A stretch of DNA of 64,000 nucleotides from Coemansia sp. RSA 487. Taxonomy: Eukaryota; Kickxellomycota; Kickxellomycetes; Kickxellales; Kickxellaceae. The number at the start of each line of letters is the position of its first letter. The stretch's first letter is position 1. Under the pieces are notes generated by a model, which saw only the letters and a program-made list of their open reading frames with translations, had not been told where the DNA came from and did no database searches. Location of the stretch: assembly GCA_027577595.1 (NCBI GenBank), contig JANBRJ010000026.1:121627-185626 (forward strand), in the 5' to 3' direction. This document shows positions 1 through 64,000 of the stretch, in pieces. Both the position numbers and the translations under genes were made by a program.

Positions 1-1493
1 ATGTCGTCTGTCGATCGAAGGTCGGCCAAGCCAGAGTCAAGGAGTAGTTTTTGCTTCTCTGGGGCCTTTATCTCGGAACACGCTCGCCAAAGCATACGCG
101 TAACACAAGTTTCCTTGATAGTGCTTTTCTGCGCCTTGTAGTCATTCAAAAGCGCCTCGGCTGCCTGCGTAGAGACCTTTAGCAGTGCCTGGAAAAGCTC
201 GGCTTCAATGCGGTCAATTTGGAAGCTGTCCGTTAGGCTAGGGTCAAAGAGGAACCCAGTACTGCTATGGCGCACACCAAAGGATGGCTGGCTGGTGGAT
301 GTTGGTTTGCTGTTGTTAGTATCCTGCGCTCCATACGTAGCTACCAGGTTTTGGTCATACTCCCTGGAAAAATGTTGGATATCCGCGGTAGTATTGGCTG
401 GGGCAGCTTGAGATGCTGGCGTGCTTAGTGTTTCTTGAAGCGAAGAAGGCAAAGTCAGGTCAAATTGGGTTGCCATAGCTGTGGAAATCACAAGGTCCGT
501 CTCTTCCACTTCCAACGCATGTTCCAGCTCGCTCAAGCACTTTGTGACCGCATCGGACAGCTCTGCAATAACATCCTGGTTGAAACAAGGCTGGACCTCG
601 ACCTGACGAGCAAGATATAGCTCCTTGGTCGACGACTTTGAGCGCTTGTCCCATTTCTTCAAGATCTTTCTGAATCCGGTGCCGTTGATTTCGACAAAGT
701 TCTGCAGCTTGTCAAGATCGTGACGCGAGTTGAGAAATGCCTCGTGTAGGGCACGGATGGTTGCTGTGCGGTTGCGAGGCCCGCGTGATTGCAGTGTTCT
801 TTGCTTCTCAATCAGTGACCTAAGGCGCACTTTGGCGTCGGCCTCCTTTTGAAGATAAAACAAGTTCACCTTTTCCAGCTCGCGGTCGACTTGGAAGAAA
901 AAGGCTGCCTTGACAGTCTGCAAGCGTTGTTTAGCCGCTACTTTTGGAGAAAGTATGGACATGGTATGTAAATAAGCTGCATGCGAGCAGTTAGCCAAAG
1001 AAGAAAAAGAAAAATCTGGTCAGCACAAAACAGAAAGAGTGGAGCAGATGTAACTGAACCACATCAGCTGCATCTCTTTTTGCGTGGACTTTGAATATAG
1101 ATATATCCATGTAGTTCGCCGAAACACTACTTACCTTCGGAAGGGTTGAGGCCAGGGGTCAGCGGGGAGCTCAATTCATTGATGATCTTCTTCAGCCCTT
1201 TGTAGCTCATGTAATGCGCCGCCCATTCTGGGATTGTATGCGCTTGAATGTGCTTTCCGAACTATTTCCAGCGGCCAAAAATACATGATAACGATTGTTT
1301 TATGATACACCATTTTGGTAGAGCAAATGTATATATGTTTAGTTGGTTGCTGATGATGACACAATCATGGGCGTGTGTGCTAGAGGGGTTGATGAATCCA
1401 GCTTTGCCCGAGACAACACAAGAGCGGTCTGGAGGAGGTCAGATAGATCTACATCCATAGCCATTAGTTGCTGTGAGTTTTCCATACCTTCAT
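1..1493 (-). CDS. PHO81: SPX-domain protein of the PHO81 type (5' part; runs off the window)
   Basis: This is the N-terminal part of a phosphate-sensing SPX protein, the family of fungal CDK inhibitor Pho81 (SPX, ankyrin repeats, GDPD-like tail), which binds inositol pyrophosphates and regulates phosphate-starvation genes. I assembled three exons by phase and family match: 1488-1493 (only ATG AAG), 1135-1261 and 976 down to position 1, where the gene leaves the window. The joined start reads MKFGKHIQAHTIPEWAAHY, the SPX signature. Later come FFFQVDRELEKVN and the basic helix GFRKILKKWDKRSKSSTKEL, typical of the SPX lysine cluster. The last residues (LLLDSGLADLRSTDD) look like entry into ankyrin repeats. 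Introns are 1262-1487 and 977-1134, both GT..AG. The ankyrin and GDPD parts lie outside, so Pho81 rather than another SPX protein is inferred from the SPX sequence and the repeat onset. Confidence 0.82.
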
Positions 1494-2480
1494 TTTGTAT
1501 CGCTAAATTCCAAAGTATATGTCGTGGCGCTGTGCTATATGTGGCAAGGAAATCGCTTTTACGGAGCCTTTCGCTGGTACGAGCAGAATGTGGTGACGGA
1601 GAGGAATGCGGGTCCAAAACAAACCTGACTGAATTACAGCTGAGTAGTGCGCAAGGTCAAAAGAAAAAGGAGATTGGTATTTTGAAAATATAATGAAATG
1701 GAAGAGCTAACGAAAGAAGAGAAAGAATTGAAGACTTTTGATCAACCCAAAGAAGAAAAGTAAAAAAAGGACACTGCCAAAGTGTGCGACTGGAGCTGCT
1801 TGCCAGCCGTCCGTCTGTGCACGTGTTTCTGCAAATGCGCAGGCACTGGTCCTCCAAAATGGTTTTATCTGCGATAAACACTTGCTTTCGCCAGGTACTG
1901 GGTGGCTCTTGCTTGCTGCGCAACATCCCTTTGCGTTTGGAAAGAGATTAATCAAGCCCAGCTGCGATTGATCATAAAAACCACTGCAAAAAACTTAATT
2001 TCCACTTTTAAGGTTTCTGGATTCAACCTGAAGGTGGAAAGAGTGGAAGCTTTCTTTAGATGCCACATTTTGTGGTGACTGCAGCAAACATCACCGCAAA
2101 AACAACCATCGTTGCAATATTGAAGAGACGCTTGGCTGTTTTATTCTTGTACATGCGCATTCGCAACTGCCTGCATATAAAACTCGAGCTAAGCTTCCGT
2201 CAGTTGCTCGTTTCCCCACATCTCTTTCTTTTTCTTTCTTTATTTCTTGTTTTCGCACTAGCTTGTCCCACTCACTTTGTGCACGTTCATGTTTTTTTTC
2301 CTCTTCATCATCCGTAACCACGCCCTTGTATTGTCGTAACTGTCCGCCACGGTTCCTTTTATTTTGTCTGTGCTTCCCGAAAGCCATTGTAGAGCCACGC
2401 TGACTATTTTGCTTATTTGAGCTGATCCACACACCAATCTCCATCACACAACACCTATTCTGCAAACACCCCACCGAACG
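1494..2480. other. Intergenic region between divergent genes
   Basis: This stretch separates the divergent SPX gene and the RRM-like gene. It is rich in short purine and pyrimidine runs, with CT-rich stretches just before the downstream start. Open frames here lack family similarity that I can recognise, and several open on non-ATG codons. It probably holds both promoters; I see no RNA gene or repeat array. Confidence 0.6.
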
Positions 2481-4251
2481 ATGGACCATCCGCGTGAACA
2501 GCACACACAGATACGTGATGCGCTGAGCGCAGCTCTTGCCTCCAAGCCGTTTGTTGCTCAAGAGGCGTTTTTAAAGTTTCCTGGTGCCACCGAGGAGGTC
2601 GATGAGAACAAGAAATCGGCGCTCAAGAGGTTTCGCAGTCTTAGCATAAGCGCAAAGGAGCGCACTGCCTGGACCGAGGAGACCGTCAAGCGCAAGTACC
2701 CAGCGGAAAAGACTGTGGAGCTGTACGAGTTTTCGTCAGACTTTGAGACGGTCGACCTCAACCAGATGCTGGAGCCCTACCAGCACAACCGCAGTGAGCG
2801 CGGGGGATATCGCATCAAATGGCTCGATGACACGCGTGCGCTCGCTGTGTTTCGTCGTGTAGAGACAGGTATGTTGTCCAGCTGAAAATGCACTCCCCTT
2901 CTGAACTCTGTGCATGGCTTCTGGAGCCTGCACGGATCACCAGTGCATCAAGCTGTTAGAGGGCTATTGTGTAAGCGAGGGCATCTTTCCTCCCTTTAAT
3001 TTTCTGCACACCTAAAATATCATGGCAATAGCAGCAGGAACTTTGTCTCGGTTTAGCTGCCTCTAATCGCCATGCCCATTATACGTAATGCTGATTTCAT
3101 CCTTTGCCAACTCGCCTCCGATCTCTGAACCCTATTTGGTAGCGCTTGTTGTGCATGGCTGATGTCTTGCTTCTGATGTGCATTGCAGCAAAAGAATGTG
3201 CACATCTCGTCTGCCTGCGTGCAAAGCTCGGAAGTCATGCTGTTGCTACAAGTGACCACTTTTCTTCTGCTAATCGTACTGGTGCACTTTTCTAAAGCTC
3301 TGTTTGTGTCTGTTTTCCATGTTCTTGTTTAGCTCTGCGTGTCCTTGACGATCTAAAGGCCAGTCCGCTGGTAAAGACAAGGAACTATGCGTTCCAGCCC
3401 AACGATCTGGCGTTGTTCAACAGAAAGTACAGCAACGACAACGAAGGCGTTCAACAGAAAGTCACATCCAATTCGACCTCAACTAACGCTTCCGAAACAG
3501 CTTCGCCCTATCCTGCATTCGACGAAGAACACATCCGCTACAGTAAGTACAGTAGCATCTGAGGGAGTTTATTTGCACCCGATGCTTCGGCGCCTTTTCT
3601 TTTGCAGCTGCCCAATCTAAACTGCTGTCGTGGATTCCTTTTATTGGAACATGTTTTCCTTCTTGAACGATTCTTGTAGAGTACCGCCCAGAGGTCACCG
3701 TTGAACTGCACGATTTCCCTTGTCCACTGGAGACCACCGACCTGCAGAAGCTCTTTACCGACTACAAGCGCGAGGACAACATCGTTAGAATCAAGTGGTT
3801 CAACAGAAACAGAGCCCTGGCGTGGTTCACCAACCCCAAGCTGGCATCCGAGGCTCTGGAAGACCTCAAGACATGCGAGCTTGTGCATGCCAGGCCATAT
3901 ATCTTTGACCCGCTGGACATGAAGTACTTTAACCCTGACCAGAAGCTGGCCGAGATCTCGTCGGGCGGCCTCACTCGCAGACGCACAATCAGCGGAGGCA
4001 GCGGGCTGGCACGTCGCAACACAGTCAGCGGTGCGTCACACTACCACCGCGGGCACCTCTATGCCTCGGGAGCGTCAAGTGCCACAGCAGCAGTCGCCGC
4101 CGTCGTCAATGCCTCAGCCACGGGCCTTGGCTCCGTGCCTCTGATTCCCTCTGCGCTTGGCGCAGGCGCAAGTGCAATCGATGGCTCTCAGGCAGCTGGC
4201 CCAATGCCAGCTCTTCGCAAGGCGCGTCGCCCTTCCAAAGCCAATAACTAG
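2481..4251 (+). CDS. Tandem RRM-like (R3HCC1-type) RNA-binding protein
   Basis: The protein is 389 residues from three exons: 2481-2868, 3333-3542 and 3680-4251. Splice phases join cleanly (GTA GAG ACA G / CT CTG and TAC A / AG TAC). It contains two copies of one module. The first has VELYEFSSDFETVDLNQML followed by YRIKWLDDTRALAVFR; the second has VELHDFPCPLETTDLQKLF followed by VRIKWFNRNRALAWF. This pattern (a beta strand, an acidic helix, then RIKW..RALA.F) resembles the RRM-like fold of the R3HCC1/R3HCC1L coiled-coil proteins. The C-terminus is low-complexity, Ala/Ser/Gly-rich with basic RRR and ARRPSK patches. The RNA-binding role is inferred from the fold; no partner or pathway can be read from the sequence. 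Its 3' end faces BRX1, 165 bases away. Confidence 0.7.
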
Positions 4252-4416
4252 AAAAAAAATTACCAATGTACTTTTGCAGTCCACCAGTTTGGTCTACTTG
4301 TTTCGTTTTCTTTTTTTTGATCTGTGTATCTGATCGAGCCGGAGGTGCAATATATTCCTTGTTTATTCGGAGTTTGTTAAAGTAAATGTAAAAGATGTAT
4401 ACCGAGGAATGCATTT

Positions 4417-5283
4417 TTATTCAAAGACATCATTAAGCGGATCGATCGGCAGCGGGTTGGCATGCTCTCTGGCTTCCCGATCGGCTGTCTTTGCAGAGCG
4501 TTCAGCATACTTTTCGGAACGCTTTGACCGAACTGCCGCGCGAATGGCATTTGGAGAAATAAACTTTGGGTTTTCGTACAGCGTAGGTCCGCCAAAGCTG
4601 CCCTCAAAGATCCGCATAGTGTTCAACACAAAACGAGGTCCAATCTCGACCAGAGTTGGCTTTTCATTCTTGCTCAGGTCACCACCGGTCTCGGGGTCCT
4701 TCTCAACTATCTGGTAGTTGCGGAACCAGATGCGCCCGTCAACAATGCTGAAACTAAACACGTGGTCAAAAAACGGCTTGCTCTTGCGTGCTCCCTTTGG
4801 CACGGCAAACGTCTGAGTAAACAGCTCCTTCAGCAGCTGCAAGTGTGGCTCGGTGTCAAAGTTTGCGTCGAACGACAGAATCGGCCGCGATCCCTTGAGA
4901 CAGTTTCCCGTCATTTTCAGCTCATCCATCGTATGAATGTTCTGCACATGGAACTTCACACTTGGTCCTGATGGTGCGCGCGAAATCCAGAAATACAGGT
5001 CCTGATGCTTCCTGGCCTCAAAGTAAAAGACGTTGTTGCAGTTCTGTATGTCTGCAAGCTCGTTCAGAAGATCAATGTCCTGCTTTGCTTCGATCTTGGA
5101 CTCTTTCTTAGCATGCGGAAGCAGTACCTCCAAGTCGTTCATCAGATGGCGCTGGCGGTACGTAACGCCGCGGCTGCTGACCATGAGGATCCGCTGCTTA
5201 ATGTTGCTCTTCTTTTCCTTCTCATCAATCAGGTCCTCGACGTCCCTGAACTCGGACTGCGCTGTCTTGTACAGTGTCGCCAT
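4417..5283 (-). CDS. BRX1: Ribosome biogenesis protein BRX1
   Basis: This intronless gene encodes 288 residues with a Brix domain. Brx1 acts in the nucleolus in early assembly of the 60S subunit, together with Ebp2 and pre-27S rRNA. Family features include QRILMVSSRGVTYRQRHLMN near residue 30, the NELADIQNCNN block, the YFWISRAPSGPSVKFHVQN core and a C-terminal IGPRFVLNTMRIFEGSFGG. The acidic/basic C-terminal tail ends in LNDVFE. Length and motif order match yeast and human BRX1. The ATG at 5283 is the natural start because the N-terminus runs straight into the Brix core. The gene lies tail to tail with the RRM-like gene and 464 bases downstream of the stop of exportin-1 on the same strand. 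Confidence 0.95.
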   Translation of the reverse strand: MATLYKTAQSEFRDVEDLIDEKEKKSNIKQRILMVSSRGVTYRQRHLMNDLEVLLPHAKKESKIEAKQDIDLLNELADIQNCNNVFYFEARKHQDLYFWISRAPSGPSVKFHVQNIHTMDELKMTGNCLKGSRPILSFDANFDTEPHLQLLKELFTQTFAVPKGARKSKPFFDHVFSFSIVDGRIWFRNYQIVEKDPETGGDLSKNEKPTLVEIGPRFVLNTMRIFEGSFGGPTLYENPKFISPNAIRAAVRSKRSEKYAERSAKTADREAREHANPLPIDPLNDVFE

Positions 5284-5747
5284 TTCCCGTGATGTATGCG
5301 TCTGGATATGTATATAAATAAAGATACCTTTTGTCTTTGATACAAAACAAAAAACACTCCTTGTCTAGCCTGTTGCTGCTTTCCACAAAAAGATAGACGT
5401 TTTTTAAGAAGTCTTGTGCAAGTGCGCCAAACAGAGAAAACAATAAAAGCAATTGTCTAAATTTGCGGGTGTAAATGGTGAAAGTGAATATATCAACAGA
5501 CGAAGCAAGAGAAGGAAATACCGCTCTTTTTAATAGCAGTGAAGGCTGAACCAAAGAACAGAAAAAAAATAAAACTTTCATCATAGATCTGCAGAAATCA
5601 GATTAAGAATTTTTAAAGTAAAACTTGATTCAAAAAAAAAAGGTAAAGCCAACCTCAGAAAGATTTGGAGTTTTTATAGAAAATATTGACCCTATGATGC
5701 GGACTGGACCTAGCAAAGAGCGCTTTGAGGTATTCCAAGAGCCGCAT
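5284..5747. other. BRX1 promoter / XPO1 3' region
   Basis: These 464 bases hold the presumed BRX1 promoter and the 3' untranslated region of exportin-1, both read on the minus strand. The sequence is A/T-rich with A-runs near 5573 and 5631. No conserved ORF or RNA gene was recognised. Confidence 0.6.
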
Positions 5748-8700
5748 CTAGTCGTCGTCCTCCATGTCAGAGGGCTTGACCATCCCAGGAACCTGCAATG
5801 CCAGCTCCTTTTCCTTCAGCTTGGTGTTCTTGATCTCGTTCTCTGTCTCTTCCAGGTACAAGTCGGCGTTGTCACCAGCAAACTCCTTTGTCTGGATCAA
5901 AAAGTCGCGGACAAGGTTGCGGAACTTTTCAAAGTCGTCGTTAAAGTTGAACAGTCCCTCTACAAACACCTCAATCTGGCGCTGGGTAAGGTTGGCAAAG
6001 GCCGTGGTCAGAAGGTTGGCAAGAGACCTGCGGATGAACATGCTGTTGGTCGTATTTATATTCTCCGGAAGCGAAGCATCAAACAGGGGAGCTGTTATTT
6101 GGTTCGATTCTACAAGATGGATCATACGAGCAAGCACCATGCATTGCAGTCTGAAGCTGCTCTTGTGATCGTTGTCTGTCAGCACAACGATGATTTCGTT
6201 CAGCATGTCCACAAAGTATGTTTGGAAAAAGGCGTCAGAAATGGCACGGTCGCTGATATTGAAGTTGTTGATCATATCTAGAGCAATGGTCAGTCCCAAG
6301 TCGGCAACATCGCGCAATGAGTGCTTGAATCCCCACATAATCGACATAACCATGAACTGGAATTGTGTCGGTGGGAGATTAAGCGTCGCGTTGAAGCACT
6401 TTTGATTGATGGTGCGCAGGAGCTGGTAGACAGCCAGGCGATGCTCGGGGTATTCCGTAAAGTCTTGGTTGATCATGTTCATGGTGCTCTCGAACAGAGA
6501 CTCAAAGATGATCGGGATCTTATCTGTCATCAGGCCACCAAGCACGCTGGTGAGGGTTGTGACCGTTTTCAGAACCTCGGCATCCCGAGCAGGCGGGACG
6601 TTCTGCGAGTAATCTGCTAAAACAGCCTCCAAGAGAGGCGGGACCATGTTCTCGTTGATGGCAGCTACCTCGCCGTCGCAATGTTTCACATACGTGTCGA
6701 CCAAGCGAAGTGCCTCTTTCTTGATCGAGCGCATTGCACGGACATTGGCGTGGCGTGTTACGCTTTCTCCACCGCGAGCGACGCACGAAGAGATGATCTC
6801 CGAAACAGCCTTGTACAGACCAAGCATGTCAATGTAGATACGGCCAATCTGCGAGATAAAACCCTTTCCTACTGCGCCACAAGCCGATACATTGGTACGC
6901 AGGACGTTGCCAAGCTGCTTGACAACGTTCAGGTCTTCGAGAATGTTGATGTTCTCACTCGCCTGTTGTACCAGCTTGTCCCAAAGCTCGTTCGTAGGTC
7001 TCATCAAGCCTTCAATAAGCTGGTTCTGTGCCTGCGTGTTGAGCTGGGCGCTGATCAGATATCCAACAGCTTCGCAAAAGCGATTGACCTGCTGCGGTTC
7101 GAGATCCGAGGTGATTGAGGTTGCTGTCGCGATGATCTCTTCGACAAAGGGGCAAGGCTCGCCAGGCTGCTGGGCAATGAAATGGCGGCGGCACTTTTGC
7201 GCGATTGTAACAAAGGTATCGCAGGCCATATCACGCACACCCTCGTGAAGCTCGTGCATAAACTCAAACAGTTTGTTGGCCACCGTCTTCAAGAACTTCC
7301 AGTGTGCCTTCAGGAAACGTGGGTACTGGCCGACAACGTACATGATATTCGAAGCAACAACGGCCTTGTTATCCTTACCGCGTTTCAACTCGCAAAGGCT
7401 CAAAAGGTCCTTGATGATAAGCACAAGCACCTTGCGTTCCTGGTCCTCGCCCATCGAGCCAGAAATGGAACCAATAGCCCAGCACAGTTTGTTGAGGTTG
7501 CTCCACGACCACTCGCTGCCGTCCATCTGGCGTCCAAGTTTTTCAATCATAATCTCCTCCATGTCCTTTGGATCGAGATGTGTAAGATAGATAAGGCACT
7601 CACGCTGTGCTTTGTAGAGAGTGATTGTATCCGTCTCCTTGATAAACTCGCGAACAATCTCACCTTCATCGTTCTCTACAACAAGAACCTCCTCTGGACG
7701 CGCCATGCGGCTGATCATCACATAGCGGACGCCAGTAAGCGTGGTCGAATACATCTGGCGGCGGAGGTCGGCAGACAACCCATTGCCACCAGGGCCACTG
7801 TTGCTGCTACCAAGATTCAGCAGCCCGCTTGGTGCGTTGAACGATGAGTTGCGCCCGTCCTCATAGAGCCCGCGCACAAGAACGTTCCAGTACTCGAGGC
7901 AGACCTTGAACATTTCGCGCTCGTCGACCTGGGAAATGCGCAACAGATATTGATGTGCCTGCAGCACTACGTCGCGGGCAGCCGAGGCCTCAACTAGGCG
8001 CAGATGAGAGCCAAGGAAGCTAGTCAGGAACATGGCGACGTTCTGGATAAAGTCCTGATGCTCTGTGTCGAAATCGTCCCACTCCTCTTCGATCTTTGTC
8101 AGATCTCCCAGGATCTCACGAAGACCCGTGATGGTCAATGTAAACAAGGAAACTAACTGCTCCCTGTATTCGCTGCCACCCTCCAGGCCGCCAATCTCGG
8201 TCAAGCACTTGATGGTGACATTGCGCGTAACAGAAGGTTGGAGGAATCGCGTGCAGAGATTGTCTATCAGATCTGTCTCAAAGATATAGCCGAACGGAAT
8301 CCAACTGAGGAAGCGCAGCAGTGTCTCCAGCGTTGCGTGGATCAGGCTGGGCTGTACTGCCTTTTGCAGAATCTCAGTGCACAGGTTGTAGATGGAGCTA
8401 AATTCACCGCTTATTTGGGTCTTGAGGTTCTTCGTCTTTGCCTGTGTCATCTGCTCTGCCGAGTAGTCAAACACCTCCTCGCTAAGCAGCTTGAGGATAG
8501 ACATGTTGTTCTCACACAAAGCAAGATTGGTCCTGCTGGTATGGATAATCTCCGGTATAAAGGTCGGCCAGTTGTGTGGCCACTCTTGCTTGAGAATCTG
8601 AACAAGAATCAAATTCAGCTTGCTCAGATACACTTTGTTTTGGCGAAGCGACTCCTCTGTGGACGCGGTGCGCAAGATGACCTCGACAACAAAGTTTTTG

Positions 8701-9427
8701 ATTCCATTGCGCTGGTTGTCGGGCAGAATTTTCCACTTTGTCTGAATAAGCGTCTCCAGGACTTGAAGTGCAATAAACTACAACAAGAAATCGCAAAGGA
8801 AATGTATATTTAGCAATGAACTGTTTTGCAAAAAAAAAAAACAAGTTTGGTTTTTGGGGGGATTTGCAAACAATCGTGGATCATGAACCCTTGTTTGCTT
8901 TTGTTGCTGCAATAAGCGAATTTACTTACCTTTGACTGGAGTGAGTTTGAGTTTGTCAAAACATCGTCAGCTTTGGTCCATGATAGCTCATGTTCCTTGA
9001 ATTCAGTCAAAACCTGCTGAGCCATCTTTTGCTACAGAGAAGAAAAAGAAACTGAATGACGCCAGAAGGCACTCTTGTTTAGTGGATGAAATGCGTGCTT
9101 GGCTAGATGCTGCTGCTATTATAGAAACTGCAAATAAGATGGCTCAACTAATATGGAACCAATAAAATATACTTACTTCGTCACCCTTGCCAGTAAACAA
9201 CGCGTCAACGACGCGGTCGAATAGGGCAACATCAAATTGCCGGTTAAAGTCGAGAATAGACTATATATGATATAGAGGGATTGAGAGGTTAAAACAAATA
9301 CGACAAGTAAAAACAGCAGCATAATTTAGGAAACAGCACTTGAAACAACAGAAATACGCAGCATATCCATATGTTGCTCTTGTTTTCCAGGCCTTGGCAC
9401 AGGCAAGAGAATTTTACTTACATCCAT
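5748..9427 (-). CDS. XPO1: Exportin-1 / CRM1 nuclear export receptor
   Basis: The protein is 1,073 residues (human 1,071) from four exons: 9422-9427 (ATG GAT only), 9177-9260, 8930-9031 and 5748-8777. All junctions are phase 0 with GTAAG donors. The joined N-terminus reads MDSILDFNRQFDVALFDRVV, the CRM1 start, followed by the importin-beta-like region. CRM1 carries leucine-rich NES cargo out of the nucleus with RanGTP. HEAT repeats are visible throughout. The NES-groove block reads LLSLCELKRGKDNKA, with Cys526 at the position of human Cys528. The C-terminus ends acidic (SDMEDDD), as in the family. The gene faces RPL12 across a 758-base divergent promoter region. Confidence 0.97.
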
Positions 9428-10185
9428 CGTAGGCGAACTAGACCGAGAGGTGCAGAGCTGGTGTTTTGGAAAAGCCTATTTTTCACTTGCGTTTGCTGCC
9501 TTGATGGACGCTGATAGCAGAACGCGTGTTGGTGATTGAGCCTTCTTGCAGTAATTGGCTTGAAGATTGTTTGATTATGATTCAGAATCGGGGCAATTAG
9601 AGCTTCGGCCGTGGCAAATGATGTCGCTGTCTTGACCGTTCTCCTTTCGGCGATGTTCTAAAGAAAAGGTAGTTGAATCCAATTATAAAATATTGCAGGT
9701 GGGAAGAACTCGAAAGAAAAGTGGTAAAGCAGGCGCGAAAATAAAGACAAGGGAGGAAACGCACACGTGTGCAGAATTAAGCAAATTGTCAACGAATAAA
9801 AAAGTAGAAAGGAAAAGATGGCACAACAAGACTTTGGTACTCTTGTTTAAGGCACAATATAAAAGCTTTAAAGAAAACCTCGTAGCAGAGAAGAGAAACG
9901 AAGCAAAGAACAAAACACGCAAAGCTGGAAGCATTGCATCACCACGGTTTCCCTTGTGAGAAGAAAATAGTGGACAAAACACCACCAGACTCATCCAAAT
10001 TCCGCAAAAAAAAACAACACAAAAGTGGCTTGATCGCATGTAGCGTTGATTCGATCAGTATCTGATCGAATTGTTGAAGGGCTGAAAGCGAAAAGAAACA
10101 GAAAATACGCATCTAACTTGAATATTATATTTGTCTCACTCCTTTCTCTCGCCATTGAGCTTTGTCAAAAATATATATTTAAAAG
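9428..10185. promoter_or_regulatory. Divergent promoter region of XPO1 and RPL12
   Basis: Exportin-1 and RPL12 are transcribed away from each other from this 758-base region. Its plus strand is strongly purine-rich from about 9690 to 9960, and a TATATATTTAAA-like run lies just before the RPL12 start. The 8-mer TGAATCCA occurs at 9675-9682. No convincing ORF is present. Confidence 0.5.
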
Positions 10186-11204
10186 ATGCCGCCCAAGTTC
10201 GACCCATCTGCCGTCCAGATCAGTAAGTGATGCGAATCCATCCTAGAACAGCCGCATCCATCGTTGGATACGCCTGGAGTTTACAGCGCCCGAGGATACG
10301 AATCAAACAAGAGGGGAACGAATACACAGACAGTCGTGTTCGTGCATCTAGAGATAGTTTCAAGAGGACTGTGTGGCCACCAACATACATTGGTGGGGAG
10401 GGGTGAGCGCATTCGAATTCGACTTTGAAAGCAATCCTCAAAGCCATAGCTGGATGAATCCGAATTTGCTAATTCGAATCCGCTAATTCCTCCATTCTTC
10501 TTTCCCCACCTGTTTGTGAATTCGACGTGGATTTGCGGCTATAGCGAATTGCAGTCGAGCACTATGATACTGCGGCTTTCTGAAAGTCGTTTATGTTTAG
10601 CGCCTTTGCCTTTCAAAGCTGTAGAAAAACAATGCACGCTGTGTTTTGGACGAGTAGCCCGATTTCTGGACATTACAATGCTAATTGTGGTTTGTGGTGC
10701 AATCGTGCTGTTTCTTTCATTTACTCTAAATTTGTAGTTACTCTCCGCGCTACTGGTGGTGAGGTCGGTGCCTCTTCTGCGCTGGCCCCCAAGATCGGTC
10801 CTCTTGGTCTCTCCCCCAAGAAGGTCGGTGAGGATATTGCCAAGGCGACCAAGGACTGGAAGGGTCTGCGTGTTACCGTTCAGCTGACTGTTCAGAACCG
10901 TCAGGCTGCAGTCTCGGTTGTCCCATCGGCTTCCTCCCTTGTCATCCGTGCCCTTAAGGAGCCTCCTCGTGATAAGAAGAAGGATAAGAACATTATCCAC
11001 AACGGTAACCTGTCCATTGATGACATCATCGGCGTTGCCAGGACCATGCGTGAGGCCAACAAGTCTTTCTCTCGTGAGCTTAAGGGCACCGTTAAGGAGA
11101 TCCTCGGCACAGCCAACTCTGTTGGCTGCACTGTCGATGGTGAGAGCCCTACCACCATCCAGAAGCAGATTGATGATGGCGAGATCGAGATTCCTTCCGA
11201 GTAA
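10186..11204 (+). CDS. RPL12: 60S ribosomal protein L12 (uL11)
   Basis: Exon 1 is 10186-10222 and exon 2 is 10738-11204, giving 167 residues (human 165). The join ATC A / TT ACT gives [20 protein letters not shown], as expected for uL11. The core [20 protein letters not shown] and the RNA-binding [15 protein letters not shown] are conserved. uL11 forms the base of the ribosomal stalk at the GTPase centre and binds 25S rRNA. The single intron (10223-10737, 515 bases) is long for this window and begins 37 bases into the coding sequence. The ATG follows an A-rich context. Confidence 0.97.
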
Positions 11205-12129
11205 ACACATTTTGGTGTTATTTGTTGACAAATATAACATACTCTCTTCTTGTTTTGGCCCGTATGCGTGAGAATATACATATAATATGGAAATTGTGAT
11301 TGCCAATGGCTTTGCTTTGCTTTCTGCTTGCTTCAGCTCGATCGCCTTGGATTTCAATGTACATGATATGCAGAACTGTAACAAATTGTGAGAAACGGGT
11401 ATATAAGTGAATCGACACACTGGTTTCGATGTGTTATATCTCTACGAAACATATAATGCTATAACTTTAACTAAATACCAACTACTGCTACCATAGTGAG
11501 CAATAGAACAGCTTGTCCATGATTACATCGATGTAATATAAAGCTATACATTGAGAGGATGCAATAGCGGTGGACAAATGCACGCATGTAAGCTTAACTC
11601 AGTTTTACTACGAACAAGAAAAATTAATAAGCACTAAAAGTAAACGCCCGTAGGTCTTTTAAGCTTGCCTTGTTTGACAAATCATTCCATTCTTTCTAAA
11701 AATAACTTTGTTTTATCTGGTCGCACTTTAAATACGTTGACTTTGGATATTTCTTGTATATTGCTCGTGATGTGGAGACGGCATCAGTAGGCCAATTGTG
11801 TGGTTTCCACAAAATGAGCGGAAAGACTTGGCCACGTGTGATTGGCCAGCCCCGGCCGTCTCCGCTTTGACGTGGCAAGCTGTTTTGGAACAAAACCAAT
11901 ATCTCATCCACACAGTGGGAAATGTGCTCTCGTTGTGTATTGGCAAAAGAAAGGATACAAAGGGGTGGAACGATCGTTCAGACAACGTCTTCTTTTCTTT
12001 TCCTTTTCTCTCTTCATTAAACGCTTCTCACTTGTTTCTATCGTATTTTATAATATACTTTTTGTATTGCCTATAGTGAAATTCAGCACATCTGACCGCT
12101 TTAAACACAGTAGCATCAATTACGAAAAA
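11205..12129. other. Intergenic region upstream of PDI
   Basis: The first part is the RPL12 3' region; the second is the promoter and leader of the disulfide isomerase gene. A cluster of CCAAT, CACGTG and TGACGTGG elements lies at 11792-11877. An AG at the end of 'cctatag' (about 12075) could close a leader intron. The reading frame upstream of the true start stays open from about 11842 but shows no PDI-like sequence. Confidence 0.5.
11792..11877 (+). promoter_or_regulatory. Candidate unfolded-protein-response element cluster
   Basis: About 250-340 bases before the PDI start there is CCAAT (11792-11796), CCACGTGT with a central CACGTG (11833-11838), ATTGG (an inverted CCAAT, 11841-11845) and TGACGTGGC (starting 11868). 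TGACGTGG/A matches the mammalian UPRE bound by XBP1/ATF6-type bZIP factors, and CCAAT with CCACG is the composition of ERSE elements, though the canonical nine-base spacing is not exact. PDI genes are classic UPR targets, so the placement fits. Binding in this organism is inferred. Confidence 0.4.
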
Positions 12130-13728
12130 ATGAAGATTAGCGCTGTGCGTTTCATGATTTCCACCGTTGCAGCACTTGCTGTTACCGGCTCGTTTGCATA
12201 CGCAGAGGAGGATACCAAGTCTGATGTTGTGGTGCTAAACACAGAAAACTTTAAAGAGTGGGTGTCTGCACAGAACATTGCGCTGGTTGAATTCTATGCC
12301 CCCTGGTGCGCTCACTGCAAATCCCTGGCTCCTGTCTACGAGAAGGCGGCATCTGCCTTGAAGGGGGAGGGTATCTCACTGGCAAAGGTCGACTGTACCG
12401 AAGAGCAGTCCCTTTGCGAGGAGATGCAAATTCCCGGTTTCCCAACCCTCAAGGTCTTCAAGGACGGCGACCACTCAGCCTACAACGGCAGCCGCCAGGA
12501 GGAGGGCATCATCAGCTATATGCGCAAGCAGCTCCTTCCGCCTCTGTCCCAGCTTACAAAGGACAGCTTTGTTAAGTTCACCAAGTCGGATCGTGTGGTG
12601 ATTATTGGGTTTATCGATGATAGCGAGTCGACTGAGTACACTAACCTTGAAACCCTTGCAAACGAGCTTCGCGACGAGTATTCCTTTGGTGTCGTTGCAG
12701 ACAAGGCTCTCGCAAAAGAACAGGGCATTGACGTGCCTGGAATTGTTGTGTACAAGGAGTTTGACGATGGCAAGGACATATTTGATGGCAAGATCACCGC
12801 AGATGAGATCCGCAGCTTTGTCAAAGCAAGCTCTGTCCCGATCTTTGGCGAGATCTCTGGAGAAAATTACGCAATGTATGCGCAGTCTGGTCTGCCTTTC
12901 GCATTCGCCTTCTTCGATAGCGACGAGACTCGTAAGGAGCTTGAGGATGAAATCTACAACGTTGCCAAAGAAAACAAGGGTGCTCTCAGCTTTGTGCTTA
13001 TTGATGGCAGCAAATATGCTTCCCAAGCAGACCATCTCAACCTTGAGCGCAAGTGGCCCGCATTTGCCATCCAGAACCAGACAAGCCTTGCTAAATACCC
13101 CTTCCCCCAGGACAAGGACATAACCGAGAAGAACATTCGCGACTTTGTGGCTGAATTTGTCGAGGGTAAGATCGAGCCTAACTACAAGTCCGAGCCGATC
13201 CCCGAGTCCAATGATGGCGGCGTCTTTACGCTTGTGTCCAAGCAGTTCAACGAGGTTGCGTTCGACAAGACTAAGGACGTGCTTGTTGAATTCTATGCGC
13301 CATGGTGCTCATACTGCAAGCGGCTTGCGCCTGTGTACGAGGAGCTTGGCGAAAAGCTCAAGGACAACAATAACCTAGTTATCTCCAAGATGGATGCCAT
13401 TGCAAACGATATCCCCTCGAACGACCCGGCGCTCCAAGTCCAGGGCTTCCCGACCATTGTACTTGTCCGCGGCGAGGACAATTCTATTGTTGAGTACAAC
13501 GGCGATCGCTCGCTGGAGTCCCTGGTTGAATTCATCGAGGAGAATGCAGCTTTCAAGATCGTGAAGAGAGAAGACTCTGACAAGAAGAAGGACGACGATG
13601 CGGATGTTGAGGAGGACGAGGACGAGGAAGAGGAGGAGGTTAAGAAGCCAGCGGACAAGAAGGCAGACACTGGCGCCGAGGAGAAGAAGGATGAAGTCGA
13701 CGAAGATGTTGCTCACGATGAGCTCTAA
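12130..13728 (+). CDS. PDI1: Protein disulfide isomerase
   Basis: This 532-residue ER-lumen oxidoreductase forms and rearranges disulfides in secretory proteins. It has a signal peptide (MKISAVRFMISTVAALAV to about residue 23), a catalytic 'a' domain with EFYAPWCAHCKSLAP, two redox-inactive b and b' thioredoxin folds, a second catalytic 'a-prime' domain with EFYAPWCSYCKRLAP, an acidic Asp/Glu-Lys tail and the ER-retrieval signal HDEL. The start at 12130 is chosen because it begins the signal peptide; the frame is open upstream but unlike PDI. The active sites are CAHC and CSYC rather than the usual CGHC, which should alter redox potential. The gene is intronless in its coding part. The 3' end faces deoxyhypusine synthase, 167 bases away. 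Confidence 0.96.
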   Translation: MKISAVRFMISTVAALAVTGSFAYAEEDTKSDVVVLNTENFKEWVSAQNIALVEFYAPWCAHCKSLAPVYEKAASALKGEGISLAKVDCTEEQSLCEEMQIPGFPTLKVFKDGDHSAYNGSRQEEGIISYMRKQLLPPLSQLTKDSFVKFTKSDRVVIIGFIDDSESTEYTNLETLANELRDEYSFGVVADKALAKEQGIDVPGIVVYKEFDDGKDIFDGKITADEIRSFVKASSVPIFGEISGENYAMYAQSGLPFAFAFFDSDETRKELEDEIYNVAKENKGALSFVLIDGSKYASQADHLNLERKWPAFAIQNQTSLAKYPFPQDKDITEKNIRDFVAEFVEGKIEPNYKSEPIPESNDGGVFTLVSKQFNEVAFDKTKDVLVEFYAPWCSYCKRLAPVYEELGEKLKDNNNLVISKMDAIANDIPSNDPALQVQGFPTIVLVRGEDNSIVEYNGDRSLESLVEFIEENAAFKIVKREDSDKKKDDDADVEEDEDEEEEEVKKPADKKADTGAEEKKDEVDEDVAHDEL

Positions 13729-13895
13729 ATGTTGTTTTCTATTTTTTTTCCTATTGATTTCTTTTCCATTTTGACATAAGCATTTGGTATTTTAATTATG
13801 CCAGGCGTTGTGTATTTATTCTTTTAAACATCTATTTCCTCTATGCAATCACCAGCATATGCCATGCCATTCATATTTCTCCAACTGAAAATACA

Positions 13896-14993
13896 CTAGT
13901 CGGTTTTAGCAAATGTCTGAGCCACAAGTAGCGGGAATATGAGCGATGCATCTGCATACACCTTGACTGACTCGGCATTGGCCTTGATCTTCCCCCACGA
14001 AACCGCTTCGTCGGGACGAGCACCAGCATCGCTCCCATCAAACTCCTGCGCCGTGTTCACAAAAACTGCAAAGTCAGCGCCATTCCGCATGAGGTTCGCA
14101 TTGCAGATATGGTGCTTCACAATGCCACCACCCAGTATAATCATTCCAGTCTTCTTTGCGTACACGGCCTCACAGTTCACCGCGCGGATGTCCTGCACCA
14201 AGTCCACAACCAGACCAGGGCTGCGATAGGAATGGAAGTAGAGCATGTCGCCCAGTGACCCATCTGTGATTGCCGGGCAATATACAGGAATGCTGTTCTT
14301 GTAGGCCCAGTAGTATATAGAGTCGGGGTGGTTGATTTCCTTTCCGAGACGGTGGATTAGCTTTGACGGCGTCCATACGATCCCTTGCTCCTTTTGCTCC
14401 TTGAGCATCTGGTCGAAAATAGGTATGATCCAGTCTTCAAATTTGCAGTAGTTGTCGTTTGGAACAATCAGATTGCCGATACGGTTGAGTCCGTTTGTGC
14501 GCAGCTCTTTGCCCTTCAGGTGAAAGTCGCCCAAATACGTCTGTCCAAGACACTTTATAAAGTCCTCTTCAATGCCGCCGGCCGAAGACACAAGCACATC
14601 TACGTGACTGTTCTTTACAAGATATTTTATAGTCTCACGGATCCCGCTAGAGACAAGATTCGACGTGTATCCCAGGAAAATCTTGCACTTGAGGTTCTTA
14701 CGATACTCGGGATCGCGATCTTCCTCGGCGTCAAGATCAGTAATCAGTTCGTCCGATAATCGCCATGCACGCATATTGTTGACTATCTCGACAGCACGGC
14801 CAAAATGGGACGCCTGGAATCCCGTAGTCAGGTAGGAGTCGAGAAGCGCGTTGTAGTCCACGCCACTATCAAAGTCGTAGCCCCTGATGGTTTTTGATCC
14901 CGCGGGCACTGAAGTGGACTTTACTAATACAGCCGCCGTGGCCATATCGGGAGCCAAGATATCCTTTGTGGAATCTGAATTGCAAGCCGACAT
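13896..14993 (-). CDS. DYS1: Deoxyhypusine synthase
   Basis: The enzyme transfers the aminobutyl group of spermidine to a lysine of eIF5A, the first step of hypusine formation. I start it at 14993 ([15 protein letters not shown], 365 residues). An upstream non-ATG extension would run through a cysteine-coding CTG repeat and is probably leader. Conserved features are [17 protein letters not shown] (NAD site), [15 protein letters not shown], and GGGIVKHHI, whose lysine is the catalytic enzyme-intermediate residue. The NAD-binding block and the C-terminal [12 protein letters not shown] also match. The gene is single-exon. It shares a 608-base divergent region with RPL15, another translation gene. 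Confidence 0.96.
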
Positions 14994-15601
14994 TTTACAA
15001 CAACAACAACAACAGCAGCAGCAGCAGCAGTAGCAATCAAACAGGTGAGAAATAGAGGGGGGTAGAAAAAGAAACAACCAGCAAAAAAGCGCAACACAAA
15101 CCAGCTCTTAAAATCTCTGACTTTTCATGTCTTCTGCGTGATTATCAGGTCTGATTCCAGCATACGATCAAATCAAATATATTTACACTTTTTCCTTATT
15201 TCGATTTTTAAGCTCTTATTTTGTGTTTTATGGATTCACCAATATCAGCGTCGAATCCTTCTTTCCTTTTCCCCATATCAGAAATTATATTTCTTTTAAA
15301 ATCGTTTTCAGGGTATGTGTTGTTCGTTCGTTAGATGGAGGGATTGCGGAATGAGAGAGGCTCGTTTGGCTTTAAAAGCAACTGAATCCATCGACTATAG
15401 TCCGCATCCATTGGCAAGGAAGCGAAGCAAAAGCATGGGGATATAGTAAAAAAATACACGATGGATTCGACAAAGCTTAAAACTGGATTCAAAAAGAGCT
15501 GACCAGCGTAGAAAGTGGAAAACTGACTAAATCTTTGAAATCGTCGAATTCTGTTCTGGTTTTTTTTTTCCACCAAATGTAGGACGCATAACTAAATAAC
15601 A
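14994..15601. promoter_or_regulatory. Divergent promoter region of DYS1 and RPL15
   Basis: This 608-base region drives deoxyhypusine synthase leftward and RPL15 rightward. It contains the 8-mer TGGATTCA on one strand or the other at 15231-15238, 15383-15390 and 15484-15491, and the near match TGGATTCG at 15462-15469. A T-run lies just before the RPL15 ATG. No ORF of note. Confidence 0.45.
14998..15030 (-). repeat. (CAA)5(CAG)6 trinucleotide repeat in the DYS1 leader
   Basis: On the plus strand this is five CAA followed by six CAG units, directly before the deoxyhypusine synthase start. In the transcript it reads (CTG)6(TTG)5 in the 5' leader. It is a microsatellite likely to vary in length. 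Confidence 0.85.
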
Positions 15602-16669
15602 ATGGGTGCCTACAAGTATCTCGAGGAGCTCACCAAGAAGAAGCAGTCGGATGTCATGCGCTTCCTTCTGCGTGTTCGTTGCTGGGAGTACAGGTAAGTT
15701 GTCCTATCTAGCGCAAGGGCTGACTGGGCTTTTTCCAGGCTTAGCTCTATGTGCTGTGTATGTCCATGTAGTGAGGGGTTAATCAAGGTCGCTTTGATGC
15801 CATAGCTAGGCAACTTGGGCTTGCTGTAGTAACTAGCTCTCTTCTTGTCACGGAGGCAGCAGAGCATAGCTGCAGCAAAATTTGCGAGCACAGAGTCGAC
15901 AGGATCAAAGCGATGCAGAACTAACTGTACTGCAAGCGTTCCCAAGGCCAGCTGCATTACCAACTAGCCATTCTAATCTGGCACAGTTGAGGCGCTTATA
16001 CTGGCCCTTGTTCCGATGACTACTCTTTGACTTTGGCATTGATGGCTTTGTTAACACTGAATCAAATTTACCCCCTCCCCGATATCTCTTTATCTGTTTC
16101 TGTACACCTTGTATGTGCTATTATGCTGTGTTGGCGATACCGTTAGACAGCTGAACGCTATCCACCGTGCCTCGCGCCCCTCGCGCCCCGACAAGGCCCG
16201 CCGCCTCGGATACAAGGCCAAGCAGGGCTACGTCATCTACCGCATTCGCATCCGTCGTGGTAACCGTAAGCGCCCCAACCCCAAGGGCCAGGTCTACGGT
16301 AAGCCCGTCCACCAGGGTATCAACGAGCTCAAGTTGCAAAAGTCGAAACGCGCTGTCGCCGAGCAGCGTGTTGGTAAGCGCTGCGGAAACCTGCGTGTGC
16401 TGAACTCGTACTGGGTTAACCAGGACTCGACCTTCAAGTTCTTCGAGGTTATCCTTGTTGATCCTTCGCACAAGGCCATCCGCCGCGACCCACGCATCAA
16501 CTGGATTGCAAATGCCGTGCAGAAGCGCCGTGAGGCTCGTGGACTCACCTCGGCTGGTCGCAAGAGCCGTGGTATTGCCAAGGGACATCTCTACAACAAC
16601 ACCCGTGGTGGAGGCCGCTACCACAACTGGAGGCGCAACAACACTCTGTCTCTGCCCCGCTACCGTTAA
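15602..16669 (+). CDS. RPL15: 60S ribosomal protein L15 (eL15)
   Basis: Exon 1 (15602-15693) and exon 2 (16147-16669) give 204 residues, exactly the usual length. It begins [20 protein letters not shown] and continues [19 protein letters not shown] across the splice (TAC AG / A CAG). The strongly basic core and the C-terminal NTLSLPRYR match eL15, which sits in the body of the large subunit against 25S/5.8S rRNA. The intron (15694-16146, 453 bases) is long compared with most introns here. Confidence 0.97.
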
Positions 16670-17067
16670 GTGCATCGGCCTGCTGGTGGTTGAGGCTCTG
16701 CTGCTGCAGTTCGTCTCTCTGCTCTGTTAGTTTTTCTTTTGTGATGTGTAGAGCTGAACCACTGAATAAAATTGACATGCGCTACCAAACCTCCAAAACC
16801 AAAGCTAAGCTTAAGCTAACTTTGAAAGAAAAAACATATGCGTTGATCGGTTGACAATCAGCACGCAGGAGCGAGAAAAAATATTGTAAACAAAATTGCA
16901 GCAAACAGTTTTGCTCTCGTTTTTTCTTTTCTTGCTTGTTGGACGTTGCGCTTTATTTATTTACTTTATTTTCCACATAATTTTTTTCCCTCCCATTTTC
17001 CGCGCCTGCCTATAAAGACAGCAGCTCAATTCGCTGTTAACCTATTCAAACAAGAAGCAAGCACAAC
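16670..17067. other. RPL15 3' region and MCM5 promoter
   Basis: A TGAATAAAATT polyadenylation-like signal occurs near 16763. The rest is pyrimidine-rich leader of MCM5, with an A/T-rich stretch at 16940-16990. Nothing else was seen. Confidence 0.55.
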
Positions 17068-19230
17068 ATGTCAGGACAAGGCTGGGACGCAGGCAAAGTG
17101 TACACGCGCAATGTACACAAGGGCGAGGACGTCAAGAATGACCGCCCAAAGCTGCAGCAGACACTGTTTGACTTTATCCAAAACTTCCGCGATGACAGCG
17201 TGTTTGTATATCGCGACCAGCTGCGCCAGAACCTGGCGATAGGCGAGAACGTGCTGGACGTCAGCCTGCAGGACCTAGCGAGCTTTGACGAGTCTCTGTC
17301 GCAGCAGCTTGTCAACCACCCATCGGATATGCTGCCCCTATTTGAGTTGGCAGCTCGCAATAGCGCGCGCAAAATCGTTGCGCCGGGCTCTGACGGACTG
17401 CAAGAGGTGCCAGAAATCCAAGTAACTTTGCGCTCCAACACCAACGTTGTGAATATTCGCGACCTAGGCTCCAGCCACATCTCTAAGCTTGTCTGCGTCT
17501 CTGGAATCGTGATTGGGGCGTCGTCCCTGACTTCAAAGGCAACAACAGTTCTTCTGCAGTGCCGCAACTGCCGCCACACGAAGCTGATGCCTGTAGGAGG
17601 CGGATTCTCGGGGGTAGCGATTCCACGCGTGTGCGACCGCGAGCAGGTTGCCAACAGCGAGAGGTGTCCGTTGGACTCATTTGAGATAATGACCGACAAA
17701 TGCACGTTTGTCGACCAGCAGACGCTGAAGGTGCAGGAGGCGCCGGATCTGATCCCTGTAGGCGAGCTACCCCGGCACATAGCAATGAGCGCCGACCGCA
17801 GTCTGTCCAACAGAGTGTTCCCTGGGTCGCGCGTCACAATCACGGGCATTTTTACTGTCTACCAAAGCAAAGGCATGAAGGGGTCAAGCGCCGTGGCCAT
17901 CCGCCAGCCATATCTCCGAGTCGTGGGGATCGAGATCAACAAGAGCGGTAACAGTTTCACCAAGCGGGTGTTTACGCCTGCGGAGGAGCACGAGTTTGTG
18001 GCGCTGTCGCGCACCTCAGACATCTACAGAAAGTTTTCCAGCAGCATCGCACCGTCGATCTATGGAAACGAGGACATCAAAAAGGCGGTTGCGTGCCTGT
18101 TGTTTGGTGGATCCAAGAAGGCGCTCCCCGACGGCATGCGTCTCCGTGGAGACATCAACGTGCTTCTTCTGGGCGACCCCGGTACTGCCAAAAGCCAGCT
18201 GCTCAAGTTTGTCGAGAAGGTGTCGCCGATTTCGATCTACACGTCCGGCAAGGGAAGCAGTGCGGCAGGCCTGACTGCGTCTGTGATAAAGGACCCGACG
18301 TCGCGCGAGTTCTACCTGGAGGGCGGAGCAATGGTGCTTGCAGACGGTGGCGTGGTTTGCATCGACGAGTTTGACAAGATGCGCGACGAGGACCGTGTTG
18401 CGATCCACGAGGCTATGGAGCAGCAGACAATCTCGATTGCCAAGGCTGGAATCACCACCATTCTCAACGCACGCTCGTCTGTGCTCGCAGCCGCCAACCC
18501 CCTATTTGGTCGCTACGACGACACCAAGGCGCCGGGAGAGAACATCGACTTCCAGACCACTATCCTGTCGCGTTTCGACATGATCTTCATCGTCAAGGAC
18601 GAGCACAATGAGCTGCGCGACCAGACCATTGCACGCCACGTCATGCAAGTGCATGCCACGCGCGCTGCCGTTGAGGTCGAGGGCGGCGAACTGGACTTGG
18701 ATACAATGCGCCGCTACATCACGTACTGCAAGGAGAGATGCGCACCGCGCCTGTCTGCCGAGGCGGCAGAGAAGCTGAGCAGCTTCTTTGTTGCGATGCG
18801 CGCGCAGCTGTGGAGCATGGAGCGCGACTCGACCGAGCGCTCGGTCATTCCGATCACCGTGCGCCAGCTCGAGGCCGTTGTGCGCATCACCGAGTCGCTT
18901 GCCAAAATGACGCTGTCGCCCGTGGCCACCATCGAGCACGTGGACGAGGCGATCCGTCTGTTCCGCATGTCGACGATGGACGCAGTCCAGAGCGGCCAGG
19001 GCGACGGCACCACCCGGTCGGACCTGTCTGCTGAGATGCGCCGTGTCGAGCAAGAGATCCGCCGCCGCCTCCCGATCGGCTCACAGGTGTCTGTGCGTGC
19101 CATCAAGAACGACTTTGCTGCACAGGGCTTCTCCGCCCATGCGATTGACAGGGCGCTGTATCTTCTTGTGCGCCAAGAGACGTTACAGTTTAAGAGCCAG
19201 CGGATGGTTATCCAGCGCGTCGGCGCCTAG
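17068..19230 (+). CDS. MCM5: DNA replication licensing factor MCM5
   Basis: This intronless gene encodes 720 residues of the MCM2-7 replicative helicase subunit that pairs with MCM2 at the gate. The N-terminal half has the OB fold and zinc-binding cysteines (CRNCRHTKL, later C of VCDRE and ERCPLD). The AAA+ module has Walker A GDPGTAKSQL, Walker B VCIDEFDKM, sensor region AAANPLFGRYD and arginine finger ILSRFDMIFI. The C-terminus is a winged-helix segment. MCM5 (rather than other MCMs) is recognised from the N-terminal YTRNV/QQTLFDFIQNF region and the conserved KALPDGMRLRGDINVLLLGD block. It follows RPL15 by about 400 bases. Confidence 0.97.
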   Translation: MSGQGWDAGKVYTRNVHKGEDVKNDRPKLQQTLFDFIQNFRDDSVFVYRDQLRQNLAIGENVLDVSLQDLASFDESLSQQLVNHPSDMLPLFELAARNSARKIVAPGSDGLQEVPEIQVTLRSNTNVVNIRDLGSSHISKLVCVSGIVIGASSLTSKATTVLLQCRNCRHTKLMPVGGGFSGVAIPRVCDREQVANSERCPLDSFEIMTDKCTFVDQQTLKVQEAPDLIPVGELPRHIAMSADRSLSNRVFPGSRVTITGIFTVYQSKGMKGSSAVAIRQPYLRVVGIEINKSGNSFTKRVFTPAEEHEFVALSRTSDIYRKFSSSIAPSIYGNEDIKKAVACLLFGGSKKALPDGMRLRGDINVLLLGDPGTAKSQLLKFVEKVSPISIYTSGKGSSAAGLTASVIKDPTSREFYLEGGAMVLADGGVVCIDEFDKMRDEDRVAIHEAMEQQTISIAKAGITTILNARSSVLAAANPLFGRYDDTKAPGENIDFQTTILSRFDMIFIVKDEHNELRDQTIARHVMQVHATRAAVEVEGGELDLDTMRRYITYCKERCAPRLSAEAAEKLSSFFVAMRAQLWSMERDSTERSVIPITVRQLEAVVRITESLAKMTLSPVATIEHVDEAIRLFRMSTMDAVQSGQGDGTTRSDLSAEMRRVEQEIRRRLPIGSQVSVRAIKNDFAAQGFSAHAIDRALYLLVRQETLQFKSQRMVIQRVGA

Positions 19231-20047
19231 CAGTTTATATCCCTTCAATTTCCTTTCATTTGCAGAGCTATGCTTTATTCTTTTGCCTTTACCGAATTTA
19301 TTAACAGTTTTACCGAGATCAAGGCACAAAGTCTAGCTCACGACGTGCGTATGTGGCGGTCTGGATGCGATCATGGCCAAGGCTGGAAAAGATCTGTAGA
19401 GGCTCACTGCCAAAGCTGCTGGTCATATGGACTGAGTCTTTTTTACGGCCGACTGGCGCTCTTCCCATCTCTTCACACCAAGAGGTGCTTTTTCCTGCTT
19501 GAGCCTTTTTTTCTCGCACAAATAGCCTTGAAGTGGCTTTTCTTGCCTTTCTTTTCTTCATTCATTCGTTTCTCATTCTGTCTGTTTTTTTTTTGTACAA
19601 GCTCTTCCCCTGCAATTCGCAAACACATTTCTGCTCATTCACTTTTATACTACTTGCTGCATTTGCTGTCTGTTCTAATCCTGGCATACAGTTTAGAGCC
19701 TTGTTGACTTTGTGTATTCTGATTTACCTCTGTATCGTTCGAATTTTGAATGCCACTCTTTCATTTGTAAAAAGGTAACTTTTGACGATATACCAAAGCC
19801 TCGACACACACGCTATTCCCATTCTTTGCCTATTCTGTGCTCTGTTTTGTTGTTGTACTAAAAGAGACATTGACGCTCGGCTAGGATACAAAATCTCCTT
19901 TTGTTTAGTGGCATCGGGGCGAAATAAGCAAAGATTCTAGGCAACTTTCAAGGGACTCCGAAGCGCAAGCGGGGCTCAGGGGCCGTGGTGGATTCTCAGC
20001 GGCCAAATAAGCAACTAAAGCCCGAAGGAACATCAAACTCTTGTGCT
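19231..20047. other. Intergenic region; possible extra 5' coding of the WDR26-like gene
   Basis: Mostly pyrimidine-rich non-coding sequence. From 19928 the frame of the next gene is open and reads TPKRKRGSGAVVDSQ before its first ATG, directly after an AG at 19940 that could be a splice acceptor. This could be coding sequence from an earlier exon, but I found no upstream ATG exon with a matching donor. Confidence 0.4.
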
Positions 20048-22372
20048 ATGGCCGGGACACAACCAATGGCTCTTCCCCTTGATAACTCATCCCCGCCGGC
20101 TAACGGCGCTGCACATGGCGGGGAATCGGCTTTTGCTAGAAGGAACGGTACCATCGACTCCTCCACAACCGAAGACGGCTGCTCGCGCTCGCTGTCTCTA
20201 TCCGAAAATGGCAATGGCAGCGATGGCAGCGGACACTTTAGTGCCAAAAGCTCTTCTTCGGATTCGCGCGATTCCGGATCTCTGAGACGTTACCCAGGGC
20301 TATCCCAGGAAACGAATCGCACCAGCCTGCGGGATTCGCAGTTCTCTGAAGAACAGGTTGTGCGGCTGATGCTGCAGGAGCTTCGGGATAGAGGTTTTGC
20401 CGATACATTTGAGCTGCTTCAGCGAGAGTCTGGACACACATTAGAAGACGAAGCGATTGCGCAATTCCGTGGCAATGTTCTGGCAGGAAAGTGGATTGAC
20501 GTTGAAAAAGCAATGTCGTCGATTATTGCGCCTGGTGCTGACTCTGAGAAAACACAGCATGTAAGTAGATGGTGGCCATTTGATGCTCGCTTGTTCATTT
20601 CCGCTTTCACTCATACTCCTCCTATTCATATATATTGCCATCCTCTTTTTTCGGTTTCACTGATGCTGCTGGTTGCACTTGCCGTCGGGCGTGGTGCTGG
20701 TGTTGTTCTTTGATGCTCTTTGTGGATTGTCCAACCTTGCTATTTCGTATGCGGGAGCCGCTTTTTGTCGATGTGTGACCGTCATATGTCCAGATTGTGC
20801 TGATTCTCTTATTACTGCCAATCCTCATAGTTAACTTGTTTTTTCCCCAACCCTACTCTCGCTTCCCCTCCTCCATCCATCACCCACCTCCTCACGCTAT
20901 TTGCATGCTGTCTTGCTAAACAATCTAATGAATCAGTTGAATGGATTTAGGCAGCGCTATTCATTGTGAAGCGGCAGCAATTTCTCGAATTCTTGGAAGC
21001 ACGCAAGCTTAAGCAGGCATTGGTTATTTTGCAGAACGAACTCAGCATGCTGACAGATGACATTCCTCAATTACATCGTCTATCGAGCCTGCTGATGTGC
21101 CCTTCGGCAGCTGAATTGCACTCTGCAGCCGACTGGGACGGCAGCTCCGGACGCTCGCGCTATCTTGTCCTTGAAGCGCTACAGAAGTACATTCTACCTG
21201 GGAAAATGGTGCCGGTCCATAGGATGGAGACATTGTATTCGCAAGCGATTATGCACCAGTGCGGTACTTGTGAGCGCCACGTCCGGTCGGCGGACAAAAA
21301 CCTTTACATTGACCACAAGTGTCCTGAATCCATATTCCCGCTAGAGCTTCAGATCAGCCTTAAGGGTCACAAGGATGAGGTATGGTATGTTGCCTTTTCC
21401 CCCGATGGCCGGTATCTAGCGTCCGCATCGTGCGACAAAACATGCATTCTGTGGAGCACCGAAGACTACTCTATCGCAAGGACGCTGGTCGGACACGAGG
21501 GCGAAGTATCGTATCTAGCTTGGTCGCCTAACAGCAAGTACATTGTGTCTGCAGGCAGCGAAAAGGTTCTGCGTCTCTGGGATGTCGAAACAGGCGAGAC
21601 CCTGCAGACCTTTGAAGGACACAGCGAGACAGTGGCTTCATGTCGCTGGTTGGGCGACAACGACAAGTTCATCTCTGGCGGCATGGACCAAAAGATCATT
21701 ATCTGGAGTACCAAAGGAAATGTGATTAAGCAGATCGCTTCACCACGCGTGCACGATCTGGCAGTGTCGGTAGACTCTAGCCTGCTTCTTGTTGCAGATG
21801 ATAAATCAAGCATACACATGTACGACTTGGCAACGCTAACGTTTATAGACAAGCTGGATGAGCCGTCTATCATCATGTCCCTGGCGTTGTCACCAGATGC
21901 ACGGTTCTGCATCACCGAGCTTCGCAGTGGCGTACTTCACATGTGGGACCTCGAGGCACGGACGCGGATACGCGAGTTTTCCGGGCATAAGCAAGGCAAG
22001 TACGTGATCCGCTGCGCGTTTGCTGGACTGGACGGCCTGTTAGTTGTCGAAGGCAGCGAGACTGGTCAGCTGTTCGTGTGGAACCGCAACACAGGACGCT
22101 TGCTGACCCGTCTCGATGGTCATACAAAGACCATAAATGGTTGCTCGTGGAGCGACAAGCTGGCAGCACTTGCCACCGCGTCAGATGATAAAACGATTAG
22201 CGTCTGGCCAGCATACCATGGCGCACCCAGTTGTGTTCCCGATTCTGCAAAGCACAAAGCAGACACGCTAGCCTCCTCGTCATCTGTGTCTCGATCCATG
22301 GCTTCCTCATCCGCAGTTGCCAATGTCAGCGATGATAATGATGACGACCAATCGATGTTGGCCGCGGTATGA
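20048..22372 (+). CDS. GID7: WD40 protein of the GID/CTLH E3 ligase complex (WDR26/Gid7-like)
   Basis: Exon 1 is 20048-20560 and exon 2 is 20951-22372, joined in phase 0, giving 644 residues from the first in-frame ATG. Order of parts: a Ser/Gly-rich, disordered N-terminus; a LisH motif (QVVRLMLQELRDRGFADTF); a CTLH segment (ARKLKQALVILQNELSML); and seven WD40 blades (for example HKDEVWYVAFSPDGRYLASA and later WSTE, LWDVETG, IWSTKG). This order is that of WDR26/Gid7, which builds the oligomeric ring of the GID ubiquitin ligase controlling metabolic enzyme turnover. The C-terminus is Ser/Asp-rich. The start could lie further upstream, since the frame stays open to 19928. The intron is 390 bases. 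Confidence 0.85.
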
Positions 22373-22736
22373 GCGACGCCGTTTTCTTTTACACGTCTTC
22401 TCTTTAAATCCTAGAAACATCTACACTTGAATTGATTTGGGGTGGCAAAGAAACTATTTCTTAACAATAATGTATTTTCCTTTTTTTTCTCTGACATATC
22501 CTAAATGATCTTGTGTTTATTCTAGAACGAAATTCTGTAAAACAAGGAGAGAGCGAATAAAAGGATAGTTCAATATAAAATTCCAAAAAACGATGGTAAA
22601 AAACTATAAAAAGAGCAAACAGTTATATAAAATTGGTAGTAAAGTGAGAGTGAGAGAGAAGCTGTACAACATCTGAAGAGACTGTAAGAAAGAAAATATA
22701 TGTCCAATATCATCAGCAAGAAAGTGGGAAGCACAA
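22373..22736. other. Convergent 3' region of the WDR26-like and PP2A B56 genes
   Basis: This A/T-rich 364-base stretch lies between two genes that converge. It contains a GAATAAAAGG signal near 22554 and several TATAAAA-like runs. No ORF was recognised. Confidence 0.6.
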
Positions 22737-25700
22737 TCATGTTGACATTTGTGGAGGTGGTGTGCCGGAAGTGTCCATGCTCATTCCGCCATTTGCTATC
22801 TCGTGAGACTCATCTCTTCTGATGCTGTTACCGTTGATGTTGCCATTTCCGCCGTCGATCGTGGCACCAGTAACATTGATGTCGTTAGTATCGATACTGT
22901 TGGAATGCGGTGAAATAACCATCCGTGCATCCACTGCGTCGGGCAGCTGCGCTCCATCGTCGTTACTGCTAGCAGACAGAGATGGCGGCACCATGGCCAG
23001 AGTGTTGTGATGCAGCTCAGCAGATGTCATGACCACATCCTCGTGTGCATGCGCTGAGAGCCTACCGGTGTCGTTTATGCTGTGAATAGAAACATACTCA
23101 TGTCCACCATACATCCCGATCGCGTCCGCAGTTAGTTGGTGTTGTATGTCGTGGTAAGCTATGTCCGAGGCGTCGGCGTCGGCATGTGCTATAGACAAAG
23201 AACCGTCAGGATCTACATTTGAAGCGAATACATGATTAGCAGATGGGTTCATAATGGAAACATCAAAGTTCGTCAGATTGTGTCAGTGTCATTGACTCTC
23301 GCCTGTGGCGATAAAAGCTCTGGAGAGCCTCTTCTTCGCCCAGCCTTTGCTGGAGCTCGAGGCTGTTCAGCTCATGTTGGTCAAGCACATGTATACGCTG
23401 AAGCCTGGCCATGTTATCCACTTACTTGAAAAGTTTGGTTCGCCGTTCTCATTTAGGATCAGCAGTCCGTTTGCTGCAACAGTGTCGGGGTCTTCGTAGC
23501 GGATGATATCGACAAACTTGTCCAACTCCCGGATAAACTCATCCTCGTCCATCTCGCAGCACATGTCGTCCGGGTTGTCTAGCCTACTCATGGGCAATTC
23601 CTTTGCAGTCTGACCATCTGCACCGTTGTCTGTCTGCTCCCTGTCGGCGCTCATCATCTTTGCACCACCGTCATTTGCATCTTGTCCATTAGGAGCAGAG
23701 ACTGTCGTCGATACCGTGCCATTCATGGCCAGTCCGCCAGCAGCTTCTTCAGCATTACCAGTAGCCTCATGGTGGTTCTGCTGTTTTTCAGCCGGCGACT
23801 CCAGTTCACCTCTGCAGTCATTGCTCGAAGCTGTCTGGCTATTTGCCTTGGGTGAGGCAACTTTGTCGATGTTTGCGAGCAGCTGCTGAGCATTGGGCAT
23901 GCTTTGGCCGTTAATCTTGGCTAGCTTTTCGATTTTTGTCCACCAGTTGGTGTTAATTGCAGAGCGCTGCCGCTCCGAATCGCGCATGTTGCGGAATTCA
24001 GCGAGACAATGCTCAAACATCTCCTCATTAACATTAACAAAGAAGCGGAGGACCTGGAACACCTGGTTGTGGATATTTCTGTTCCAATGCGAGCGCGAAT
24101 GACGATATATCCCGGACAGAACAATGGGCAGAATAAGGTGGATGTTGTCTGTAATCAAATTGACAATGTAGCTGTTGCGCCACATCGCCAGAGTGCGCTC
24201 TGCCACCTGGAAGTGTGGGCTGACAATGCATTTTACAAGCTGTTGGAAGAGCAGCTGGCAAATAAGAGTGAATTGTGCCGGGTCTATCGAGTCCAGGATT
24301 CCTTCGATCTCGTTGACAAACATAAGCTCCTTTGGGCTGTTCACCTTGGGCCAGTACCGCAGCAGGGCCTTGATAATCGAGTCGCCTAACATCGGATCCT
24401 TCTCGAGGAACTGTATGGTACAGTACGAAAGCTGCGCATAATAAAGAGACATTGGGCGTGCCTTGTGCAACGGTAGAAGCACGCGGTGAAGGAAATTGAT
24501 ATGCTCCTCCTTCAGCGGCACCGTAAAGCCGTTAATAATGCTGCCTAAAATCTCTAGCAGTTCGGCAATCCCGTTGTGCCTTTGCGTCTCGTATGTGAAC
24601 TGAAGAAATATGTTGTTGATTGACCGCCGAATAAACGACCGCATGCCAAGCATTTTGCCGTAGATTCTGTGCAGTACAGTCTTGAGGCTCTCGCGTTCGC
24701 GCACGTCCTCGCAATCGAAAAGATCAAGCAGCTGTGTAGTGAATGTCTGGTCTATGTATGGGCGCGCGGCACTGCTGTTGAAGTCGCCAGACTCCAAGAA
24801 CCGCAAGAAAATGAGGTAAACTAAATACAGATGCGGCCACGCGGGCTCTTCTCTGGGCTCGTCCTCTTCAGGGTCATACGGATCGCCAAACGCGTTAATC
24901 TGTGGCGGAATCGTGCGGAAAAGGTTTGCCGAAACCATCATGAAGAGCGTTGGATAAACGTCAGGGGTTACAATACCCACACGGTCTGACATGTAGTCTA
25001 TAATCTCGACCAGTGTCTGCTGCTTTGCCTCCTTGCCTTCGATGTTTTCATCAAAGTTTTGGAAATCGAAAACGACACTGCATTGTGCTAGCTTTTGCAC
25101 AAAAAGCTCCTTGCGTTTGGCTTCTGTCAGTTCTTTGTCTACAAACGAAGAGAGCCCAAGGTGAATGCCAGGAGTTCATAAAAATATCAAAAGGAAAATA
25201 AAACCGTGTTAATAAATCTGGATCACGTACAAAAGGAACAACGACAAAGGGTTTTTGCAATATGCACATACATATTTACGCCATCAATGCAGGTGTTTGG
25301 ACACACTGTGACTGAGCAAGCTATCCACAAAGGCGAGCAAAAGAGAAACATGATAATAAAAAACAATGCAGAATCATCATCGCTAGAAACAAGGAAATCT
25401 CCTCTGGAGCAGCAACATCTGGGGAGCAGCGGCTGAACGGAAAGAAGAGATGGGGAGAGATACGACAAGGACATGGCAACGTTTTTTCGCTGTCTATTAT
25501 GCTGCTTTGTGTTTGTTTATGATTTCTGGGGAGGTGGTTTGCTTGTGGTTGATGTTTGTTGTTCGCTGATCCAAAAAAAATAGTGTTTTGGATACATTAT
25601 TCGGATGGGGCACCTCGCTCCCAAAATCCTATTTGAACACCAAGCTCTAAAAAACAGGTTGCGAGGGGGAGTTCCAGATACATCCACATTTGTGATGGAC

Positions 25701-26397
25701 AAAACAGGTGAACAAACAAAAAATGAGGCAACGTAGGAAAAGCAGGTGGCTGCTGCGCGCATGCAAGCATAGCAACAAAAGCGCAGAGAGGATGCTTCTG
25801 CAGACGCGCCAAAACGAACAACCAGATTTCCCAAGACTACAAACAACCGCCATACCATCCTTCCGGGGGAGGGGAGTTGCTCTTGCACCATATTACTTGG
25901 AGCACGATCAAACGAGTGCGCCACACAAGCATCAACCTCTGTAACATCGGCTTGGGGAGGAGGAAAGAGAGGAGCATCGTGCAGCTCTGTTGCTTATTGA
26001 GAGAAGGAGCAAGGCAGCTACGTTTTACGCGAGAAACTTACTTGACAGAGGCGGGAGCATACGGAACTCGTGCTTCCCGCTAAAGCTGTGACGCGACGAT
26101 GACTGGGGGCGTCTGGGTACTCGCATAGTCGGCACTTCATCGACCTGGGCAGAAAAAAGTCTGCCAGCGTCGGCAAAAGAATCGACAGGTTTGCGTGGTC
26201 GGACCATTTCTTTCACAGTTGCTCCGGTCTTGCGGGTCTACATAAAAATAAGATAAGAGAAGCAAAGAGATGAGTAAATACGAAAATAAAATAGCATGCG
26301 TTGGCTAAAGGGGGTTGCGAGCACAGAGAATAAGAGAATGGCTATTGTTGAAGGCGTTTTTATGAAACTTTACCTTGTTGTCTTGCTGCTCTAGCAT
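22737..26397 (-). CDS. RTS1: PP2A regulatory subunit B56 (B-prime)
   Basis: Four exons join in frame to 802 residues: 26374-26397 (MLEQQDNK), 26042-26237, 23426-25138 and 22737-23212. The total coding length is divisible by three. The family core begins LPPLSNKELTEAKRKELFVQK across an exon junction and continues through HEAT-like repeats with PHLYLVYLIFLRFLES, EHINFLHRVLLPLHK and WNRNIHNQVFQVLRFFVNVN, all B56 hallmarks. B56 subunits direct PP2A to LxxIxE motif partners, including shugoshin at centromeres and stress-response proteins. The C-terminal 250 residues are low-complexity (Ser, Asn, Asp, Ala) and unlike other species. The second intron (25139-26041) is 903 bases, the longest I assigned in the window. 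Confidence 0.93.
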
Positions 26398-27498
26398 AAT
26401 AAAGCGGCTATTAAGCGTGGAACAGAGGAGGGGTGGTGGTTGTGGTGGTGGCGGTGGAATACAGGTCGAACACAACCCTTATAGCTTCCACTTTGCCTGC
26501 GTTGGCTGTACTCGCAGAGTAGTAAGCGGCTAGGTGTCGTCGCGAAACGCGTGCCTGGTAAATGCTAAAGTCAGACGAAAAAAGAAGCGATAGCGAGAAA
26601 TTGATAGATGCACAAGTCTGATGGCGATAGAATGTGGAGGTTTGCAAGAAATGAAGGAGAATATAGCAGCGTCTTAGGGGCTGCGTAAGAAGAGCTGGTA
26701 TTTCCTGTGCGTGTGGAAGAGCTGTTTGGCAAATATGCTGCAAATGGGCGTTTTGAAGGCCAAAGATTAGGCTGAGATGCGCTAATATATAAATGAGTGA
26801 GAAAGTGTAGAAATTAGAGGGTTTTAAGCTTTTAGAAGTATTGTTTTTTTACAGCAAGAGAAAAGGAGACAAAAGAGACAAAACAGGAAAATGGCAGCAG
26901 GGGAGCGACAGAGTACAAGCCAGAAAAGGGCAGCACTCATGCTTGAATATTTCACGCACAAAAGCCCTCTTTGGCCGTTCCTCGGATTTCAGCCCAATGG
27001 CGCAGCCGCAAGCAGCCAGTGTTTTTATCCTCTTCTCGGTTCAGTTCCCCTTTTCGGCCAGGACTATTTCGCTCTATATATTATCTCTCTTTCTCGCAAG
27101 ATCCCACATCTTTTTGGCGTTCAGCTTGCCCATGCAGAGAAAGCTTTGCCAGAGCGCCAACTCTATCAGATTCGATCCTCTCGACTTCCCTCCCCCTTTT
27201 CCCATGTTTTGGTTGCTACTATTTCTTATTTTTTGCCCACTTCTGCTGCTTGTACAAGGCAAGGCTTTTTCGCACACAAAATAATAGCTCATCTGAATGG
27301 CTCTTTTTTGCTTGTGTTTTTGATTGGCTGGCCAAGTATGGCCGATTCGCAGCACGTAATCCATATGTTCTAAATACACGCTATTTGGATGGATATTTGT
27401 AAACTGGGTTATATGGTTATATTAACGTTGCTCCAAACACTCAATGATAAAATAAAAAAGAAATGAAAAAGGGAACTGAAGGATCCACGGATCCTGAC
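26398..27498. other. Intergenic region upstream of the PP2A B56 gene
   Basis: This 1.1 kb lies between the B56 start and the VMA1 stop, both minus strand, so it holds the B56 promoter and VMA1 3' region. Several overlapping frames stay open on the plus strand at 26841-27402 because pyrimidine-rich DNA has few stops. None shows a recognisable family, so I do not annotate them. Confidence 0.5.
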
Positions 27499-30400
27499 CT
27501 AGTCGCTGAGTGAGCGGAATCTCTCCTCCATCTCGTTCTGCAGCTGTGTGTATCTCTCCACAAGCGCTGCCTCGCCGTCCACAGGATCTTCAAACTTCAT
27601 CGAGCTGAGGCGGTAGATGATGTCACTCATGTTCTCGCGGATCCTGGCCCAGGCAATCTGCCCTGGGTTTGCCTCCACCGTGTGCGTCGCGTGTTTGTAG
27701 AATCCAATCATGTTGCGCAGCATCCACGTTGTCTTGTAGAATGGGCAGTAGCGGTCGTAGTTCGAGTATCCGTTCTGCTGCAAGAAATCGTCCTTGATGA
27801 GCTGCGCAACATCGAGTGTGATCTTGTCAGTCTCTGCAAGCCCAGACTTGCCAACAAGCTGCACAATCTCAGACAGGTCCTCTTCAGTTTGCAGAATCTC
27901 CTTGCATTTAGTGCGGAGCGCAATGAACTCTGGGTCTTTTTGCTCGTAGTATGGCTCAAGCGCATTCATGTACTTGGAGTAGCTGAGCGACCAGTTCACG
28001 GATGGGAAGTGCTTGCGCTGTGCAAGTTTCTTGTCCAGACCCCAGAACACCTGCACAATACCGAGGGTTGCTGACGTCACAGGATCTGAAAAGTCACCAC
28101 CCGGTGGTGAAACGGCTCCAACCACCGATACACTACCAAAGCGCTCAGGGCCTCCAATGCATTTCACCTTGCCTGCACGCTCATAGAAGGATGCCAGACG
28201 TGCGCCAAGGTATGCTGGGTACCCCGAATCAGCGGGCATTTCTGCCAGACGGCCCGAAATTTCACGCAGAGCCTCGGCCCACCGCGAAGTCGAATCGGCA
28301 ATCATCGCGACGTGTTTGCCCTGGTCACGGAAGTATTCGGATACCGTGATTCCAGTGTAGATTGACGCCTCACGCGCTGCTACAGGCATGTTTGATGTAT
28401 TGGCAACAAGGGTGGTGCGCTGCATGATAGGTTCGTGGCGGCCATCAACCTCAGTTGTCAGCTGTGGGAAGTCCATAAGAACCTCCGACATCTCGTTTCC
28501 ACGCTCACCACAGTTGTGCACAACGGCCATGTTGGCAAGCACAAACTTGTGGTCCGAGTCCTCGGATAGAGTGATACCATAGTAATCGTCCGCAGGGAGT
28601 TCCTCCAGCTCAAATGCAAACCTGCCGGAAACGCGCTCTGTCTTGGGCATGCTAGGCGCAGCGGCGGCACGTGCCAAAACACACTTGCTGAGTACGGCAT
28701 CAAGCGCAGGACCGTTGGACAGCTGGATACCGTGATTCTCGGCATCATCAGTCAGTGCTACGATGCCAAGCGAACGCGCTACAGCAGTCGCAGCGTCACA
28801 GGAGACGCTAGATCCGGCAATAAGCGTGACGGGTTGCGCATCTTGGTGGCTAACGACGCCAGTTGCATCCACAAGGCCAGCCAAAAACTGCTCACGCACA
28901 TCAAACGTGTCCGTGTACAGCTGTGCTGCAGCAGCATCGCTTGAAGCAGTGCCAGCAAGAATACCCAAATCCATGACTTGGCTGCGAATAAGACCAGCAA
29001 GCCTTCCGTTGATGCTCATGTCGCCCAGCACAACAGTCGCACGTCCGACCAAAACCTGCACGCTGACTGCACACTCGGAATCTATCGACTCCGCCAGAGC
29101 CACAATGTGCCCGACCAGGGACTGGTTGCGTGCACCAACAGTGTACTCGAGGCGATCACCATCCAGGCTTCCAATGGCAGCCCATAGACCCAGCAAATAG
29201 GCGATGCCAGGTGCATGTGCACCATCAAGGCCAGCATGCTCTGCAGCCATTGCCAGGCTATGACGCTCGATAAGGACAGGTGCATGGCGCTGGTAGGTAG
29301 CCGAGCGAGCTTCATCGCCCATACGCTTGATATCGCGCGCCTCGACAGTCCAGTCGAGAGCGTCTTTCGAAATAGACTCTGCAAAGAGCTTGGCCAGGCG
29401 CTCAGCTTCCGAAGCGCCATGCTCGTCGTGCGAGAACAAGCGCTTCTGAGTTCCGACCAGCTGGATCTTGCGCTTGGATGTAACATCAACAGCACTGTCA
29501 AGTGCAAAATACGAGACGACCGTCTTGGCTTCCCCGCCAGCAAGATCGGTGACCACAGAGACATTCTGCTCGGTTTGCACAACAAGCTTGTGTGTGGCAT
29601 TGCAAGTGAACGAGAAGCCACCAGTAGCCTTCTCAGAGATGCGGTACATGGTCTCTGTGCCACGGGGAAGTGCAACGACATGACGCGGAAGCCCATCCTC
29701 ACCAAGCACATCTTCGCCAACTTGGACATCCTCGATGCTCCTGGAAGCACCGTCTGCCATTAGAACCTGCGTACCCTTGGCAAAGCAGCCGACATAGACA
29801 ATAAAGTCCGAGTTGGAATACTTTGAGAGCGACTGCGAAATAACGGTCTTACCGCAACCAAAGGCTCCTGGAATTGCAGTGGTGCCACCTTGCACACATG
29901 GGAACAGCGCATCGAGGACACGCTGGCCAGTGAGCAGGGGATTGTCTGCTGCAAGTCTCTCTGAGGATGGTCTTGGGAGGCGGACCGGCCACACCTGCAT
30001 CATGGTGTGCTTGCTCGTCACGCCCTCAAACTCCGTCTCAAGCACAACATCGCTGACAGTGTACTTGCCGGTGGGTGCAATGTAGGTCACTGTTCCGCGT
30101 GCATTCGGCGGCATCATAATGTTATGGTTGCGAAGAAGCGAGTTCTCGTAGACCAGGCCAAAGACATCGCCACCGGCAACATGGTCACCAACCTTGAAAT
30201 TGACAGGCTCGAACTGCCACTCGAGCTTTTTGTCCAAAGCCGGTGTGTCGATTCCACGAGGTATATAGATACTTTGCGAAGTCTCCTGGATTGCTTTGAG
30301 TGGGCGCTGGATGCCATCAAAAATGTTTGCGCTGAGGCCAGGCCCAAGCTCCACAGACAGCGGCTTGCCCGACTTTAGCACCGGGTCACCCACCGTCAGA

Positions 30401-30804
30401 CCAGCAGTCTCCTCGTACACCTGGATAGTCGCTTTGTCGCCTTCAATGCGGATGACCTCGCCAACAAGAGCTTCGTGTCCAACACGTACTAGCTCGTTCA
30501 TAGCTGACCCTGTCATCTTCTCGGCCACAACAACTGGGCCAGAGACGAAAAAGACATATCCGAATTCGGATTCGTTGGCATCCTCATCCAGATGCCTAAT
30601 GTCCCGTGCGGCGTTTTCAAGAGCTCCAGCCTAACAAAGAATGAAGAGATAGCAGGGAAAGGCATTCATATGCGTTTGGTAAGTGGTAAGCAGCTAGATT
30701 GAAAAAAGAAGAAAGGGCGACGGCTATTGCGATTTCACGAACAGAGAGTGATGGCCTACTGTGTCACTCTTTTCGAGCCAAAGCCTGTTCATTTAGCTTA
30801 CCAT
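27499..30804 (-). CDS. VMA1: V-type ATPase catalytic subunit A with in-frame intein
   Basis: Exon 1 (30802-30804) is the start codon alone; exon 2 is 27499-30630. The precursor is 1,044 residues and becomes 619 after removal of the 425-residue intein (yeast subunit A is 617). The join gives [18 protein letters not shown], then [20 protein letters not shown]. Subunit A binds and hydrolyses ATP in the V1 sector that acidifies vacuoles. The P-loop is GAFGCGKTV and downstream blocks include [20 protein letters not shown] and [20 protein letters not shown]. The intein interrupts VYVG / CGERGNE, the same point as in Saccharomyces VMA1. Expression depends on protein splicing, because the host motif is otherwise broken. 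Confidence 0.97.
28513..29787 (-). mobile_element. VMA1 intein with degenerate LAGLIDADG endonuclease
   Basis: This 425-residue protein intron resembles the Saccharomyces VDE (PI-SceI, 454 residues) and sits at the same site. Splicing motifs look intact: Cys1 in [13 protein letters not shown], block [11 protein letters not shown] (residues 61-70), block [21 protein letters not shown] and terminal VVHN followed by Cys+1. In the first LAGLIDADG helix (LLGLWAAIG, 198-206) the catalytic aspartate position is Ile205. In the second (LAGLVDATG, 302-310) it is Thr309. The lysine-bearing block between them is not recognisable. I infer a spliceable intein without endonuclease activity. The frame is fully open, as it must be to make subunit A. 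Confidence 0.95.
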
Positions 30805-31469
30805 TTTGCGTTAGGGGATTGCAAGCCAAAGTTGTGCGCAATATTAAAGTATATGTGATGGTGGGCAAGCAAATGCGCGCTTTAGATGTTGGAAATGATA
30901 AAGAAGAGCAATGGTGCTTATACAAAGAAAATAGATGAAATGAAATGAAAAGACAAAGCTCAATAGTATCTCACAGCAGCAACAGGACTGAAAAAGAGAA
31001 AAAAGATATTCCTGCTCTTTCCTGTGCCCAAGAGCAGATACGATAGCAGTAGAAAGCGGAACGCTTTCATGTATGCAGAAAAACCACTCACGTCATCCAA
31101 AGCGAGGACAAATGCAGGCCATTTTTTCGCATGTGCTTTTTGGCAGCTCGCCAACACTACAAAAACAAACGAGCCGATGAGCCGTTTTGACACGTAATCA
31201 TTCTTCCTTCAAAATACAACTTCAGCTTTTTATTGACATGGTTGGTGCTGTCTTTTTCTCTTCCCCTTTCTCTACCAGTAGTATATATACATTTATCCTG
31301 TTTCCTGCTGTCTTGTTGTACAACCAACCCATCCCGAATTTGTTTTATTGCCAACAATTCGCTTGTTCCAAAACACCTCTTTCCATTATAGTTTATTCAG
31401 CAGATTGTCGGCATCATATAGCTACACACAACCGATTCGCACGATTTATCTTCCGCACTAGATTCGACA
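30805..31469. promoter_or_regulatory. Divergent promoter region of VMA1 and RPT1
   Basis: VMA1 and RPT1 start on either side of this 665-base region, so it should hold both promoters. A TATATATA-type run occurs near 31283, in a CT-rich stretch before RPT1. No ORF stands out. Confidence 0.5.
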
Positions 31470-33099
31470 ATGCCCGAGGCCAACTGGGAGAAATGTAACG
31501 TACCCTTTTGTTGCTAGCTGGCACAGCTAGATCAGCCGCTGTCGGCTTGTCGTGTATCCCCCATTCAAGCATATGTAAAAGACATAATAGTGCGGTACTT
31601 GTATAATGACACTTGCACCGCCTTTGAATTTCAATACTACTAACCATAGATGCTCGTAATGTCTGCTTTACATTGCCGTATATATCCATTGCTTAATCTG
31701 TGTAGACAAGAAACCCGTCGAGGGCCTTGATGATGAGAAAGTAAATGGTAAGTACACTTTCCCCACACGTGTAAAATTTCGGAAATGGGTTTGCCGACAC
31801 AAACGCTCTTGTATAAAGCGTGCTGATCTAAAGTAAAATGCTTGTCATAACATGTATCTGTGCTGTGTAGTTCTTGACGAGGGCGACATTGAACTTCTCA
31901 AAGCATATGGCCAGGGTCCTTATGCAAATGAAATCAAGGCGCTTGAAAAGTCCATCAAGGATATGCAAAAGTCGATTACGGAGAAGATTGGCGTCAAGGA
32001 GCTTGACACTGGACTGGCACCGCCGAGCTTGTGGGATCTTCCTGCGGACAAGCAGCGCCAGCGTGAAGAACATGCGCTGCAGGTTGCTCGTTGCACAAAA
32101 ATCATTGGTGAGGGTGACTCGGCAAAGTATGTCATCAGCGTAAAGCATATTGCAAAGTTTGTGGTTGCACTCGCACAGAGAGTGTCACCGACCGACATTG
32201 AAGAGGGCATGCGTGTTGGTGTTGACCGTACCAAGTACCAGATACAGATCCCGCTGCCACCAAAGATCGACCCTTCCGTTACAATGATGCAGGTCGAGGA
32301 GAAGCCCGATGTCACGTACAACGATGTTGGTGGAAGCAAAGAACAAATCGATAAGCTGCGCGAAGTTGTTGAGCTTCCTCTTTTAGAGCCAGAGAGGTTT
32401 ATCAACCTGGGAATTGATCCGCCAAAGGGTGTTCTGCTATACGGGCCGCCAGGAACCGGAAAGACACTTTGTGCGCGCGCTGTGGCAAACAGAACAGATG
32501 CTACGTTTATTTGTGTCATAGGCTCCGAGCTTGTGCAGAGATATGTTGGCGAAGGCGCACGCATGGTGCGCGATCTCTTTGAAATGGCGCGCACGAAGAA
32601 GGCGTGCATTATATTCTTTGACGAAGTCGACGCTATCGGCGGTGCACGCTTTGACGATGGCGCAGGCGGCGACAACGAGGTCCAGCGCACGATGCTTGAG
32701 CTGATCAACCAGCTCGACGGCTTTGATCCGCGCGGCAATATCAAGGTCATTATGGCTACAAACCGCCCCGATACGCTCGATCCAGCGCTAATGCGTCCTG
32801 GGCGTCTTGACCGCAAGGTCGAGTTCTCGCTGCCAGACCAGGAAGGCCGGGCCCACATTCTGCGCATTCACGCACGCAGCATGAGTGTGGAACGGGACAT
32901 CCGCTACGACCTTATTGCACGACTGTGCCCGAACAGCACTGGTGCTGATCTTCGCAGCGTGTGCACAGAAGCCGGCATGTATGCAATCAGGGCCAGAAGA
33001 AAGGTCGCAAACGAAAAGGACTTTTTGGAGGCGGTGAACAAAGTTATCAAGGCGTATGCCAAGTTTAGCTCGACACCAAAGTACATGACGTACAACTAA
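31470..33099 (+). CDS. RPT1: 26S proteasome ATPase subunit RPT1
   Basis: Three exons (31470-31494, 31706-31747 and 31871-33099) give 431 residues (human PSMC2 433). The joined N-terminus reads [20 protein letters not shown], then [20 protein letters not shown], which matches Rpt1. It is one of six AAA+ subunits that unfold substrates and open the 20S gate. Motifs: Walker [16 protein letters not shown], Walker [12 protein letters not shown] (DEVD in place of the common DEID), pore loop region [10 protein letters not shown], arginine finger RPGRLDRK. The coiled coil and OB fold occupy the first 150 residues. The C-terminus ends PKYMTYN rather than HbYX, as known for Rpt1. Exons 1 and 2 are only 25 and 42 bases. 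Confidence 0.97.
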
Positions 33100-33511
33100 A
33101 AAGGAAGTTGCTATTTTCATCCTTTTTCTACTCCGCTCCTCATACATTTTCCGGCTTCTCTAACTCCGCAATATATTCTATCGTTCACTGAACCAACCAT
33201 TCGAGTCCTCGTTTTCGCTGATATCTGTAGCTTTAAGACTTTTTGGCTGAATCCATAGAGTATCTAGATTTTCAAGGGCTTTTAGTGTTGATCAGATATT
33301 TCCGCAAATCAGATTACTCCGTGTGAAGAAAAAGAAAACCATTGGCGGAGAAAAACGACAAAGTTTTTTTTTAGCGCTAAGATGGAGCAAAACAGAGGGA
33401 GGGCCTCACAGAGCTTGGTTGCTCCTTTTCGTGGTTGCGTTTACTTTCTTCATTTCTTTTGGTGTTTGTTTCAGTAATATAGAACCAGTCTGGACCTGCC
33501 TTCCACATAGC
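33100..33511. other. RPT1 3' region and promoter of the USP36-like gene
   Basis: The next gene's frame is open back to about 33323, without ATG until 33512. A 'tgtttcag' acceptor-like sequence at about 33467-33474 may close a leader intron. No separate gene was seen. Confidence 0.5.
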
Positions 33512-35746
33512 ATGTCACCTGGAGTTACAACACTTTCTGCAAGCGCCAGGACAGGCGGCGGCTCAAGCCATGTCGACGCACTTCTTGCTCGACAAGGAAA
33601 AAGGGACAAGGTGTTTTTGCGGCGGCGGATAGAGTTCCGTCGGGCAACCCAGACCGACACTAAAATGGATCTTCTCCGCAAAAGGTACACACCTATCAAC
33701 GAGACACAGACTAACAACGGCAAAGGCAAAAAAAAGGGCACCGCCGCTGATGCGGCAAGTCACACGAATGGCAGCAGTGCGTTGACATCCCTCGACGTGA
33801 ACGAGCAGCTTGTTGAGGGCAGTGGGTTCCGCCGGGCCGCACACTCGCTGTTTCCGGGAGATAGGCTGTCCAGTGGTTGGCGGTCAGTGCGTCCGATAGG
33901 CCCGGGGCTGAGCAATCTGGGGAATACGTGCTTCCTCAACTCGGTTCTCCAATGCCTGACATACACGCCGCCGCTTGCCGAGTACTTGCTGACGCGTGAG
34001 CATTCCAGTAGCTGCCGCGCCGGCGACAACTGCATCCTTTGCCGGTTCGAGAACCACGTTGCGCGCGCGCTGTCCAAACGCGAAAACTCGACCATAGCAC
34101 CAAAATCCATCGTGGGGAGATTAAAGATGATCGCAAAGCACATGCGTGTTGGACGCCAGGAAGACGCGCACGAGTTCCTTCGTTTTCTGATCGAATCGAT
34201 TCAGCGCAGCCTGATGCATGGCATTGATCCCAAGATCGACCAGCGCATCCAGGAAACCACGCTGATGCACCGTGTCTTTGGCGGGTATCTGCAGAGCCAA
34301 GTGCACTGCACGCACTGCGGCTACGACTCGAACACGTTTGAGCCGGCGCTTGACATCAATCTGGATATCCAAGCAGGCAGCCACATTGCAAAGGCCCTGC
34401 GCTCCTTTGTGCGCCCCGAAACTCTGACCAGGGACAATCGCTACAAGTGCGAAAAGTGCGGCAAGCTTGTTGAGGCCATAAAACAGACGACTGTCTATCG
34501 CCTACCACGCATCCTGACACTGCAGCTCAAGCGGTTTTCGGCGTTTGGCGGCAAGATCAACCGCTATGTCGAGTTCCCACTGACGCTGGACATGAGGAGC
34601 TATGTGAGTAAAAGCTCCCTGGAAAGGGAGCCATGCATGTACAGCCTCTACGCAGTGCTTGTCCATTCTGGAGGCACGGCGCGTTCTGGCCACTACTTTT
34701 GCTTTGTCAAGTCGCCAGCAGGCGTGTGGTACGAGCTCAACGACAGCATGGTGCACCAAGTGAGCGAACGTACTGTTCTTAAACAGTCTGCGTATCTGCT
34801 GTTTTATGAACGCAGCGCATCAAAGACAGGCACCAAACCAAATGTCGGCAAAAAGGAGGAGGAGCGGCCGTCACTCCAAAGCAAAGTGCAGTCTACGCCG
34901 GTCGGTGGCCTCATGGCTAAGCAGATAGCGAGCAGCAAGAGCATCCTGTCAGCTTCGGATGATATGGAGGATCTTCTCCAAAGCACAGAAACAGCGATGC
35001 TATCCAAGGAGGCCAGGAAGGAGAGGAAGAAAAACAAAAAGAAGAACAGGAAGGAAAAGAAGCTGGCCGCAGAGAACGGGACCTTGTCCACAGAAACGGT
35101 ATCATTCGAAAATAATGTGCCGTCGACAAAGCCAGAGTCGGCATCGTCTGCCAAACACAGCAAGCAAAAAACCAACAGCTCAGCGAGTGTTGGGCTGGAC
35201 GATGTAGTCAAGGAGTTTAGCCAGATCATGTGTCAGGCGGTGCCCATCGCCGACAAAGAGAAAGAAGATACTGTTGGTTCGAAGGTGCCAGAATCTCCAA
35301 GAGCAGCAGAGACCGAAGCAAAGGTTGACTGCCACACCGAGAGCAACGGCTTATCGTCGCCATGGATCGTTCGCAGCAAACCAAGCAAGGCCCAGGTCAT
35401 CATCGGCTGGAATGAAAACACGACTTCCAAGCGCTCAAAGCTTGCAGCGGCCGAGGGGACGGTGAACAAGAAAGCAGATGACTGGAACATTGCCGAGGTC
35501 CGTGGAAAACGCGCCTCTCAGTACGGTGCAGACGTTGAGTCGTGGGCTGGTGGAGAATCGATTGCTGATGAAGTTTCTGGAGTGGCAAAGGCAAGAAGGA
35601 AGCGCCAGCAGCATCCAGATATGTACGATACAGAGTACGATCGTGGGCGCATCAAAAAGGTGAAGAAGAATAAGCACAACAAGTTTGCATCGACAATTAA
35701 CCCGTACCAGATGTACAGCGAACACACCTTTAAGAAGAGCAACTAG
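33512..35746 (+). CDS. Ubiquitin-specific protease, USP36/USP42 type
   Basis: From the first ATG (33512) the protein is 744 residues; 33665 is an alternative start. The catalytic core has the Cys box GLSNLGNTCFLNSVLQCL, QEDAHEFLRFLIES, zinc-binding pairs CTHC and CEKC, the His box HSGGTARSGHYFCFVK and the third triad residue in YELNDSMV. The C-terminal half is Lys/Ser-rich and ends with YDTEYDRGRIKKVKK, the short element also found at the tail of USP36, a nucleolar enzyme that deubiquitinates ribosome-synthesis factors and histones. Yeast Ubp10 is a likely functional relative. The enzyme class is certain; nucleolar location is inferred from the tail. Confidence 0.88.
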   Translation: MSPGVTTLSASARTGGGSSHVDALLARQGKRDKVFLRRRIEFRRATQTDTKMDLLRKRYTPINETQTNNGKGKKKGTAADAASHTNGSSALTSLDVNEQLVEGSGFRRAAHSLFPGDRLSSGWRSVRPIGPGLSNLGNTCFLNSVLQCLTYTPPLAEYLLTREHSSSCRAGDNCILCRFENHVARALSKRENSTIAPKSIVGRLKMIAKHMRVGRQEDAHEFLRFLIESIQRSLMHGIDPKIDQRIQETTLMHRVFGGYLQSQVHCTHCGYDSNTFEPALDINLDIQAGSHIAKALRSFVRPETLTRDNRYKCEKCGKLVEAIKQTTVYRLPRILTLQLKRFSAFGGKINRYVEFPLTLDMRSYVSKSSLEREPCMYSLYAVLVHSGGTARSGHYFCFVKSPAGVWYELNDSMVHQVSERTVLKQSAYLLFYERSASKTGTKPNVGKKEEERPSLQSKVQSTPVGGLMAKQIASSKSILSASDDMEDLLQSTETAMLSKEARKERKKNKKKNRKEKKLAAENGTLSTETVSFENNVPSTKPESASSAKHSKQKTNSSASVGLDDVVKEFSQIMCQAVPIADKEKEDTVGSKVPESPRAAETEAKVDCHTESNGLSSPWIVRSKPSKAQVIIGWNENTTSKRSKLAAAEGTVNKKADDWNIAEVRGKRASQYGADVESWAGGESIADEVSGVAKARRKRQQHPDMYDTEYDRGRIKKVKKNKHNKFASTINPYQMYSEHTFKKSN

Positions 35747-36011
35747 ACAACATTTGGACTCGTTTCCATATCTCTGACAATAATAATTTCTGCAAAATCA
35801 TCTAAAACTCTAAACAGGGAGTACCATGAGATAAGGAGCTGAAAAAAGGCTCAGGCTGGCTGGCAGCTGTATAGAGGGGTTGCTAACTTTTTGAACATAC
35901 ATTTTCCTTCCTTGCTTTTTGTCTTACATTCAATTGTCCATAAAAATATTTCTTTATACATTTTTCTTGTTTTTGTTGATTTGAATCTATTTGCACTGCT
36001 CGCTTTTACCA

Positions 36012-36594
36012 ATGCTTTCCTCCACAGCCGCACGAATTGCCCTGCGACGCATGCCGCTTGTCGGCAAGTGTATATCTTCACCATTTGTGCTTGCACATAG
36101 ATTCAAATCGACCGACGTTCCTGCAACCTCTTCTCCCAGCAAGGTTGCTGAGCAGCAGGCGCCCAATCGCGATGTAACCTGGTCGAAGACGCAGCGCTCG
36201 CGCTCTGATGTTATCGACGATCCGCGCTTTGTCCAGGCCGACCTACTTGCACAGCCGCGCCCAATGGCGGCCATTGAGCTTGTTGCTGAAGAGCATGTGC
36301 GCGAGGTCGAGGGTCGTCTTGCGTGCTGCGACGGCGGTGGTGGTGCGCTGGGCCACCCGCGTGTATGGATCAACCTTGACGAGGGTAACCCCGAGTCCTG
36401 TAGCTACTGTAAGTCCTGAACGTGGAAATTCATGTGCATATATCAGATATATACGGACGTGTCTCTTGTGAAGCTATGTTGCAAATACTAACCTGTGCAT
36501 CTGTATTTTGTGTCTGTGCTTGGAAAATTACAAAACATTGTTGCTCTTACTTGTAGGCGGTTTGCGTTTCAAGATGAAGCCGCACCATCACTAG
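36012..36594 (+). CDS. NADH dehydrogenase (complex I) 13 kDa zinc subunit, NDUFS6-like
   Basis: Exon 1 (36012-36408) and exon 2 (36557-36594) join as TAC T / GC GGT to give 144 residues. The N-terminus is rich in Arg and Ser without acidic residues ([15 protein letters not shown]), a mitochondrial presequence. The C-terminus has [19 protein letters not shown] and KPHHH: the zinc-binding Cys/His set of NDUFS6, a subunit at the junction of the N and Q modules required for complex I assembly. Its presence shows that this fungus keeps complex I. The final exon encodes only the last zinc-binding segment. Confidence 0.94.
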
Positions 36595-37124
36595 ACGAGA
36601 GAGCTAGCGTGGTTATAAAATAAAAGACAGACGCACCTACTTCTATAATGTGCTTCTCTGTGCCTCTATAGGTTGGTCATGGAGTAGTCTTGCTTAATGA
36701 CCGGTTGCTTCTTGCGGTAGACTTGTTTTTTCAGTACAGTTGTTTTTTATTTTTTGTAAGGAATACAAAGTACCGCTCATGGTGCTTTTCTAAAGTTGGT
36801 TGCAGAACTCCTTGCAGCAAGACCAGCTGAGCTTGGTGATCAGGTGCTGACTATGTTGAAAACATTTGTTGTGATCTTTTGGTTGAGAGTCACAGGTTTT
36901 TTTTCTTATTTTGGGTGTTGCTGCGACTGTTTGTGTTGGCCACTTTGCATCCATTTCTTCTTTCTGCCAATTACCATTCACTATTTGCAACCTCTTTTCA
37001 ATATTGTATATCTCCATTCTACATCCTTTTAAATTGTTGTAATTCTGTTTGTTATTTACACTCCTTTCCTGCTTCTGCCAAGTAAAGACCCTTGCGTTTT
37101 GAACCGGCATTATTTCGCTGGCTA
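36595..37124. other. NDUFS6-like 3' region and RAB2 promoter
   Basis: AAAATAAAAG after the stop (about 36618) resembles a polyadenylation signal. The remainder is T-rich sequence up to the RAB2 start. Open frames here are short and unlike known proteins. Confidence 0.5.
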
Positions 37125-38116
<992 letters not shown>

Positions 38117-38515
38117 TTTTCTTCAATTTTTTGCTTTACTACCTTTAATACCTGACTTTTGTTTCTTTTCATGTAATACACGTTCTGAGAACTCTACATT
38201 TTTCAAGTAGGTATGAGCAATGTATGTATCATTCAGAGGTTTTTTCATTCATATTTGAATAGAGTCGAAATGACTTTGCCCATATTTGCTCTGTCTTTAG
38301 AGTGACTATAAATATTGGTCTTGAATTTTTTTGTGTTTTTTTTTCGCCCCTTCGCTACAGTAAAACCTACACATCTGTCGCTTATCGTCTTCTTTTACTA
38401 GCACAATAATATCCTCAACAAGCGACAACTGGGCTTTCGTTTGACACAGCTGTCTATCCATTTATTACACGGATACACAAAATTACAAGCGCTATACAGG
38501 CCGTAACAATAAAAG
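38117..38515. other. RAB2 3' region and SMD2 promoter
   Basis: A/T-rich sequence with long T-runs near 38320-38345, then a pyrimidine-rich stretch before SMD2. Nothing else was recognised. Confidence 0.55.
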
Positions 38516-38866
38516 ATGAGCACCGCAATCACAGCCAAATCAAAGGCAGACATGACGCATGAGGAACTGATGCATCTGGAGGAGGAAGAGTTCAACAACG
38601 GGCCACTGTCAGTTCTGCAAATGGCTGTACGCAACAGCTCGCAAATACTTGTTAGTCTGCGCAACAACCACAAACTCCTGGCGCGTGTAAAGGCATTCGA
38701 CCGCCACTGCAACATGGTTCTTGAAAACGTCAAGGAAATGTGGACAGAATCGCCAAAGGCAGGAAAGGGCACCAAGCGCGCCACGGCAATCAACAAAGAC
38801 CGGTTTATTAGCAAGATGTTCCTGAGAGGCGACTCTGTCATTGTTGTACTGCGCAGCACCGAGTAA
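38516..38866 (+). CDS. SMD2: Small nuclear ribonucleoprotein Sm D2
   Basis: A compact 116-residue intronless gene. It has the Sm1 motif ([40 protein letters not shown]) and Sm2 ([18 protein letters not shown]) separated by the D2-specific loop [12 protein letters not shown]. SmD2 is one of seven Sm proteins forming the ring on U1, U2, U4 and U5 snRNAs. Length and loop match fungal and animal SmD2. Confidence 0.97.
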
Positions 38867-39198
38867 GACGTTTTTGTTGGCTTTAAATTGTTTATGGACA
38901 CAAATACACAAAACGGAGCACATGCATAGGGCGATTTTTCACATTTCAGAGATCTTTATCCATTATTATTCTTATTATTCTCATTGACCAGTGCAGTACC
39001 GTTCCTCTTGGTAGGATCCAAGCATTTGGATATAAAACCGACATTTCAATATGAAAACCTCAACTGGTTCAGATCCTTTAAATATACGAAATCAAAAGCC
39101 CAACATGCATACGCAAATTTCAAGGCCACAGCCGGATAAGTTTGAAACAGCATAATATTCCAACAAGGAAAAATAAAGAACTCTGACAAAAACGCCGT
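38867..39198. other. Convergent 3' region of SMD2 and RPL23
   Basis: These 332 bases lie between two converging genes and contain A/T-rich runs around 38955-38985 and 39150-39180. No ORF or RNA gene was recognised. Confidence 0.6.
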
Positions 39199-40303
39199 TT
39201 AGGCAACGGTACCAGATGCACCAGCAATACGGGGCCACATATCAGCGCACTCCTTTCCGACGGGGCCAGTGATAGCAGAACCCTTCATCTCACCCTTGGG
39301 GTTGACAATGACACCGGCGTTGTCCTCAAAGTAGATGAAGACACCGTCCTTGCGGCGCCACGACTTGCGCTGGCGAACGATAACAGCCGGCATAACCTTC
39401 TTGCGGAGCTCGGGCTTACCCTTCCTGACGGTGGCGACAACCATGTCTCCGACACCGGCGGCGGGCAGGCGACTGAGGCGGCCCTTGATAGCCCTGACGC
39501 CAATGATGTTAAGGTTCTTGGCACCCGAGTTGTCGGCGCAGTTGATGACAGCGCCAACTGGGAGACCGAGAGTCATGCGGAACTTTGTTCCAGAGGGCCT
39601 TGCAACTACACAGTTCAATTTTTAATCAAGGCAGATAGCGAGCAAACATGGATCTAGTTAGTAATTCCGTGTTGCTAGATTATATAAGGTTGCAATACAA
39701 GTGTTTGTAGACACTAATTGCACAACACTCTGGCGTGATAGGTTTTATAATCGCAAGCTGTGAGGATGAGGGAGGGTGCATTCTGTCGTCTTTTGAGAAC
39801 AACTCGGCAATTGAAGGCGATAATCGGATAGCAGCGGCTTCTCCACGGCTACACCATATGAGCAGCAGAAGAGCCTTCTCGAATTCAAAGGTTCCAGCTG
39901 GAAAATTTAATCTTTGGACCGCTAAAACTAAATGCTGGCCTACGGGCAATACTACGTCTCCACGACAAAAGGCTCTGCAATTGCAAGACAAGCCCAATTT
40001 TCCCAATTCAAAAGTAGTTTGGGCGTAAATTTGGCATCAGCCAATAAATCGCATTTTCAAAGCGTCACACAATGCTAGCACTCTCGAGAGTATATAAATC
40101 ACACATCCATCGCTTGCTGTTTGGTATTGATGGATGCTAATTCATATCCTTTCAAGTCTGTCCTTTTTTTCTAACTGAATGTATCCTATGCTGCCTCCAA
40201 TGCCATATCCGGTATCTGTTCTCGCCGCCATTACTGCTGCTGTTGCTGCATCCATCCTCATGACGCGACTGTGTCCTGCTAATGGATACGTACTCTTTAC
40301 CAT
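39199..40303 (-). CDS. RPL23: 60S ribosomal protein L23 (uL14)
   Basis: Exon 2 (39199-39605) encodes nearly all of the protein: [42 protein letters not shown] and [20 protein letters not shown]. uL14 lies at the subunit interface beside the sarcin-ricin loop. The N-terminal exon is a proposal: ATG GTA AAG A at 40294-40303, followed by a GTACGT donor, joins in phase to TT GCA AGG, giving [12 protein letters not shown] and 138 residues in total (human 140). The resulting intron (39606-40293) is 688 bases. I examined the other ATGs between 39640 and 40303 and none gave a better joined frame. Exon 2 is certain; exon 1 is moderately supported. Confidence 0.85.
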
Positions 40304-40776
40304 TTTGAAAACCTAATATATCTACTTTTAAGGGGAGAAGCGAAAAAGGTCGAATCCACGATTGAAGCTCTCTTGTTGCTGGCGATATGCTTTTACAAGA
40401 TGAAAATCGCTAATATTTAGAAATAATGGCTCGACAAGCCGAGCCGAGTCGAGTGTTACAAATTTCCTGTGCACATGACTTGCTGCTTAATAACACCAAA
40501 CGCCAATTCCTGTTTTCTTTTTGCTCTTTTTCTTCAAGCCCAACTTTCGCACGCTCCAGGATTGGCAAGCAAGCGGCTCTTTGTGCTTGTACAGCTGTAC
40601 CATGTCAATTAACTTGTGCGCCGTGCACCGATAATGATATCAACTGGGTCGCACATGCTCTCTTTTCTCTTCTGCATGCCTATTATTTACTATTTACAAC
40701 CTTTTTGTACTTTGCTTTTGTGCACAGTTAGCTGGCTCTCACTGCCTTTTATTGTGTATTACTAAGACACTGGATT
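40304..40776. other. Divergent region between RPL23 and the first TMX-like gene
   Basis: This 473-base region carries the start regions of RPL23 (leftward) and the TMX-like gene (rightward). No specific element was recognised. Confidence 0.45.
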
Positions 40777-41604
40777 ATGAGGATAAACACGCGCATATTT
40801 GCAGGCATTGCTGCAGCACTGGCGATTACCGGGCCATCCCAGGCTTTCAAGGCTATTCCTGCTATTGCCAAGGACAATGTGCACATCAACATCAACAATG
40901 CCGACGGCGTGGCTATTGGGCGAGATAGTCTTCATATCGTCAAAGTAGATTTGCACGAAGTTGGAAAACACGAGTTTCTCGAGAAACTACAGGGCGAACA
41001 GAGCATGCTGCTGAACTTTTACGAGGACGGGAACAAGGAATCTGACGAGGCGCTAAAAGAGTTTGAAGCATTTGCCAAGCGGGCAGCCTTCAGATATCCC
41101 GACCTGTACATCGGCAAAGTTAATTTCAAAACAAACCCCTATCTGACCGCGCGGCTGCTGCTGACAGGAATCCCTGAGCTTCGTCTTATTGTCAAGAATC
41201 AAGATGGCGGATGGGCTGCGTACAACCCAGAGATCTCTGAAGGCGCTGATGAGCTTGTCGAGTATATGGACAACCAGCAATGGTATCTCACAGAACCGGT
41301 CGGAAGCAAGCAGCAGCTGTACTGTTCTCCGTTCAACTTTTGCGGCAAGATACTTGCCGTGATTGCCGACAAGGGAAGCGTTATAGATAAATACGTTCCG
41401 CTGCCCAAATGGCTTGCCGTCATCATGATTCCAGCACTGATCACCTTTGCTGGTCGATTTATCATTGAAGGAATGTACGCTACAGAAAATCGTGTACGGG
41501 CTCTGTTTCGCGTGAGGCAGGCTCCTGCGGTGAGCGTCGGCGATGAAAACAGCAGCCAGGCTTCTGAGCAAGCAGAATCAACTCGCGTAAAGAAGACCAA
41601 GTGA
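40777..41604 (+). CDS. TMX-like ER membrane thioredoxin protein lacking the CxxC site
   Basis: The 275-residue product has a signal peptide (MRINTRIFAGIAAALAITGP), a lumenal thioredoxin-like fold, a transmembrane helix (WLAVIMIPALITFAGRFIIE, about 207-230) and a cytosolic tail ending KKTK, a canonical KKxx ER-retrieval signal. In the active-site position it reads LLNFYEDGNKESDEAL, so both redox cysteines are missing. After the thioredoxin fold comes CSPFNFCGK, matched by CTPTNLCGH in the neighbouring gene at 42749, and the two share overall layout: clear tandem paralogs. The layout resembles TMX1/TMX4. I infer a non-catalytic, possibly substrate-binding member. Single exon. Confidence 0.75.
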   Translation: MRINTRIFAGIAAALAITGPSQAFKAIPAIAKDNVHININNADGVAIGRDSLHIVKVDLHEVGKHEFLEKLQGEQSMLLNFYEDGNKESDEALKEFEAFAKRAAFRYPDLYIGKVNFKTNPYLTARLLLTGIPELRLIVKNQDGGWAAYNPEISEGADELVEYMDNQQWYLTEPVGSKQQLYCSPFNFCGKILAVIADKGSVIDKYVPLPKWLAVIMIPALITFAGRFIIEGMYATENRVRALFRVRQAPAVSVGDENSSQASEQAESTRVKKTK

Positions 41605-42748
41605 AAGAAACCACGCCAAATTCCTTTTGCGTGAGGGGAAGTCAAGAAGTAAACAGCCAATTCAAAATTACACAAACACAACGATTTATCTCTTTTTCTC
41701 GCTTTCAAAACGTTTGCGAATATTGTCAGTAAAATGTGCTGTTTGGCAAAATTATATTTGAAAATGCTCTTGCTGGATCCAATATCACGCCAAAACGGCC
41801 CACAATTGCAAGGTGGATCATCAAAAAAGGACTTTGGGGGCTTTGGGCTGTTAGCGCAAGCGCCGTCTTGAGATACAAATTGAACAAAAATCCAAAGCGC
41901 GGATATCAGTTTCGGAGCAGGCCCAGTTCAGTGGCAGCTTTGACGTTCCCCCGTGCAAGACTGGCCAGTTTTATTTTGGCAAGGGATCAAAGGGTAAAAC
42001 CATTGTCAGATCGTAAGACAGGAAATTCAATGACCGAATTGTATCCCGAAATCCAATCCACCCATTCATTCAAACAAATTTATAAAAGCAGATATCTACA
42101 GCATCATGCTGATGGATTTTTCATCAGAAGAGCTGCTTCTGTGCTTTATGCCAACTCCTGGTTATAGTGAAAGCTGCGCCAGTTTTGTATAGATTGCAAC
42201 AGGAAGAGCTTTGACAACATATATAAATTTTCTCCGCTTGTGTGTAGACTAGCTGACTTTTGGTCGAGCTCCTAGAGTATAAAACTGCAAAACGTATATT
42301 TGCGGCATAGTCAGAACAACCATATAAATGCAGAGTTTGTCATTCAAGTGACTCTAACAAGTATATCGATCCACATGTAATGGACATATGTACGTTGATA
42401 TTTGCAATAACCACAAAACAGAGCTGGATATCACCGAGAAAAATCCGCAAGAAACAAACAAGCAGACTAACTAAAACGCAGACGAAGCTGTGGCTGAAAT
42501 TGCACATGTCTCTAGCCAATTTTCCATTAGCCAGAGTAGGTGGGGAGGATCAGTGGGTCTTTTGAGTATGCCACGCGACAAGCACGCTCTGCAATATTTG
42601 CCCTCAGCAACAGAAAGCCATCAAGCATCTTCGTCCATACTTTTGCTTACTTTTTTCATCTCTTATTTGTAAAAGAGACGTATTTTTTACTATCTTCCAA
42701 TTTTCTTGTTAATCCAGCAATTTGTTGCTTGTCAGCCTGTTCTTTGCA
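41605..42748. other. Intergenic region between the TMX-like paralogs
   Basis: This 1.14 kb spacer is A/T-rich. A 143-codon open frame at 41736-42167 opens on GTG and resembles nothing I know. It should contain the promoter of the second paralog. No decayed third copy was evident by eye. Confidence 0.45.
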
Positions 42749-43681
42749 ATGAAGCCCTTTGTCTTTTTGGTATCAGCGGCACTTGCTGTCTTTGGATCCT
42801 CATTTTTGGCACTTGTCGCATCGGCAGCTGAAGAGGTAGAAGTCGACATCCCCTCTGACGAGCTCGAGGCAAGCGCTGCTGCTCGCGAAAAAAGACTTGT
42901 TCCAAAGTCAAAATACGTGATCGAACTGGACCGCCCAGCATACTTTGACGTTCTCTCGAAGCACGACGAGATGATCATTGAGTTCTACGCAAACTGGTGC
43001 ATGGCCTGTCATGGCTTGTCGTCAGAATTCGACAAATTCGCTGAAGCCGCGCACAAGAAATACCCAAAGGTCGCAATCACACGTAGCGATATCACCAAAG
43101 TGGAGTACCTGTCCTCGAGCTTCATGGTCGATATGCTGCCGCTGCTTGTATACATCCGGCGTCCGGGACCAAACATCACTCCCGAGGTTAGGTACGTCTC
43201 GGCAAACTTTTCGACTAGCGATCTGCTCGACTATCTGGGTGGTGGCTGGATTGTTGACAATCCAAGCGGTGGTTACACTAGCGTCTGGTGCACGCCCACG
43301 AATCTATGCGGACACATTGGTGGTCTATTGGGCGAGAGTGTCATTTGGCTCGATCAGAACCTCAACCCGTTTGACATCCCCGCGTGGGCTTTCATGGCAA
43401 TCGTTGTTTCAGTCATCTACTTGCTTGGTCAGGTTGCTGTGGGATTCTTTTCGAGCCGCGTGCGCGCCGGATACCGCGAAAATCTCCGGAAGAAGGACTC
43501 GGAAAACGCGCCCAGACCCATCGGTTTTAACGAATACCGCTCTGACGTGCCTGCAGACAAGTCCGATGCAGCACAAGCAGCGACACCTACCACTTTGTCA
43601 ACCTCAACATCGACAAAGTCGCCAAAACACAGTGGCAGTGCGTCCAAGCGTACAAAGGCCAAAAAAACGAGCAAAAATTAG
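42749..43681 (+). CDS. TMX-like ER membrane thioredoxin protein with CMAC site
   Basis: The 310-residue product starts with a hydrophobic signal (MKPFVFLVSAALAVFGSSFL), then a thioredoxin domain with IIEFYANWCMACHGLSSEF, the post-domain pair CTPTNLCGH, a transmembrane helix (WAFMAIVVSVIYLLGQVAVG) and a Ser/Thr/Lys-rich cytosolic tail ending KAKKTSKN. The active site CMAC differs from CGHC of PDI and CPAC of TMX1. TMX-family proteins act as membrane-tethered thiol oxidoreductases on ER client proteins. The upstream neighbour is a paralog without the cysteines. Start choice: this ATG begins the signal peptide; the frame upstream lacks ATG. Confidence 0.8.
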   Translation: MKPFVFLVSAALAVFGSSFLALVASAAEEVEVDIPSDELEASAAAREKRLVPKSKYVIELDRPAYFDVLSKHDEMIIEFYANWCMACHGLSSEFDKFAEAAHKKYPKVAITRSDITKVEYLSSSFMVDMLPLLVYIRRPGPNITPEVRYVSANFSTSDLLDYLGGGWIVDNPSGGYTSVWCTPTNLCGHIGGLLGESVIWLDQNLNPFDIPAWAFMAIVVSVIYLLGQVAVGFFSSRVRAGYRENLRKKDSENAPRPIGFNEYRSDVPADKSDAAQAATPTTLSTSTSTKSPKHSGSASKRTKAKKTSKN

Positions 43682-43871
43682 CTCTATAGCACAGTATGTT
43701 GGTATGATCGCATGTCTGATCTGATACGGATGCACTGCTCCAATATAAACCAATTCCAGTTCCATTTTTTTATCTGTCAATTACTTTGCCGTAGAAATGA
43801 AGAAAAAACTATATCGGAAGAGAGTGCCAAATAAACAAAACAGTCTTGGCTTAACCACGCGTACCGGATAA

Positions 43872-44959
43872 TCAGTTCGCTTTCGCGCCTTCTGTCTTTT
43901 CAGACGGCTGTGCCTTTGAAGATGCACTGGTGCTGCTCTTGTCCTCGCTTTCTTTGGCATCTGCCTTCCGCTCAGCCTCGCGGTTATCTATCTTGTTGTT
44001 AATCAAGTCATGGAGTGCAATGACAGCGCGGGCCAACGATGCAACGTAGATAAGCGCATACTCGTCGTTGGTTTGAACGGTGAACGCAGAGGCATCGTCG
44101 GGGATAGAAAGGTTTGGCAGCAGATTGAAGATATCCTGAAGGTTCTGGATGATCTCCGAGTTAACTGGCAGCTTATCGTCAAGCACACTCTGAAGGTACA
44201 AGCGTATGTCTGCCAGCCGCTCTGCCAGCCCGTGCAGCGACGTCAATTGGTGAGTGATCCGCGTAGCAAGCGTGCCAGTCGAACTATCTTTAATGTCGCG
44301 AAGCAAATGCTCGACTCCAATCTCCTCAGCCTCCTCTGCGCCAATTTCGGAGGGAACATGCTCAAAAGTCTTGGTGGCAGTTGTGCCGTCATCGTGGATA
44401 TCTTCAACCGAGAAGTAAGCGTTCGTCGGAATGCCAATGTCTTTCGACTGAACATCGACAACAACAAGAACCGGGTTGGTAGAATATCTCTTGAACAGCT
44501 CGCTGATCTGCAAGTCGGACGAGCGCAGCTTTGGTCCGCTGTGGTACCAGCCAATGACTTTTTCCTTGGCGTTAACCTTTTTAAACATATCGCGCATCGT
44601 CTCAATGTAGTTGTGGTCGAGAAACCAGACTGAAGGGTTCTTTTCGTCTTCCTCAAATGGTACTACAAATTCTCACCAATAGTTTTTTTTAACCAGAAAA
44701 GTTCACATATGGTGGCGACATTAGCGTTATATTTTGCATAAATTCCAGCAGCCCAAAATTCAAAAATGAAAAACAATAGCTTACCTGCAAAGCTGTTTGC
44801 AACATTTACAGAATTGCCATCAGCCTGTCCAAGTAGAACACCCACAACGCGCTTCTTTGTGTTTTTTGCAACGCGATTGTAATGATCGACTACAGAGAGT
44901 AGTACCAACGGATGCACGACGACTTTCGTCGGATTGGAAGTAAGCTCTAGTCCTGGCAT
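43872..44959 (-). CDS. RPN8: 26S proteasome non-ATPase subunit RPN8
   Basis: Exon 1 (44785-44959) and exon 2 (43872-44662) join as GCA G / TA CCA, giving 321 residues. It opens [20 protein letters not shown] and continues [23 protein letters not shown], then [19 protein letters not shown] and WYHSGPKL. These are the MPN domain of Rpn8/PSMD7, which pairs with the deubiquitinase Rpn11 in the lid. The metal-binding HxH is absent (HSG), as expected for this inactive MPN protein. The C-terminus is a long helix followed by a Ser/Lys/Glu-rich tail. Its stop lies 190 bases from the TMX-like gene stop (convergent). Confidence 0.95.
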
Positions 44960-46449
44960 CTTGGAGAATACAAAACAACAAAGACTAAAAATTAAAAAGG
45001 GGTTGCTGTACTAGAGTAAATACAATATAATTCAACAAGCTAATTAGAATGAAACGAAAGACAGAGAAACATACTTGCTAATTCTCGCATCCCCAAATTT
45101 CAGTGTGAGCTTTTACGCTCCAATAATTGCAAAACACGATTTTGGCATTTTCTTTGCAAACGTCATCCAAGGGCTGCAGATCTGATCATCTGACTCGATC
45201 AAGATCAGCAACGAATTACATTTACATCAAGCAGGCATCACAAGCTAAAATCACTTCAAAATCATAAGCAACAAGATCAGCCGATATTTTTGCCAACTGG
45301 ATCTGATACATAGTTAAATACTATTTTCACACAGCTTCATGATGTTAGTAAACACTTGACTAGAGCCAGATGTTGTGGCACATAGTCAATCCATATTATT
45401 ACTTTAGCCTCTTACACTCTATATTATGTGTGCATGTATCGCAGCAATTATTGGGAGTTAGAGGCACTAGCCGTGTGAAATCATCATTGTTTCCTTGGGC
45501 TATCGTATATCCATAGCTCGCACCCTTAACATTATCTGTCACAAATTATCCATCGCTGACGTTTTTCTTTCCTAATGGTAAACAAGTAGTATATGCTCTT
45601 TCATCCTTTTGTGACACTTGCTCTCACCCCAAGATTACAAGAGGCGCACATTTGCCTCCTTTTCCTTTCATGGATGCGTGAATGAACAGTGACCTGGGAA
45701 TAAAAAGGAACTATTTCGTTTTAATATTGGGTATTGCTGTGGCCACGAACAAAATCATGGAATGTCAAGAAGAATGGGGACCTTCCGCTGAATCTGCTTT
45801 CTTTACATATTGTCGTATGTCCACTTTCTCATGTTATCTATATCTCGTGACATGTGCGCGGCTGTAACTCTAATCTCTTTTCAACATTCTGTAGCAGTGG
45901 ACAGACAAAATACTTTTAACTTGTTGGCAGCGTCTTAGTTGAAAGATAAATTTTGGATCCGTGTGAAGGGTGGCTGATCATGTTCTTTTATTGTTTTTGA
46001 ACGACTAATATGACGAGCAAAATACTTGGAAGAAACAGTTTTTCACATACACTTTCCACCTGGCTCCTGGCCTTATGTTTCAAAAAATACAGCGCAACCT
46101 ATTCATTCACAGAATTAATTATATGTCAAGCTTGTGAGAAAGCTTTCCCGCTGTTCTTTTATCCCCATGGGACAATTGAGGGGCGTAGGCGTTGTTCCTA
46201 TTGTTCCTGTATATCCGCATTGAGGTAGCGCTCATTTAGATAGAACATAGTTTTATGAATTTTTTTGACTACAACGACGAAATTGCCTTTTTAATGTACC
46301 AGAACGCTGTAAACAAATATAATCGACGAAATTCCTTTCGCAAAAATTTTGTCGACTAGCTCTTCTAACTTTATTAACTTATACCAATAACATTTCCACG
46401 CTTTAACAATATAATAACTAACGCTAAAGATTTAAAGTATTTATTGCCA
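44960..46449. other. Large divergent intergenic region, RPN8 to FAS
   Basis: This 1.49 kb region lies between the divergent starts of RPN8 and the fatty acid synthase. It is A/T-rich with repeated GATC-containing words (ATCTGATC near 45180, further GATCA/GATCT copies to 45310). Short frames such as 45682-45867 and 46010-46228 have ATGs but no recognisable family. I see no RNA gene. Confidence 0.5.
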
Positions 46450-49400
46450 ATGTCATTTTCTGACTCTACTGTCAGTATTCAGCATGGCGACACTAAGATA
46501 GTGTTGCAGCTTGCCTCGGAGCCACTGATCATCCAGACAAGAGATGCTTCCAAAGGCTTTGATGCTGATGCCTCCATTTCAACCGAAATAGGTGTTTTTG
46601 CAGCCTTTCTCGAGTTTTGCGTCAAGGATCACCCAGTCATTGCGCCTGCCATTATGGATGCTTTTGCTAAACACTTTGGAATCTCACCCGATGTGAAAGA
46701 TATACATGAGGTTGCAAACGAGCATATTCTCGACAAAGCTGATATTCAGCGTGTTCTAAGAGCCTTCTACTTGCTCTGGGGCCATGGCTCTGCCCAGCAC
46801 CATTACCACCGCAATACTTTCAGCGAACCGCTGTCGGCGTTGTTCTCATCCGATGACATGCATATAATGGCGATGTTTGGCGGACAGCCTGGTAGCTCAG
46901 ATAGCCCTCTTGACGAGGCTGCATGGCTTTTTGACATATACCGTCCACTTCTTGGAGATTATGTGGCCTGTTTGTCCGAATTCCTGCATACCGAGTCACA
47001 AGATACTAGAATAGTGCATGCATATCCTTTAGGTCTTGACTTTTTCAAATGGCTTACTTGCCCAGAAAGTATGCCAGAAATGAGATACTTGCAGAGTGTG
47101 GCTGTGAGGCTTCCAGCCGTAGGCTTTGCCCAGTTTATGCAGCTACTGGTTCTGTACAAAACATTGGATCTGAAGCCAGGCGAATTGGTTGCTCGTTTCA
47201 AAGGTAAGAGAAGTATGAATTAAATGTCGATTGCTTCTGCATTTCAGACATAAAAAACAACAATGTCACTAAATTGTTCAGCAATTTATATGTGCAGTTC
47301 CTCCATAACTTATAGTCGCTGTTGGCCACAGCCAAGGGATATCTGTTGCTGCAGCATTTTCGATGCTTACAGATGAAGCTTCTTTTTACGACATCAGCAA
47401 AAAGGTCCTAGCTCTTTTGATGCTGATCGCTCCATTTACTCAGCTAGAGTTCCCAATGTACAAAATTGTGGACAATAATAGGTCTGATTCTCAAGAGAAA
47501 CAGGATGACGAGCCTTGTCCTATGGTATCCATTAGAGGCATTTCCAAACATGATCTCGAGCAGTATCTGCAAAGCTTCAATGCCTGCATAGATGCTCCAT
47601 CCAAGCACATGTACCTGGCTGTTGTTAACACGCACGATAATTTTATTGTCGCTGGCAAAGTATCATCTGCCGCGAAATTTGTAAAGTATCTACGCTCCCA
47701 GTCAGCCAAAGGAGACAAAGACCAGTCCCGACTTCCATTTAACAAGCGTCGTCCTGCCATAGCCACGAGCTACCTTGGCATAACTGTTCCTTATCACTGC
47801 AGCCTCCTGAAGAGCACAGTCCAGCCAATGTGTGATATTGCCTACGAAAAGAGCTGGATACTAGATGCAAAGGATATGCGTTTGCCTGTACGCGCACTTG
47901 ACGATGCTCACGACATCCGTATAGAAGAGGACCTGACGAGGTATCTACTCGAGAGCATGTGCGTTTTACAGGTCGACTGGCCAAAGGTGGTTAATCCTCA
48001 CAGAATCACACACATTGTCGACTTAGGTCCTGGCGGAATCGCTGGCTTTGGGTATCTGGCTTATCGCAACATCGAAGGCAGCGGAGTTCCTGTCATCTGC
48101 ATTGGTGCGCTTGCGTCCAGTTCAGCACATCCTCATATCGGTACGAAGGCTGAATTGTACAAATGCTACATTGATGACATTGTTACTGCGCCAAACTGGC
48201 TTGCTGAGTTTGGTCCAAAACTTGTGCGCACAGTGTTTGACGGGCAGGTGCACATAGACACACATATGCATAGAGTTCTTGGCCAACCCCCGGTAATGGT
48301 TGCCGGGATGACGCCTACAACTGCGAACGAGGCGTTTGTTGCTGCGATCAATAGCGCTGGATACCATGCTGAAATCGCTGGCGGTGGTATGCACACCAAG
48401 AAAGACATGGTTCGCAAACTCACTGCGCTTGTTGAAATGATTCCGCCTGGACAGGGGATTACACTGAACTGCATCTACGTCAGCCAGAAGCAGTGGAGCT
48501 TCCAGTTTCCAACTCTTTTACGCCTGCGCAAGGAAGGGATACCGATTGCTGGACTTTGCATTGGTGGTGGTGTACCATCGTTTGAAGCAGCAATGGATAT
48601 TATCAAGTCTTTAAGGTCCGCTGGGATCTATCACATGTCATTTAAACCCGGCAATGCTGCTTCTATACGCAACGTCCTTCGCATTGCACAAGCTAACAAT
48701 GGGTTCTCTATCATACTGCAATGGACTGGTGGTAGAAGTGGCGGCCATCATTCTCTCGAGGACTTTCACCAGCCACTGCTTGAAACATATTCTGCCATCC
48801 GAGCATACAACAATGTTGTGCTGGTTGTCGGGTCTGGGTTTGGCGACGCCAAAGGCACCCTGCCCTACATCACTGGCGAGTGGAGTGTCAAATACGGTCG
48901 CACACCTATGCCCGTCGATGGCATTTTGCTTGGATCTCGTGTGATGGTAGCAAAGGAAGCCGCAACGTCGCTTAAGGCCAAAGAGCTAATTGTTTCTGCG
49001 CCTGGAATGTCAGACGAGCAGTGGTCAACAACATTTAACGAGGAGGGCAGCGGTGTAACAGCAATGGTGAGCGAATATGGCGAGTCCAACCATGCGCTTG
49101 CCACACGGGCGACCATGTTTATAAACCATCTGAGATCCACCGTTTTTAGCCAACCTCGCAACAAGCAGACAATGTTGCTTCAGGAACGCAAACAGGACAT
49201 CGTTGCTCGTCTGAACAGCGACTTTTTTCGACCATGGTTTGGTAAAAAGAGAGACGGGCGGGTGGTTGACTTGGACGAGATGACGTATGCAGAGGTAATC
49301 GGTCGCATGGTGGAGCTGATGTACGTGGCTCACCAGAAGCGCTGGATTTGCGAATCCTATTTCCATTGCGTACTCGAGTTTACCAACCGCATTGAACGTC

Positions 49401-52400
49401 GTGTGCAGAACCAGGTATTGGATATCCCAATATCCATGCTTCTTTATAAAGTAACCCCGATTGACTATGCAACAGCTATTGTCGGTATTTATCCTATCGC
49501 GGAAACCCTTGTTATTGCATCTGAAGACATACAATTCCTTATTGAGATGTGGAAGCGCCGTGGGCAAAAGCCATTCCCATTTATACTTGTTTTGGACCAA
49601 GATTTCTCTGACCTGCTCCTAAGGGACTCGATTTGGCAATCGGAGGATCTGGATTCAGTTGTTGGCCATGATCCACAGCGCACTTCTATTCAACAGGGAC
49701 CTGTGTCTGCTCGGTACAGTACGGTGGTCGACGAGCCCGTTAAAGTCATTTTGGATGGCATATACCATGCGCATATCGATGCGCTGTTGGAACGGGACTA
49801 TTCTTCGGACAAGAATCTTGTTCCTGTGGTTGAATACATTGGAGACGATCCTCCTTTGCTTTCGCTTCCAGAAGGCGTGCGGGTGGTGGATCTTGCAGAC
49901 AGACGCGTCTTTTATTTGCCTGACAAAAGTGACCAGCTTCCCGAAACCAGTCTTTGGCTTGAAGCAGTAAGCGGCCAGAAGAAGAGCTGGTTGCGTGCGC
50001 TGTTGACATCGCAGATAGCTGTGCAAGGATCCAAGTACATGCCCAATGTTGCACAGCGAGTAATGCGCCCACGTCCGAATAGAGTCGTGACTGTCTATCT
50101 CCATGAGGGCGCTCCACAATCTCTTGAGATTGCCACTGTCGACACAGATATTCCTGAGCTGCGGATCATACGTGGCAAAAGTGACGAAGATATTCTTCTC
50201 ACAATTTACCACCCAACAACATCCTCTGGCATTGGTACGTTGGATCTCAAATTCATCTATCTGCCGAGGGTGAGCACAACATCAATTCACCAAGGTAATA
50301 CTCAGCTAGCGAATGCCGAATACCAACTTTATGCGCAGACCTGGGTTGACAAATCTGACAGTTCCAAAAAGTTTTCAAATGTGGAAGATCCTAACGAGTG
50401 CATCGTCAGTGGGACGCTTACTATAATGCAAAGCCATATCGATGAGTTTTGTTGCAATGTCTGGAACAGATCAGTGCACTATGACTGCGGTGGAGATGGT
50501 TTCTCCTACGCACCCATGGAGTTTCTCTATTTTGTTGGTAGCCCTCAGGTTCTTCGCATCCTCTCCTCGTCGGTATTCGGAAGTGGTAAGTTAAGCATCG
50601 TTCATCTCTATCAGAACGTACGGTACGTGGATGGCGTAAAGCCGCTGTGTGCGGGGGATCGGCTAAGCACAACAAATACTATTGACGGAATTGTAAACAC
50701 TGCAAGCGGAAAGCAGATTACAATTTCAATTGATGTATATCGTGAGGATGTACTAATTGCAGAACTTGAATCGGCGTTTCTAAGTGTTGGGTCTTTTGTT
50801 GACACTTCAAGGACATTCCGCAAGATCCGTGGTCGAAAGGTAGCCATTTGGCTTCCAGATGACATCGCCGTACAATCTCTAGAATATAGTGGGTGGTTCG
50901 TTTACTGCGACAGTCATTCTACTAGGCTTTCTGCTGGTTCCCAGCTAGAGTTTGTCCTGGATTCAGAATATAGGTTCCAAGGCAGTGGTCTGTATTCAAG
51001 CGTTTCCACTCTTGGTAAATGCTTGGCAAAGCAAGAAGACGGCACCATGCTCCACATCGCCAACATTGACTTCGAATGGAACTCGTGCGCGGAGGACCCT
51101 GTAATTGAGTTCCTTGGCCGTTTTAGAGTCGAATCGACCACTCGCTTGTTTAAGGATGGAGAACGTCTGCTGGAACTTCCTCCTTTATCGATCGACCAAC
51201 CGCACATCGCTGTTCCTGATTCCAACTTGGAGTATGCCAATATATCTGGCGATATAAACCACATTCATGTGAATCCCTATATCGCCGATGTCGCAGGCCT
51301 TCCAGGGACAATTACACACGGAATGTGGACCAACGCTGCTACACGCGCACTTGTGGAAATATATGCCGCAGATAGTGACCAGCGTCGTATCCGTAGTTTC
51401 GATGTTGAATTTACTGGAATGGTCCAACCTCGAGACAAGCTATCTGTAGAGATCGCACACATCGGCATGGACAGTGGTCGGATGCTGATTAGTGCTAAAA
51501 CTACAAATTTCTCGGGCGATGTGGTCCTCAAGTGCAAAGCAGAGGTCGAGCAGCCAAAGACAGCCTATGTATTCACAGGACAGGGGTCGCAAACCGTGGG
51601 CTTGGGTATGGATCTGTACGAGCAGTCAAACGCAGCAAGGGATGTTTGGGACCGCGCTGAAATGCATATGGTCCGTACATACGGCATATCTTTGTTAGAA
51701 GTCGTTCGTAGCAATCCAAGCCGAATGACTATCAAATTCAAGAGCCAGATGGGTTTTCAAGTTCTTGATAGATACCTTGATCTAAAGGAAAACGCGCTGG
51801 AACAACAGATACAGATGTTCCTTGGACTTTGCCATGAATCCGAAAGCCATGAATTCTATTCGCCAACAGGGTTGCTGGATTCAACAGCGTTCACACAGCC
51901 AATTCTCGCCGTTTTTGCCACAGCGTTTGTTGCGGACATGCGGTCTAGTGGCATTCTACAGAGCACATCAATCTTTGCCGGACATTCTCTTGGTGAATAC
52001 GCAGCGCTTGCGTCGCTGGGAGGTGGTCTGCTTTCCGTGGAAGATATCATGGATGTTGCATTCTACCGAGGGCTGTTGATGCAGTCAGTGGTTACGCGAG
52101 ATGAATCTGGGTTCTCGGAGTACGGTATGGTTTCTGTCGACCCATCGCGTGTTGAAACTGGGTTTGACGAGGACAAGCTGCGACTCGTCATTGACGCCAT
52201 TTGCAAAGACAACGCAGATCTCCTCGAGATTGCTAACCACAATGTACAGGACCAGCAGTATGTTGTTTCCGGTACGCGTTTTCAGCTTGCCACGATGCGC
52301 ATGGTCCTAGACACACTAGCCAGCAGCCCCGTGTCGCTGGCTGCAGAGGCTATTCAGCAAGCTGTCAGTCGTGTTCTTCAGAGTACCGAGTATGCGACTC

Positions 52401-55400
52401 TTTCAGCAATTGCAGACAGATTTGACAGCAAGATGCTTAGAGGACGCGCCACAGTGCCGCTTGATGGTATTGATGTGCCCTTCCATTCCAGCAAGCTTTT
52501 GCCGTGCGTTGCTCCGCTCAGACGTATGCTTGAAAAGCACATCTATCCAGCTAATGTAGATGTGGCGGCGCTGGATGGTCGGTATGTTCCTAATCTAACC
52601 GGAGTGCCGTTTGTCGTCTCGAAGGAGTACTTTGAGCTAGTGTTTGAGCTGACACAATCCCCAGTTCTTGGCTTGGCGCTTGAAAAGTGGAACAACACAC
52701 TATTGACAAACCCTACAGACAAGCAGCAGGCAGCGCATAAGCTTCTTATTGAGCTTTTGGCATACCAAGTCGCACTACCTGTGCAATGGATCAAGACGCA
52801 GCAGAAGCTGCTTTTCGAGGAGGATGTGCGTCGTGTCATCGAGATTGGCGCAGCTCCTGTCCTTTGCGGTGTGGCTCGCAAAATAATCGATGAGCAGTTC
52901 AATGCGTTTGTTGATGATGTTTCTATTCTGCACATTGAGAGAGACAAAGACAGTATCTACTATACTCACAAGAGCTCCACTTTGTCGGATTCGGTTGGAA
53001 CACCAGCCACCCACAGTTCTCCTGCAGACTCTGCCGACTCGAGCTCAGAATCTGAGAAGAGTTCAGTTGCCATCACCCTTGTTGCCAGCATCGAAGAGCT
53101 ACCACCCGCGACCACAACCTCATATACTGGGTCTGAGGATGCAATAATTGCTTCTGCTGAGTTTGACGATGAGCCTTTAACGTCGCTTGAAGTTATCACT
53201 GCTGTAATCGCACAAAAGTTCAAGATGCCTTACAAAGATGTCAAGCCTGACAAGAGTATCAAAGCAATGGCGGCTGGAAACTCTACGTTGCAGAACGAGA
53301 TCGTTGGCGATTTGCACAAGGAGTTCTCAGGCCAAGTTCCAAACAAAGCAGAAGAGCTTTCTTTCCAGGAGCTCTCTGCGTCAATTGGTTCATTCAACGG
53401 TGAGCTCGGAAAGCACACCCAAACACAGCTGGCACGTTTGTTCCGAAACAAGATGCCTGGCGGGTTTTCGCTAGCATCTGCCCGAGAGATACTACAGTCC
53501 ACGTACTCTTTGGGACCACACAGGCAGAGTGGTGTGCTGCTACACGCTTTGGCGAATGAACCATCGTCGCGCCTTTCCAACAATGACAAGGCAAAGGAAT
53601 GGCTCGGCGATGCTGCTCAGCAGTATGCAAAGAGCGCTGATATTTCATACTCTTCCGCTCGTAGTGGTCGTGCCGGTGCTCAGCAAAACGCACTGGTTTA
53701 TAACAGTGCAGATGTCATGGAGCTTCAGAAACTGCAAACACAGCAGCAGATTGAGGTTTTGGCGCGTTACGCTGGCTTGGATCTGCGAGAGGGAGCCAGA
53801 CGTGCTGAAGATGAGCAGACCAAGTGCGTTTCCCTCCAGTCTAAACTTGACAAGCTGAGAGACGAGCTAGGCGACGAGTTCACTGAAGGCGTAATGCCGC
53901 TATTCAAAGCACAGATGGCGAGGAACTTTGACTCGTCCTGGAACTGGGTGCGCCAAGATGCATTCGAATGGATTCAACAAGCAATTACAGCTGTGGATGT
54001 CAGTGAGAAGGTCGATCCTGCTCGTATCCATCGCATAGAAAACGGTGCCGACGCTTTGCTAAAAAGTAGGCTAGAGGGACTTGTTTGTACTCTCCAAGAA
54101 AACAAAGATGGCTTCAACGTCGATATTGCCCTGAATCTCGCCCAGACGCTTTGCAAAGCTTGCACAAATGCACTCTCCAAGAAACCCACTTACAAGGAGC
54201 ACTCGCTGCCGCTACAACCAACCACACGGGTTCTTATTGATGGCCAGATCGAATACAAAGAAAAGCTGCGTGTTGGTGAAGCGACATTTGCCAATTATGT
54301 TGAGCATATGCGGTTGGCTGTGCAGGCCAAGCCAACAGATGTGAGGTCTGAGTCACCACTGCCGCTTCTTTATCTAAAGACACAGTCTGGTAGCGTAGAT
54401 TGGAGATATGACCAACCACTTTCGTCAACGTATCACGATGGCCTTAAGGAGCTCTGCGCAGATGGTCTGTCGTTTGCTGGCAAGACTGCGCTGGTGACTG
54501 GCTGTGGCAGAGGATCGATCGGCGCAGAGATAGTGCGTGGCTTGCTAATGGGCGGAGCAAAGGTCTTGGCCACGACGTCAAGCTACTCGCGCCCCTCAAT
54601 CCTTTTCTTTGAGGAAATGTACCAGACATATGCTGCTCGCGGCGCTCAGCTGGTTGTTGTTCCTTTCAACCAAGGCTCGGCACAGGATGTCAAGCAGTTG
54701 ATTGATTACGCATACGACAGTTCTTCAGGAGGAGGCAGCAATGCGTTAGGCTGGGATTTTGACTATATCGTCCCGTTCGCTGCATGTTCTGACAATGGGA
54801 CGTTGGCAACACATATTGGTCCTCGTTCTGAGCTGGCACAGCGCATAATGCTCATCAATGTCATTCGATTGATTGGCGGCATCAAGACCAAGAAGGAAAA
54901 GCTTGGTCGAGTTTTCAACAGCTCTCTGGTGGTGCTGCCCCTATCGCCTAACCACGGTACACTTGGCGGTGACGGCTTGTACGGCGAGTGCAAGCTGGGT
55001 CTGGAGACGTTGCTTAACAGATGGAAGTCTGAACATTGGCAGGACTACATCTCGATTGTCGGAACAGTGATCGGCTGGACAAGAGGCACAGGATTGATGT
55101 CTGGGAATAACATACTTGCCCAGGGCGTTGAAGAGCTTGGAGTTCGCACGTTCTCTACTCGTGAAATGGCATTTAATATCCTTGGACTGATGCATTCTCG
55201 GATGCACAAAGCTTGTATCCAGAAGCCTGTATATGCAGACTTTGCAGCGAATCTCAACGAAATCAAAGACTTAAGTATGGCTGTTACTCAAATACAAGGC
55301 AAGATCCGTCGGCAAAGCGACATTCTAGTTAATGTTATGAGTCAGCTGGTTCGCCAAAATAGCGTTTTGTTCCCGAATATTGCGCTGGCACAAAAATGTT

Positions 55401-57652
55401 TACCTGAAATGACGCCCCTCGCCAAACACAAGATTCACATTCCGACGCCAAAACAGCACAGCGAGTTAAACCACCTCCACCATTTGCAGGATATGGTTAA
55501 CCTGGACAAAGTTGTGGTCATTGTCGGCTATGGTGAGGTTGGACCGTTTGGAAATGCTGATACGCGTTGGGAGATCGAAGCATTTGACGATCTTACAACG
55601 GAAGGGTGTATTGAGTTGGCGTGGGTGATGGGACTGATCAAGCGCTTCAACGGCGTTCTACCCAGCTCTGGCAAGGCTTACATTGGATGGGTGGACTGTA
55701 AAAGCGGCAAACCAGTTAAAGATGTTGAAGTAAAGCCTCGCTACCTGGACTACATTCTTGCGCACACTGGCATTCGCCTGATGGAACCAGAGTTAATGGG
55801 AGGCTATGACCCGCATTCCAAGGCAGCTCAACGCGAGGTGCAGATCGAGCATGACATGCAGCCATTCGAGACTGGCGCAGAGGATGCAGCAGCGTTCAAA
55901 GCAAGCAATGGCGATAAAGTCGATGTGTGGCCAAATGCCAGTGGTACGTCCTGGTCTGTTCGGTTGCTCAAGGGTGCACTCATCCGTGTCCCTGTAGCAG
56001 TGGACGTAGATAGACTTGTTGCGGGTCTAATCCCCACAGGGTGGAGCGCGGAAAGGTACGGTATTCCGGACTATGTGGTTAAGCAAGTGGATGACACCAC
56101 GCTATACATGCTGGTTGCAGTGGTCGAAGCTCTTTTGCGTGCAGGTATCACGGATCCATACGAGCTATACAGGTACTTCCATGTCTCCGAGGTTGGAAAT
56201 AGCATTGGCTCTGGACTAGGCGGAGGCAAAGCACTTCAAGATGTGTTTAGAAAGAGAAACCTCGAGCACGACATGCAAAGCGATATTCTACAAGAAACAT
56301 TCATTTCGACGATCCAAGCTTGGATCAACATGCTCCTTATGTCAAGCGCGGGTCCCGTGAAGCCTGTTGTCGGCGCTTGTGCAACTGGTCTGCTTTCCAT
56401 TGACGTCGCGGTAGAAACAATTCAATCCGGCAAAGCAAAGGTCATGCTTGCTGGAGGTGTGGATGATATTACCGAGGAGCCTATTAATGAGTTCGCTTCA
56501 ATGGGTGCAACAAGCAGCAGTTTGAAAGAAATTGCGCTGGGTCGTACGCCGAAAGAATCAAGCAGGCCATGCACATCCACAAGGGGCGGGTTTGTTGAAG
56601 GACATGGTGCTGGTGCAGTGGTGCTAATGTCTGCATCAGCGGCGATCAAGTGCGGTGCACCTATTTACGGCATTGTAGCAATGTCGAGGATGGCGTCAGA
56701 TAAGCAAGGAAGCTCTGTGCCTGCGCCTGGAAAAGGAGTGCTAACTGTTGCCCAGGAGATAAACAGCCACTCTGGAGACTGTGAGCCAGTTCCACGTAGC
56801 CTGGACATTGGGTACCGTCATCGTATGATTCAGATGCATCTGACCACACTCGACGGCTGGAGACAATCAGAGATTGAAGCTGTAGATGAGTCTAACAAAC
56901 ACAAGCAGCATACTTTGGCACATATTGAACGCGACTACCAGAGACAGAAAGCGAGCATTCAAGACACATGGGGCAACGAGTTTTGGAAGAACAATACCTA
57001 CATGTCACCTGTGCGTGGCAGCCTTGCGGTGTGGGGGCTTTCTGTCGATGACATTGGCGTTGCTTCTTTCCATGGCACATCAACAGCTGCAAACGACAAG
57101 AACGAATCTAGTATACTCAACACACAGTTCAGGCATCTTGGACGCACTTCTGGCCATGCAGTACCAGTTGTGTGCCAGAAATGGCTTACCGGGCATTCAA
57201 AAGGTGGAGCTGCAATGTTTATGCTAAATGGAGTGTTACAAAGCCTGCATACAGGCATAGTTCCAGGAAACCGCAATGCTGATAATATCGACGACGAATT
57301 CAAGAGCAACGAATATGCGCTTTATCTATCCAGAACCATTCAAACGGCCGGAATCAAGGCCGCAATGCTAACATCGTTTGGATTTGGACAGGTCGGTGGC
57401 GAAGTACTGATTGTTCATCCGGACCACTTGTTTGCGACACTGGAGTGCAAACAGCTGGAAGAATACAGAAATAAGCTGTCAAAGCGAGATCTGAAAGCAA
57501 ACCGCTACTGGCAAGACACTCTGGTTGGAAACCATCCATTTGTTCAGGTAAAAAGAAACCCACCATTCTCGCAAGAGCAAGAAGAGCAAGTTTATCTCAA
57601 TCCAGCAGCCCGTGCACAATTCAAGAACATCACAAGGGATTTTGCCTTTTAG
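46450..57652 (+). CDS. FAS1: Single-chain (beta-alpha fused) type I fatty acid synthase lacking the PPT domain
   Basis: Two exons, 46450-47203 and 47316-57652, join as AAA G / TC GCT (FKVAVGHSQG) into 3,696 residues. Order: acetyl transferase (Ser257 in GHSQG), enoyl reductase (GGRSGGHHSLEDFH, about 720-735), dehydratase (GDINHIHVN, LPGTITHGM near 1580), malonyl/palmitoyl transferase (GHSLGEYAALAS near 1808), a Ser/Asp/Glu-rich linker, one acyl carrier domain (attachment Ser2241 in AAGNSTLQNEI), ketoreductase (GCGRGSIGAE near 2648; YGECK near 2806) and ketosynthase (Cys3273 in GACATG, His3504, His3545 and Lys3547 in TGHSKGG). It ends QVYLNPAARAQFKNITRDFAF, where yeast Fas2 goes on into phosphopantetheinyl transferase. 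It makes long-chain acyl-CoA in the cytosol. Fusion of Fas1 and Fas2 is known in some fungi; the missing C-terminal domain is unusual. Confidence 0.97.
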
Positions 57653-59457
57653 AGATTTTTGTATCGGGTTTAAAGGTGTTTTATTTTTATATTTTCTGTT
57701 TAAAGTTCAAGTTCTATTTGCACAGCTAATCCAAAGTACATTGGCGTGTAAACTATCAATGAAAAAGAAGCACATTATATGTCGCTAGGCCGCTTGAACA
57801 AGGACTACTGAGGGATCCCTTAAAAATCACGATAGTTCCAAGGTATTGTTTACGCTTCTCTCTATGTTCTTCAAACAAAAAAGCAGGGTAGCCAGCGCTC
57901 CGGATACTAGCCAGCCTATAATAAAGGAACGGCTGCCCCTTGCCGCAACTCGATTTTGCGTTTTTTTAAATGGAATGTGCTGAAAGGGCCCACAAAAGGG
58001 TTTCCAATTGTTTGTCCCTGGTACACGAAGTTTCAATATTTACGCTGCTTTTTTTGGCCAAACCAGATAGCAAAAACAGCAGTAGTGCTACTTGGAGAAC
58101 AATAAACTTGATGGTCTTTTACTTCCTATGGAGTAAATAGACTACCAGAGTTTGTTGGTCTGCCATCCAAAAAACGACACTGAAGACTAGCACAAAAAAC
58201 AGGCTCCACATCAAGTGACAGTTCATTTTTCTTGCTTGATCCTCTTTTCCCTGCTTGTTTTTTTGCAAGCGTCCAGCACTCTTTCCACTGCTCGACAAAC
58301 AGCGAAAGAAAACATGCAGGGTCTGTGATGTACTGATTTGATAAAAAGAATAAAACCAAGAGAAAACGGTTTGGTTGTTTGGCAGGCACGATTATGTTTT
58401 CGTGTATCGGGTTCCTTTGGATCAGAAATCACGGAAGTATCGCTCCAGATCACCACATTAAAAGATCTGAGACGCGCAAATGGTTTGGACGGTCCCGTGT
58501 TAGAAAAGCCAGTTAAAGGGTAGCAGCGCTAACCTCACAGCTATATGAATTAAATCATGATAGATATTTTACGAAGCTCGTAAATCCGTTGTCTTTTGAA
58601 GCACCGATGTGGCATGTTTTCTAAACTTTTACATCACCAATCTTTGTACGCCGCCAACTGGACATCTTGTTGGTGGCTTCGTGTGTCCTTCTTTGTTTCT
58701 CATTCATCATCTGTCGTCGTCGGCTCGGCCGAATGCTCGAGTTTTCTTCTCTGTCAACTTGTCTCTCGTTTCTCGCTACCCACCTCTCTCTTACATATGG
58801 CAGTCGCTGCCTATACGCTCATTGTAGTAGGAATCTCACCATAGCGGCAGCTAGTTCTCGTGCCATCTGGTGGGACTGGTGCAAGTCTGGTTGTAGGGCT
58901 TCGGTAGCCTTCTATCTGCTCCTTTGTGCTATGCCAACCATTGTGGTCCTTTGCTCGACAACCCCATACATGCAGTCTCTGCCAGGCCCGGCAGCTGTGT
59001 ACGCTGTTCTGGGTTTCCTATTGTGTACTCCAGGAAATGTGCCAGCGTTTCTGTCGGTGCCTTGTCAGAATGACCCCGCGGACAGCACCTCATTTCCGGT
59101 TGCAGGTACGCTTGCGGGTACCATTCTGTCTGTCAAACTATCGCCGGGACACCGCCAAACAGCAACTTGTACCCCAGGGATCGCTCCGTGGAGTCACGTT
59201 CTGATATTTTGCTGAATGAGTTTTTTGACTAGTATTGGCCGTTTCCAAACGAAAACCAACTGCCAGCTGCCAATAAATCCTGGATACTCTCCTGTTCGAC
59301 CTGCTCCTGCGGATGGGTCACTCGCACTTGCACCAGGAGGCGCTCTGCCCCCACTGACCGCTCGATGTTTTTGATCAGCGATTCTGGCTATGATGTTTCC
59401 TTTAAAGCACTGCATGCAAAATTCATGATTGATACCTTGTAAACTAGAATAGACTAT
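57653..59457. other. Gene-poor region with repeat copy and a possible decayed ORF
   Basis: After the FAS stop there is 1.8 kb without a confident gene. It holds the left copy of a direct repeat (58326-58455). From 58667 to 59215 one plus frame is open (first codon TTG) and reads as Cys/Leu-rich, hydrophobic sequence with no recognisable family; parts of the other frames also look partly coding, which would fit a decayed gene. All frames were scanned for a phosphopantetheinyl transferase motif after the FAS stop and none was seen. Confidence 0.45.
58326..58455 (+). repeat. Direct repeat, left copy
   Basis: A 130-base segment (core GATTTGATAAAAAGAATAAA, then GAGAAAACGG and later CACGGAAGTAT) that recurs in the same orientation at 62348-62480. 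By eye roughly nine of ten bases agree, with one small indel. The copies bracket the FunK1 gene. Flanking DNA beyond the repeat does not match. Confidence 0.85.
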
Positions 59458-61932
59458 TTATGAGCTTAATTTACGTGACTTGGATTCTTGATCCGAGTCC
59501 TGGTAATTTGAGCCCCTTTTTAGGCCACATATGTTCAATGTTTCCATTTCCAATGGCGCAAGTTGATCTAACTCACACTTTCCGCAGTCTGGATTGCTGT
59601 GTACGTACTTGCAAAGCAAATCAATGTGCACAAATCCAGAACACTCTTCCTCTTTGGCCAAATTTGCGGCGTCCCTGAATACCTTTGCCCACTTTTCTAC
59701 CTTAAAGTTGGCGAGACGTGGATCTATCGGCATGCTAGCAAGATCGCTGACAAGAGCACCATAGCCAGAAAATAGTAGGTCGTACATACCAATGGCAAGC
59801 GCTTTGAGAAAATTCGGACATTTTTGAATTTTCATCATCTCCCAATACTTGTCATGCTTGGTCAGCCATTTGTTACGTGTGTCGATCATGTCATCTGGAT
59901 TTAGAGCGCCATTCCACATCTTCGCAAAATCGTCCTTTCGTGTAGCGTCACTACCATCTCCGTACTTATTCCACAAGCAATACGAAAGAACAAGGAACAT
60001 GGACTCCAAATCCCCCAGAAGCGAGCGGCATTTTGAGCTATAAAGAATGCGAATACCCATGAAGGGTGCTGTTCCTACCGCCGAAACTATTGATGGGATT
60101 CGAGGCTCGTTCTTTTTCGCAATAAGGCCACAGCCCCAATCAATCACATAGGGCTTGGAGTCCTTTACAAGCAGATTTCCGGCTGATATGTCTCTGTGAA
60201 GGATGTATTCGCACTTATCGCCAGTAGCCGCCACAAGCAGCGTGTGCAAATAGCCAGCAAAAATATCCACAACTCTGTGGACACTACTTGAGTCAAGGTT
60301 GATGAGAAACTGTTTTATCTCAATACCGCTGTCTTCAATCAAAAGGATCTCGCCAATATAATCATTTGTAGCATCGGTTTTTATAGTCGCAGAATCGATA
60401 AGTTGCGGTGTATGCGGTACATTCATTTCCATGACTCTCTTGTGGATCCGTGCTTCGGACAGGTCGCGCAAGCACCAATGCAATTTAAGTATGCATCGTT
60501 CACGGTTGGCCTCGGTTTCAGCACCAGTGATCGTGGAGTATAGCCACGAGCGCGAGCCAGCAGCCTTATAGCGTCTTCCGCTAAACGCCCCATTGCTCTG
60601 CACAACAAGGCAAGTCTTTTTTAGAAAACTATTGTTTCTGGGATGGCTGAATCCCAAAATGTCGCTGGCACAAAAAGGCTCGAAGATTCCAGAGTTCTTG
60701 GGCACAAGAAATCCATAATGATCTTTGGGAAGCTGCCTATAAAGTAACAGCAAGAACATGATGGCACTATTGACCTCGTTTTCCGATGCACCGAGACAAG
60801 GAATGCGACCAAGCCGTGCGTAGTAGACCTCGCTTACTTTGCAAAGGTACACACACAATTCGCCTCCTTTGGAAACGCCAAAGCTGATCGAATAGCGACG
60901 TGGCTGATCATGTGCCATGTCCCGGAAATTTGCCAGAATCTGTCCTCGGAGCTCTTTCGAGCTCGAGTTGAAACTGTCACTTTTTGCTTCAAATAACGCT
61001 GCTACGTCCGCCCACTCTTTGGTGAAACCTGTCTCGCAGACATGGAGGATACCGTTCGGGTTGCGCTTGTTCGACATGACTTCACTGTGGGTGTCCTTCC
61101 ATTGAAGCCCAACCTTTCCATTTGATTTGCGTCGCACATGCTCGTCGATTATCTCCATCAGCACAGCCAGCTTGGCTTGATATATCTCCTCTTTATTCTC
61201 GTCAATTACATCTCCTGCGCCCGGGTTTGCGAGCTTAAAGCTCTCAAGAATCGACTTGATATCACTGGCGTAAGCCAGGCTCTCCTTCGCAGATACAAAC
61301 GCTTCAGACCATTCGTGGCCTATATAGCCAATAAGAACTTTAAGAGAAACTGGGAGGATGACACGGTTAGAGTCCGCCAACTTTACGTATCCAGCGGCGT
61401 TGTTTTTTGACCCTTGGATATAGCTCATAGGCGTTGACTGTGTAGTCTGGATAGATAAGTTTGGGCGTCTTTTTTGGCTTGTTCTCGTTGGAGTACCCAA
61501 CATATAATCAGGCTATCAGAGTAAGCAAATGGGGTTTATTGAAACCAATGAAGATAACAGTGTTAGTACTCGGCTGTTTAAAGTAGTTGAGGTTTGGGGC
61601 GTGCAGTTTGCAATATGTAACTGAGTATCCTTAGCTCTACTTACCGATGGAAAATTGGTTATAGGGTTATCCACTAAATTCTGAGCTGAACCAATGCCAA
61701 GGCGCGAAAATATGCTTTCTTGCATCCTTGTAAGGTCGCGTATAGCTGAGGTTTTCTCTCTTGTTGCTTTCTGTTGCGAGTTCATGAAATTTTCAAGCGC
61801 CGCCGACTGCTTCTCAAATGCTGCCGACTGCTTCTCAAGCATCGCAATAAGTAGCTTATCCATGGTGGATGAGTTTGTCTCTGACGTATTTTTCGGAGAC
61901 GAGTGTTTGGTGTTTTCGTTGCTACCAGTCAT
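59458..61932 (-). CDS. FunK1-family protein kinase with coiled-coil N-terminal exon
   Basis: Exon 1 (61645-61932) and exon 2 (59458-61512) join in phase 0 across an intron with a GTAAGT donor and a TACTAAC branch site, giving 780 residues. The N-terminus (MTGSNENTKHSSP) precedes a heptad-like stretch with the doubled unit EKQSAAFEKQSAALENF. The kinase part follows the fungal FunK1 (Pkinase_fungal) layout: catalytic loop HRDISAGNLLV, metal loop VIDWGCG in place of DFG, then GTAPFMGIRIL and DLESMFLVLSYCLW. FunK1 kinases are a fungal-specific, often expanded and often silent group of unknown role. The C-terminus has a CxxC-like CGKCEL and a Lys/Arg-rich end. It is flanked by two copies of a direct repeat, which suggests recent duplication or movement. 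Confidence 0.85.
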
Positions 61933-62112
61933 CTCGAATACGAATAAACAATACAATAAGCGGTGTTTGAAAGGCGTTTAGAATAACTACTGGCAATACC
62001 AAAACAAAATCATATAAAAGAAAGCACCAAGAAAGGCGTGTTTAAGGAAGGGGGAATGAAAAATGTATATTCAGTTCTGCTTGGATACTATTGCCATCCC
62101 ATTGGTTGCTTT

Positions 62113-62137
62113 TATTTACCTTTTGAAAAGGTAAATA
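62113..62137. repeat. Perfect 12-bp-arm palindrome
   Basis: The sequence TATTTACCTTTT, one G, then AAAAGGTAAATA is a perfect inverted repeat with a single-base centre. It could form a hairpin, be a protein-binding site, or mark the end of a mobile element; the sequence does not decide which. Confidence 0.8.
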
Positions 62138-62347
62138 TATACCCATTGTACCTTCTGGTGATTGTGGCTGTTTTAATTTAAAAAGCGAACTACTTGAGAC
62201 TGGCTCGAAAATGTTCATACAAGCAAAGTCTAAACATATTTTGTAAAACTGCATGGAGCCTTTCAGGAGAAATGAATATACTCGACCAGCAAATACAATC
62301 GATTTTAAAGCCCCGCAGGTCTAGTCGTAGCTTACCCGAATCGCATC

Positions 62348-62480
62348 TGATGTATTGATTTGATAAAAAGAATAAAGCTAAGAGAAAACGGATTGGTTGT
62401 TTGGCAAGCACGATTTTCATGTCTTCGTGTATCTGGTTCCTTTAGATCAGGAATCACGGAAGTATTGCTCCAGATCACTA
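62348..62480 (+). repeat. Direct repeat, right copy
   Basis: The partner of the 58326-58455 segment, same orientation, with a three-base insertion near the middle. It lies about 0.4 kb upstream of the FunK1 start codon, while the left copy lies about 1.0 kb beyond the FunK1 stop. Confidence 0.85.
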
Positions 62481-63646
62481 CAGATCCTTGCTTCATATCC
62501 CATTGTGCGTTTCGCCTCTGCTTGCCTTTCCAAAAGACATCTCCAATGGCAATTCCCTCTGGAGTTCTCATTCTGGGTGCTTGCTTTCAAAACGAAACAA
62601 GAGCAACTGTAGAACTGGCTCAATGCTTTTGTGCAAGCATTATTGCTATGTGTTTCCAATTGAAAAGCATTGGGAAGAATCAATTGCTTAAACATATATT
62701 TATTAGCATACCAAGTCTTTTAAATAGAAAAAGACAGCGCAAAGCGCTAGAAACTAGACTATATGTGTAAAAGAAAAACTGTTTAACGGTTCTGTAAAAC
62801 AGCAACAGACACTGCCCATTGCTTAGTGTTTACTGAGTATGTGTGGTTCCATCGGCGCTTTGCTTGTTTTGTGCTATTATTGAATAAACGCTGCTTAGAT
62901 AACGACTAGTTGAGCTATCGAGACCGGGAAAGTTTGCTTCTTACTAATATCCTAAATTACACAATAAATGTTATAAACAAAAAAGATCCAAACAAAGAGC
63001 CAAAAGTGCCAATTAAAAACACCAGAAGCTGTTATAAAAAGCACATAGGCATAAAGCCCACACCGCAAAGCAGGTCATTCCAAAATGCTCCAAAAACAGG
63101 TTCCACCACGAACAATGGTCAAATCAAACCAGCATAATCTCCAGAGTCCACTCATTCTCATTCACTCATTCACGAAGTGACCTTATTGCAGGCACTTATC
63201 GCAGGCAGGGATTGGTTCCTGGACAAAATAAGCCAGAATGTACCCTTCGAAATGTTAATGTAAACCATTCGCACATATAAAGCCAGTGCTTCCATTTCCT
63301 TCTTCATCAACCTTTTCTTCCATCCATCGCTTCCTTCATATTCTTTGGATTCAACATTTTCTAAGCGTCTTACATATATATTTGGTAAACTGTTTACTAG
63401 TTTTAAAATATGCATTCCTTTACTTCTGTTTGGCCATAGTGTCGGCATTTCCTTCGCCTATTTCAACTGTGAATCTATCTCCTGTGTGCTATTGGCCGTC
63501 CTTTGCCTCATCGCTGGGTCAACTCATTTCCAAGCGCCCGCTCCCGCCGAGCCATCAAGAGATCTTTCAAGGCGCATTCAGCGATTTCTGGTCCTAAGAA
63601 AAAGTCCCAGATTCATCGCGCGTAACTGCAAAAGGGATTGCATCCT

Positions 63647-63662
63647 ATCCTAGAACTAGGAT
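63647..63662. repeat. 7-bp-arm palindrome near the TnpB-like ORF
   Basis: ATCCTAG, AA, CTAGGAT is a perfect short inverted repeat 40 bases beyond the stop of the TnpB-like reading frame. It may be a hairpin in the 3' region of that element. Confidence 0.6.
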
Positions 63663-63702
63663 TTGCCGCGGCTATAACCTTGGCTGAATGTCGTGGTGGT
63701 TG

Positions 63703-64000
63703 TTATTTGTTCGTCCTTGCCGTCTTCTTTGCCGCAGTCATTTTCCTTTTCTTCTTGGGCTGCTGTTCATCGGTGGTAGCAACGGCTGCAGGCTGACTGC
63801 GACAGAAACGCTCTGGAGCCTCAGCGTAGTCGCGGAGGCCATGGAAAATATGTCTGAAGTTGAGAACGGCTGCGAGATCTCGGTTATACATGCGTGAACG
63901 AGGAGTCAAAACACCATCCACTCCCACGGGCCCCATACATAGTTCGTTGGTGCACTTAAGGAGACCGTGGCAGAGGACTTCTTTCATCTTCTTTCGTTGG
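63703..64000 (-). CDS. C-terminal part of a TnpB/Fanzor-like protein (runs off the window)
   Basis: The frame is open from the window edge to the stop at 63703 (about 99 codons). It reads CHGLLKCTNELC, then RSRMYNRDLAAVLNFRHIF and PERFCR, and ends with a lysine cluster PKKKRKM that looks like a nuclear localisation signal. Cysteines followed by NRD-x-x-A-x-x-N is the zinc-ribbon and RuvC-III pattern of TnpB and of its eukaryotic relatives, the Fanzor proteins, which are transposon-encoded RNA-guided nucleases. Only one cysteine pair is clear. The rest of the protein, including the other RuvC residues, lies outside, so an intact gene and a decayed fragment cannot be told apart. Confidence 0.5.
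   Translation of the reverse strand, partial: QRKKMKEVLCHGLLKCTNELCMGPVGVDGVLTPRSRMYNRDLAAVLNFRHIFHGLRDYAEAPERFCRSQPAAVATTDEQQPKKKRKMTAAKKTARTNK

Follow-up and report, generated by a model that had tools for sequence, protein, structure and literature searches.

Vacuolar ATPase subunit A is a host of inteins, among them VDE, or PI-SceI, of Saccharomyces cerevisiae. Asp218 and Asp326 are described as critical to cleavage by PI-SceI (PMC1508164), in agreement with the earlier note on this DNA, in which both were said to be needed for cutting. According to the same source, the endonuclease of many yeast VMA inteins does not function, every saccharomycete VMA intein is full length, and no mini-intein at this site (VMA-a) was on record by 2006. 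In Table 1 of PMC5056185, 14 Candida VMA inteins fall into two that keep both aspartates, six that have lost one and six that have lost both, and the endonuclease is described there as degenerated in most VMA inteins. Loss of the aspartates is thus routine in this group, so that their loss from the intein reported here is not surprising. The homing cycle, as set out in PMC1654191, predicts decay of the endonuclease after fixation; active endonucleases that persist are also described there. VMA1 inteins were listed in 2018 in Pezizomycotina, Saccharomycotina, Taphrinomycotina and Pucciniomycotina (Green et al. 2018, PMC5784728), and a VMA-a intein outside the yeasts is therefore not in itself new. 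Among archaea, the Pho VMA intein of Pyrococcus horikoshii has lost active-site residues from both helices with its domain architecture retained, and archaeal VMA inteins are commonly found at the VMA-b site (PMC8966425).

The VMA1 gene and its intein

The window (the whole stretch of 64,000 nucleotides that was analysed) contains an open frame identified by Pfam as V-ATPase subunit A, with a 425-residue insert inside it (Table 1). The insert is a single open stretch of 425 codons between SDFIVYVG and CGERGNEM, with no internal stop. When the ATG of exon 1 is joined to position 30630, a precursor of 1,044 residues is obtained, the same length as had been given earlier. Exon 1 and the 171-nt GT..AG intron probably complete the precursor; no branch-point-like CTRAY was found in a sequence scan of the putative intron. 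A search of the genome with the precursor returned the gene itself, five matches in other inteins and three places at 28-31% identity, which are presumably other rotary-ATPase subunits. No second copy of VMA1 was found by this search in the 17.8 Mb, 184-contig and possibly incomplete assembly.

Table 1. Features of the VMA1 locus and other intein-bearing genes. Positions without a prefix are those of the window; C and L are contig and locus handles.
Feature	Position	Strand	Length	Junction or motif	Basis or remark
VMA1 open frame	27499..30630	-			Pfam
VMA1 probable start codon, last codon of exon 1	30802..30804	-		ATG directly before GTAAGC	
VMA1 probable spliceosomal intron	30631..30801	-	171 nt	GTAAGC...TTAG	inferred from sequence
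VMA1 N-extein, V-ATPase subunit A	29788..30630	-		GAFGCGKT	Pfam ATP-synt_ab_N and ATP-synt_ab_Xtn; V-ATPase A chain matches
VMA-a intein	28513..29787	-	425 aa	VYVG/CGERGNE	ORF, phmmer, Pfam
Intein block with Cys1	29749..29787	-			phmmer and global alignment
Further intein block	29578..29610	-			phmmer and global alignment
First LAGLIDADG helix (block C)	29167..29199	-			Ile205 codon 29173-29175 at Asp218 position
Second LAGLIDADG helix (block E)	28855..28887	-			Thr309 codon 28861-28863 at Asp326 position
Block F and intein end	28513..28620	-		ends VVHN	phmmer and global alignment
VMA1 C-extein	27499..28512	-		starts CGERGNE	Pfam ATP-synt_ab and ATP-synt_VA_C; V-ATPase A chain matches
Type I fatty acid synthase, single chain	47363..57652	+	3,429 codons		domains of both yeast-type subunits
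PRP8, single open frame	C23:121747-135510 (L007 and L008)	-	4,588 codons		five inteins
PRP8i1		-	446 aa	FHL/CREIL	
PRP8i2		-	265 aa	AWR/CYKAN	no endonuclease match
PRP8i3		-	556 aa	PHE/CLNRI	ends Arg-Asn
PRP8i4		-	584 aa	IFY/CPKEL	ends Ser-Asn
PRP8i5		-	347 aa	WQQQ/STSLA	one helix motif named
eIF5B intein (EIF5Bi)	C16:29218-30396 (L009:4219-5397)	+	393 aa	HVDTGK/TKLLD	Hom_end_hint over cut-off
FtsH-family AAA protease intein (YME1i)	C10:22119-23324 (L015:3120-4325)	+	402 aa	VGVGA/SRVRA	Ser1; PF14890 over cut-off
EF-Tu intein (TUF1i)	C74:17264-18355 (L021:2765-3856)	+	364 aa	HVD/CPGHA	PF05203 0.2 bits under cut-off
RPA2 intein (RPA2i), RNA polymerase I subunit 2	C43:133710-134918 (L033:394-1602)	+	403 aa	NMYQ/CQMGK	ends Gly-Asn

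In a phmmer search of the PDB, residues 1-425 of the intein align with residues 1-454 of PI-SceI (1dfa, E 8.4e-62), and the two share the same insertion point, which bears out the match to the yeast VDE noticed at the outset. Pfam identifies both Hom_end_hint (255.1 bits, cut-off 32.1) and Hom_end (72.7 bits, cut-off 21.1). The splice residues are all present: Cys1, N63-A-T-H66 (block B), DDYYGITL (block F), His424-Asn425 and Cys+1. The coordinates and residues given in the earlier note for the insert, its site and its splice motifs are correct, as judged by the open frame, phmmer and Pfam. The intein is assigned to the VMA-a class by its site in V-ATPase subunit A, its splice residues, the two Pfam matches over cut-off and its nearest kin, which is a VMA-a intein and not a genome-mate, PI-SceI being the one VMA-a comparator. 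Because the motifs are intact and no other VMA1 was found in the assembly, the Hint domain should splice through Cys1/Asn425/Cys+1 chemistry; it would cut the intein from the 1,044-residue Vma1 precursor and ligate a 619-residue V-ATPase subunit A.

Probable endonuclease decay and persistence of the intein

The eighth positions of the two LAGLIDADG helices are occupied by I205 and T309, as read from phmmer and from the motifs. In the global alignment, which has a gap inside the first helix, it is Ser207 that lies opposite D218 of PI-SceI. Neither alignment (phmmer, I205; gapped global, S207) places an acidic residue at the catalytic position of the first helix. Replacement of the aspartates by Ile205 and Thr309 had been claimed before; an alignment with acidic residues was sought as its refutation, and neither of the two gave one. 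K301 and K403 of PI-SceI, which we take to be catalytic residues, align with S282 and A374 in the global alignment. With both aspartates and both lysines replaced, the intein departs from an active endonuclease of the PI-SceI type, and the LAGLIDADG endonuclease has very probably lost its catalytic activity.

Overall identity to PI-SceI is 38% (159/416 aligned) and is unevenly distributed along the protein. With the limits of the PI-SceI domains assumed here (1-92, 93-157 for DNA recognition, 158-182, 183-410 for the endonuclease, and 411-454), identity is 56% (44/79 aligned) over residues 1-92, 52% (13/25) over 158-182 and 64% (28/44) over 411-454, compared with 31% (62/203) in the endonuclease and 18% (12/65) in the DNA-recognition region. 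Conserved splicing parts beside a diverged endonuclease and DNA-recognition region form the pattern that constraint on splicing, with none on DNA cutting, would produce; the DNA-recognition region may vary in active inteins as well. The intein thus resembles PI-SceI in insertion site, domain order, end-to-end alignment and overall identity, and differs from it in the four replaced catalytic residues, in a host that is not a budding yeast, in a 13-residue gap in the N part of Hint and in several endonuclease gaps, the longest of 12 residues. Like most of the Candida VMA inteins in PMC5056185 it is long and has lost aspartates (I/A in C. tropicalis, I/T here), in a different host lineage. It also shares with Pho VMA the loss of active-site residues from both helices within a retained architecture, although the latter is archaeal (PMC8966425). 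A single-sequence structure prediction gave a mean pLDDT of 35.0 and a pTM of 0.21, and the fold of the presumably dead endonuclease is assumed from homology.

The element is a further degenerate member of the VDE type, in a host outside the budding yeasts, and a normal late-stage intein of the homing cycle. In all likelihood it belongs to the VDE lineage of VMA-a inteins, its Hint domain splices, its endonuclease is dead, and it is kept because the one VMA1 gene found in the assembly is interrupted by it at a conserved position. With a dead endonuclease the intein would be unable to home, and it would be held in place because imprecise deletion or a splicing defect at the conserved site would destroy the pump. 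Splicing, loss of cutting and fixation in the species are all deduced from sequence. The description of the element as fixed or decaying, offered by the earlier note, therefore stands as regards lost homing and retained splicing, which is the best reading; the fixed state is extrapolated from one genome. Its further statement, that nothing but the need to splice can keep the intein, goes beyond what is shown, as a benefit to the host or a structural need for the dead endonuclease scaffold may also keep it.

The scaffold explanation, in which the dead endonuclease domain is not merely awaiting deletion but is kept because Hint depends on it for splicing, is tentative. It would account for an intein that is still 425 residues long though all four catalytic positions are lost, it fits the lack of any VMA-a mini-intein reported by 2006 (PMC1508164), and such a dependence has been proposed for other inteins (PMC8966425). 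Shortened yeast VMA inteins that still splice have nevertheless been made (PMC1508164), and deletions of the domain may just be rare. The related PRP8 intein 2 of the same genome (265 aa) is without a Hom_end match, which indicates that loss of the endonuclease is possible for the Hom_end_hint family in this genome.

It is improbable that the intein is kept since conditional splicing regulates the V-ATPase to the benefit of the host. A Prp8 intein has been proposed to splice conditionally (PMC6805012), and at least ten inteins persist in the genome, nine of which do not have both catalytic aspartates; yet no sensor is indicated by the sequence, and the homing cycle accounts for the pattern without any benefit.

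Host lineage and relatives of the VMA1 intein

The host was judged from the proteins around the inteins. Against intein-free V-ATPase chains the VMA1 extein scores 975.5 bits with 6wlz, 923.2 with 3j9t and 922.8 with 7uw9; 6wlz is presumably a mammalian chain and 3j9t a yeast chain. The top V-ATPase row, 9cop (1182.2 bits), is an intein-containing chain whose score is raised by the intein. The C-terminal part of Prp8 scores 2557.8 bits with human Prp8 (3jcr), 2446.7 with 8ro0, 2430.4 with 8xi2, 2276.4 with spp42 of S. pombe (3jb9) and 1951.2 with the yeast protein (3jcm), and the N-terminal part 1508.4, 1461.4, 1477.9, 1395.3 and 1093.8 bits with the same chains. A host far from Saccharomycetes, as suspected earlier, is upheld by the higher scores of the VMA1 and Prp8 exteins with human than with yeast proteins. 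In our judgement these scores, which are not a phylogeny, reflect slow evolution and rule out a budding yeast. The fungal nature of the host is indicated by the single-chain type I fatty acid synthase and by a fungal-kinase match in the window, so that a fungus outside Saccharomycotina is a fair conclusion.

Seven inteins of the genome, including one that falls 0.2 bits short of the cut-off, have in common the Hom_end_hint type of Hint, as would be seen if the VMA1 intein were a recent local copy of one of them; this, or a recent arrival from yeast, is extremely improbable. The alignment z-score of the VMA1 intein is 39.2 with PI-SceI and 8.7 to 13.9 with the six other Hom_end_hint inteins of the genome, and in a nine-row tree the VMA1 intein and PI-SceI pair at 92/93, in a tree with none of its six inner branches starred and most end branches long. 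A copy from within the genome is rejected on these z-scores and on the pairing with PI-SceI. The VMA1 intein is far nearer to PI-SceI than to its genome-mates, which makes it an allelic relative of VDE rather than a duplicate that arose in this genome. Against a recent yeast source stand the low identity to PI-SceI and the host-like composition of the intein: its GC is 0.562 and that of the host gene 0.542, with GC3 of 0.560 and 0.614, values near enough that nothing marks it as a recent arrival. Vertical descent and old transfer are both compatible with data from one VMA-a comparator. The VMA group is argued in PMC1508164 to be younger than the PRP8 group. An intein of this class outside the budding yeasts is a useful distant comparator for the debate over an old presence or a late spread of VMA-a inteins in fungi.

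A scan with the alignment of the VMA1 intein and PI-SceI found relatives in one of 13 matched stretches from genome contigs and in five of 16 from viral contigs, and all six match only the first 29-70 residues of the query. When read in frame, five of the six are apparently short inteins or Hint domains with a His-Asn end, inside unrelated unannotated proteins. VMA-like Hint starts (CFAKGTQ) were seen in prokaryotic or phage proteins, namely L042 (from a Paludibacter MAG) and L043-L047 (from viral contigs); the L042 Hint carries LAGLIDSDG and its frame stops before the splice end, and L043-L047 run to His-Asn. L043 adjoins the pair of VMA1 intein and PI-SceI at 87/92, with a z-score of 11.1, a long branch and 29% of columns filled. 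A bacterial or phage source of VDE has been proposed (PMC7282813); the placement of L043 is compatible with such a source and equally with none.

Other inteins of the genome

At least ten inteins, spread over six genes, are present in the assembly: five in PRP8 and one each in VMA1, eIF5B, an FtsH-family AAA protease, EF-Tu and RPA2. Ten is a lower bound, because the searches of the genome score the best candidates only and read no introns. Pfam supports the identity of the host genes, and in PRP8 and EF-Tu the alignments to solved chains continue across the inserts. PF05203 is over its cut-off in VMA1i, PRP8i2-5 and EIF5Bi, and PF14890 in PRP8i1 and YME1i. The AAA protease, which we take to be Yme1, thus has a Hint type (PF14890) unlike that of the VMA1 intein (Hom_end_hint). 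Intein-free copies were looked for in the case of VMA1 and EF-Tu among the six host genes; no close intein-free EF-Tu was found in the assembly, where the next match is 33% identical. The bacterial-type EF-Tu is presumably mitochondrial.

The RPA2 intein was called because of its position in a conserved gene, its Cys1, terminal Asn and Cys+1, and an intein_Cterm match of 17.6 bits (cut-off 15.6, E 0.146) over 14 of 24 model positions; the intein as a whole reaches no Pfam intein cut-off (PF14890 14.5 bits, cut-off 35.8). The RPA2 intein of Phaeosphaeria nodorum, described with Cys1, a degenerate endonuclease and a Gly-Asn end (PMC1635734), is alike in Cys1 and Gly-Asn. The viral-contig scans gave 14 matched stretches for the RPA2 intein and one for the AAA-protease intein, with no relative among either. 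An intein_Cterm match in C105, which only just reaches the cut-off with 15.6 bits, was taken as chance; no Hint was seen in its frame of 122 residues. A weak match with stops was also seen at C23:164342 (E 1.34).

PRP8 is the richest of the six genes. Its alignments were made in two halves; the third junction falls between the halves, and at the fifth a few residues are unaligned. By alignment coordinates PRP8i5 adjoins yeast residue 1584, the location of Prp8-a (the 1585-loop) among sites a-g in PMC6805012; unlike the Prp8 inteins described there, five are present in one protein here. The Arg-Asn and Ser-Asn ends of PRP8i3 and PRP8i4 may entail slower or altered C-terminal cleavage. The endonuclease motifs of all inteins other than that of VMA1 were picked by eye, with pairing uncertain in the degenerate PRP8i1 and RPA2i. 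On this reading the endonuclease positions are Tyr and Asn in EIF5Bi and Ala and Ser in TUF1i, RPA2i has one candidate aspartate, and only PRP8i3 of the ten keeps aspartates in both helices. These are D246 and D434, and by our reading K409 and K512 align with PI-SceI positions 301 and 403; the second-helix stretch scores 25.6 bits against PI-SceI and the first 2.0 bits on its own. The endonuclease of PRP8i3 is possibly live.

Fungi with two and with three inteins per genome were highlighted in the 2018 survey, Fusarium fujikuroi having three (PMC5784728). Among the matches listed from the open-licence literature, none reported more than three inteins in one fungus or five in one Prp8, and the present case is not claimed as the first. 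For an intein in the mitochondrial EF-Tu of a fungus, the one paper listed is on CASP14 targets. That the host is saturated with inteins such that six central functions need splicing (vacuolar ATPase, spliceosome core, translation initiation, mitochondrial translation, FtsH-type protease and rRNA transcription), the dead inteins being kept as a shared post-translational control of gene expression, is decidedly improbable; if it were true, a single Prp8 chain would complete five splicing reactions before the spliceosome forms.

The genome matters more than the VMA1 intein itself, as it brings together at least ten inteins in six genes within one genetic background. It may hold a series of decay, from the possibly live PRP8i3, by way of long inteins that do not keep both aspartates, to one with no endonuclease match, and such a series would make the homing cycle and the upkeep of dead inteins testable within one organism.
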